From: a virus
Length of the DNA stretch: 36,988 bases
IMG/VR virus record: IMGVR_UViG_3300031673_000222
Span: 1-36,988 of that record
Strand: one strand, 5' to 3'
The notes beneath the pieces are model-generated. The model was not told the origin of the DNA and searched no databases. It saw only the letters and a list, made by a program, of their open reading frames with translations. The translations under genes and the position numbers were made by a program. The number at the start of each line of letters is the position of its first letter. The stretch's first letter is position 1. Shown here piece after piece: positions 1 to 36,988 of the stretch.

Positions 1-1
1 T

Positions 2-217
2 ATCAAGAAAAGTAAAGTAACAGATGTTTATACTTTGAGAGATAACATTATAGATAAATTTGAAAAGAATATTCAAACAGAAGAGTTAAGAAAAATTATG
101 AAAGAAAGACAGTTGCCTGGAGAAGATTCAAATGAGGAATTAAAAAGAGTTGTCAATAAAAGAACAGAAGAAGATTATGAAGATGATGATTCTATTGATG
201 ACTTGGAGTTAGACTAA
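2..217 (+). CDS. C-terminal part of an unrecognised acidic protein (5' end off window)
   Basis: The frame is open from base 2, so this is the tail of a longer gene cut by the window edge. A TTG at 35 is the first possible internal start and there is no reason to prefer it. The visible 71 residues are highly charged and predicted helical, ending in a run of Asp/Glu (roughly the last 20 residues are mostly acidic). No domain is recognised. The stop TAA (215-217) overlaps the ATG of the next gene by one base, so it is translationally coupled to an operon of small proteins. Acidic tails like this occur on DNA-mimicking or DNA-binding accessory proteins, but nothing here proves a role. Confidence 0.6.
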   Translation: MKKSKVTDVYTLRDNIIDKFEKNIQTEELRKIMKERQLPGEDSNEELKRVVNKRTEEDYEDDDSIDDLELD

Positions 218-444
218 TGATAAGAAGAATGAATGAAGAATTTAAGAAAAATGAAGGCTTAGCCCAGAAAGTAATGGAATTACTTATAGATGATTATTTC
301 AACAGAGATAAAAATTTATCTAAGTTTAATGATAAAGAGTATAAATCACTTATTAATTGGAGCTTAAAAGATTATGAAAGTTGTGGTTTTGATATGAGTA
401 TATATAGAATTTATTCAGGGGTATTCAGAGAAGATGAAACTTAA
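217..444 (+). CDS. Hypothetical 75-aa protein
   Basis: ATG overlaps the previous stop (TAATG), which supports this start. The protein is charged and helical in its first half, with an acidic/aromatic stretch around residues 22-60. It has no signal peptide, membrane segment or metal-binding motif that I can recognise. It lies in a run of five overlapping small genes ahead of the methyltransferase, a typical arrangement for viral early or accessory proteins. Function unknown. Confidence 0.6.
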   Translation: MIRRMNEEFKKNEGLAQKVMELLIDDYFNRDKNLSKFNDKEYKSLINWSLKDYESCGFDMSIYRIYSGVFREDET

Positions 445-652
445 AACTTTGAAGGATATTAAAGAAGAATTAGATAATTGTTCTAAAGCAGTTTTTCACT
501 TTGAAGCATTTGAGGAACTAAAACAAGAAGCAATTAAATGGGTTAAGGAAAGAATAAGGAAATGTTGTGGTGTTTCTGAAATTATCCCAATCTGTGAAGA
601 ACACCAGTTTTGGATGGAGAAATTCAACATAACTGAGGAAGATTTGAAATGA
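434..652 (+). CDS. Hypothetical 72-aa protein
   Basis: Starts 11 nt before the end of the previous gene and its stop overlaps the next ATG (ATGA at 649-652). The coupling on both sides supports it as real. The sequence is helical with cysteine pairs in the middle (KCCG near residues 43-46 and a later Cys near residue 54), possibly metal-binding but without a canonical pattern. The opposite-strand reading frame across the same bases is a shadow. Function unknown. Confidence 0.55.
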   Translation: MKLKTLKDIKEELDNCSKAVFHFEAFEELKQEAIKWVKERIRKCCGVSEIIPICEEHQFWMEKFNITEEDLK

Positions 653-792
653 TAATTGAAATTATTAAAGGCACAGGAAATTTTACAGAACAAGAAGTTT
701 ATAATCTTCATAAGGATGGAACATACGTTGCAACAAAGATTGATAAGGAAGGTCTCAAAATCTATTTAAATAAATTGGTGGATGAAATATGA
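649..792 (+). CDS. Hypothetical 47-aa protein
   Basis: A short frame with ATG at 649 overlapping the upstream stop, and its own stop (790-792) overlapping the next ATG at 789. It encodes a compact beta-rich sequence (begins MIIEIIKGTGNFTEQEVY; a central DGTYVATKIDKEG segment). The continuous ATGA-type overlaps on both sides are the main evidence that it is translated. No family recognised. Confidence 0.5.
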   Translation: MIIEIIKGTGNFTEQEVYNLHKDGTYVATKIDKEGLKIYLNKLVDEI

Positions 793-908
793 AAAAAGGA
801 ACATTAAGATTTAAAAGAGAATATCCAAAGAAATGTAAGAATTGTCCAAAGATATTAAATTCAGATAGACAAGAAGATTTACATATAAAGAGAAACCATT
901 TAAAATGA
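789..908 (+). CDS. 39-aa C2H2 zinc-finger microprotein
   Basis: The short frame encodes a lysine-rich peptide with the spacing C-x2-C-x12-H-x4-H (CKNC then H and H near the C-terminus). That is the classical C2H2 zinc-finger spacing, and the whole protein is essentially one finger. The start overlaps the upstream stop and the stop overlaps the ATG of the methyltransferase at 905, so it sits inside a coupled operon. Tiny single-finger proteins are common in archaeal viruses and usually bind DNA or act as transcription modulators. That role is inferred from the motif alone. Confidence 0.6.
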   Translation: MKKGTLRFKREYPKKCKNCPKILNSDRQEDLHIKRNHLK

Positions 909-2122
909 AAATAGAAAACCTAAAAATAAGTGAAATAAAACCTTATGAGAAGAATCCACGTAAGAACGAACGAGCAGTAGAGATAGTGGCTAGATCAATT
1001 AAAGAATTTGGATTTAAAGTTCCTATAATTCTAGACAAAAATAATGTAATTATAGCAGGCCATACAAGACTCAAAGCAGCAGAGAAATTAAAATTAGTAG
1101 AAGTGCCTTGTATAAGAGCAGAAGAATTAACAGAGGAACAAGCAAAAGCTTTCAGATTAATGGACAACAAATCTGCTGAGTATGCTTATTGGAATATAGA
1201 TTTATTAAAGGAAGAGTTAACAGGTCTAAGAGATATTAATTTTGATTTAGATTTAACAGGATTTAGTGGAGCAGAAATAGATTACTTATTAGGTATTGAT
1301 GATGAAGAAAGAAAAAAATCAAGACAAGCAAAGTATGAAATAAATAAAGGAGATATTTATCAGTGTGGAGATCATAAAGTAATGTGCGCAGATGCAACAG
1401 ATCATTTAGCACTAGATATTTTAATGAATGGAGAAAAGATAAAATTGTGTATTACTAGTCCTCCTTATAACATGAAAGGAGATATGTATGGAAAATATAA
1501 AGATGATCTAGACAGTAAAGCATACATTGAATTAAATCTCAAATCTGTGAAGAATCTAATAAGACACTTAGAAGGGTATTTATTTTGGAATTTAAGTTAT
1601 AATTTTAATAGTAGATGGGAATTTATAGAGATTTTTCATCAAATAATTACACAAACAGATCTAACATTCTTGGAGAACATAATTTGGGACAAAGGCCATG
1701 GATTACCCATAAATTCACAAAAGGGACTTACAAGGCAGTATGAAAACATTTTAGTTGCTGGAATGGGTGAAGATGTACAAAAAGAGTTAACTTACACATT
1801 TGTAGGATCAAATGTAGATAAAGTAATATTTAACAAACAGGGTCAAAAAGCATTAACTAATTATTGGAGAATAGAAACAAACAAAACCCAGACAGAAGAA
1901 CACAGAGCAGCCTTTCCAATAGAACTACCTACAAAGGCAATAAGAATATTTACAAATGAAGGAGACATAGTGTTAGATTGTTTTGGAGGGACAGGCACTA
2001 CATTAATTGCAGCAGAAAATACTAAGAGAAAAGCCAGGATAATTGAATTAGATCCATGGTATTGTTCATTTATTATAGAGAGATGGGAAGAAAACACTGG
2101 AAATAAAGCAAAAAAGGTCTAA
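905..2122 (+). CDS. ParB-like domain fused to beta-class DNA N6-adenine/N4-cytosine methyltransferase
   Basis: Residues about 10-70 match the ParB/sulfiredoxin-type N-terminal domain (NPR near 18-20, AGHTR near 52-56). A methyltransferase follows. Catalytic motif IV is TSPPYN (residues about 184-189) and the SAM-binding motif I is FGGTGTT (about 360-366). Motif IV preceding motif I indicates the beta (permuted) class that methylates exocyclic amino groups of A or C. This fusion is widespread in phages and mobile elements. No restriction endonuclease is adjacent, so it is probably an orphan enzyme protecting or marking viral DNA. It overlaps the zinc-finger microprotein and precedes the terminase genes. 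405 aa is normal for the family. Confidence 0.92.
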   Translation: MKIENLKISEIKPYEKNPRKNERAVEIVARSIKEFGFKVPIILDKNNVIIAGHTRLKAAEKLKLVEVPCIRAEELTEEQAKAFRLMDNKSAEYAYWNIDLLKEELTGLRDINFDLDLTGFSGAEIDYLLGIDDEERKKSRQAKYEINKGDIYQCGDHKVMCADATDHLALDILMNGEKIKLCITSPPYNMKGDMYGKYKDDLDSKAYIELNLKSVKNLIRHLEGYLFWNLSYNFNSRWEFIEIFHQIITQTDLTFLENIIWDKGHGLPINSQKGLTRQYENILVAGMGEDVQKELTYTFVGSNVDKVIFNKQGQKALTNYWRIETNKTQTEEHRAAFPIELPTKAIRIFTNEGDIVLDCFGGTGTTLIAAENTKRKARIIELDPWYCSFIIERWEENTGNKAKKV

Positions 2123-2217
2123 TAAGGACTTAATTAGGGCCATATATGGTACAAATCATGCATTGGTGTTGCTTAAACAAGCAAATTTAAAGGGAAAATT
2201 CAACAAACACAACAAAA

Positions 2218-2625
2218 ATGACTAAATTAAGTAAGAAAAAGGTTAGAGCAGCAATTCCAGGAAGCTTTGGAATAAGAGCAATAATTGCAAAAAAATGTGA
2301 TGTAGATAGAGGGACAATAACAAGATATCTTCAAAAGGAAAGAAACAAAATTTTAGTAAAAGAAATTGAAGAGGAAAGAGATAAAGTTTTAGATGTTGGT
2401 GAAAAGAAATTAATAGAAGCAGTTGATCGTGGTGAATTTCCTGCAATCAAATTTTTATTATCAACTAAAGGAAAAGGTAGAGGGTATATAGAAAAGCAAG
2501 AAATTGAACATACAGGGGGATCAATAACAACATTCAATCTAATTGAAAAATCTGTGGAGGAAATCAAAGATGCAAAATCTAAGTATAAACCAGCACAACC
2601 TGGAGATAAGCCCCAAACAGGTTGA
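2218..2625 (+). CDS. terS: Terminase small subunit (helix-turn-helix)
   Basis: 135 aa with an N-terminal helix-turn-helix (about residues 12-45, including KKCDVDRGTITRYL), then a charged helix and the segment AIKFLLSTKGKGRGYIE. That segment is typical of phage small terminase or HTH proteins preceding terL. The protein recognises the packaging site and helps the large subunit start packaging. The gene lies directly before terL and overlaps it by about 56-83 nt. The 95 nt upstream (2123-2217) hold no supported gene. Assignment rests on the HTH plus position. Confidence 0.8.
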   Translation: MTKLSKKKVRAAIPGSFGIRAIIAKKCDVDRGTITRYLQKERNKILVKEIEEERDKVLDVGEKKLIEAVDRGEFPAIKFLLSTKGKGRGYIEKQEIEHTGGSITTFNLIEKSVEEIKDAKSKYKPAQPGDKPQTG

Positions 2626-3931
2626 GATATTAAAAGTTCTTGAGGATGAGATACATACAGAAATATTTATGGGTGGAGCTGCAGGGGGATCTAAATCTTT
2701 TACAGGATGCTTATGGCAAATAAAAAGAAGATTAACTTATCCAGAATCTAGGGGATTTCTTGCAAGGGCTAGACTGAAGAATTTAAAAGAGTCGACGTTA
2801 CTTACATTTTTTGCAGTTTGTAGGATGCTTGGCTTAAGACAGAATGTAGATTTTACTTATAATGTAGTTACTGGTCTGATTAAATTTAAGAATGGAAGTG
2901 AAGAATACTTAAGAGATTTGTTTTTTTATCCAAGTGATCCAGAGTTTGTGAGTCTTGGTTCTACAGAATATACAGATGGTTTTATTGATGAGATGGCTGA
3001 AATAGGCGAGCAAGCATATCAAATTATAAGATCTCGTATGAGATATAAATTAGATGAGTTTGGATTGATTCCAAAAATAGCAATGGGATCTAATCCATGC
3101 AAGACATTTATTTACAAAGATTTTTATAAAAAATGGAGAGACAATAAATTGGAACCTTGGAAAGCATATATCCGAGCAGATGTTTATGATAATCCTTTTA
3201 TGACAGATAAATATATTGAGAATCTTAAAAAGTTAGATCCAAAAAATAGGGCTAGACTGCTTGAAGGAAACTGGGAGTATGATGATGATCCTACAAAAAT
3301 ATTTGATTATGATAAAATTATTGATATGTTTACTTTAGATGCAGAACGTGGAAACAAATATTGTATTGTAGATCAAGCAGGATTTGGAAGGGACTGTTGC
3401 ATAGTAACATTTTGGGATGGACTATTTGTAACAGAAGCAATCAAGATGAATAATATATCTAGCAGTGAGCTTGATGAAATGTTACTCAAAAGAAGGATCC
3501 CTAGAAGCAATTGTCTTGTTGATGAAGTTGGAGTTGGATTTGGATTAGTAAAAGAATTAGATGGAATTATAGGTTTTGTAGCAAATGCCTCGCCATTAAA
3601 GAAATTAAAAAAAGAAACTCCAGAAGATAAAGTTTTACACAATTATAAAAATTTAAGAAGTCAATGTTGGTTTGTCTTGGCTGATTATGTAAATTCTGGA
3701 AGGATTGGAATTTATAGAGATTTATCAATTGAGATTAAAAATATGCTTGTTGAAGATCTTGAGGTGATGAAGCAGATGGATGAAGATAAAGACACAACCT
3801 TACGAGTTATATCAAAAAAAGAGTTAAAAGATACAGGGGCATTAAATAGATCAACAGATGCTGGAGATGTCTGGATGATGAGGATGTATTTTGAGATAAA
3901 TCCAAATGAATCAGCTTGGTTTTTTGCTTAA
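2543..3931 (+). CDS. terL: Terminase large subunit (packaging ATPase/nuclease)
   Basis: The motor that pumps and cuts DNA into the prohead. The ATPase domain shows a Walker A variant GGAAGGSKS (residues about 44-52) and a Walker B with catalytic Glu in GFIDEMAE (D149/E150). An MGSNP coupling motif follows. The RNase H-fold nuclease has three plausible metal-binding Asp in IVDQAGFGRD (D277), LVDEVGVG (D327) and DAGDVWM (D442). At 462 aa it is full length. Two Met starts are possible, at 2543 or 2570 (MQNLSIN). Both overlap terS in another frame and neither has a clear Shine-Dalgarno. The first conserved residues lie well after either. Confidence 0.93.
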   Translation: MKNLWRKSKMQNLSINQHNLEISPKQVEILKVLEDEIHTEIFMGGAAGGSKSFTGCLWQIKRRLTYPESRGFLARARLKNLKESTLLTFFAVCRMLGLRQNVDFTYNVVTGLIKFKNGSEEYLRDLFFYPSDPEFVSLGSTEYTDGFIDEMAEIGEQAYQIIRSRMRYKLDEFGLIPKIAMGSNPCKTFIYKDFYKKWRDNKLEPWKAYIRADVYDNPFMTDKYIENLKKLDPKNRARLLEGNWEYDDDPTKIFDYDKIIDMFTLDAERGNKYCIVDQAGFGRDCCIVTFWDGLFVTEAIKMNNISSSELDEMLLKRRIPRSNCLVDEVGVGFGLVKELDGIIGFVANASPLKKLKKETPEDKVLHNYKNLRSQCWFVLADYVNSGRIGIYRDLSIEIKNMLVEDLEVMKQMDEDKDTTLRVISKKELKDTGALNRSTDAGDVWMMRMYFEINPNESAWFFA

Positions 3932-3947
3932 CAAATTAGACAAAAAC

Positions 3948-3958
3948 ATTTATAAAAT
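3948..3958 (+). promoter_or_regulatory. TATA box upstream of portal gene
   Basis: ATTTATAAAAT sits in the 61-nt gap between terL and the portal gene. A start site about 26 nt from its centre would fall near 3979, giving a leader of about 14 nt with no Shine-Dalgarno before the ATG at 3993. Assignment is by similarity to archaeal TATA elements and placement only. Confidence 0.5.
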
Positions 3959-3992
3959 TAAGAAAGCTTAAAGATATATCCCTTTCACATTC

Positions 3993-6584
3993 ATGGCAAG
4001 AAATTTCAAGAACTTTTTTGGACTACTTGGAGAGAAAGCAGATCCAAAAACTTCTGTAGTTACAGCATTCGAGGAAACTCGTGAGGGACAGCCAAAAGCA
4101 TACATTCCTAATTTTTTCTATAAGCCACCTTTTGGATATCCAAGATACAAAGATTTACTTTATTACAGGAAGCTTGCAGCTTCTATTTACGTGGATATGT
4201 GTGAGACAGCTATTATCGACGAGGTGTGTTCTATTGAATGGGACATAGTTGCAGAAGATAAATCTGGAAATGAAGTACCAGGGAAAGAAAAAGAAGTTGA
4301 AATTGTACAAAGTTTTTTTGAGAATCCAAATACAAACCCTGAAAGTTGGGAGTCAGTTGTTAGAATGATGTTGCCTGATTTGCTGGAACTTAATTCTGGG
4401 ATAATGGTCAAGGTTTTTAATTCATTTGGAAAGATGGTCGAGATTGTTGCAAGAGATGGAAGTGCTTTTACAAAGAATCCAGATGTATATGGAATGTATA
4501 CAAACCGGGCAGACTTAATTCTTATGAAGGATATTTATGATGCTGATGAGGAATCACCATATCGAGCAGAGACTGGTTATCCTTTGTTGCAAGGATATAT
4601 AACATCTGATCAAGCAAGAGGAGAAGGAGCTTATTTTCAATATGGATTTAATACAGGAGCACGGCCAGTGCCTTTTGGAAAAAGAGAAATAGTTTGGTTT
4701 GAAAAGAAATTAAGAACAGACGATTTATATGGAAGAAGTGCAATGGAAGTTCTTGCAAAGACTGTCCAGACTTTAATTTATGCAGTAGAGCACAACCTTG
4801 AATATTTTTCTGATAATTCTATTCCTCCAGGAGTGTTAGGCCTTGATGGAATGAGCACAGCAGACATAAAAGCATTTGCACAACAATGGACAGAGTCACA
4901 AAGGAAATCAGATGATCTTGGAAATTGGAAGAAGGTATTCCACAAGCTGGCCATGGTCAACAAGATGCCAAAGTTCGAGAGACTGGGTTTTACAAATGCA
5001 GAATTGGAGTTAATAGAATCTCAAAAGTGGTGGTCAAAGATGGTTTGGGCTGCTTTTGGAATGACTGCAACAGAACTTGGATTTGTAGAAGATGCAAAAG
5101 GATCCGCAAATCAGATAGTCCAGAGTTCGATTGCAAAGAAAAGAATAATTTATCCTTTGTTAAAAATAATTTCTTATTATGTAAATACACAAATCATTCC
5201 TGAGTTTGGATTCGAAGGGATCAAATACAAATATAAAATATTTGATGTCGACGATGAAACAAAGAAATGGGGATTATACAAACTTCAAACAGAGTCTGCT
5301 CTTAAAACAATTAATGAAGTGAGAAATACAGAAGGGTTGGATCCTGTGGATTGGGGAGAGGAACCTCCAAACAAATGGAGTCCAAATCAGGGAAATAATT
5401 TTAATCTGAATGATCCACGTCAGCAAGAGTCTGATAGGATAAACAGAGAGAATCAGGATGAGAGAAATTGTCAGTTGAACAAACCAAAGAAAGGACAAAA
5501 ACCAATTGTTAATATTGAAAATGAAGAAAAGTCATTGAAAGGTCTTGAGACAAAACCATTTGCAGGGTATGCAAACTTTGATGCATGCGTTAGAGCAAAT
5601 CAGGACAAGGGAAATCCAGAGGCTTATTGCGCTACAATCCAGAGACAGGTGGAAGGCAAGGCATTGGGAACTCAGGGAGATCTAACTTTGCAGCCAGGAG
5701 AAGAAATGGATTACAGGAAACTGAAGAAAGTAATTATTGATTTATTAAAAGATAATGAGAAGAAGATTATAGAGATTTTAGAAACACAGAAAGCAGATGA
5801 TCAGTTAATAAAAATAAAAGGTATAGATGATATTCCAGGAATGATTAAGAAAATATTTGCTCTTTTTACATTCAAGGAAATAAGTGATAAAATAATCAAG
5901 ACTCAATTTTTTAGTGGATGGGAAAATTCCGAAAAACAAATAGATAGGAATGTTCAAATGAATAATAGAGCCTTAGATTTTTTACAGGAGCATACTTTTG
6001 ATAACATTAAGGGAATGACCGAAGAGATAGCTAATGATCTAAAAGCAGAATTAGAAAGAGGAATTATTAACGGGGAAGGGATAACAAAATTGAAAGAGAG
6101 AGTAAGTAATGTTTTTAATGTTGGAGAAAATCGTGCAGAGATGATTGCACGTACAGAAACAAACCGGGCAGAAAATAATGGGAAGTTATTGGCCATAAAA
6201 GGATCAGGTTTAGAATATAATAAAAAATGGATTACTCATAAGGATGATAGAACTTCACCAATTTGTAGAAGACTAGATGGTCAAATAGCTGAATTAGATG
6301 AGAATTTTAAAGATTCTGTTTCAGGATGGGAAGGGCAATCTCCTCCTAGTCATGTAAATTGTAGATCTACAATTGTTTTTATTGATAAGGAAGAGGTCCA
6401 ACAAAAAGTTATTGAAAAGCAAGAATTAGAATTAAAAGAAAAAAAAGAAAAAGAAGATAAATTAATTGATGAAGAAATTAAAATAAAGTTGGATAAAAAA
6501 GAAGCTGAAATTAAAGAAGAAAAATTAAGTTTATTAAAAAGATTAGGAGAGAATGCAGATGGAAGAAATCCAAATCTTTCTTGA
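3993..6584 (+). CDS. Portal protein fused to MuF-like minor head protein
   Basis: At 863 aa this is far longer than a single portal (about 400-550 aa). The N-terminal about 480 residues look like a phage portal (dodecameric DNA gate at one capsid vertex). A linker with a Cys-containing motif (ACVRANQDKGNPEAYCATI, about 530-550) follows. Residues about 710-790 match the MuF minor head domain (IARTETNRAENN, KDDRTSPICRRLDGQ, SPPSHVNCRSTI). The last about 70 residues are a Lys/Glu coiled coil. MuF proteins are injected or internal head components, and portal-MuF fusions are known in other tailed viruses. The gene follows terL and has its own TATA box. Confidence 0.88.
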   Translation: MARNFKNFFGLLGEKADPKTSVVTAFEETREGQPKAYIPNFFYKPPFGYPRYKDLLYYRKLAASIYVDMCETAIIDEVCSIEWDIVAEDKSGNEVPGKEKEVEIVQSFFENPNTNPESWESVVRMMLPDLLELNSGIMVKVFNSFGKMVEIVARDGSAFTKNPDVYGMYTNRADLILMKDIYDADEESPYRAETGYPLLQGYITSDQARGEGAYFQYGFNTGARPVPFGKREIVWFEKKLRTDDLYGRSAMEVLAKTVQTLIYAVEHNLEYFSDNSIPPGVLGLDGMSTADIKAFAQQWTESQRKSDDLGNWKKVFHKLAMVNKMPKFERLGFTNAELELIESQKWWSKMVWAAFGMTATELGFVEDAKGSANQIVQSSIAKKRIIYPLLKIISYYVNTQIIPEFGFEGIKYKYKIFDVDDETKKWGLYKLQTESALKTINEVRNTEGLDPVDWGEEPPNKWSPNQGNNFNLNDPRQQESDRINRENQDERNCQLNKPKKGQKPIVNIENEEKSLKGLETKPFAGYANFDACVRANQDKGNPEAYCATIQRQVEGKALGTQGDLTLQPGEEMDYRKLKKVIIDLLKDNEKKIIEILETQKADDQLIKIKGIDDIPGMIKKIFALFTFKEISDKIIKTQFFSGWENSEKQIDRNVQMNNRALDFLQEHTFDNIKGMTEEIANDLKAELERGIINGEGITKLKERVSNVFNVGENRAEMIARTETNRAENNGKLLAIKGSGLEYNKKWITHKDDRTSPICRRLDGQIAELDENFKDSVSGWEGQSPPSHVNCRSTIVFIDKEEVQQKVIEKQELELKEKKEKEDKLIDEEIKIKLDKKEAEIKEEKLSLLKRLGENADGRNPNLS

Positions 6585-6861
6585 TAAAGGGTTAAAAGAA
6601 GAAGTTGAAGAGGATATCCAATTTCAACAAGTAATTGCAGGAGAGACAACAACAAGAAAGATATATCTAAAGAATATAATAAAATATAAATTGAATATTA
6701 CTCTCTCTCTTGAAGGAGAAAATATTTCAATTATAGAAGAGATTAATGAATTATTTCCAGATACAGTGAAAGAGGTTGTATTCGAACTAAAACCAAAGAT
6801 TACAATAATGAAGCCAATAAAAGCAAAGTTAAAAATTAAATTAAACTATGTAGTAACATGA
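6559..6861 (+). CDS. Small beta-rich structural-type protein, unknown function
   Basis: About 100 aa. Two Met are possible (6553 or 6559) and I prefer 6559 (MEEIQIFL). It overlaps the end of the portal-MuF gene, and its stop overlaps the next ATG at 6858. The sequence alternates hydrophobic residues in the style of an Ig-like beta-sandwich, with an ITLSLEGENISI strand and a C-terminal KPIKAKLKIKLNYVV. Position between portal and protease suggests a minor head component. No family recognised. Confidence 0.55.
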   Translation: MEEIQIFLDKGLKEEVEEDIQFQQVIAGETTTRKIYLKNIIKYKLNITLSLEGENISIIEEINELFPDTVKEVVFELKPKITIMKPIKAKLKIKLNYVVT

Positions 6862-7010
6862 ATATAATGTTGCATAAGGTTGCAGGAAGCCCATGGGTTT
6901 ATGATAGTGCAGCAAAAACTTATAGTTTAACAATTGAGGATGTAGTAGTAGCGATTATCGATGAGAATGGAAATTTAATTGTAAAAGGGAGGGTATTAAA
7001 AATAGCATGA
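6858..7010 (+). CDS. Hypothetical 50-aa protein
   Basis: A short frame with ATG overlapping the preceding TGA and its own TGA overlapping the ATG of the fibre gene at 7007. It encodes a hydrophilic N-terminus (SPWVYDSAAKTYSL) and a beta-strand-rich C-terminal half. The four-base overlaps at both ends argue that it is translated as part of the structural operon. Function unknown. Confidence 0.55.
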   Translation: MNIMLHKVAGSPWVYDSAAKTYSLTIEDVVVAIIDENGNLIVKGRVLKIA

Positions 7011-8962
7011 ATAAGATAAATAAGATTTGTATCATTAGTATCATTTGTATGATTAGTATGATTTTTATGATTTTTATGATTAGTGTGCTTTTTGCTTATT
7101 CAACTTACGGAGCTCCAAGTGAGTTTGGAAATGAGACAATGACTACTTGCTGGGTTGGAGGAGATGATGGAGTAGTTAATTGCACAGGATATGGATATTT
7201 CGGAGGGAATTTTGAAGTAGATGGAAATACAACTTTTAATGGACCACTTTATACTGGATGTTTACATTGTGAAGACAATGACACTTATTTTCATGGGAAT
7301 GTATTTTCTGTGGGAAATATCACTGCACCAAATATTGAAATAATGGAGAGTCTAATAGTTCATGGATCTTCAAATTGTACTGGAACAGCAGTGCCTTGTT
7401 CAACTTTTGATTATAATTTTTTTATGTGTGGTATTGGATTTTTTATGGGGCAAAGTGGATGTTATCTTGATTGGGATACTGGAGAATGTTTAGGAGAAGC
7501 AACCACATGTGAAGATATGTCCCTTTCTATGTGTGATTTTCAGTCAGGTTGTCAAGGAGGATATAGTATGGGATTTTGGTATGATGAATTTGGTTTTGGA
7601 GGAGATTTAGACTTTGAAGATTTAACTACCTTTAATGATGGAATAGATGTATATGGACATTCTGATTTTGATGATGCAACTTTTTATGATAATGTAAGTA
7701 TATTAGCTGATTTATATGTAGAAAACAATATTGAAGTTGATGGAAATATAACTGCAGACAATTTTTTTGGAACACTTAATTGGTCAGATTTAAGTGGTTA
7801 TCCTATTGCTTGTCCAGCAGGTTCAGCATTAACACAATTAGGAGATTCAGTGATTTGTACTTCTTTTGTCCCATACACAGGAGCAACAAGTAATTTAGAT
7901 TTGGAAAGTTATAACTTAACAGCATCTAATTTCTTTGGAAACTTTGAAGGAAACTCATCAATTTGGAGTAGAGCAGGAACAAATACTTTTTTGACTAATG
8001 TTGGGGATATGGTAGGAATTGGAAGAACACCAATAAGCACAATTCCATTTCTAAAAATGCAATTATATGGAACAAATGTTCGTGGAACATTTTTTAATGT
8101 TGAAAATGATGGTGCAACAGGATATGTTGCTGGGGGATATCAAATAACATCAAATTCTGCTTCAAGAGGAGGAGTATATTTAAATTATAATTCTGCAACA
8201 AAAGATACTTGGGGATTTGGTGTTCCTTATGGAGTCCCAAATGATTATCAGATTGGATTTGTTCCAGATGGTTCTTTGAGTCCATTTTATCAATCTCAAA
8301 CATTAGTTCAAAAAAACGCAATATTAACTTTTAAGGGGGATACTAAAAGAGTTGGGGTTCTTACTTCATCACCATTATATAATTTTGTTGTTAATGGAAC
8401 ATTTTCAATAAATAATGCAACAGGAGTTCAAGGATTATTTCAACTCGCAAATGCAAATGTAGGAATAGGAACAACAACTCCTCAAAATACCTTAAATGTT
8501 ATTGGTGATGGAAACTTTACAGGAAATCTTTATGGAAGTTTAATCTATGGAGAAGCTTGGTATCATAATCATACAGCAACAGAAATTGATTTTGCAGTAG
8601 ATGGACTTTATTATAATTTAACTTTTGATAATTCATTAGTAAATGGAATGACTTTTAATGATGCTGGAGATTATTTAGAAGTAGATTTAAGTGGAGTTTA
8701 CAAAATAAGTTATACTGCTTCTGGAGATGGACAAAATAACCATATATATTATACAGATGTAACAATCAATGGAGTTGTTCAAGATAAATGTGAAAGCCAT
8801 AAGAAAATGACAGCAGGGGGAGATGTAGTTACTATGACTGGAAGTTGTTTATTAAGTTTAAAGATAGATGACCAAGTAAAATTAGCAACAGCAGATATTG
8901 GTGATACAGGAACTGGAAATTATTATAGTTCAAATTTAAATTTAGTTAGGATAGGAAATTAA
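7007..8962 (+). CDS. Secreted fibre/adhesin with signal peptide and C1q/TNF-like C-terminal domain
   Basis: The 651-aa protein begins with a hydrophobic signal sequence (residues about 5-31) written in short DNA repeats. The mature part is Asn/Gly/Thr-rich with many N-x-S/T sequons and Cys-containing segments near residues 45-190. Fibre-type repeats follow: a YTGATSNLDL motif, LNWSDLSGYPIACPAG and a VGIGTTTPQNTLNVIGDGNF motif. Residues about 516-651 resemble a C1q/TNF jelly-roll (GVYKISYTASGDG, then an LSLKIDDQVKLA segment). Such heads trimerise and bind surfaces. The signal peptide is odd for a virion tail fibre and suggests export to the host surface. It sits between portal and protease genes, an unusual place for a receptor-binding protein. 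Confidence 0.75.
   Translation: MNKINKICIISIICMISMIFMIFMISVLFAYSTYGAPSEFGNETMTTCWVGGDDGVVNCTGYGYFGGNFEVDGNTTFNGPLYTGCLHCEDNDTYFHGNVFSVGNITAPNIEIMESLIVHGSSNCTGTAVPCSTFDYNFFMCGIGFFMGQSGCYLDWDTGECLGEATTCEDMSLSMCDFQSGCQGGYSMGFWYDEFGFGGDLDFEDLTTFNDGIDVYGHSDFDDATFYDNVSILADLYVENNIEVDGNITADNFFGTLNWSDLSGYPIACPAGSALTQLGDSVICTSFVPYTGATSNLDLESYNLTASNFFGNFEGNSSIWSRAGTNTFLTNVGDMVGIGRTPISTIPFLKMQLYGTNVRGTFFNVENDGATGYVAGGYQITSNSASRGGVYLNYNSATKDTWGFGVPYGVPNDYQIGFVPDGSLSPFYQSQTLVQKNAILTFKGDTKRVGVLTSSPLYNFVVNGTFSINNATGVQGLFQLANANVGIGTTTPQNTLNVIGDGNFTGNLYGSLIYGEAWYHNHTATEIDFAVDGLYYNLTFDNSLVNGMTFNDAGDYLEVDLSGVYKISYTASGDGQNNHIYYTDVTINGVVQDKCESHKKMTAGGDVVTMTGSCLLSLKIDDQVKLATADIGDTGTGNYYSSNLNLVRIGN
7012..7085 (+). 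repeat. Degenerate short tandem repeats encoding the signal peptide
   Basis: The DNA cycles through ATTAGTATGATTTTTATGAT-type units (ATT-AGT-ATG/ATC and ATT-TTT-ATG variants), giving I-S-M-I-F-M runs. The imperfect repeat spans the hydrophobic core of the signal peptide of the fibre at 7007. It looks like microsatellite-type expansion. Confidence 0.6.
7760..7860 (+). repeat. Fibre module shared with the 1123-aa protein (copy 1)
   Basis: This block encodes NFFGTLNWSDLSGYPIACPA and following residues. It is closely matched at 18834-18934 in both DNA and protein (NFLGTLNWSDLSGYPVACPA). It points to module exchange or duplication between the two fibre cassettes. Confidence 0.75.
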
Positions 8963-9268
8963 ATGGAAGTTACAAAAAAATTAACAATTGGAACAATAAT
9001 TACTTTAGTTTTGGCTATGTCTGGAACATATTTTTTATCTCAAGATGATGATGCGTTTTATTGTGCAGATAAAGATTTAGTGATGATTTGTGAAAAATTA
9101 AGCAATGCAAATGACTTAGGATTACAAACAAGATGTTATTATGAAGAGACCTATAAAGTTTGTAATACAGGATGGGAAAAAATAGAAATTGGACAGGAAT
9201 TAACTAAAGAGAGCCAAACTTATGCAAAACAATATTTATGTAATCAAGTGGAGTGTATTCCAATATGA
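8963..9268 (+). CDS. Small Cys-rich membrane-anchored protein (paralogue 1)
   Basis: 101 aa. One N-terminal membrane segment (about residues 7-27, TIGTIITLVLAMSGTYFL) is followed by an exported-looking domain with DDDAFYC, VMICEKLS, TRCYYEETYKVC and a C-terminal CNQVEC. Six Cys suggest disulphides outside the cell. ATG starts directly after the fibre stop. A close paralogue lies at 21683 after the second fibre cassette, with the same Cys spacing. The fixed position after secreted fibres suggests a partner in their anchoring or export, which is inference. No named family recognised. Confidence 0.7.
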   Translation: MEVTKKLTIGTIITLVLAMSGTYFLSQDDDAFYCADKDLVMICEKLSNANDLGLQTRCYYEETYKVCNTGWEKIEIGQELTKESQTYAKQYLCNQVECIPI

Positions 9269-9672
9269 ATATAATTGCTTTCTTTACAGAGAATGGAACT
9301 CCAAAGACAGGATTAACTCCAACAATCGATGTTTGGACTTTAGATAGTACACAAGTAGTTACAGCCCAAGACATGACAGAAGTTGCAGGGGGATTTTATT
9401 ATTATGATTTTACAACTTATGATGAGGATCTTGATTATGTAATTAGAGCAGATAGTGTAAGTTTAAGTGATTCAGATAGGTATGTTTATTCTTCAAATGA
9501 AACTGCAGGTGTTGGTAAGATCCTACAAATAGAAAAAGGAAATTGGGAGATTAAAGGAAATCAAATGTTATTTTATGATACAGACGGAACAACAGTTCTT
9601 TATACTTTTGATTTACAAAATAAAAGTGGTACTCCAACAGAACGTGATGTGTTTAAGCGTTTAGGAGTTTAA
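9265..9672 (+). CDS. Putative small structural protein, beta-rich
   Basis: I chose the ATG at 9265 (MNIIAFFTENGTPKTG), which overlaps the previous stop, over the upstream alternative at 9253. About 135 aa with an N-terminal domain of the 'NG.PKTGLTPTIDVW' type. That motif is often seen in small phage proteins near head or baseplate genes and has a carbohydrate-binding or Ig-like look. The C-terminal half contains repeated strand motifs (NWEIKGNQMLFYDTDGTTVLY). No catalytic residues recognised. It probably belongs to the virion operon. Confidence 0.6.
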   Translation: MNIIAFFTENGTPKTGLTPTIDVWTLDSTQVVTAQDMTEVAGGFYYYDFTTYDEDLDYVIRADSVSLSDSDRYVYSSNETAGVGKILQIEKGNWEIKGNQMLFYDTDGTTVLYTFDLQNKSGTPTERDVFKRLGV

Positions 9673-9673
9673 A

Positions 9674-9991
9674 GTGGGAATTTATGCTGACTCTGGAGTG
9701 ATTACAAGAGGGTTTGGAAAGAATAATAGAATTGTAGCGAGGGGATTTGGAAGTAGTTTTCAAGTTGGGGGAGTAATTCCTACTTGGAGACACAAAGAAT
9801 ATGAGTATGATCTCTTTGCATCTATATTAAAAAAAGATTTTAAAACAATTAAAGTATTTAGTCCAGTTAATTTTATTAGAGAAAAAAAAATAGATATTTT
9901 TTTATCAATTTTTAAAGAAGTTATTTTAGATTTGAGTATTTCTTCTTATATTAATCATGAAAAGTTGATAAAAATCCTTGATGAGATATAA
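9674..9991 (+). CDS. Hypothetical 105-aa protein, GTG start
   Basis: GTG at 9674 follows the previous stop by one base, and there is no ATG before residue 30. The N-terminus (VITRGFGKNNRIVARGFGS) carries two copies of a GFG motif, a pattern found in short proteins next to phage head genes. The C-terminal part is basic and helical. The next gene has its own promoter, so this is the end of the preceding transcription unit. Function unknown. Confidence 0.5.
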   Translation: MGIYADSGVITRGFGKNNRIVARGFGSSFQVGGVIPTWRHKEYEYDLFASILKKDFKTIKVFSPVNFIREKKIDIFLSIFKEVILDLSISSYINHEKLIKILDEI

Positions 9992-10018
9992 TCTTTATTT
10001 CTGAATATCCGCAATTAG

Positions 10019-10026
10019 ATTTATAA
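10019..10026 (+). promoter_or_regulatory. TATA box, probable leaderless start of the protease/capsid unit
   Basis: A TTTATAA box is centred about 26 nt before the ATG at 10049. That is the archaeal TATA-to-start distance, so transcription would begin at or next to the start codon. The weak AAAGGGA just before the ATG is too close to act as a Shine-Dalgarno. Confidence 0.55.
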
Positions 10027-10048
10027 CTATTTTCGTATTTTAAAGGGA

Positions 10049-11074
10049 ATGAATCAAGAAGCTAGTTTTACATTTACAACCCCTTTGAATGTTAATATTG
10101 TTGAGATTAAAGGAGAGGAACACTTATATGTTGAGGGAGATATTTCTACAAATGATATTGATTTAGTAAATGATAGTATGACCAAGGCATGTCAAGAATC
10201 AATGCAAAGACAGATTATGGGAAGGAATATGAAATTAGATATTGAGCATGAATCTTTCAAAGGAGAGAATCATGAAGAGAAAGAAATTAATAAAACAAAG
10301 ATTCCTGCAGGAAAGTTAATTGATTCAACAGTTAAATATTTAGGAAGTGATAGATATTCCACAAGAGTTAAGGGAGAGATCAACAGACACAATCCTGATT
10401 ACAAAAATATTAAAGGAAATTTATTAGATAAATACCTGGATGCTTTTTCGGTTGCATTTTTACCAACTGATATTACTTATGAAAGAAAAAATGGAGAACA
10501 AATTAGAATGTTAAATGATGTTAAATTATTGAATGTTTCTTTAACTGGAAATCCCTGTAATACAAAAGCACAAATGATTGAAGTGGTTCAAAAATCTATG
10601 GATGCAGTTGAAGAATATAAAAGATTAAAAGAATTAGATCCATCAATTGAAAAAAATCTTGTTGTAAAAAACAAATCACATTCAACTGCCCTTAAGGGTG
10701 GTTCGCAATTAAACAAAAAGAAAAAGAAAAAGAAAAAGATGACAGATAATGAAGACCCAAACAAAGATGTAAATGATCAAGGCGATGGTGAAGATGATGA
10801 TCAAGACAATGAGTCTGGGGATGCTGAAACAAAAGCTATGCTTAAATCTGTAACTGAAGAAATGAAAACCTTGTCAGAGAAGTATGATTCTGTGCAAAAA
10901 GAAAATGTTGAATTGAAAGAATCTGTGGGAGAAATCTCAAAGAGTCTTGCAAAGATAACAGAAGCTTTAAGCAAACCAGTACATAAATCTCCAGGGATTT
11001 CACCTACAGATGCAGATCAAAAAGCAAATGCTGGTGAAAATAAATCTGTTGATCCTTTAGAGCTTTGTAGATAA
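10049..11074 (+). CDS. HK97-type prohead protease fused to acidic scaffold
   Basis: Residues about 10-190 form the prohead protease that matures the capsid by cleaving its scaffold. The likely catalytic His is in DIEHE (H67) and the Ser in NVSLTGNP (S164). A run of nine Lys (about 222-230) follows, then a strongly acidic stretch and a coiled coil (about 260-310) that look like a scaffold domain. The protease and scaffold appear joined in one 341-aa chain. Met231, directly after the Lys run, could start a separate scaffold, as in the nested C/Nu3 arrangement of lambda, but no clear ribosome site precedes it. Directly upstream of the major capsid gene. Confidence 0.85.
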   Translation: MNQEASFTFTTPLNVNIVEIKGEEHLYVEGDISTNDIDLVNDSMTKACQESMQRQIMGRNMKLDIEHESFKGENHEEKEINKTKIPAGKLIDSTVKYLGSDRYSTRVKGEINRHNPDYKNIKGNLLDKYLDAFSVAFLPTDITYERKNGEQIRMLNDVKLLNVSLTGNPCNTKAQMIEVVQKSMDAVEEYKRLKELDPSIEKNLVVKNKSHSTALKGGSQLNKKKKKKKKMTDNEDPNKDVNDQGDGEDDDQDNESGDAETKAMLKSVTEEMKTLSEKYDSVQKENVELKESVGEISKSLAKITEALSKPVHKSPGISPTDADQKANAGENKSVDPLELCR

Positions 11075-11075
11075 G

Positions 11076-12185
11076 ATGGTAAAAGACGCGTTTACAGGAA
11101 TAGTTGAAGAAGGAATGGATGCGCAAGATGCGTATCAAATATCTTTCGGAAACTTGAAAAGTAAGACAAAGTATTGGGACTCAGTTAGTGGAATTGATTT
11201 GAGAAAAGAAGCTGGATTCAAAGCAACTACAACAACTTCTGGTGGAGCAGGAACTGCAGGATATGCACAAATCCCAGTTTACCTAAGTCCATTGGTTGTA
11301 GATCAATCAAGAAAGAGAACACCATTAGTTGAGTTGATTTCTAGAGTTACAAACTTAGGAATGTACGCTGACTACAACATTATAACTGCAAAAGGAGCTG
11401 GTTTTACAGCATTAGAAGATGCTGCATTCTCTGAAACTGACGACACAGTCGACAGACAATCAGTGCCAATCAAATTCCTTTATTCAGTTGGAAGAGTAAC
11501 AGGCCCAGCGCAAGCTGCACAGCCTGCATTTATCCTTGAAGGTTTCCAGGGAACTGGAAGCGGATTAGGAGGAAGTGCTTTCGCAAATGTTGCGGCACCT
11601 AATGCTATGCAATTTAGAATCTTGACTGCTGCAAAGGCTATAAAGGAATTGGAAGAGAGTTTGATCGTTAATGGTGATGCTACTACTGGAGACACATCTG
11701 AGTTTTCTGGAATTGTAAAATTACAGAGTACAACAAATGTTGTAGATTTAGAGGGTGGAGCTTTGACTTACGATCACATTGAAATGGCTTGTCAATATGC
11801 ATTTGATGATGGAGGAATTGTCAAATTAGCAGTTGGATCAAGTGCTGCGGTTAGAGATTGTAGAAAGATTATATTGGATACATTCCGATATAGTCCAAGT
11901 GACATCCCTGGCGGAGTATTGCCTTTCGGTGTTCCATCAGCTGTTTTACTTCAAACAATGGTAGGACCAGTTCCGTTGATCCCATCAATGTATTTAAGTA
12001 ATACTGCAGGTGCAAAATCAATCTACTTCCTTGATACAGATTTCATAGAGATGAGAGTTCTTCAAGATATGACTTATGAAAGGTTGGGTAAAAACAACGA
12101 TTCAGATAAGTTCTATTTGAAGATATACGAATGTCTCATCATGAAAAGTACCGGGTTTAATGCATTCATAGACAATATATTGTAA
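11076..12185 (+). CDS. Major capsid protein (HK97 fold)
   Basis: 369 aa, one base after the protease-scaffold stop and in the standard protease-capsid order. It has an N-terminal helical arm, a Gly/Thr-rich loop (TTTTSGGAGTAGYAQ), a long central domain with SVPIKFLYSVGRVTGPAQ, and a C-terminal part ending in KIYECLIMKSTGFNAFIDNI. The layout fits HK97-type shells in phages and haloarchaeal tailed viruses. Codons here are richer in G/C third positions than in the fibre genes, compatible with high expression. The assignment rests on position, size and general sequence character. Confidence 0.85.
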   Translation: MVKDAFTGIVEEGMDAQDAYQISFGNLKSKTKYWDSVSGIDLRKEAGFKATTTTSGGAGTAGYAQIPVYLSPLVVDQSRKRTPLVELISRVTNLGMYADYNIITAKGAGFTALEDAAFSETDDTVDRQSVPIKFLYSVGRVTGPAQAAQPAFILEGFQGTGSGLGGSAFANVAAPNAMQFRILTAAKAIKELEESLIVNGDATTGDTSEFSGIVKLQSTTNVVDLEGGALTYDHIEMACQYAFDDGGIVKLAVGSSAAVRDCRKIILDTFRYSPSDIPGGVLPFGVPSAVLLQTMVGPVPLIPSMYLSNTAGAKSIYFLDTDFIEMRVLQDMTYERLGKNNDSDKFYLKIYECLIMKSTGFNAFIDNIL

Positions 12186-12186
12186 A

Positions 12187-12260
12187 TCCTTTTTTTTGTT
12201 TTTTAGATTTTAATTTTTTATTACTTTTTTAGAAAAAACAAAGCCAGACCTCGACGGCTA
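12187..12260 (+). terminator. U-tract plus A6/U6 hairpin after the capsid gene
   Basis: A run of T follows the capsid stop, then TTTGTTTTTT (12195-12204) pairs with AAAAAACAAA (12233-12242). A second small hairpin, AGCC/GGCT (12242-12259), follows. The T-run fits archaeal termination. The hairpins may also set the relative level of the next gene, whose Shine-Dalgarno AGGAGG lies at 12275-12280. Confidence 0.55.
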
Positions 12261-12294
12261 GATTGGGGTAATTTAGGAGGAAAAAAAAGAAGAT

Positions 12295-12597
12295 ATGGCA
12301 CCAACAATAATAACGCACACAGTTTTAGGAGGACCTATAGGTGGGGCTAGCGCTAACCACGGGGCTGGAGTTGTGTGGGGATTGTATGAGATGACTTCAA
12401 CAGAGAATAGTGATTGGATTATCCTTCCAGAATTTGAAGAGATTTTGTTTGTTTCAGCTAAAAGTATATCTACCGGAGCATTGGCTGATGAAGCAGTGAC
12501 TATTGATGCGACAGACAAGACAAAGCTTGTTTTTACAGCAGGAAGCACAGATACTATCAGAGTATTCGTTGTAGGAACTCCATCAGTTGAAAACTGA
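12295..12597 (+). CDS. Putative head decoration or minor capsid protein
   Basis: 100 aa with a strong AGGAGG ribosome site (12275-12280). Gly/Ala-rich and beta-rich, with an N-terminal THTVLGGPIGGASANHGAG and a C-terminal strand ending TIRVFVVGTPS. No membrane segment. The place right after the capsid gene and between two hairpin/U-tract spacers suggests a product needed in many copies, such as a shell decoration protein. That is inference from position. No family recognised. Confidence 0.6.
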   Translation: MAPTIITHTVLGGPIGGASANHGAGVVWGLYEMTSTENSDWIILPEFEEILFVSAKSISTGALADEAVTIDATDKTKLVFTAGSTDTIRVFVVGTPSVEN

Positions 12598-12618
12598 TTT
12601 TTCTTTTAACATAATAAA

Positions 12619-13542
12619 ATGCCAAAAGAAGGAACAGTAAGCGGAGACTATTACGGAAACAGAACTTTTCATGATCGAATTAATTTTGCACAAGGAGCAG
12701 TAGGAGCATCATTTAATTTCATAAAGAAAGATACTCAGATTTGGTATGTTGATTCAGGAAAAACAGCACCAGCAGTATCAGGAGATGGACTAACTTGGGA
12801 TCATGCTTTTATGACATTGGCAGAGGCAGTTACAGCGGCAGGAGATTATGACACAATTTTAATTGCGCCAAATTCAATTCAGACAATTGATCCAGCAGGG
12901 ATTGAAATTAATAATGAAGGACTGAGAATCATTGGAGCATTGCCAACACCATCAAGTCAGGTGGCAGCAATTAAATGCACAGGTACAGCACCAGTTTTTA
13001 GAATTTTAGTAAATAGATTTGAAATTGCAAATCTATGTATTTCTCAAAGAGGAGCGTATGCTTGTATACAAATTGGATCTGCAACAGTGGGAGCAGTTTA
13101 TGAAACATACATACATGATTGCAACTTTGATGGATATAGTACTTGCACATACGGAATAGAAGGATATCTAACAACTGATTGTGTGCAATTGGTGATAGAG
13201 AATAATTATTTTCAATCACATGCAACAGCAGCAATTAGATGTTCAGGAACAAAGACAACTGTTAGAGGAAATACTATCATAGTTCCAGTAGATACTATCG
13301 GAATAATGGCGGTAGATGCTGGAGGAGATAGGGCTTATTCAATATATGCAGATAATTACTTGTCAGGAATTGCAAATGCTTCAACTGGAGGAATTGTATT
13401 TACAGGAACACCAACAGCAGGAACATTGATATTAACAAGAAACTATTTATGTGGAACTTGGAATACAACAATTACTGATGTAGGTGGAGGATGTAATAAT
13501 TATGTGACTGATGCATCTGGTGGAGCTTTAATCAATTGTTAA
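12619..13542 (+). CDS. Right-handed beta-helix protein (virion-associated)
   Basis: 307 aa without signal peptide. After an about 35-residue N-terminus, the chain shows WYVDSGKTAPAVSGDGLTWD, then repeating short strands with Asn/Gly turns (VIENNYF, TVRGNTIIV, LILTRNYLCG). This is the pattern of pectate-lyase-type beta-helices. Proteins of this shape between capsid and tail genes are common in environmental phages and may be head fibres or glycan-binding decorations. Catalytic residues for a lyase cannot be identified, so binding is as likely as cleavage. It is followed at once by a 48-aa acidic protein. Confidence 0.7.
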   Translation: MPKEGTVSGDYYGNRTFHDRINFAQGAVGASFNFIKKDTQIWYVDSGKTAPAVSGDGLTWDHAFMTLAEAVTAAGDYDTILIAPNSIQTIDPAGIEINNEGLRIIGALPTPSSQVAAIKCTGTAPVFRILVNRFEIANLCISQRGAYACIQIGSATVGAVYETYIHDCNFDGYSTCTYGIEGYLTTDCVQLVIENNYFQSHATAAIRCSGTKTTVRGNTIIVPVDTIGIMAVDAGGDRAYSIYADNYLSGIANASTGGIVFTGTPTAGTLILTRNYLCGTWNTTITDVGGGCNNYVTDASGGALINC

Positions 13543-13543
13543 A

Positions 13544-13690
13544 ATGGCAAAGAAAGATAAACAAAAGAAAGAAATTTCTAAGCCAGGAACAGCAAAAGAG
13601 TTAGGTCCAACAAGATTCACATCTCAGGAAGACTACGAAGAGCAATTAGTACTTGAAGCAGAAACAAAACTTGAAGAGAAAACTGAATAA
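13544..13690 (+). CDS. 48-aa charged protein
   Basis: The short frame starts one base after the beta-helix gene stop (ATG 13544). The N-terminus is Lys-rich (MAKKDKQKKEISKPG) and the C-terminus acidic (Gln/Glu repeats ending KLEEKTE), predicted helical. Its place before a long U-tract/hairpin spacer makes it the last gene of this segment. Could be a small head-assembly factor. No family known. Confidence 0.5.
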   Translation: MAKKDKQKKEISKPGTAKELGPTRFTSQEDYEEQLVLEAETKLEEKTE

Positions 13691-13758
13691 TTTTATTTTT
13701 TTATTTTTATTTTTTTCTTGTTTTTTGAGTTCGGAAAAAACAAGAAGTCTTAGGACTT
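13691..13758 (+). terminator. U-rich tract with perfect 10-bp hairpin
   Basis: T-rich 13691-13716 is followed by CTTGTTTTTT (13717-13726) pairing perfectly with AAAAAACAAG (13735-13744) around an 8-nt loop. A further AAGTC/GACTT hairpin lies at 13745-13758. Its architecture mirrors the spacer at 12187. A TTTAAATC box at 13756 could be a promoter for the next gene. Confidence 0.6.
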
Positions 13759-13785
13759 TAAATCAATTAAATTAAGGAGAAAGAA

Positions 13786-14166
13786 ATGACAAGAATAACA
13801 AAGTATTCAATAACTGCAACAATAGCAGCTGGTGAAACAACTGCTACAGCTTATAGTTCAGAGGTTATAAGAGGAAAAATCCTTGCAGTTGGAGTTAACT
13901 ATCCAACAAATACTTGTACAGTAGATCTTGATTCAGACGGCGAAGCTTCTGCGCAAAAGATTTTAGATCTTGCAGCAGCAAATACAGATACAACTATTTA
14001 TCCAAGAGTGGACGTCTGTGATAATACTGGTGGAGCAAGTCCGGTATATGGCACAGGGTTTGTAATTGTTACAGAATTTGTAGTGTTTGGAAGAATTAAG
14101 TTATCATTAGCGTCTGGAACTGCAGGAGAAAGCGTTACTGTAGATGTAATAGTAGAGGAAAATTAA
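13786..14166 (+). CDS. Putative capsid decoration-type protein
   Basis: 126 aa preceded by an AAGGAGA ribosome site. The sequence (start MTRITKYSITATIAAGETTATAYSS, written here in part) is a beta-sandwich type common in unnamed phage structural proteins. Typical features are GKILAVGVNY, a DLDSDG turn and a TDTTIYPR segment near residue 72. These are usually encoded next to head genes and look like outer-shell or spike components. It is isolated from its upstream neighbour by the hairpin/U-tract spacer, which implies separate dosage control. Confidence 0.6.
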   Translation: MTRITKYSITATIAAGETTATAYSSEVIRGKILAVGVNYPTNTCTVDLDSDGEASAQKILDLAAANTDTTIYPRVDVCDNTGGASPVYGTGFVIVTEFVVFGRIKLSLASGTAGESVTVDVIVEEN

Positions 14167-14559
14167 ATGAAGTTCATCAATCATGGTGAATCAATTAAAA
14201 TTCGAGTAGGAAAATTAAAAAATTTCTATTGGATCACTGTAAGAAAAAACGAGATAGTTGAATTGCCTCAGAGTATTGGAAAGAACCATGGACTCGAAGA
14301 GTTGAAAACAACTGAGGGTCAGATTGGAGATAAAAAAGTTGAGACAAAACAAATTGAGGTACCCGAAAAAATAAATATTTCGGGGTCCGATAATTCTTTT
14401 TATAATGAATTAATAAAAATTAAAGGTATTGCTTTGAAAACAGCAGAAGATATTATTGAAGTTTTTACAAAAGAAGAATTAATTAAATCTATTATCAACA
14501 AAGAAAAATTACCTTTTAGAAATGATGTTGAATTAAAGTTGAGGAAGAAATATGGTTAA
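14167..14559 (+). CDS. Small protein with helix-hairpin-helix-like C-terminus
   Basis: 130 aa, ATG directly after the previous stop. The N-terminal about 45 residues form a small beta domain (KIRVGKLKNFYWITVRKNEIVELP) seen in short phage head-region proteins. The C-terminal about 55 residues (FYNELIKIKGIALKTAEDIIEVFTK) look like a helix-hairpin-helix with the KIKGI...A turn, a nonspecific DNA-binding fold. It could contact packaged DNA or help assembly. It overlaps the next gene by 8 nt. Confidence 0.55.
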   Translation: MKFINHGESIKIRVGKLKNFYWITVRKNEIVELPQSIGKNHGLEELKTTEGQIGDKKVETKQIEVPEKINISGSDNSFYNELIKIKGIALKTAEDIIEVFTKEELIKSIINKEKLPFRNDVELKLRKKYG

Positions 14560-14569
14560 TGGAATTAAT

Positions 14570-14752
14570 ATGACAAAAGAGCAATTCCTGAAATTGCCTG
14601 CAGTTCAAAGAGATGGATGTTTGTTTGAGAATCTTTCTGAATTAAGGAGATTAGTTAAGGGATATAAAATTTATTATAAAGTAACAGCAATTATAGGAGG
14701 TGTATTGGTTACAGGAATGGGGATATTATTTTCATTCCATATAGGAGGATAA
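14570..14752 (+). CDS. Small single-pass membrane protein
   Basis: I prefer the ATG at 14570 (MTKEQFLKLPAVQRD), although a start at 14552 is also open. About 60 aa, with a polar helical N-terminal half (LFENLSELRRLVKGYK) and a C-terminal transmembrane segment (about 20 residues ending GILFSFHIGG). The shape recalls small phage membrane proteins of the hemolysin XhlA type, but no specific motif is shared. Function unknown. Confidence 0.55.
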   Translation: MTKEQFLKLPAVQRDGCLFENLSELRRLVKGYKIYYKVTAIIGGVLVTGMGILFSFHIGG

Positions 14753-14753
14753 A

Positions 14754-15575
14754 ATGGGAACTTATGTTACAATAGCTAGTGTAAGAAGGACTTGCGGAAT
14801 AGGTAGCACAGAAATCTCTGATGATGATGTAGAAGATACAATTACAGAAGTTGAAAAGGAAGTTTCAAGATTTTTCAACACGGTTTTTGTTCCTACTGAA
14901 AGAATAGATATCCTTAACGGGGATGGAACAAATAGATTACTTTTGGATAAGAATCCATTGTTAAGCGTCAGGGAATTGAAGATTGATGATGTGACAGAGG
15001 ATCCTGCAAACTTAGAAATTTACAAAGAATCAGGATATATATTCTTAGGAGAGGGTGCGGACACTTCTAAATTCAGCAACAAGAGAAATGCTATTGTAGT
15101 AAAATATATTCACGGCCTGGTGGAAGAAAGTTCTACAAGATCAACTACAAGTGCGGCAGAAGTTGCAGGCACAAATGTAAGTATAGCATTGGTATCAATT
15201 ACAGGATTTACAAATGGGGATTGGGTAGAAATTTATGGCATGGACGGAAACCGAGAAGTTGCTCAGATTAATGCAGTTCCAGCAGCAGGAGCAATAGTGG
15301 TTGATAAATTAGTCCTTGCGCATGAGTCAGGAAGCACAGTTGTGAAATTAGAGGTAAGCGAGAATTTCAAGAAATTAATGAACCTTGTTACAAGCATAGC
15401 ATTAGTTGCAAGAATAGTTGGAGAATCCTACAAGGATACAGTTGGATATTCTTTGGGAGAATTGCAGGTTCAAAAGGGGGAGCCTTATACTCAGTGGAGA
15501 GAAACTGCTGCTCAATTTATTAGAGAGAGGGATCTCATGATGTCAAAAATAAGCATTAGACCTTACATAATATGA
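14754..15575 (+). CDS. Head-tail adaptor (gp6/gp15-like connector)
   Basis: 273 aa. It opens with a helical connector pattern (VRRTCGIGSTEISDDDVEDTI) and a mid-region with RIDILNGDGTNRLLLDKNP, a hallmark of HK97 gp6/SPP1 gp15-type adaptors that bind under the portal. A beta-rich insertion occupies residues about 125-205. The C-terminal helix returns to the adaptor pattern (FKKLMNLVTSIALVARIVG). The insert makes it longer than typical adaptors (about 100-200 aa). It precedes the second fibre cassette, not the rest of the neck genes. Confidence 0.7.
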   Translation: MGTYVTIASVRRTCGIGSTEISDDDVEDTITEVEKEVSRFFNTVFVPTERIDILNGDGTNRLLLDKNPLLSVRELKIDDVTEDPANLEIYKESGYIFLGEGADTSKFSNKRNAIVVKYIHGLVEESSTRSTTSAAEVAGTNVSIALVSITGFTNGDWVEIYGMDGNREVAQINAVPAAGAIVVDKLVLAHESGSTVVKLEVSENFKKLMNLVTSIALVARIVGESYKDTVGYSLGELQVQKGEPYTQWRETAAQFIRERDLMMSKISIRPYII

Positions 15576-16687
15576 AATGGAAAAAAAATATAAGCATTTT
15601 GATGGCCCTGATAATTTCTGTAATGGCTTTGGGCCTAGTGACTGCTTATGATTTTGATCCTGGAAGGGACATAAATCTTAGAGAGATATATTCAATAAAG
15701 TATGGAGTAAATGCAGATTTTGTATGCTTAAACTTGTCTGGAGATTATCGTTGTGAATGGCCTACAGAACCAGGAGGATTAATTTTACATAGTTCGCTTG
15801 CAGGATTGCAGGGAGGAACTACAGACCAATATTATCATTTAAATGAATCAATTTATAATAGAATAATTTCTTTTATATTTTCATGGATCACTGGAGATTA
15901 TTTTGATCAAGATCTAAACACGACTGATGATGTAAAATTCAGAAATATTACTGCAAGCAATATTACAGCAGAGTATTATTTTGGAAATGGAAGTCAATTA
16001 ACTGGAATTTCAACTTCTTATACTGAAACAGATCCTATTTGGTCTGCTAATTATTCTGCTTATAATTCTTCTTGGACAACCACAAATGCAGAAATTTGGA
16101 ACGTAGTTGCAAATAATACTTATATCCCATATACTGGTGCAAATCAAAATGTTGATTTAGGTAGTTATAATATCACTACCTCTTGGTTCAAAGGAATATT
16201 TAATTGGATTATAGGATCCACTTCCACGAATTATCTGAGTTTCAACGGAACACAATTAGAATTTAATGAGACATACTTGAATGAAACAATAAGTGGAATA
16301 GAGGGAGACAATTATTATCCATCAAATGTAAATCTTACTTCAGGAACTTATACTGGAAGTCTGGTTAATGGATCCAATACAGGTTATGATGCTGGAAACT
16401 CAATATGCAATACAGAATTTTCAGGAAGTCACATGTGCAATGAATTTGAAATACTTCAATGGTTCGCAAAGGAGGATTCTCCTACAGTGACTGGAGATGC
16501 TTGGTGTAGCACAGGAGCACCAAAATACATTCCTGCGGACATTCCAGTGAATGACTGTCATGGATGGACTCACGGATCAGCAGGAACTTACTTAGGAAAT
16601 TATTGGCATTTTAATTCAACAACAGGAGGAGTCGGTCGAGCGATTAATTGCGGAACAAATTTAAAGTTGGCTTGCTGTAATTATTAA
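15572..16687 (+). CDS. Secreted fibre protein with Cys-rich lectin-like C-terminus
   Basis: 371 aa. The signal peptide (residues about 8-25, ending VTA before YDFD) starts within the end of the adaptor gene. The middle is sequon-rich and contains YYFGNGSQLTGIS and YIPYTGANQNVDLGSYNITT, fibre motifs shared with its neighbours. The last about 100 residues carry spaced Cys, Trp and Gly (ICNTEF, HMCNEFEI, AWCSTG, LACCNY). This is a compact disulphide domain of the kind found at the ends of surface adhesins. It resembles lectin-like modules but I cannot assign the fold. Likely binds glycans on cells. Confidence 0.65.
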   Translation: MKWKKNISILMALIISVMALGLVTAYDFDPGRDINLREIYSIKYGVNADFVCLNLSGDYRCEWPTEPGGLILHSSLAGLQGGTTDQYYHLNESIYNRIISFIFSWITGDYFDQDLNTTDDVKFRNITASNITAEYYFGNGSQLTGISTSYTETDPIWSANYSAYNSSWTTTNAEIWNVVANNTYIPYTGANQNVDLGSYNITTSWFKGIFNWIIGSTSTNYLSFNGTQLEFNETYLNETISGIEGDNYYPSNVNLTSGTYTGSLVNGSNTGYDAGNSICNTEFSGSHMCNEFEILQWFAKEDSPTVTGDAWCSTGAPKYIPADIPVNDCHGWTHGSAGTYLGNYWHFNSTTGGVGRAINCGTNLKLACCNY

Positions 16688-16688
16688 T

Positions 16689-19600
16689 ATGAGAAATAAA
16701 ATTTTATTGTTTGGGATTTTGTTTTTTTTAATCGGGATTGTGTCTGCTGCTTATTATGTAACTGACCCGAACAATTGTCCAAATAATTATCAATCGCAAA
16801 CTTGTAGTGGAAGTGATTTGGTTTGTGGATATTCTGGAGGAATTACTTATTGTTATGATACGAGTAGTTTAAATGCTCCTGGCTCAACTGCTTCAAGTAC
16901 AACAAATTATGCTTGTTCAGATACAACTTGTAATGGAGGATATATAACAGATTGTTATGCTTATGATGGATCAGAGCCTCATTGTGATAATTCAGGAAAT
17001 TTTTGGTGTGATAGAAGTTCAACTTGTTATGATGTAAATAGATTAACAACTTGTACTGCGAATGTTTTTGTACAAAGCACTTGTGGAACCTGTAAAAGTG
17101 GTTATACTTATTGTGATGGAAGTTATACCGACGGTGATGGATGTGAAATTCAATCTGGAGTTACACAATTTAATCATACTTCAGGAGTGTTAGAAGATAA
17201 TGTTCATCATAAATCAGACTGTGATCATGAATGTGATTCTGGTTATTTAGATTGTGATTCAGACATAGGAACAGGAGGAACAGGTTGTGAGGTTCAAGAT
17301 GGAGGAAGTTGTTCAGTAGGAAGTTTGTCTGGGACTTATTCAGGATGTACTTGTGTTGTAGATAAATCTTATTTTGAGACAGGAACATTTATTGAATATC
17401 TTGTTAATCTGGTGGACGGAGCAATGTTGTGGTTTAAAAATTGGGGAACTGGTGATTTGATTAATATTTCAAATGTAAATAATCAAACTTTTAGAGTAGA
17501 TAATCTTACAAATGTTATTACTGGAGGAAATGTTACAGCAGAATATTATTTTGGAGATGGGAGTCAGTTGACAGGAGTTAGCAGTGATATAGTCTCTTGG
17601 GATGCTTTGACAGATTATCCGACTACTTGTTCAGGATCTCAATACATTTCTGCGCTTGGAGATACAATAACTTGCAGTGCGATTAGCATTACAGAAAGCC
17701 AAGTTTCTGATTTACAGGATTATTATCTCGAGTCAAATCCTTTTGGATTTTACAATGTAACTTCTTTAGTTGAATTAGATCCTCTTGCTTATAATGGAAC
17801 TTTAATGTATACTTCAAATTGGAATGCAACAAATGAATCTTATTATTTGAAGATTAATCCTTTTGGATTTTATAATTCTACAGATTTTGATTACAACGAT
17901 TATAGATTATTAACTAATTTCTCTTTCTTAAATTCAACAATTTATTTCTCAGGAGATGTAGGAATAAATACTGCAACCCCTCAGAATGATCTGAATGTAA
18001 TTGGTGACGGAAATTTTACTGGAGATTTGTATATAGGAGATCAATTGACAGTATTGGGGGAGGGCACTTTCGATCAAACAGTTACAGCAGCTTATTTTAT
18101 TGGGGATGGATCACAATTGACAAATATAGTACCTGTTCCTTTTAACCAGTCATTTAACAGGTCAGTATCAAACGTTGTTTATCTGTTTAATCTGCAAGAT
18201 ATTGTTGTTTTGGGAAATAACGAAGCTGCAACTAATGCGAGACTTGAGATTTATGAAAATGCTACAGATGCGACACTTGTGATTCATGAGGATTATGGAA
18301 CTCATAGTGCAATACTTAATTTTAGGAGAGGTAGTGAAGATTGGCAAATATTACATAATCAGAATCTTTCATTTCAATTTGAAGAAGCAGAAAAGATGGT
18401 CATAACGCAGGATGGAAATGTAGGAATTGGAACTTCAAATCCTTTATCAAAATTACATATAGAGGATTTAGATGATACTAATTTAGATCATTTAGCACTT
18501 CAGTTAGAAAATCTTGATGTTAGGGCAGGTTTTGAATTAGAAACACCAAGCGCAACCAGTACAGGACAGGGAATTTTTAATATTGGCTTAAACACAAACA
18601 GAGGAATTTTAAATAAAACAGGAGTAAGTGATACAGGAGCATGGTTTAGAATTGATACAAGACCATCAACTGAAGGATTCCACTGGTTCTGGGAAGCTAA
18701 TGGAACTGATACAGAAACTGAAATGATGACAATAAATGCAACATCAGGCAACGTTGGAATAAACACAACAAGTCCTCAAAACAAATTAAATGTTGTTGGT
18801 GATGGAAACTTTACAGGGAATGTTACAGCAAGTAATTTTTTAGGAACACTAAACTGGTCAGATTTAAGTGGTTATCCAGTTGCTTGTCCTGCAAATACTT
18901 ATTTGACGCAATTAGGTGATTCTGTTACTTGCACTGCAATCTCTGATGTTTATCTTTTAAATACAGGAGATACAGGAACAGGAACTTATACATTTTCAGG
19001 TCAAATTAATTTACCATCAACTGGAACAACTTCTTTTGTTGATGGAGGAGGAGATATTGCATCATATGCATTAAATAATATAAATTTAAGTGGATGGTAT
19101 GGATTGGGAATGTATAATCCAACAGTAGGAGGAGCATATCCTGAACAAACCTCTGGATTTTATGATTTTAGAAATGGATTTTGGGATACAAAAGCATATC
19201 CAAGAGTTGATGGAACTGCAATAAATACACTTTTTGAAGCAGCAAATGCAAATATCCAAGCTCATATTTCTGATAATACTCAGGCACATTCAGATTATTT
19301 TTTAAACACAGGCGACATATCGACGGGAACTATAATTGCTTCTATAAGTTCTCATGGAACAAGTGGTTTTTCTGGTGATATAGCAGGTCCAAATGTTACT
19401 TCAAACGCAACTAATTATGATATTGTTGAAAGTCTTGGATTTACATCTAATTATGATATAGCAAGTGGAATTGCCGACAACGGATATAGAATGGGTTTAA
19501 ATATTGCTGCTTACAATAATGATGCTGGATTTCTTGGAACACTTAACGAGCAGTATGGTCAAAGAATACAATATGGTCATTATACTAGTGCTGGAACAGG

Positions 19601-20060
19601 AACAATAACAAATGCTTTTGGTATTAAGCTTGATTATCTTACTGCAGGAGCAGCAACTATAACAAATGCTTATTCTATTTATTCAAGTGGTGCAGCTAAA
19701 ATGTATCATGCAGGAAATGTAGGAATAGGAACAACAAGTCCTTCAAGTAAATTATCAATAAATTCAGGAACTTCAGAAGATGCTTTAAGAGTTCAAAGTA
19801 CAGATGCAAATGTAAGAATGGAGTTAGTAGACGATACTGCTTCAGGATATCTTTTTCAACAAGCAGGAAAAGTAGGTCTTGGATTTAAAGCATATTTAAC
19901 TCATGCAGGAAAAGGAATTATTATTGATACTGATGGATTTGTAGGAATTTTAACAGAAAGTCCCACAACAGCTTTAGAAGTTACAGGAAATATTACTTTA
20001 TCAAATGCAAATAATTGTATAATTTTTAATTCAGGAGGAAAGATATGTTCAGGAGTTTAA
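16689..20060 (+). CDS. Giant secreted fibre/adhesin with EGF-like Cys-rich N-terminus
   Basis: 1123 aa, the largest protein here. Signal peptide cleaves near VSA/AYY (residues 20-22). Residues about 28-225 hold more than 20 Cys in EGF-like spacing, including CKSGYTYCDG and CDSGYLDCDS. A fibre shaft follows with repeated units of the type GxVGIGTxxPxxKLxV (about 5 copies at residues 420-1030), the LNWSDLSGYPVACPA module and YYFGDGSQLTG. The C-terminus ends in a beta module (NNCIIFNSGGKICSG). Dozens of N-x-S/T sites suggest glycosylation in an archaeal host. Shaft repeats are typical of trimeric fibres, but export by signal peptide is not usual for tail fibres. Confidence 0.75.
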   Translation: MRNKILLFGILFFLIGIVSAAYYVTDPNNCPNNYQSQTCSGSDLVCGYSGGITYCYDTSSLNAPGSTASSTTNYACSDTTCNGGYITDCYAYDGSEPHCDNSGNFWCDRSSTCYDVNRLTTCTANVFVQSTCGTCKSGYTYCDGSYTDGDGCEIQSGVTQFNHTSGVLEDNVHHKSDCDHECDSGYLDCDSDIGTGGTGCEVQDGGSCSVGSLSGTYSGCTCVVDKSYFETGTFIEYLVNLVDGAMLWFKNWGTGDLINISNVNNQTFRVDNLTNVITGGNVTAEYYFGDGSQLTGVSSDIVSWDALTDYPTTCSGSQYISALGDTITCSAISITESQVSDLQDYYLESNPFGFYNVTSLVELDPLAYNGTLMYTSNWNATNESYYLKINPFGFYNSTDFDYNDYRLLTNFSFLNSTIYFSGDVGINTATPQNDLNVIGDGNFTGDLYIGDQLTVLGEGTFDQTVTAAYFIGDGSQLTNIVPVPFNQSFNRSVSNVVYLFNLQDIVVLGNNEAATNARLEIYENATDATLVIHEDYGTHSAILNFRRGSEDWQILHNQNLSFQFEEAEKMVITQDGNVGIGTSNPLSKLHIEDLDDTNLDHLALQLENLDVRAGFELETPSATSTGQGIFNIGLNTNRGILNKTGVSDTGAWFRIDTRPSTEGFHWFWEANGTDTETEMMTINATSGNVGINTTSPQNKLNVVGDGNFTGNVTASNFLGTLNWSDLSGYPVACPANTYLTQLGDSVTCTAISDVYLLNTGDTGTGTYTFSGQINLPSTGTTSFVDGGGDIASYALNNINLSGWYGLGMYNPTVGGAYPEQTSGFYDFRNGFWDTKAYPRVDGTAINTLFEAANANIQAHISDNTQAHSDYFLNTGDISTGTIIASISSHGTSGFSGDIAGPNVTSNATNYDIVESLGFTSNYDIASGIADNGYRMGLNIAAYNNDAGFLGTLNEQYGQRIQYGHYTSAGTGTITNAFGIKLDYLTAGAATITNAYSIYSSGAAKMYHAGNVGIGTTSPSSKLSINSGTSEDALRVQSTDANVRMELVDDTASGYLFQQAGKVGLGFKAYLTHAGKGIIIDTDGFVGILTESPTTALEVTGNITLSNANNCIIFNSGGKICSGV
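17959..19764 (+). repeat. Dispersed GIGT-x-x-P fibre-repeat units (also copy at 8455)
   Basis: Five units occur in this gene, near 17959, 18417, 18750 and 19716 plus a degenerate one near 19940, and one at 8455-8536 in the first fibre. Each encodes VGIG/INT-T/S-x-P-x-x-K/D-L-x-V, often followed by a GDGNFTG segment. Similar at the DNA level, they indicate recent duplication and shuffling of shaft modules between cassettes. Confidence 0.7.
18834..18934 (+). repeat. Fibre module shared with the 651-aa protein (copy 2)
   Basis: The partner of the block at 7760-7860, encoding NFLGTLNWSDLSGYPVACPA and following residues. Both DNA and protein match closely, with changes mostly at third codon positions. 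Confidence 0.75.
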
Positions 20061-20061
20061 A

Positions 20062-21681
20062 ATGAATAAAAAATTATTAATTTTCGGGATAATTGGATTG
20101 GTTTTAGTCGCATCTTTAATTCTTATAATGGCACTTAGTTCAGGTCCAAATTCTCCAGGAACAATGGCTGATGCTTGGATTGAAGGAGGAAATGTAGAAT
20201 GGGGTGGTGTTAATAATGCAAAAGCAAGCGATAATGCTTATGCAACTACTGCTGTTCAGGATTGGGAGAATGATACAGAAGTTATAGAAAATAGTGTAAG
20301 AATGGTAAAGGGAGGAATTGTTACTGGAACTGACAAAAGTACTGGTGCAACACTTCCAGTTCCAGAGGCTTACACAACTTACGGAGGAACAACTGATTTA
20401 TGGGGAACAACTTGGACGCCAGAACAGATAAATGATTTAAATTTTGGATTTGTTTTTAGTGTCAAAGGGGATGTGTCAGGAAAAATATCAAATTATCTAA
20501 AGGCGACTAATTTTGGATTTTCTATTCCTATAGGTTCAACTATTGATGGAATTAAAGTAGAAGTAGAAGCAACTTGGGCAGAAGTAATAGGACACAATGG
20601 AGTAGGAAAAGTAGACCATATAAGAATAACGATTTATTATACAGCAGGAGCACCAGATACAATTCCTCCAAAATGGTCTGATAATTCAATAAATTCAACT
20701 CTTGCAGGAGAATTAATTTTACATAGAGTAAAATGGACAGATGCAGGAGGATTATCTGGTTATATTTTCAGTTTTGATAATGGAACAGGAACTTTTGTAA
20801 ATGATTCTTGGGTTTTACAAACTGGAACAACAGCTTGGACAGAGGTTTCTAAAGTATCAAATACAACAGTTGGTTCTATAATAAGATGGATGGTTTATGC
20901 AAATGATAGTTCAAATAATTGGAACTCAACAAACATATTTCAATATATAACTACTACAATCACAAAATATGAATATTATGATACAGGGCAGAATTTTTAT
21001 ATATATATTTATGAAGACCGTTTTTCAGCTCAGACTTTTACGGTTGGAACAGTAGGAACTAATGAAAATTTTATAATTTCTCATATCTTTGTAATGATTT
21101 ACAGAGTGGGAGACCCTGTAACAATTTATGCAGATTTGTATGCTGTTGATGAATTTGGAAAACCTACAGGAGCTTCTTTGGCAAATGGGTCAATAGATGG
21201 AACGAGTATTACAGATAATTCAGCATCAACAACAATGTATGCAATTTATTTAACTTCTTATGAATTACAGGAAAGCACAAAATATGCAATAGTTCTTTCA
21301 GCACCATTAGGAGATTCTAATAATAAAGTAAGTTGGAAAATTGATAACACTGGAAATTATGCAGGTGGAAATTTTCTTTATTCCCTTTCTGCAGGAGCAA
21401 CTTGGACTTCTGAAGCAAATTATGATTGTATGTTTGAAATTTGGGGAAATGCTGTTTATCCTAATAGTTGCAATTGTGCCGGATTAAATGAGGATTGGGA
21501 AATTAATATGGCAGACCATTGTGTGATTTCAACTGCTTGTGATTTAGGAACAGGCACTTTAAGTTTTACAGGTTCTGGATATACAACTTGTGATGCAAGA
21601 GTAGACACTACAAATCTTGGAGACCCAGGAGCAAATAGTATTTTATATATAAATAATGATTGCCTAATAATTGTGGATTAA
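20062..21681 (+). CDS. Membrane-anchored or secreted adhesin with Ig-like modules
   Basis: 539 aa. A hydrophobic N-terminus (residues about 5-27) may be an uncleaved anchor or signal. A jelly-roll-type region with a conserved DWENDTE/WGTTWTPEQIND pattern spans residues about 30-200. An Ig/Fn3-like module begins at DTIPPKWSDNSINS (about 203), and a domain with QTFTVGTVGTNENFIISHIF (about 330-440) follows. The end is a Cys-rich segment (NSCNCAGLNEDW, HCVISTACDLGTGTLSF, TTCDARVD). Sequons are frequent. It looks like an archaeal surface-layer or cell-surface binding protein more than a tail component. Confidence 0.65.
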   Translation: MNKKLLIFGIIGLVLVASLILIMALSSGPNSPGTMADAWIEGGNVEWGGVNNAKASDNAYATTAVQDWENDTEVIENSVRMVKGGIVTGTDKSTGATLPVPEAYTTYGGTTDLWGTTWTPEQINDLNFGFVFSVKGDVSGKISNYLKATNFGFSIPIGSTIDGIKVEVEATWAEVIGHNGVGKVDHIRITIYYTAGAPDTIPPKWSDNSINSTLAGELILHRVKWTDAGGLSGYIFSFDNGTGTFVNDSWVLQTGTTAWTEVSKVSNTTVGSIIRWMVYANDSSNNWNSTNIFQYITTTITKYEYYDTGQNFYIYIYEDRFSAQTFTVGTVGTNENFIISHIFVMIYRVGDPVTIYADLYAVDEFGKPTGASLANGSIDGTSITDNSASTTMYAIYLTSYELQESTKYAIVLSAPLGDSNNKVSWKIDNTGNYAGGNFLYSLSAGATWTSEANYDCMFEIWGNAVYPNSCNCAGLNEDWEINMADHCVISTACDLGTGTLSFTGSGYTTCDARVDTTNLGDPGANSILYINNDCLIIVD

Positions 21682-21682
21682 A

Positions 21683-21997
21683 ATGGATAAAAAAGATTTA
21701 ACAATTGGAATAATAATTACTTTAGTCTTGGCTATCTCTGGAACTTATGTTTTAGTTGGAGATGACGATGCTTATTATTGTGAGTCAAGAGATATTGTAA
21801 TGATCTGCGAGAAATTAAGCGCTGCAAATGATTTAGGGATTCAAACAAGATGTTACTATGAAGATACTTATAAGATATGCAATGAGGGATGGCAGAAAAT
21901 AGAAATTGGTCTGGATTTAGCAAAAGAATATAACCTTGGAAGAAGTTATTTATGTAATCAAGTAAATTGCACGGAGATAATTAATGGCATCAATTGA
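21683..21997 (+). CDS. Small Cys-rich membrane-anchored protein (paralogue 2)
   Basis: I chose ATG 21683, one base after the upstream stop, over a TTG at 21671. 104 aa with an N-terminal membrane segment (TIGIIITLVLAISGTYVL) and an exported domain with DDDAYYC, VMICEKLS, TRCYYEDTYKIC and CNQVNC. It matches the protein at 8963 across its full length (most residues identical or similar). Both copies directly follow secreted-fibre genes, which supports a shared role such as anchoring or assembly of the fibres. No enzyme signature. Confidence 0.72.
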   Translation: MDKKDLTIGIIITLVLAISGTYVLVGDDDAYYCESRDIVMICEKLSAANDLGIQTRCYYEDTYKICNEGWQKIEIGLDLAKEYNLGRSYLCNQVNCTEIINGIN

Positions 21998-22670
21998 GAT
22001 AAGATCTGAAAGTTTTACAGGAGCAGATTGCACTGGAAGTAGTGGAGATCTAAACAGGACTCTTACTCTTGGAAACACAAACTTGACAGTGAATGAGGGG
22101 TTCTTAGTTTTTGTGAATGGCCTTTATTATACAAATGAAACAGATTATACAGTAGTGCATGCGGACACAGGAACAGTAATAACTTTTCTTGTGGCCATGT
22201 ATGACGACTCGGCAATTACAACAGTCTATTATCAAACAGATATGCAGTCAATTACTTTGCCCGCTGATTTGTCTTCTAAGATTCAGGATATAGTAAATAT
22301 AATTGATTCAAATGGAGAGTCTGCAACTTTGAAAAGAAAGACTACAGTCACAGGAACTATGGGAGAAGTGATTTCTGAAACAAATCAAGATTATATAATT
22401 AATTGGTTAAGACAAGATATAACAAATAAGGATCGTAATATCCATGAGATGGGTCTTGCAATTCCAGGAAACATTAAAGCGTTTTTTTATCCTTGGTATA
22501 CAGAAGATATCACTGGTGTGGCAGGAACTTTAATTCCATTGACAGGAGATATAATTGAAGATGATGCAGGAAAACAATGGAGAATAGAACAAATTGTAAA
22601 TAATCCTCTGGCGGATAATCAAATAATTTATATTCTGGCAATATGCAAGAGCATAAACTTGGAAGAATGA
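21984..22670 (+). CDS. Putative head closure / neck protein
   Basis: 228 aa, overlapping the preceding gene by 14 nt. The N-terminal about 95 residues are a beta-domain (LTVNEGFLVFVNGLYYTNETDY) of the type found attached to virion proteins. The C-terminal about 110 residues contain AIPGNIKAFFYPWYT and GDIIEDDAGKQWRIEQIV, typical of the small beta-barrel head-closure proteins (gp16/FII-like) that seal the portal. Position between the adaptor/fibre block and the tail completion gene fits. The N-terminal addition makes it longer than usual. Confidence 0.65.
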   Translation: MASIEIRSESFTGADCTGSSGDLNRTLTLGNTNLTVNEGFLVFVNGLYYTNETDYTVVHADTGTVITFLVAMYDDSAITTVYYQTDMQSITLPADLSSKIQDIVNIIDSNGESATLKRKTTVTGTMGEVISETNQDYIINWLRQDITNKDRNIHEMGLAIPGNIKAFFYPWYTEDITGVAGTLIPLTGDIIEDDAGKQWRIEQIVNNPLADNQIIYILAICKSINLEE

Positions 22671-23089
22671 AAATAACATTTAACATAGATAGTGAAATCA
22701 AAAAGCAAGAGGTTTTTGATAAACTGAAATTAGTTTTATTTAAATCAATGATCAAGATGCATGAACTGGCAGTAAATAATTGTCCTGTTGATAAGGGGGG
22801 ATTAGTAAATTCAATTAATGTATTTCCATTTGCTCCAGGATACTCTTTGTATAATTTGATAGCAGGAATAGAATATGCTGAAGCTGTTGAATTTGGAACA
22901 AGTCCAAGAGTTATTATTCCAGTACACAAAAAAGCATTGGCTTTCAAGATGGATGGAAAAAAAGTAGTTGTAAAAAAGGTTATGCATCCAGGGTCAGAGG
23001 CTCAACCATTTATGCGGCCCGCACTTGATCAAGTCAAGGGGATTTGGGTCAAAAAGTACTTTGACAGGGTATTTGCTCAAAAAGCATGA
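22667..23089 (+). CDS. HK97 gp10-like tail completion protein
   Basis: 140 aa from ATG 22667, whose start overlaps the upstream TGA (an upstream in-frame Met at 22643 is less likely). It matches the HK97-gp10 family by CPVDKGGLVNSI, EYAEAVEFGTSP and MHPGSEAQPFMRPALDQ. Members join the neck and tail tube. It ends just before the non-coding structured RNA and is the last gene before a new promoter. Confidence 0.85.
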   Translation: MKITFNIDSEIKKQEVFDKLKLVLFKSMIKMHELAVNNCPVDKGGLVNSINVFPFAPGYSLYNLIAGIEYAEAVEFGTSPRVIIPVHKKALAFKMDGKKVVVKKVMHPGSEAQPFMRPALDQVKGIWVKKYFDRVFAQKA

Positions 23090-23148
23090 AAGAACACACC
23101 AGAATAGGCTAAATAAAGGATTTTCAATAGATTTCGTCAAATCAGCAA

Positions 23149-23162
23149 TAATATTTAAATAC
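23149..23162 (+). promoter_or_regulatory. TATA box of the intergenic structured RNA
   Basis: AATATTTAAATAC lies about 25 nt before the first predicted stem (23174). This box in a 265-nt gap between two tail genes argues that the structured RNA has its own promoter. Confidence 0.6.
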
Positions 23163-23173
23163 TTCTTAGATTT

Positions 23174-23340
23174 CTGAATATTGTGTAACTGCTAGGGCGT
23201 TCTCGCGCAAGGGCAAACTAGGGTAGCAATATTCGGAGTAATATTCTTTGCACATAACATTTTCCCCAGTGATGTAAGAGGTCACTGGATGACCGTATTA
23301 AATAAGCTTAAGGGGATAGTTGCCAGAATCCCCTAATAAA
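23174..23340 (+). ncRNA. Structured RNA or long structured leader in the tail operon
   Basis: In the 265-nt gene-free gap 23090-23354, these stems stand out. Long-range CTGAATATTG (23174-23183) pairs with CAATATTCGG (23227-23236). Inside it, GCG-TTCT-CGC (23197-23206) forms a hairpin. CCAGTGA (23266-23272) pairs perfectly with TCACTGG (23282-23288), and AGGGGAT (23311-23317) pairs with ATCCCCT (23328-23334). G/C content is above the surroundings. The RNA could be free-standing or a 5' leader of the tail terminator gene, whose ribosome site AGAGGT follows at 23344. No known RNA family recognised. Confidence 0.65.
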
Positions 23341-23354
23341 CCAAGAGGTTTCAA

Positions 23355-24038
23355 ATGTTCATAAGTCCAAAACAAATTGTAGTAGAATTTCTTAGACATA
23401 GATTAACAGACCCTCGAGCTCGTGCTGAGACAAGTCAGACAGAAGAATTTAATGGAGGAGGGACAACTTTTTCTTTAACACCTACAAGTGGATCAGTTTC
23501 ATGCATTACCGGAATAACAGTCGATGCGGTTGCAGTAGAAAAGTGGAAGGATTATTATTTGGACTTTCAGAATGAGAAAGTAATTTTTTATTCTGCAACT
23601 GGCGCAGGAGTAAATAATGTAGATATTACTTACAAAAGAGGGACAACAAACTGGATTTATCCTGACAAGGCAAAAACATCTTTAGGATCAACAAGTTTTC
23701 CAAGATTGAATATTTTATTGGTTGGAGGATCTGGGGAAAGATTAGGTCAGTATAATTCTAACATAGAATCTGTTTTACATTTTCAAGTTGATGTTTGGGC
23801 AAAGGAAAATTATATTGCAACTATTGATAGTGTAAAGTTCGAGGGAGATAAACTTGCAGAATATATTGGTTATCAAGTTACAAAAGCTTTTGAAGATTAC
23901 ATAAATGATTTGCATCCTCAACTTTATAATTATACTTTATTGAGTCCTCCAAGGGATATGGGATTTAATAAAGAATATCAATGTTTCCATGTGATTGTGG
24001 AATTTGAATTAAAAGGAATTGATACAGGAGAATCATGA
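23355..24038 (+). CDS. Tail terminator protein
   Basis: 227 aa. The N-terminal MFISPKQIVVEFLRHRLTDPR is a phage neck or terminator-type helix. A beta insert of about 60 residues (FNGGGTTFSLTPTSGSV to VDITYKRGTTNW) interrupts it. The C-terminal part (FPRLNILLVGGSGERLG, then LHFQVDVWAKE) is typical of tail terminators such as lambda U/HK97 gp11. These form the hexamer ending tube growth. Its place between gp10-like and tube proteins supports the call. It lies behind the structured leader RNA. Confidence 0.72.
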   Translation: MFISPKQIVVEFLRHRLTDPRARAETSQTEEFNGGGTTFSLTPTSGSVSCITGITVDAVAVEKWKDYYLDFQNEKVIFYSATGAGVNNVDITYKRGTTNWIYPDKAKTSLGSTSFPRLNILLVGGSGERLGQYNSNIESVLHFQVDVWAKENYIATIDSVKFEGDKLAEYIGYQVTKAFEDYINDLHPQLYNYTLLSPPRDMGFNKEYQCFHVIVEFELKGIDTGES

Positions 24039-24041
24039 TAA

Positions 24042-24061
24042 TTAAATTAAAGGAGGCTAAA
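24042..24061 (+). promoter_or_regulatory. Repeated ribosome-binding leader (copy 1)
   Basis: TTAAATTAAAGGAGGCTAAA precedes the tube gene ATG at 24063 and is identical over 20 nt at 25025-25044 before the tail chaperone. It contains a strong AGGAGG. The duplication suggests a conserved high-efficiency initiation element. Confidence 0.7.
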
Positions 24062-24062
24062 T

Positions 24063-25028
24063 ATGACTGAATACTTTCTTGGAAAAAGAGAGCAAATAGC
24101 AATGTGTGAAGAAGACACTTGGGCAGCATTAGGTGCAAAAACAATGGTTGGTAATGGTTTCATCGTCGGAAAGAATGTTACAATTGATCCTGACTTTTCA
24201 AAGAATTGGCAGGAAGTATTGACTGCAGGAGTAAATAGTCGAGACATAGATTCCATGGAAAAGGGACCAGAAAGTTATAGATTTACTTTGACTTTTAATC
24301 CAACTAATTGGAAGTTCCTGAGATATTGCGCGCATGGAACAGTTACAAACACGGGGACAAATCCGACAGTGCATACATTCACAGCAACAGACGTAGTGAA
24401 ATCGTTTACGCTTGAATGGGCGAAGAGAGCAACAACAAGTCATGTAATTACTTTGACAGGTTGCATAATCACAAATTGCGTAATCCGTTTTGCAAAAGGA
24501 ATGGGAGCAACAGAAGGTTTTATTACAGTGGTTGCAAATTGTTTGGCAAAATCAGGAGTTGCAGGAACAAGTGTTACAACTATCTCGGCAAACACAGATG
24601 ATGCATTCCAATTTAGAATGGCTAAATTGACTTATGCAGGAAGTGAAGTTACAGAAGTTAATTCAGGGGAATTGTCAATAGATAATGGAATCACCGAAGA
24701 GGATTCAAGATATTGTAATTCTACTTTAGATCAAGCAATTGGAGAACCAATTCCTACAGTAAGGAGATATACTTGCAGGTTTAACATTAACCAAAAGAAT
24801 GATACCTATTATGACGACTGGCATGATCAAACAGTTGTTCCAAGTACAAACACCCTAAAATTGACAAGGGGATCAGGTCCAGCAGATGATATCACATTTA
24901 CATTTACTAGTCTTTATTTGCAAGCAGCAACAAGTCCTACAAACATAGAAGGGGTTACAAATGTAGATCTTGTAGGGATAATAAAATCTGTGGCTATAGT
25001 TGCAAATGATGCGCTTACTGATTATTAA
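24063..25028 (+). CDS. Major tail tube protein
   Basis: 321 aa with the strongest ribosome site of the tail module. Soluble, beta-rich and Thr/Gly-rich, with no membrane segments. It starts MTEYFLGKREQIAMCEEDTWAA (partial) and continues as a sequence of tube-domain strands (SYRFTLTFNPTN, SFTLEWAKR). Its position between tail terminator and the frameshifted chaperone is the classic tube gene slot. The high-affinity leader agrees with a product needed in hundreds of copies. No close named homologue recognised, so the call is mainly positional with supporting composition. Confidence 0.75.
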   Translation: MTEYFLGKREQIAMCEEDTWAALGAKTMVGNGFIVGKNVTIDPDFSKNWQEVLTAGVNSRDIDSMEKGPESYRFTLTFNPTNWKFLRYCAHGTVTNTGTNPTVHTFTATDVVKSFTLEWAKRATTSHVITLTGCIITNCVIRFAKGMGATEGFITVVANCLAKSGVAGTSVTTISANTDDAFQFRMAKLTYAGSEVTEVNSGELSIDNGITEEDSRYCNSTLDQAIGEPIPTVRRYTCRFNINQKNDTYYDDWHDQTVVPSTNTLKLTRGSGPADDITFTFTSLYLQAATSPTNIEGVTNVDLVGIIKSVAIVANDALTDY

Positions 25029-25044
25029 ATTAAAGGAGGCTAAA
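25025..25044 (+). promoter_or_regulatory. Repeated ribosome-binding leader (copy 2)
   Basis: The second exact copy of the 20-nt element at 24042-24061, ahead of the tail chaperone ATG (25046). Confidence 0.7.
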
Positions 25045-25045
25045 A

Positions 25046-25414
25046 ATGCAAAACGAAGAAGACTTTGTTGATGAGAGTTTCGTAAGTTTTGAAATAGAAG
25101 AAAAGAAGTTTGTTTACAAACCAACTACAGCTGGAGATGAAACTGAATGGATGGATGAGTATATAGAAGTTGGAGAAGATAATAAACCTAAACAAAATTT
25201 TTCTAAGATCACACAATGTAAACTTAGAAATCTCAAGCAGGTTCCATACGACCAGGAATTAATTAATAAAGTTATCAAAGTTGAAAAACCATGGGAACAA
25301 CTTAATAAGATCCAAAGATGGGAATTTTTAAGTAAGTTGAAACCATCAATTTTCAATAAGATAATTATTAAGATTAATGAGATTGATTCCGGGGATGAAG
25401 TAAAAAAAAACTGA
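25046..25414 (+). CDS. Tail assembly chaperone, zero-frame product (gpG-like)
   Basis: 122 aa, acidic at the N-terminus (MQNEEDFVDESFVSFEIEEK), with WMDEYIEVGED and a C-terminal helix. It follows the tube gene and precedes the tape measure, where siphoviruses encode the chaperone G. Its last codons run GTA AAA AAA AAC TGA, containing the canonical slippery heptamer A-AAA-AAC (25405-25411). The -1 frame stays open into the next reading frame to 25641. Two proteins are therefore expected, 122 aa and about 198 aa. Only the slippery site and open frame are visible. Efficiency is unknown. Confidence 0.8.
   Translation: MQNEEDFVDESFVSFEIEEKKFVYKPTTAGDETEWMDEYIEVGEDNKPKQNFSKITQCKLRNLKQVPYDQELINKVIKVEKPWEQLNKIQRWEFLSKLKPSIFNKIIIKINEIDSGDEVKKN
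25405..25411 (+). promoter_or_regulatory. Programmed -1 frameshift slippery heptamer A-AAA-AAC
   Basis: In the zero frame, codons are AAA (25406-25408) and AAC (25409-25411) with A25405 before them and a TGA right after. Slipping back one base reads AAA-AAA-CTG and enters the frame open to 25641. Position and sequence match the lambda G/T type. Confidence 0.8.
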
Positions 25415-25641
25415 TTTTTAATATTCAGACTTCCAATCCAGAAGAAGGATTTGTAATGACGGATTTAAGAGAAGTGCTTTTATGGAATAAATATCAATTT
25501 TTTGAAAGAGGAATAAGTCCTGAAGAATTTAAAAGAACGCAGATGAGAGATATGAGGGATATCATGGAAATAAATAATGCGGTCAAAGAAAGACAGATTA
25601 GGGAGGAAAAGGTCAGGGAAATGATTATGAAAATGAAATAA
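25411..25641 (+). CDS. Frameshift extension of the tail chaperone (gpT-like)
   Basis: An ATG at 25456 exists, but the frame is open upstream to CTG at 25411, directly after the slippery heptamer. The 76-residue extension contains LREVLLWNKYQFFERGISPEEF and a long charged helix rich in Met, Arg and Lys. In siphoviruses the T extension binds the tube subunit while G coats the tape measure. It ends one base before the tape measure ATG. Translation as a separate protein from 25456 is possible but less likely, as there is no Shine-Dalgarno there. Confidence 0.72.
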   Translation: MIFNIQTSNPEEGFVMTDLREVLLWNKYQFFERGISPEEFKRTQMRDMRDIMEINNAVKERQIREEKVREMIMKMK

Positions 25642-25642
25642 A

Positions 25643-26422
25643 ATGGTTGAAGCAGGAAGTATAGAAATAGGTGGAAGGATAAATGTTCAAGGAATAGAGA
25701 CAGGATTAACTAGGGTTGAATCTGGACTTAAAGATGTGGGAACAACAGGAAAAAGCGTCAATGCAGATTTTATAAGAATTAATCAACAGGCAGGAAGGCT
25801 TGGAAAGACTATGGGAATCTTAGCAATTTCTGGAGCTACTGCAATGATTGCGATAGCAAAGAATGCGCCAGGAACTGCAGCTGCAATGGCCCAAATAAGT
25901 GTGTCTGCGATGCAATTAAAATTTGCAATAGGAGATGCTATGGCCCCTACATTCGATAAGTTTGCAGAAAAATTGGATGGATTTGCTGGATGGGTAGATA
26001 GAAATCCTGATTTGTTTAGAGGACTTGTTAATAGTCTTTTGATATTTGGAGGAGCTACAGTTGTCTTGAAAGTAGGAGGATGGGTTTACAAAGCATGGGC
26101 AGGATTTTTTGCATTGATTAAAGGAATAGCTGCTTGGACTGGTTGGAATGCATTGATTGCAAATCTAGGTAAGCTTGGAGGAGCAGGAGCAGGAGCTGCA
26201 GGAATCACAGCAGCAGCAGGAGTCTCTGGAATTGTTGGAGCAGCAGCCATCCCATTAATTGTAGAAACATATAGAACAGGAGCACAACCAAGCGGTGGAA
26301 TCTTCCAGGAAGAAATTAAACAAACACAACAAAATATAATCTATCTAAGTAAAGTAGGAACAGAGAGAGAGAAAAAGTTTTTAAGAAGACTCTTTGGAAC
26401 AATTAAGGTGGACACATACTAA
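25643..26422 (+). CDS. Tape measure protein (short)
   Basis: 259 aa in the slot after the chaperone. It has amphipathic helices and hydrophobic stretches (ATAMIAIAKNAPGTAAAMAQ, then LLIFGGATVVLKVGGWVYKA) and an Ala/Gly-rich segment (GAGAGAAGITAAAG), all normal for tape measures. Using the usual about 0.15 nm per residue, it implies a tail of about 39 nm, quite short for a siphovirus. No lytic or peptidase domain is present, as expected for a host without peptidoglycan. Confidence 0.75.
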   Translation: MVEAGSIEIGGRINVQGIETGLTRVESGLKDVGTTGKSVNADFIRINQQAGRLGKTMGILAISGATAMIAIAKNAPGTAAAMAQISVSAMQLKFAIGDAMAPTFDKFAEKLDGFAGWVDRNPDLFRGLVNSLLIFGGATVVLKVGGWVYKAWAGFFALIKGIAAWTGWNALIANLGKLGGAGAGAAGITAAAGVSGIVGAAAIPLIVETYRTGAQPSGGIFQEEIKQTQQNIIYLSKVGTEREKKFLRRLFGTIKVDTY

Positions 26423-27204
26423 TGGTAATGAAAATAGAAAACTATGAGGGAACTGCAAGCACATTTACATTTCCAAATAATCCAAATACATTTGATGATG
26501 CGACAGCTTCTGATTATACTATAACAAATTTTCCTTATCAAAGGAGACATCACTTTGTAAGTGGAGGGGGAGTGCCACCTAAAACTATAATCTTGACTGG
26601 GCATTTCTATGGAACAGACAAGAATACAAATTACAGGACCTTGTCTGGACATTTTATGGAGAATTACAAACTGAAAAAGCTTTACTTTGATTCTGATAGG
26701 TTTTATCTTGGTTTTGGAAAGCTGATCAAGAAAACACATTCAGGGGGAAGAACAAATTTCTTAGATTATGTTGCTACTTTCGAGACAATTGTAGGGGTTC
26801 TTTTTGATAATACTTTGCAGACTCATACAGATGGAGGAGCAGAAAAAACTAACTCTGGAAATGTAACTACTTTCATAGAACAAATTTCTGGAACAGTAAC
26901 TAGTGGAGCTGCTAATATAGTAATTACAGATAGTCTTGGAAATCAAATTACAATTCCTGCAGCGAGTTTGACTACAGGCCAGGCAGTGATAATAAAATTT
27001 GTGAGTATGGTTGATTCTGGAAAAGGTATTTATGTGACTGAATATAATTATACTACAGTTGCAGGAAATCAAATAAAGACAGTCAGGACTACAACAGGAT
27101 TTGGAATGATCCAATTGGCTGCAGCTGCTACAACCGCAACAATTACAGTCACTAATCTTAATGCAGGGTACTTAATTAAATTAAGAAATGCTTACAGTGC
27201 ATAA
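26422..27204 (+). CDS. Distal tail protein (Dit-like)
   Basis: 260 aa with two close Met starts, 26422 and 26428. The first overlaps the tape measure stop and I keep it. The N-terminal about 130 residues resemble Dit-type rings: FPNNPNTFDDATASDYTI and later VSGGGVPPKTIILTGHFYG. The C-terminal 120 residues form an added beta-domain (TVTSGAANIVITDSLGNQ). The ring links tube and tip hub. Its place between tape measure and hub proteins matches. Confidence 0.7.
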   Translation: MVMKIENYEGTASTFTFPNNPNTFDDATASDYTITNFPYQRRHHFVSGGGVPPKTIILTGHFYGTDKNTNYRTLSGHFMENYKLKKLYFDSDRFYLGFGKLIKKTHSGGRTNFLDYVATFETIVGVLFDNTLQTHTDGGAEKTNSGNVTTFIEQISGTVTSGAANIVITDSLGNQITIPAASLTTGQAVIIKFVSMVDSGKGIYVTEYNYTTVAGNQIKTVRTTTGFGMIQLAAAATTATITVTNLNAGYLIKLRNAYSA

Positions 27205-27222
27205 ATAGTATAAATAATATAA

Positions 27223-29610
27223 ATGGGATCATACATAATAAATTGCAAGAACACGTCAGATGAAGAAGGGACAGTAGAACCAGATGCAGGATTTTCTTAT
27301 AGTGATAAATTGAATGAGGTCAATGAGGCAAACTTGGTTTTTTCAGGATCAGGAGAAGTAAAAAGAAGTTTGATTGGACCTGGGTCAGAAGTCAAGATTT
27401 ACAGGAATGAAACTTTAGGATTTCACGGAATTGTCGACGATATAGAATATTACGATGGTGGAGGAATGAATGTTCATGCTTCTGGATATGAAAGATGGTT
27501 AGGTATGGAAAATGGGGCCTATGCAAGTTCGCCTTGGAGTTCGACAGCAAGTGCAACAATTTTTGCAAGCTTGATTGGAGAGAGTAATTATCTGAATGCA
27601 GGAACAATAAATGCAGGGACAAGTATAGATTTCAGGGTTTCAACTTCTGACAGCATTTGGAATGCTATAAGTAATTTATTAAAAAAGACTCAACAAGATG
27701 TTCAAATAGATTATACAAATTCAGAGGTGGATATTTTAGATCATCGTGGAAGTTCTACAAGCGTGGAAACACTTAATGCAGGAATACAGGTTGAGGACGT
27801 TCGAATTACAAAAGGATATCCAAGGGGGAACAAAGTTATAGTTTATGGGCAAAGCGAGGGAGAGACAAGAATCAAGAGTGAATATCCTGGACACGGATAC
27901 AATGCTGCAAGCCAGGCTTCTTATGGAATAATTACTTACATAATCGAGGACCGAACAATAACTACCGTAGCAGAGGCGAATCTCTTGGCAGATGCAGAAG
28001 TGGCCAGATTAAAGGATCCTCCAAAAAACTATGAGTTTGATTCTTTGAATAAAAATAAAGATTGGATTGCTGGAGACGTCTTGACTTTGAATGCTCCAAG
28101 TCAGGAAGTCAGCAATGAGGAAGTTCGAATAGTTGAGATAAAAAGAGGGATCCAAGGTAATGAAGAAATTTTGGAAGTTGAGGTAGCCAACAAGGAATTT
28201 TCAGAGAAGACAAAAGATGTAAATGATGTTCTTGCACAGATCCAGAAAAATGCAAGAGATATGGACACCTATGATTTGTTTCAGGATGAATATTCAAATC
28301 AAAATGTAGACACAACTCTTGGAGGATTTATGACCACAGACATTTCTTTTAATACCCTGAATAGTGTCAGGCAAATAGCAAACGATGGAGCTCTTACTTT
28401 GGGAACTACAAGCGGATATAAAATTTATCTTATTCCAAGTAACGGAGATCTGAGTGCGGATGTTCAAGTATGGGGGCATTTGGATATGTACACAAGCAAA
28501 ATAAAGAATCTGGCGAATCCAACTTTAAACCAAGATGCAGCGACAAAATATTATGTTGACACAGCTGGAGGAGCAGGAGACAATCTTGGAAACCACACCG
28601 CAACGCAAAATCTGAATATGAATTATTATGGAATAGCAAATTGCAGGGGAGGATTGGCAAGCGGGATTGGATACAATCTTGATCTACAACCAGGGTTAGA
28701 TGTTAGGCTTTGGGGAGATATAAATATGAATAGTTATGATATTGACAATTGTGAGGATCTGGAAGTTAATGATATTTATGATTACAATCAAGGATACGTT
28801 TATTGCTATGATGATTTTGAATTGGATGATGTTGAACAAATAAGGGCAGACACGGCTAATTTAAGGATTCTTGGAGGAACAGACCCAGTGTCTATTGGAG
28901 GATGGAGTATTAGTGGATCGGAAGATGATTTATTTGTTGTTGATGATCTGGATGTTCTTGGAAGTAAGAATTGCGTCGTTGATGCAAGGGATGGACACAA
29001 ATACATTTTTTCAGTAATAGAAAGTCCGGAGATCTGGTTTGAGGAAAAGATAAGTTCTCAGTTAGAAAATGGGAGAAAAGAGATAATCTTGGACGAGAGA
29101 TTCTTGGCGAGCACAGTCATAGACAAAAAACATCCTCTACATACAATTGTAACACCTACAAGTGAATGTAATGGTTTGTGGGTTGAGAAGAAGTTCGACA
29201 GAGTGATAGTCCATGCAAGTACATTGGATTCTACTTTTGATTTAACAATTTCAGCAAAAAGGTTGGGATATGAGGATGTCAGGTTTGATGAATATTTTAA
29301 AGACGAAGAGTTAGATATAGAATACAAGAAGTCAAAAAAAGGAATGTTCTTCGAGAAAAAACCATTTACTATTCAGACAAGAGAGATAAAAGAGGGAATC
29401 GGGAAAATTCGGGATGAGTTGAAACAAGAAAAGGATTTGGAAAGAGGAGAATATCTTCAAACAAAGGATCCAGAAAAAATAGAAGAAATTAGAGTAAGGT
29501 ATAATAAAATAAAAACAGACTTTAGAACAAAAATTAAGGAAGGAAGAAAAAGTGTTGGAGATTTTAGGAAAGAGATGGTAGAAATAAATAAAAAATACAA
29601 AAAACGATGA
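27223..29610 (+). CDS. Tail tip hub fused to fibre-type C-terminus
   Basis: 795 aa. Residues about 1-340 match a baseplate hub/tail-tip fold: GPGSEVKIYRNETLGFHGIV near residue 50, then PRGNKVIVYGQSEGETRIKS and DVLTLNAPSQEVSNEEV. A linker with two fibre repeats follows (VQVWGHLDMYTSKIKNL and DVRLWGDINMNSYD). Residues about 600-690 form a small end domain (SPEIWFEEKISSQLENGRKE, HPLHTIVTPTSECNGLWVE) also found at tail-fibre tips of other phages. The last about 100 residues are a charged coiled coil. It has no signal peptide, so this is the more plausible virion receptor-binding or tip protein. Usually hub and fibre are separate genes. Confidence 0.75.
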   Translation: MGSYIINCKNTSDEEGTVEPDAGFSYSDKLNEVNEANLVFSGSGEVKRSLIGPGSEVKIYRNETLGFHGIVDDIEYYDGGGMNVHASGYERWLGMENGAYASSPWSSTASATIFASLIGESNYLNAGTINAGTSIDFRVSTSDSIWNAISNLLKKTQQDVQIDYTNSEVDILDHRGSSTSVETLNAGIQVEDVRITKGYPRGNKVIVYGQSEGETRIKSEYPGHGYNAASQASYGIITYIIEDRTITTVAEANLLADAEVARLKDPPKNYEFDSLNKNKDWIAGDVLTLNAPSQEVSNEEVRIVEIKRGIQGNEEILEVEVANKEFSEKTKDVNDVLAQIQKNARDMDTYDLFQDEYSNQNVDTTLGGFMTTDISFNTLNSVRQIANDGALTLGTTSGYKIYLIPSNGDLSADVQVWGHLDMYTSKIKNLANPTLNQDAATKYYVDTAGGAGDNLGNHTATQNLNMNYYGIANCRGGLASGIGYNLDLQPGLDVRLWGDINMNSYDIDNCEDLEVNDIYDYNQGYVYCYDDFELDDVEQIRADTANLRILGGTDPVSIGGWSISGSEDDLFVVDDLDVLGSKNCVVDARDGHKYIFSVIESPEIWFEEKISSQLENGRKEIILDERFLASTVIDKKHPLHTIVTPTSECNGLWVEKKFDRVIVHASTLDSTFDLTISAKRLGYEDVRFDEYFKDEELDIEYKKSKKGMFFEKKPFTIQTREIKEGIGKIRDELKQEKDLERGEYLQTKDPEKIEEIRVRYNKIKTDFRTKIKEGRKSVGDFRKEMVEINKKYKKR

Positions 29611-29813
29611 CACAAGAATTGCGTGGAGGAAAGATAAAGAAGATTGCTGAAAACGAGAAAGGGATTTCAATAACTGTCGAGAAGGAAGTGAGGATGAGCA
29701 AGGACTTTCTCAAGATGAGGCACAGGATCCTTAAGGAAGGCCTGGAAACAATCAATGAGGAGATAGCAAGAATAGAAGAAGTAGCAAAGAAAATAAATCT
29801 CACATTAGATTAG
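29607..29813 (+). CDS. Small coiled-coil protein
   Basis: 68 aa whose ATG overlaps the hub gene's TGA. Highly charged, with a heptad-like helix after residue 25 (MSKDFLKMRHRILKEG to ARIEEVAKKINLTL). Probably a tail assembly or tip accessory by position. The opposite-strand frame over this region is a shadow. No family. Confidence 0.55.
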   Translation: MTQELRGGKIKKIAENEKGISITVEKEVRMSKDFLKMRHRILKEGLETINEEIARIEEVAKKINLTLD

Positions 29814-29818
29814 CAACT

Positions 29819-29826
29819 TTTAAAAG
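29819..29826 (+). promoter_or_regulatory. TATA box for the membrane-protein cassette
   Basis: TTTTAAAA centred about 25 nt before ATG 29848 is at leaderless-start distance. The 34-nt gap after the tail module makes this a new transcription unit. Confidence 0.5.
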
Positions 29827-29847
29827 CAAGTCAATCCTTTTAAAAAA

Positions 29848-30111
29848 ATGGAAAAGAAAATCATAGTTACAATAATCTTGCTGGTTCTTTTGCTCTTTTC
29901 AGTATGGATAATCTTGAAGAATGGAGAAAACCAATTCAACAAGGGAGCAGAAGATTACAAGCAAAGGATGATTAAATATGTAAAGTATAATTCTGAAAAT
30001 TGTTTTCCAATTCTTTTCTCTGGACTTGATGAAGAGATTTATTTGGTAGACATGAGATGTTATGAGAAACTTTTAAATAGTAATTGGTATTATAAAACAA
30101 ATGGAAGATAG
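29848..30111 (+). CDS. Membrane-anchored exported protein (paralogue A)
   Basis: 87 aa. A single N-terminal anchor (residues about 4-26, KIIVTIILLVLLLFSVWIIL) is followed by an exported tail with AEDYKQRMIKYV, CFPILFSGL and EIYLVDMRCY. It shares the plan C-x-PI ... I-x-LV ... CY with the next protein, suggesting a duplicated pair. The two Cys could form a disulphide. With the small membrane protein at 30371 the set could serve egress (holin/spanin-like). This is position and topology only, as no lysis function is shown by sequence. Confidence 0.6.
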   Translation: MEKKIIVTIILLVLLLFSVWIILKNGENQFNKGAEDYKQRMIKYVKYNSENCFPILFSGLDEEIYLVDMRCYEKLLNSNWYYKTNGR

Positions 30112-30331
30112 AAACAAAATCTTAATCCTTGCAATAATCATTGCAGTAATATTAGTTCTTGGAGGTTTATTTTTAACATATAAAACAGCTTATCAAAAAG
30201 GATCTGAAAATCAATTTCAACTATTAGTTACTTATTTAGTTCAATCAGCAGCGGATTGCAGGCCAATTACAATTCAATTAAATGAAGGGGATATCCAATT
30301 GGTTAATCCTGCTTGTTATATAGGAGAATAA
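30101..30331 (+). CDS. Membrane-anchored exported protein (paralogue B)
   Basis: 76 aa, overlapping the previous gene by 11 nt. N-terminal anchor about residues 6-27 (ILILAIIIAVILVLGGLFL), then KGSENQFQLLVTYL, CRPITIQLNE and IQLVNPACY. Matches paralogue A in layout and in both Cys. Short acidic end. Same uncertainty about function. Confidence 0.6.
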   Translation: MEDRNKILILAIIIAVILVLGGLFLTYKTAYQKGSENQFQLLVTYLVQSAADCRPITIQLNEGDIQLVNPACYIGE

Positions 30332-30370
30332 AATTACAAATATTCTTATCTTAAAAAAATTGGAGGAAAA

Positions 30371-30637
30371 ATGGTTTTGAAAGAAATTTTAGCTTTGGTA
30401 GGATTTCCAGTACTTAGAAGCGTAGCCGGTTGGGCAGAGAATGCACTTAAAGACAACAAAGTAGAATCATTCGAATGGAAGCAACTTGGAGAGACAGTTT
30501 TAAGAGTTGGATTCATTGGAGTTGCAACTTACTTTGGATTGAATGAATTTGGTCTTGATGTGAGTGCCCTTGGAGCTGGTGCGGGTGCAGTTGTATTGGA
30601 TATAATTTTATCAGCAATAAAGAAAAAGAAGAAGTAA
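30371..30637 (+). CDS. Small two-pass membrane protein, holin-like
   Basis: 88 aa with a TGGAGG ribosome site. Amphipathic N-terminal helix, then hydrophobic segments about residues 44-58 (VGFIGVATYFG) and 63-82 (ALGAGAGAVVLDIILSAI), ending in five Lys. Small size, two membrane passes and a Lys-rich cytoplasmic tail are what holins show. The gene closes the late transcription unit before a strong hairpin terminator. No family match is claimed, so 'holin-like' is inference. Confidence 0.5.
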   Translation: MVLKEILALVGFPVLRSVAGWAENALKDNKVESFEWKQLGETVLRVGFIGVATYFGLNEFGLDVSALGAGAGAVVLDIILSAIKKKKK

Positions 30638-30645
30638 TCATGCTC

Positions 30646-30708
30646 AAGAAAGTTGGGCAGATTTTCAAGGTTTTGTGTCAAGATACTTGGTCTGCCACTT
30701 TCTTTTAA
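30646..30708 (+). terminator. Large hairpin terminator after the late module
   Basis: AAGAAAGT (30646-30653) plus GGCAGA (30656-30661) pair with TCTGCC-ACTTTCTT (30691-30704) with a 2-nt bulge, and CAAG (30666-30669) pairs with CTTG (30686-30689). A short T stretch follows (30703-30706). About 18 base pairs overall. Confidence 0.7.
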
Positions 30709-30842
30709 TGTATTAACTCAAAAGTAGTTTATTAATCTTTTTGTTATTTAAAGTAAGGAAAATATTGGATGTCTGGGCAGAATTATATATATTATAATTA
30801 ATACCCCTAACTGAAACATATAGTTTGTATCAAAACAATTAC

Positions 30843-30852
30843 TTTTTTAAAG
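30843..30852 (+). promoter_or_regulatory. TATA box (TTTTTTAAAG) of the acidic membrane-anchored protein
   Basis: Same core as the TATA of the module at 31833. Predicted start near 30873 gives a leader of about 67 nt with the hairpin below. Confidence 0.5.
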
Positions 30853-30893
30853 CGAGAAAGCCTGATTATTCTAATTAAAATGCAAATCATTCT

Positions 30894-30914
30894 CTTAGAG
30901 CGGAGGCGCCTAAG
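30894..30914 (+). promoter_or_regulatory. Leader hairpin with GAGG loop
   Basis: CTTAG-a-GCG-GAGG-CGC-CTAAG: an 8-bp stem with one bulged A and a GAGG loop, 16 nt upstream of the real Shine-Dalgarno GGAGG (30929-30933). It may stabilise the mRNA or act in initiation. Very G/C-rich for this region. Confidence 0.55.
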
Positions 30915-30939
30915 CTTATACAATTAACGGAGGTAAAAA

Positions 30940-31539
30940 ATGGTAGAAAAAACAAACAGTCAAGTGTGGCTTGCAGCAGCATTAATTTCAGTAGTTGTAA
31001 TAGCTTGTTTTCTTGTAGCAGGGGGAAACAAAGTAAGTACAGATGATGTGAAAAATATTGTAGTAGCAGAAATGGCTAAGTTGAATGTTCCAACAGCGCA
31101 AGAAATTGCAGATTTAGTTGTTATTCCTGAAATTGAATTTCCAGAATATGATTTTAGTGGAGATTATGTCTTAACAAAAGCTGACTACGAAAAAATCTTA
31201 CAAGAAGATAAGGCTGAAATCTTAGTTTTGGAAGAAATTGATTCAAGAGATTTCAAGAAAGCTTTATTTGCTGCTTTAGTTGATTATAATGAATCTATTG
31301 AAAGTTACAAACATATCACAGAAATTGTAGTTAAAGATATAGAAATTGTTATAGATGATGAAGAAGCAACTATTACAGTAGATTTGAAAGTTTATTACTA
31401 TGTGGATGGTGATGAAGATGAAGACTTCAAAGCAAGATTCAAAGAGATTACATTTGATGTAACTAAATTAGTAGTAGAAGATAACTTTGAAGATGCTGAA
31501 GTAGACTTTGGAAATTTAGTAATAAATAAAGTTTACTAA
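30940..31539 (+). CDS. Membrane-anchored acidic protein, probably highly expressed
   Basis: 199 aa. One N-terminal membrane segment (about 9-28, VWLAAALISVVVIACFLVAGG in part), followed by a strongly acidic exported region. It contains VVIPEIEFPEYDF near residue 60 and repeated acidic beta-strands (IEIVIDDEEATITVDLKVYYY) in the second half. Few sequons and no Cys after the anchor. It has its own promoter, a leader hairpin, a GGAGG site and a U-tract plus hairpin end, which suggest strong solo expression. It could be an envelope or surface-exclusion protein. No family recognised. Confidence 0.7.
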   Translation: MVEKTNSQVWLAAALISVVVIACFLVAGGNKVSTDDVKNIVVAEMAKLNVPTAQEIADLVVIPEIEFPEYDFSGDYVLTKADYEKILQEDKAEILVLEEIDSRDFKKALFAALVDYNESIESYKHITEIVVKDIEIVIDDEEATITVDLKVYYYVDGDEDEDFKARFKEITFDVTKLVVEDNFEDAEVDFGNLVINKVY

Positions 31540-31540
31540 T

Positions 31541-31596
31541 TCAATCAATTTTTTATTTTTTTTATTTTTTGTTTTATTTAGGTGCGCGGGCGCACT
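31541..31596 (+). terminator. U-tract followed by GTGCG/CGCAC hairpin
   Basis: A long T-rich run directly after the stop of the acidic protein, then GTGCG (31582-31586) pairing with CGCAC (31591-31595) around CGGG. Archaeal termination usually needs only the U-tract. Confidence 0.6.
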
Positions 31597-31768
31597 TTAT
31601 TTTGGGCTAACTAATAGTCCAATTACTTATTTTAAACGCAGTGTGAGGCTCCTGTGAGGCACTTTTTTCTTAGTTTATCGTCGGAAAAGTACTATTGTTC
31701 TAATTAGTACAATTGTTACAATTTGTTACATTCCAAAAGAATTAAATACATTAAATGTGTAACTATAG

Positions 31769-31821
31769 AGTGGGGTTCAACTAAATCTTAACAGATTTGA
31801 TTGTGTTCATGCCCCCACACT
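31769..31821 (+). other. GTGGGG...CCCCAC stem element (copy 1)
   Basis: AGTGGGG and CCCCACACT bracket an inner AAATCT/AGATTT hairpin (31783-31798). The same outer arms occur at 36901-36961. Followed by ACTTTTCTAGAAAGT and T6. Confidence 0.5.
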
Positions 31822-31832
31822 TTTCTAGAAAG

Positions 31833-31864
31833 TTTTTTAAAGCATATTTTGCTGGTATAATTCC
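31833..31864 (+). promoter_or_regulatory. Regulated promoter P1: TATA plus operator-like palindrome
   Basis: TTTTTTAAA (31833-31841) is followed after 4-5 nt by ATTTTGC-TG-GTATAAT (31846-31861). The right arm matches P2 and P3 exactly and the left arm matches at five of seven positions. A start about 26 nt from the TATA centre falls near 31864, at the 5' end of the ncRNA. Confidence 0.65.
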
Positions 31865-32095
31865 ATGAACATAATCAAAGAACAAAATTTGGTCGGTCCG
31901 TACAACCAAATAGAATATGTCTCAATAGAGCTCGAGGGATTAAAAACCAAGTGAAAAGCTAAGGCACGACTTGAGGGGTTGAGAAGTTTGGGTAGATCGT
32001 TAGTAGACTCAACAGGGGAAACTTCGGTGTCGAACCTAAATTTAAAATTGGGAGTGGAAAGCTTTTAGTGTTTTTTATATTATCCTAAAAGTTAA
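31865..32095 (+). ncRNA. Structured non-coding RNA behind P1
   Basis: Stems visible in order: ATTTGGT (31887-31893) with ACCAAAT (31905-31911); CTCGAG (31931-31936) with CTTGAG (31970-31975); GTTGAG (31978-31983) with CTCAAC (32008-32013); TTCG-GTGT-CGAA (32023-32034); and AGCTTTTAG with CTAAAAGTT (32060-32093), with U-rich loop. G/C is higher than in flanking DNA. A frame from ATG 31865 ends at TGA 31952 after 29 codons and stays open to TAG 32066, so a short peptide cannot be excluded. The stems favour RNA. No known family recognised. Confidence 0.6.
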
Positions 32096-32161
32096 GTTTG
32101 AACCAATAATCAGTTAGAAATCCGTTCAAGGAAGAAAATAGTAAGAAATAAAAAAAATATA

Positions 32162-32392
32162 ATGAAAACAATTAAAAAAATATCAAAGAGGGCAGAGGAT
32201 TTAAGTCCAGAAGAATCAGAAAGAATCAGGAGAGATCTTACAAAGAATGCAAAGGAAGTGAAAACCCAGATGACTTTAAAAGAGATCAGTAAATTGAAAA
32301 AGCAAGGGATTGTATTTGGACCAAGAGGGGTTGTAATTGAAGGGGAAAACAAGATCAAACTTGGAGAAGGAATTGGATATAGATACAAATAG
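32162..32392 (+). CDS. Hypothetical 76-aa basic protein
   Basis: First gene of the early module. Lys/Arg-rich N-terminal half (KKISKRAEDLSPEESERIRR), then a helix (MTLKEISKLKKQG) and a short beta end (IVFGPRGVVIEGENKIKLG). No zinc or membrane motif. Possibly nucleic-acid binding. No Shine-Dalgarno is visible, so the start is less sure. Confidence 0.5.
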   Translation: MKTIKKISKRAEDLSPEESERIRRDLTKNAKEVKTQMTLKEISKLKKQGIVFGPRGVVIEGENKIKLGEGIGYRYK

Positions 32393-32396
32393 TAAA

Positions 32397-32404
32397 TTTT
32401 AAAT
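32397..32404 (+). promoter_or_regulatory. TATA box, leaderless start for the gene at 32427
   Basis: TTTTAAAT centred about 26 nt before ATG 32427, which lacks a Shine-Dalgarno. Confidence 0.5.
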
Positions 32405-32426
32405 AAGTTTGTTGGTTGGTTAGATC

Positions 32427-32660
32427 ATGAAAGAAAAAGAAAAAATAGTAAGAAAGACACTCGATTTACTAATGGAAAATGTAGAAAATTTTGAAGATTT
32501 ATTAAATTTAAAATTTACAATACAGGATTATTTAGATGAAGGATATAAAGTATTTGATTATGATATAAAATATAAAAGGTTAGTTATAGATTTCTATGAG
32601 AAAAAGAGGGTTGAAGAAATAAAAAAAAGAGAAAAATTAATGATTTCTGGAAAAAATTAA
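32427..32660 (+). CDS. Hypothetical 77-aa protein
   Basis: Helical and charged throughout (LDLLMENVENFEDLL; DYDIKYKRLVIDFYEKKR). No domain recognised. Ends before the regulated promoter P2 and is its own transcription unit with a TATA at leaderless distance. Function unknown. Confidence 0.55.
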   Translation: MKEKEKIVRKTLDLLMENVENFEDLLNLKFTIQDYLDEGYKVFDYDIKYKRLVIDFYEKKRVEEIKKREKLMISGKN

Positions 32661-32726
32661 AATATTAAAAATTTAATTCTGCTGTAACTTGTGAGTGAAA
32701 ATCTGGTTCTTGTGGAAAATGAAATA

Positions 32727-32755
32727 TTTATAAAGCAGATTATACTGGTATAATT
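32727..32755 (+). promoter_or_regulatory. Regulated promoter P2: TATA plus perfect palindromic operator
   Basis: TTTATAAA (32727-32734), then the perfect inverted repeat ATTATAC-TG-GTATAAT (32739-32754), then TAGGAGGATT as ribosome site. Same order as P3 at 34190. A protein bound here would cover the region between TATA and start site and block polymerase. Confidence 0.75.
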
Positions 32756-32768
32756 AGGAGGATTCAAA

Positions 32769-32951
32769 ATGACAAAACAAAAAGCAATGGGTTTAAAGGA
32801 AAGAGCAAAACAATTGAAATCAGCAATTGAGGATTTTAATAAGATTGAAGGATTTAGTGCAGAAGTTAAAAAGAAGTATGAGTCTCAATTGAAAGAAGTT
32901 GAGAAAGAGATTGAGAAAGACAAACAAAAATTACAAGGAGGTAAAAAGTAA
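32769..32951 (+). CDS. 60-aa coiled-coil protein
   Basis: First gene of the P2 unit, with AGGAGG at 32756-32761. Lys/Glu-rich helix (KKYESQLKEVEKEIEKDK) ending in GGKK. Followed after one base by the next gene. Could be the autoregulator or a DNA-binding accessory, but no HTH is visible. Confidence 0.55.
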   Translation: MTKQKAMGLKERAKQLKSAIEDFNKIEGFSAEVKKKYESQLKEVEKEIEKDKQKLQGGKK

Positions 32952-32952
32952 A

Positions 32953-33225
32953 ATGGAAACAAGGAAAGAATTTGATTGTCCAAGACGAGATGGAACAAAA
33001 GCAAAATTTGTTTTTGTGAAACCTGAAGGAAGTGTTTGGCATTGGGATTTACCAAATCACTTAAGAGAATCATTTCCAGGACATGTAGCAAGTTTGCCTT
33101 TGCCTGATGTTAATTTAGACAAAGCAAAAGATTTGAAAACTTGCTTGGATTTGATTGGAAAAGCAAGAGGACAAGATTGGGTTGGGCAAGTCGTAGTTGA
33201 TTTGTTAAAACCAATTCCTCAATAA
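32953..33225 (+). CDS. Hypothetical 90-aa protein
   Basis: I chose ATG 32953, one base after the upstream stop, over an upstream in-frame start at 32899 which would overlap that gene. Contains DCPRRDGTKAKFVFVKPEG near the N-terminus, a WHWDLPNHLRESFPGHVAS segment and a helical end. No recognised domain, but soluble and globular in character. Ends at a hairpin terminator. Confidence 0.6.
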   Translation: METRKEFDCPRRDGTKAKFVFVKPEGSVWHWDLPNHLRESFPGHVASLPLPDVNLDKAKDLKTCLDLIGKARGQDWVGQVVVDLLKPIPQ

Positions 33226-33239
33226 TTTAAATTTCACAG

Positions 33240-33260
33240 CAGGGAGAAATCCCTGTTTTT
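33240..33260 (+). terminator. Short intrinsic hairpin terminator
   Basis: CAGGGA-GAAA-TCCCTG (33240-33255) with a GNRA-type loop, then T5. Perfect 6-bp stem. It ends the P2 operon. Confidence 0.7.
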
Positions 33261-33272
33261 ATAATAAATAAA

Positions 33273-33389
33273 ATGAGTGAAAATCAAAAAGAATGGGAAG
33301 CATGCAAGAAATGTAAGAGGCCAAAGAAAGTTGGAAAATCTTGCGTTTGTGAGAAAGAAGGATCTCCCAAAGAAGAAGAAGATGAGTGA
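33273..33389 (+). CDS. 38-aa zinc-ribbon microprotein
   Basis: The short frame encodes CKKC near residue 11 and CVC near residue 24, a C-x2-C/C-x-C zinc-binding arrangement with a Lys-rich linker, and an acidic end. Its stop (33387-33389) lies inside the start of the winged-helix gene (ATG 33382), an overlap that supports translation. Probably a small regulator. Not in any family I know. Confidence 0.5.
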   Translation: MSENQKEWEACKKCKRPKKVGKSCVCEKEGSPKEEEDE

Positions 33390-33783
33390 ACATAAAAAAC
33401 ACAGGATGCAAGAGACCAGTTTAATCGCACATGAGAACATCAAACCAAAGTTAGGAGAAAGACAGGCAATGGTTTTAAAGGCAATTTATGAATTGGGAAT
33501 TTTATTTGGAGATGCAACAGACTCAGAGGTAATGAGTCACTTAATTAAATTTGATCCAAACTATGTAAGGCCAAGAAGATACGAGCTTGTAAACAAATTC
33601 AAGTTTGTGGCTTTTTCACAGCAAAGAACATGCAAAATTACAGGAGAAACCTGCATGGCTTGGAAAATTTTACAAGGAGGTATATATGAAATTGAGAAAA
33701 TGCCCAAAGTGCAAGAAGATCAAACCAATGACGAAGCACTCGATTCTGGGGAATCATCAGCCACCATTCAAGAAAATGTGTAG
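33382..33783 (+). CDS. Winged helix-turn-helix protein
   Basis: I chose ATG 33382 (MSEHKKHRMQE), in the overlap ATGAGTGA with the zinc-ribbon gene, over an in-frame frame beginning at 33277. About 133 aa. The core (KLGERQAMVLKAIYELG, DATDSEVMSHL, VRPRRYELVNKFKFV, CKITGETCMAWKIL) is the phage-associated winged-helix family with the 'PRR-x-EL ... GR/CKITG ... AW-K/R' pattern. It likely regulates viral transcription and could bind the P1-P3 palindrome, which is inference. Its last about 35 residues overlap the HNH gene in another frame. Confidence 0.72.
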   Translation: MSEHKKHRMQETSLIAHENIKPKLGERQAMVLKAIYELGILFGDATDSEVMSHLIKFDPNYVRPRRYELVNKFKFVAFSQQRTCKITGETCMAWKILQGGIYEIEKMPKVQEDQTNDEALDSGESSATIQENV

Positions 33784-33892
33784 AGAGTGTCATGATAAAG
33801 AACATGGAATTGTATCAAATGTAATAAAGAGACAAATGAGAAAATTTAAAAAATATCAACCAGGAACTAAACGAATGCATAAGAAAAAATGA
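33686..33892 (+). CDS. Small HNH-type zinc protein
   Basis: 68 aa from ATG 33686, behind AGGAGGT, not from an upstream start at 33605. Cys6/Cys9 and Cys32/Cys35 form a zinc ribbon. His18 and His24 lie in KHSILGNH, and the CRECHDKEHG segment completes an HNH-like pattern. Very short for an HNH nuclease but of the same type as small HNH proteins in phages. It overlaps the winged-helix gene by about 98 nt. Confidence 0.65.
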   Translation: MKLRKCPKCKKIKPMTKHSILGNHQPPFKKMCRECHDKEHGIVSNVIKRQMRKFKKYQPGTKRMHKKK

Positions 33893-34185
33893 AAATAACA
33901 ATAATCTTCCTAATCGTTGGAATGTTTGTTTTTATGGGTGGAATATATCTGCATGAGCAAGTCCATGTTGAGATTTACAAAAGTTATGGAATTGAAAGTC
34001 ATGTAGAGTACCTCTCTCATTTTCCAAAAGTTGTGACAATAGCAGAAGAGTATTGCCCAACAGAGGCTTGTGAATCTCAGCATAATCTTAATGAGATAGT
34101 ATCATACAACCTTAATATTTTGTTTGGGATCCTTCTTTTTGGGTTTGCATGTGTAATATATATCTTGGAGGAAAAGAATGAATAG
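33889..34185 (+). CDS. Two-pass membrane protein with HExxH (zinc-protease-like)
   Basis: 98 aa. Membrane segment about residues 3-20, then HEQVH (22-26), the HExxH zinc-peptidase motif, then HVEIYKSYGIESHVEYL. A second membrane segment spans about residues 72-92. Two extracytoplasmic-looking Cys lie between (CPTEAC). The motif plus membrane ends resemble the small M50-like or unnamed zincin proteins of archaea and their viruses. A third metal ligand is not assigned, so activity is uncertain. It follows the HNH gene with overlap. Confidence 0.6.
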   Translation: MKITIIFLIVGMFVFMGGIYLHEQVHVEIYKSYGIESHVEYLSHFPKVVTIAEEYCPTEACESQHNLNEIVSYNLNILFGILLFGFACVIYILEEKNE

Positions 34186-34189
34186 AAGC

Positions 34190-34219
34190 TTTTTTAAGGG
34201 GGATTATACTGGTATAATT
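34190..34219 (+). promoter_or_regulatory. Regulated promoter P3: TATA plus perfect palindromic operator
   Basis: TTTTTTAA (34190-34197), then ATTATAC-TG-GTATAAT (34203-34218), then GGGAGGATT. The 16-nt palindrome is identical to that of P2, and the spacing TATA-to-operator (5-6 nt) is conserved. Confidence 0.75.
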
Positions 34220-34239
34220 GGGAGGATTAAAATTATAAG

Positions 34240-34443
34240 ATGATCTCAAAAAGACAAGTAGAAATGTTAAAGGAGAATATTGATAAACTGTCAAGATCTG
34301 ATGAGCAATTTATTTTTATTATTTTCAAAAATCCGAATGGAACAGATAATATAACAGAATATTGTTATAATCTTCCATTAGATAAATTAAGACATTATTT
34401 CATGGAAGCACTAAAGAGAGGAAAATTAAAAGATGGAAATTAA
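34240..34443 (+). CDS. Hypothetical 67-aa protein
   Basis: First gene after P3. Basic helical N-terminus (MISKRQVEMLKENIDKLSR), a beta hairpin (FIFIIFKNPNGTDNITEYC), and a C-terminal amphipathic helix. Not recognised. It sits just before the leader of the recombination gene. Confidence 0.55.
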   Translation: MISKRQVEMLKENIDKLSRSDEQFIFIIFKNPNGTDNITEYCYNLPLDKLRHYFMEALKRGKLKDGN

Positions 34444-34447
34444 TAGT

Positions 34448-34459
34448 TATCTTAAGATA
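34448..34459 (+). promoter_or_regulatory. Palindrome TATCTTAAGATA
   Basis: A perfect 12-nt inverted repeat just after the stop of the upstream gene, ahead of the switch-like leader. Could be an operator or TATA-containing element. Confidence 0.35.
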
Positions 34460-34464
34460 CACTG

Positions 34465-34520
34465 GGGGGTGGATTCTTACAAATGTTTGAATCCTCCTGC
34501 CCTCCAATTAAAACAGGAGG
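34465..34520 (+). promoter_or_regulatory. Switch-like leader with competing hairpins over the Shine-Dalgarno
   Basis: Hairpin A: GGATTC (34471-34476) pairs with GAATCC (34489-34494), extendable by the preceding G run to CCTCC and CCC downstream. Hairpin B: CCTCCTG (34493-34499) pairs perfectly with CAGGAGG (34514-34520), the Shine-Dalgarno of the next gene. A and B share the CC at 34493-34494 and cannot coexist, so translation could be switched. Confidence 0.5.
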
Positions 34521-34527
34521 TATATAA

Positions 34528-35085
34528 ATGGGAAAAATAGGAAAAATCATAAAATTTGATGGAAAGAGTATTTGGTTTATTGAACAAGGTCAAACAGGAG
34601 AAGGAAAATATCCTCTTGCAGATTGGATAAAACCAGAATACGTAAAACTTGGAGAGGCAGAGATTACAGTAGATTCTAATAATGTTATTACATTTGTTGC
34701 AATGACTGAAGATATGGCAAACCAAAATTCAAAAGAAAAGAAATCAACTACTAAAAAACCAAAGGGATGGGAAGATGATATAGTGTCTTTTGAAGTTTTA
34801 CTTACTGCAACACACAAGAAGTCAGGTGGAAATTTCTCAATAAAGACAGAGTGTATAACAGTTGATTTAGATAAAAAGTATGCTTTGTTTAAGGCAACTC
34901 TTTCAACAAGTGGTAAAGATGGAAATGTGGCATTGAGTGAATTTGATGGACATGGAGATGCAACAATCGAGAATGTAACTGGTGATTTTATTAAGCCACA
35001 CTTTATTCGAATGGCTGAAACTCGAGCTATTGTAAGAGCACTTAGATGGTATACAAACAACGGCTGCGCCGAAGAAGAGAAATGA
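34528..35085 (+). CDS. Putative single-strand annealing/recombination protein (Rad52/ERF-like)
   Basis: 185 aa, ribosome site GGAGG with 7-nt spacing. Soluble, N-terminal beta-rich region, Lys-rich linker (NQNSKEKKSTTKKPKG) and a folded C-terminal part. The end carries PHFIRMAETRAIVRALRWYT (about residues 156-175), a signature shared with phage single-strand annealing or DNA-pairing proteins of the Rad52/ERF/Sak type. These act in replication-linked recombination. The family link is by short motif and composition only. Downstream gene overlaps by 4 nt. Confidence 0.6.
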   Translation: MGKIGKIIKFDGKSIWFIEQGQTGEGKYPLADWIKPEYVKLGEAEITVDSNNVITFVAMTEDMANQNSKEKKSTTKKPKGWEDDIVSFEVLLTATHKKSGGNFSIKTECITVDLDKKYALFKATLSTSGKDGNVALSEFDGHGDATIENVTGDFIKPHFIRMAETRAIVRALRWYTNNGCAEEEK

Positions 35086-35348
35086 GAATCTTTTGCACAA
35101 GAATTATAAGAGAAAAGACTTACAGGGAACTTCTTAAATTCAAGAGTGAAGTCGAGGAAATTCTTAAAAGGAAATTGCCTGCAGTCAAAGATGCAATTTT
35201 GAAGAACAAGAACATTACACTGAGTAGAGGATGTGTTTTGATAAACAGCAATATTAGTGATTCAAAGATTGATTACAAAAGCAAAGAAGCAATTAAAGCA
35301 TTTTACAATAGCATAATTCAAGGTTGTGTGTTTATGAAAAAGAAATAA
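35082..35348 (+). CDS. Hypothetical 88-aa protein
   Basis: ATG 35082 overlaps the upstream stop, and an upstream in-frame start (35046) lies inside the annealing gene. Basic and helical in the first half, then KNITLSRGCVLINSNIS and a short helix. Two Cys in similar contexts (GCVL and GCVF). Coupled to the annealing protein, so possibly a recombination partner. Unrecognised. Confidence 0.55.
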   Translation: MRIFCTRIIREKTYRELLKFKSEVEEILKRKLPAVKDAILKNKNITLSRGCVLINSNISDSKIDYKSKEAIKAFYNSIIQGCVFMKKK

Positions 35349-35395
35349 TTTATTTATTATTTTTTTATTTTTACTCTTTCAAATGCGAGAGTCAA
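35349..35395 (+). terminator. U-tract with ACTCT/AGAGT hairpin
   Basis: T-rich 35349-35372, then ACTCT (35373-35377) pairs with AGAGT (35388-35392). Ends the P3 operon. Confidence 0.55.
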
Positions 35396-35410
35396 AAGAA
35401 GCAAGACTAA

Positions 35411-35650
35411 ATGGAGAAAAGAACAATGGAAAACAAAGAAATAACAAACGAAGAAAGAGCATTACTTATTTTAAAGGATAAGTGTGAGCTTGTGATAAAC
35501 AAGACAGAAAAGCCTAACTCTTATGAGTTTGGTAAGCCAGGAAATAGATTTAAGATTTATTTTTCAGATGTCGAAGATCTACAAATACAATTAAAAGGAA
35601 TTGTAGATGCAGGGTTGGTATTAGAAGAGGATTTTAAAAATGGAAAATGA
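35411..35650 (+). CDS. Hypothetical 79-aa protein
   Basis: Two Met are possible, 35411 or 35426. A small soluble protein with RALLILKDKCELVINKTEKP and a segment SYEFGKPGNRFKIYFSDVEDL, seen in short phage accessory proteins. Its stop overlaps the next ATG by 11 nt. No function known. Confidence 0.55.
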   Translation: MEKRTMENKEITNEERALLILKDKCELVINKTEKPNSYEFGKPGNRFKIYFSDVEDLQIQLKGIVDAGLVLEEDFKNGK

Positions 35651-35735
35651 AACAGTAGAACAATTGAAAAAAGAAATCAGAGAAGCAGAAATTGTTAGTA
35701 GAGCAAGAGAAAATGGTAAACCTGAGGAAAGATAA
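35640..35735 (+). CDS. 31-aa charged peptide
   Basis: The short frame from ATG 35640 overlaps the upstream stop. Glu/Lys-rich helix (ETVEQLKKEIREAEIVSRAR) ending GKPEER. Overlaps the following 50-aa frame by 23 nt. Overlap style is the same as its neighbours, but it is very short. Confidence 0.35.
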   Translation: MENETVEQLKKEIREAEIVSRARENGKPEER

Positions 35736-35865
35736 AGTCTGTTACAATCTCTGGCTAACAAAACAAGAAGAGAAGATTTTATTAGAGAGTATGAAATCAC
35801 TTCCTTCAATAGCTTGGACAATTGTAAGAAAAGCAAATAGACGTGGAGACTTTGAGAAGAGATAA
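35713..35865 (+). CDS. Hypothetical 50-aa protein
   Basis: Frame from ATG 35713 to TAA 35863-35865, one base before the HNH gene. Contains CYNLWLTKQEEKILLESM and SIAWTIVRKANRRGDF, a compact basic helical domain with a helix-turn-helix look. A reverse-strand frame across it is a shadow. Possibly DNA-binding. Confidence 0.5.
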   Translation: MVNLRKDKVCYNLWLTKQEEKILLESMKSLPSIAWTIVRKANRRGDFEKR

Positions 35866-35866
35866 A

Positions 35867-36376
35867 ATGCCAAAAGGAATTTATAAAAGAATAAAACCAA
35901 CTTGGAGTAAAGGAACAAAAGGTATTGTGAAACCAAATTCCGGAAGTTTTAAGAAAGGACATAAAATTGGTTTCAAAAAAGGATATATGCCATGGAACAA
36001 AGGGAAAACAAGAAAAGAGGATCAAAGAATCCCTCAATCTTGGTTGGGAAAAAGAAGAGAAGAGATTTGTGGAAAAAAGAATCCTAATTGGAGTGGGGGG
36101 TTTAGTAAATTAGATAAATTAATAAGAAGATTACCAGAGTATTTTCTTTGGAGAAGTAGAGTTTTTGAAAGAGATAATTGGACTTGTCAAACTTGTCAAA
36201 AAAGAGGAGTTTATCTTGAAGCACATCATAAAAAAGAATTTATAAAGATAATTCGTGAAAATAATATAAAATCTACAAGGGAAGCAATAAAATGTAAGGA
36301 ATTTTGGGATATTGGAAATGGGGTTGCTTTATGTAAGGATTGTCATAATTTAACAAAGAGAGGCAAGGGAACATGA
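35867..36376 (+). CDS. HNH endonuclease with NUMOD3-like N-terminus
   Basis: 169 aa from ATG 35867 (an upstream TTG frame at 35843 is not needed). The N-terminus has repeated basic motifs (FKKGHKIGFKKGYMPWNKGK), resembling NUMOD3 DNA-binding repeats of homing enzymes. The nuclease has Cys107/Cys110 (CQTC), His120/His121 (EAHH) and Cys156/Cys159/His160 (CKDCH), a complete zinc-bound HNH core. Could be a free-standing homing endonuclease or a packaging-associated HNH. Not next to terminase genes, so homing is favoured. Confidence 0.82.
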   Translation: MPKGIYKRIKPTWSKGTKGIVKPNSGSFKKGHKIGFKKGYMPWNKGKTRKEDQRIPQSWLGKRREEICGKKNPNWSGGFSKLDKLIRRLPEYFLWRSRVFERDNWTCQTCQKRGVYLEAHHKKEFIKIIRENNIKSTREAIKCKEFWDIGNGVALCKDCHNLTKRGKGT

Positions 36377-36510
36377 GCCCGACACAATCAATGCAGAGAA
36401 GAAAAGAAGAAGCAAAAGGATCTACAAAAGGGTACACTGATTATTCAGAGTATGAAGCAGGAAAGCCAAGAGACAAAAAACAAAAGAAATTAAAGGAGTA
36501 TTTTAAATGA
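36373..36510 (+). CDS. Hypothetical 45-aa basic protein
   Basis: ATG 36373 overlaps the HNH gene stop (ATGA) and its own TGA overlaps the next ATG. Lys/Gln/Glu-rich with YTDYSEYEAGKPRDKKQ. Coupled on both sides. Unrecognised. Confidence 0.5.
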   Translation: MSPTQSMQRRKEEAKGSTKGYTDYSEYEAGKPRDKKQKKLKEYFK

Positions 36511-36827
36511 CAATTCAACTACTAATGAAAAGGGCAATCCAGATCATCAAAAAAAAGCAGTATAAAATAATCAGCGAGAGAATGATTGTTGTTAAGGATC
36601 AAGATAAAAAATATACAGTCACTTATCAAACAAAGCCAGGAAGAACAATCCAAACTTGCACGTGTACGAATTATGTTAGGCATTGCAAACAATCAATTAG
36701 ATGCGTGCACATGATCGTAACTGAATGGATCTTAATGTTCAATCAAATAAATTCAGGAGGTAAAAATGAAACAAATATTAAAAGCAGAAATCAAATGCCA
36801 GAAGAGGAAGACATCAGGAAAGATTGA
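36507..36827 (+). CDS. SWIM zinc-finger protein
   Basis: 106 aa. Residues Cys51-x-Cys53 ... Cys66-x-His68 (CTCTNYVRHCKQSIRCVH) fit the SWIM zinc-finger pattern C-x-C-x(n)-C-x-H. The N-terminal half is a basic amphipathic helix and beta hairpin. SWIM fingers bind DNA or partners, including Rad51-pathway proteins, so a link with the annealing gene at 34528 is conceivable but unproven. The last about 60 nt overlap the next frame. Confidence 0.65.
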   Translation: MTIQLLMKRAIQIIKKKQYKIISERMIVVKDQDKKYTVTYQTKPGRTIQTCTCTNYVRHCKQSIRCVHMIVTEWILMFNQINSGGKNETNIKSRNQMPEEEDIRKD

Positions 36828-36894
36828 GATCACAAGAAAGGAACTCAAGAAGTATGGAAACAAGAAGTTGATTGTGAAAATTTACGAAAAATAG
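36766..36894 (+). CDS. Hypothetical 42-aa basic protein
   Basis: Frame from ATG 36766 behind an AGGAGG ribosome site (36756-36761) to TAG 36892-36894. Lys-rich (MKQILKAEIKCQKRKTSGK) with two beta strands and a Tyr-rich end. Overlaps the SWIM gene end. No family. Confidence 0.5.
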   Translation: MKQILKAEIKCQKRKTSGKIEITRKELKKYGNKKLIVKIYEK

Positions 36895-36900
36895 TCACAA

Positions 36901-36961
36901 AGTGGGGATGGAGTGACAAGGCTGTTTTATCACTGCTTGTTTGATACCGAGGCCCCACACT
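36901..36961 (+). other. GTGGGG...CCCCAC stem element (copy 2)
   Basis: AGTGGGG (36901-36907) and CCCCACACT (36953-36961) bracket an inner AGTGA/TCACT hairpin (36912-36934). The arms match the element at 31769-31821. It lies just before the tRNA. Confidence 0.5.
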
Positions 36962-36963
36962 AA

Positions 36964-36988
36964 GCAGGAGTAGTCTAATGGTAAAATC
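36964..36988 (+). tRNA. 5' part of a tRNA, probably tRNA-Gly (truncated by window end)
   Basis: GCAGGAG followed by TAGTCTAATGGTAAAATC shows a 7-nt acceptor arm strand, the T8 and the D-arm with AATGGTAAAA loop typical of Gly tRNAs (for example chloroplast and archaeal ones). The anticodon is beyond the window, so identity is inferred from the D-arm only. Confidence 0.55.

Follow-up and report, generated by a model that had tools for sequence, protein, structure and literature searches.

We read the longest gene-free gap of a tailed virus, with reasonable confidence, as a two-RNA antisense module at the boundary between the late and early genes of a virus of DPANN archaea (tiny symbiotic archaea). 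The window analysed is positions 1 to 36,988 (36,988 nt) of IMG/VR record IMGVR_UViG_3300031673_000222, and all positions are those of the window. Two promoters, a hairpin, a complementarity between the two predicted RNAs and its retention in diverged relatives are supported by the sequence, and from these we infer that both RNAs are made and pair, the direction of control and the silencing step. A hairpin RNA (RNA-A) would be made constitutively from a strong operator-free promoter (P_A), and a second RNA (RNA-B) from a repressor-controlled early promoter (P_B) just downstream of it. The RNA-A loop would pair with the first ~15 nt of RNA-B and silence it, by blocking the 5' AUG, by provoking cleavage or by stopping transcription at T6 before the early gene at 32162. 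Two restraints would then act on early expression, a protein operator and an antisense RNA.

The virus and its late/early boundary

Among the genes of the window are those for a terminase, a portal/Mu-F protein and an SU10-like capsid. Two other IMG/VR contigs from the same sample are identical to the window and run past both of its ends; their far ends overlap, which points to a circular or permuted genome some 41 kb long. Many viral contigs carry relatives of the capsid, as do MAG contigs with the labels Nanoarchaeota, Woesearchaeota, 'archaeon' and, in one case, WOR-3 bacterium. In the relatives, the wHTH genes lack leaders, and TTTAAATA mostly stands 29–30 nt (33 in two) upstream of the ATG; this predicted arrangement of leaderless wHTH genes and TATA is the archaeal pattern. 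A tailed virus of DPANN archaea is the best explanation of the source. A bacterial sigma-70 reading of TGGTATAATT was rejected, as leaderless wHTH genes would then have transcript starts within their ATG; the capsid relatives, found mostly in archaeal MAGs (one labelled WOR-3), also speak against it. To our knowledge, how viruses of DPANN archaea control their genes is essentially unstudied, as cultures are lacking. The right end of the window cuts a tRNA gene (36964-36988; L054:11696-11765), called by ARAGORN as Thr with anticodon AGT, which is unusual for archaea; structured-looking noncoding sequence flanks it on both sides (GTGGGG..GCCCCAC before, GCACAAAG..CTTTGTGC after).

The gap spans 31540-32161 (622 nt). 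Its features, and those of the genes on either side, are:

30940..31539, + strand: last late gene, on the late side of the boundary; 199 aa, acidic, with an N-terminal membrane segment
31549..31570, + strand: T-rich tract, probable late terminator (T6, T8 and T6 at 31549, 31556 and 31565)
31736..31749, + strand: promoter P_A of the hairpin RNA, BRE plus TATA (AAAGA-ATTAAATAC; TATA at 31741; PWM 11.8)
31770..31822, + strand: RNA-A, predicted ~50-nt hairpin sRNA (fold z -2.4, p 0.026)
31796..31811, + strand: antisense arm TTTGATTGTGTTCATG, the loop/3' segment of RNA-A; 16 pairs (1 GU) with 31864-31879
31827..31841, + strand: promoter P_B, BRE AGAAAG plus TATA TTTTTTAAA
31846..31862, + strand: operator ATTTTGCTGGTATAATT, a copy of ATTATACTGGTATAATT with a degenerate left half
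31864..31879, + strand: 5' end of RNA-B, predicted target of RNA-A; contains the start AUG
31865..32076, + strand: RNA-B, the reported transcript (~210 nt), predicted to start at ~31865 and end at T6 (32071-32076)
31865..31954, + strand: possible leaderless 29-codon ORF (MNIIKEQNLVGPYNQIEYVSIELEGLKTK, TGA), its ATG exactly at the predicted start
32051..32060, + strand: GGAGTGGAAA, sole copy in the window
32162..32392, + strand: first early gene, with neither a good promoter nor a good SD belonging to it
32398..32405, + strand: TATA of the leaderless ORF 32427-32660 (PWM 8.0; predicted start 32427 is the ATG)
32739..32755, + strand: operator copy of early promoter 2 (promoter at 32727)
34203..34219, + strand: operator copy of early promoter 3 (promoter at 34190)

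L058/G001, G048 and G017 each have a homologue of the late gene in this position, and a T-rich tract also lies 3' of the homologous late gene in G048, G046 and G017. Two copies of GGAGTGGAAA are present in relative L058/G001, both in the equivalent gap. Upstream of the module, an imperfect 18-nt tandem repeat (AGTACTATTGTTCTAATT/AGTACAATTGTTACAATT) occupies 31688-31723 and possibly represents binding sites or origin iterons.

Promoters, operator and the two predicted RNAs

P_A is the best-scoring promoter in the gap; none scores higher within 400 nt, and 0.18% of the surrounding 8 kb equals it. It has no operator, whereas P_B has one. The RNA-A stem joins GTGGGG (31770-31775) to CCCCAC (31813-31818) around an inner stem (31783-31788 with 31793-31798), and a short T4 stands at its 3' end (31821-31824). 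The 16-nt inverted repeat formed by the arm and its target brackets P_B, and the arm/target duplex has an energy of -32 kcal/mol (p 0.002 against shuffles). Neither the hairpin gene (31741-31822) nor this inverted repeat appeared in the first-pass annotation, which had reported 31865-32095 as a candidate regulatory noncoding RNA with its own regulated promoter.

Several elements of that report were borne out. The stretch is richer in G/C than its surroundings (0.40 against a mean of 0.33, in the top 7% of 200-nt windows). P_B has the archaeal arrangement of a BRE/TATA ~25-30 nt before the start, and its TAGAAA-TTTTAAAA design recurs in G048, G060, G046 and G021. The TATA-to-start spacing of the relatives' leaderless wHTH genes (mostly 29–30 nt) places the RNA-B start at 31863-31865, in agreement with the proposed start of 31865. 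The operator said to be held in common with two protein promoters, ATTATACTGGTATAATT, occurs exactly at 32739 and 34203 and with 2 mismatches at 31846; a fourth copy (1 mismatch), outside the window at L054:13784, precedes a leaderless wHTH gene. The operator is thus a palindrome common to P_B, the promoters at 32727 and 34190 and the wHTH gene promoter and, because it lies in the wHTH gene's own promoter, the wHTH protein is likely the repressor of the operator-bearing promoters. That gene (L054:13803-13994) is the first of a small wHTH pair (the second at 13988-14293) conserved through the virus group; in Pfam the pair has weak TFIIE-beta/MarR-like similarity only. The promoter design, and the occurrence at the same position in several relatives, give good sequence support to the proposed discrete early transcript under repressor control at this boundary. 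Since the early gene at 32162 is without a good promoter of its own, RNA-B may be its leader as well, and read-through of RNA-B into it is possible.

The five stems claimed for the stretch did not hold up. The minimum free energy of 31865-32095 is no better than that of dinucleotide shuffles (z -0.61; 53 of 200 shuffles as good), so internal structure does not count as evidence for the RNA; a folding scan of the stretch found nothing beyond chance, and the relatives' RNAs also gave z near 0. With 4227 Rfam families, no match in the window exceeded the gathering score, and even with E allowed up to 10 nothing credible appeared in the region or at the units of G017, G046 and G048. Sequence homologues of RNA-B were absent from viral contigs other than those of the same virus and from 50 virus/MAG records, and 371 genomes of the host phylum gave short chance-level matches only; G048 alone has weak nucleotide similarity to RNA-B (p 0.0015-0.008). 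A type III toxin-antitoxin was ruled out, tandem repeats being absent, and GTTAGTAGA..GGGG, first spotted by eye as a motif common with G017, was not significant. The regulatory role that had been proposed gains nothing from internal stems; its support comes from the complementarity to the neighbouring hairpin RNA.

Predicted pairing of the hairpin and early RNAs across relatives

An archaeal promoter, with ~150-330 nt between it and the next early gene, is found in G048, G047, G060, G021, G046, G017 and G037; G018 has the same layout, but in the early region. This virus and G048 have the same gene downstream of the unit (37% for the homologue of 32162..32392, directly 3' of the G048 unit), and the RNAs of G017 and G046 are homologous to each other (nhmmer 9e-15). 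The full tandem design stands at the same genome position in up to five relatives (G047, G048, G046, G037 and G017), with unrelated arms. Hairpin and T-run lie directly upstream of the early promoter in all six viruses, with both units on the same strand in each, and the hairpins fold better than shuffles in 6/6 (z -1.9 to -4.0).

It is unlikely, though conceivable, that the hairpin is a mere terminator of the late transcript, with the antisense segment carried in late mRNA so that late transcription shuts the early RNA off by pairing. The constant place of hairpin and T-run before the early promoter suits this reading. Against it, a terminator-like T-rich tract already lies ~200 nt upstream, after the late gene, and a TATA stands at the right distance (28-31 nt) upstream of the hairpin in 5/6 viruses.

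The longest pairing runs between each virus's own loop and target are 16, 14, 17, 13, 11 and 8, against at most 10 off the diagonal, and the true assignment is the best of 720 loop/target assignments. In four viruses the run exceeds those of all 72 mismatched pairs (maximum 12); control runs for the same comparison reached 11 in shifted windows and 9 at wHTH promoters. Duplex energies are better than those of shuffles in all six (p 0.001-0.043), and in the homologous pair G017/G046 the target and loop have changed together, as read from the sequences. In cofolding, the duplex is clearly favoured in this virus and G047 and by only 1-4 kcal/mol in the others. The tests agree for this virus, G047 and G048, largely agree for G046 and G037 (the latter without a good TATA upstream of the hairpin) and are weaker for G017, with its pairing of only 8 nt. 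The downstream unit is present without strong pairing in G060, G021 and G018, and L058/G001 has neither unit nor pairing; the design is known from six viruses.

Chance complementarity in an AT-rich gap was also weighed, the pattern having first been seen by eye, with controls made afterwards and partly on the same six viruses. A more independent test was a scan for the whole design (1.9 Mb of loci, then both strands) with resampled controls: it found only 4 places, in this virus, G047, G048 and G046, all at the late/early boundary, against 0, 0 and 1 in three resampled data sets. Together with the run-length and permutation controls, this makes chance very improbable. Almost as hard to sustain is an action of the inverted repeat as DNA, as a replication origin or a looping or binding site around the promoter. 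The long AT-rich gap with the direct repeats at 31688-31723 would fit such an element, as would G058, where, in a repeat-rich gap of the early region (G058:28797-28900), a perfect inverted repeat of 20 nt (ACTACACAGATTATATAAGA) surrounds a TATA-like site. The arms, however, differ in every virus, where a site-specific protein would conserve them, and their placement follows the predicted start and a hairpin loop that has a TATA of its own.

That the arms drift while their complementarity is kept points to a built-in antisense switch. The chance is about even that this constitutive hairpin sRNA, paired in tandem with a repressor-controlled early RNA and drifting with pairing kept, is an archaeal viral RNA switch not previously described. 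Because the loop/target pairs are matched yet virus-specific, they suggest RNA-based exclusion between related viruses: each virus would hold a private lock and key, which could decide the compatibility of co-infecting relatives.

Coding potential, known antisense systems and neighbouring elements

Codon usage and the relatives make RNA-B probably noncoding in this virus. The codon usage of the 29-codon ORF is like that of only about 0.1-2% of real gene windows; it is noncoding-like here, in G047 and in G060 (≤0.2% of real windows) and low in G048; higher scores are reached by other short genes of these viruses. A lesser, still appreciable possibility is that RNA-B serves as a leaderless mRNA, coding for a small early protein that evolves fast, of 29 aa or in a TGA-broken 67-codon frame, the RNA itself being functionless. 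An ATG lies at TATA+29/30 in this virus, G048, G047, G060, G021 and G018. In both G018 and G021, a unit built in this way codes for a conserved leaderless protein of 49/55 aa (BLASTP 6e-06), its homologous ORFs spanning the unit up to the T-run; here, too, the frame reopens after the TGA and runs on to a TAG (32066-32068), 2 nt before T6. The frame is conserved only between G018 and G021, however; the G048 similarity does not preserve it, the G046 equivalent (homologous to that of G017) has no ORF of at least 35 codons, and 118 nt of GC-richer sequence lie 3' of the 29-codon ORF. Recoding of the TGA is unsupported, as TGA terminates other genes of this virus. The proposal of a noncoding RNA therefore stands here on codon usage and on G046, with the ATG at the predicted start and the G018/G021 protein against it; a conserved peptide frame, named in the first-pass annotation as the contrary pattern, was found in those two other viruses and not in this one.

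In type I toxin-antitoxin systems, a regulated transcript with a small ORF lies next to a small antisense RNA that is complementary to the 5' region of the transcript. On the leaderless-mRNA reading it may be tentatively supposed that RNA-A, if made, blocks the AUG of RNA-B in this manner. The layout is alike, a small-ORF transcript adjoining a small antisense RNA, but the 29-aa product is not hydrophobic, its codon usage is noncoding-like and the target ORF is only putative.

Among antisense RNAs of the P4 CI type is C4 RNA of phages P1 and P7. The module predicted here from sequence resembles P4 CI and P1 C4 in having a short same-strand RNA complementary to an early RNA. CI RNA of the satellite phage P4 is a short same-strand antisense RNA with partial complementarity to the nearby early leader; that leader is noncoding and precedes the early genes, and transcripts of the P4 replication genes are terminated prematurely (PMC4825925). 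CI is processed from its target transcript, whereas RNA-A lies upstream of its target and apparently has its own TATA (5/6 viruses); moreover, the present virus is archaeal, there is no sequence relation, and the effect of RNA-A is a predicted one. The halovirus phiH1, an archaeal tailed virus, uses antisense RNA in gene control, according to Stolt and Zillig (1993) as cited in PMC6210493; what that account describes is an opposite-strand counter-transcript, in contrast to the same-strand, tandem arrangement through an inverted repeat found here. In HFTV1, also an archaeal tailed virus, late antisense RNAs are proposed to turn early genes down (PMC12542753), but the antisense transcripts start mostly kilobases from the sense start and are unlike a hairpin sRNA. 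With the present module, a same-strand hairpin antisense switch would join the few antisense controls known in archaeal viruses. In a recognisable virus group it provides a regulatory system that is concrete and open to test, comprising a predicted autoregulated wHTH repressor, shared operator and antisense RNA.

Other elements were observed in the relatives. In many, the first early gene past the boundary unit resembles by eye a ribbon-helix-helix DNA-binding protein (G018:25756, G021:33557, G047:13821, G060:37322, G056:3835 and G001:40210); Pfam gave no ribbon-helix-helix match for the three of these searched. At the 3' ends of the G021, G047 and G060 boundary units and of the G001 gap, a GGAGG-like motif precedes a start codon and immediate stop (AUGUAA, GUGUAA, GUGUAG and AUGUAG). 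In G018 (4652-5146, capsid on +; also L100:7753), the same TAGAAACTTTTAAAAAG promoter precedes a 479-nt noncoding stretch of GC 0.50 between portal and protease, which holds an apparent intron-bearing tRNA (weak Rfam tRNA match, E 0.3) and further unexplained sequence beside it. A conserved leaderless gene for a lysine-rich peptide of 34-35 aa with a single membrane segment (..WLWFWIVMFWPVAIFYYF..) is found at G021:29224, G048:28805 and G046:8104.
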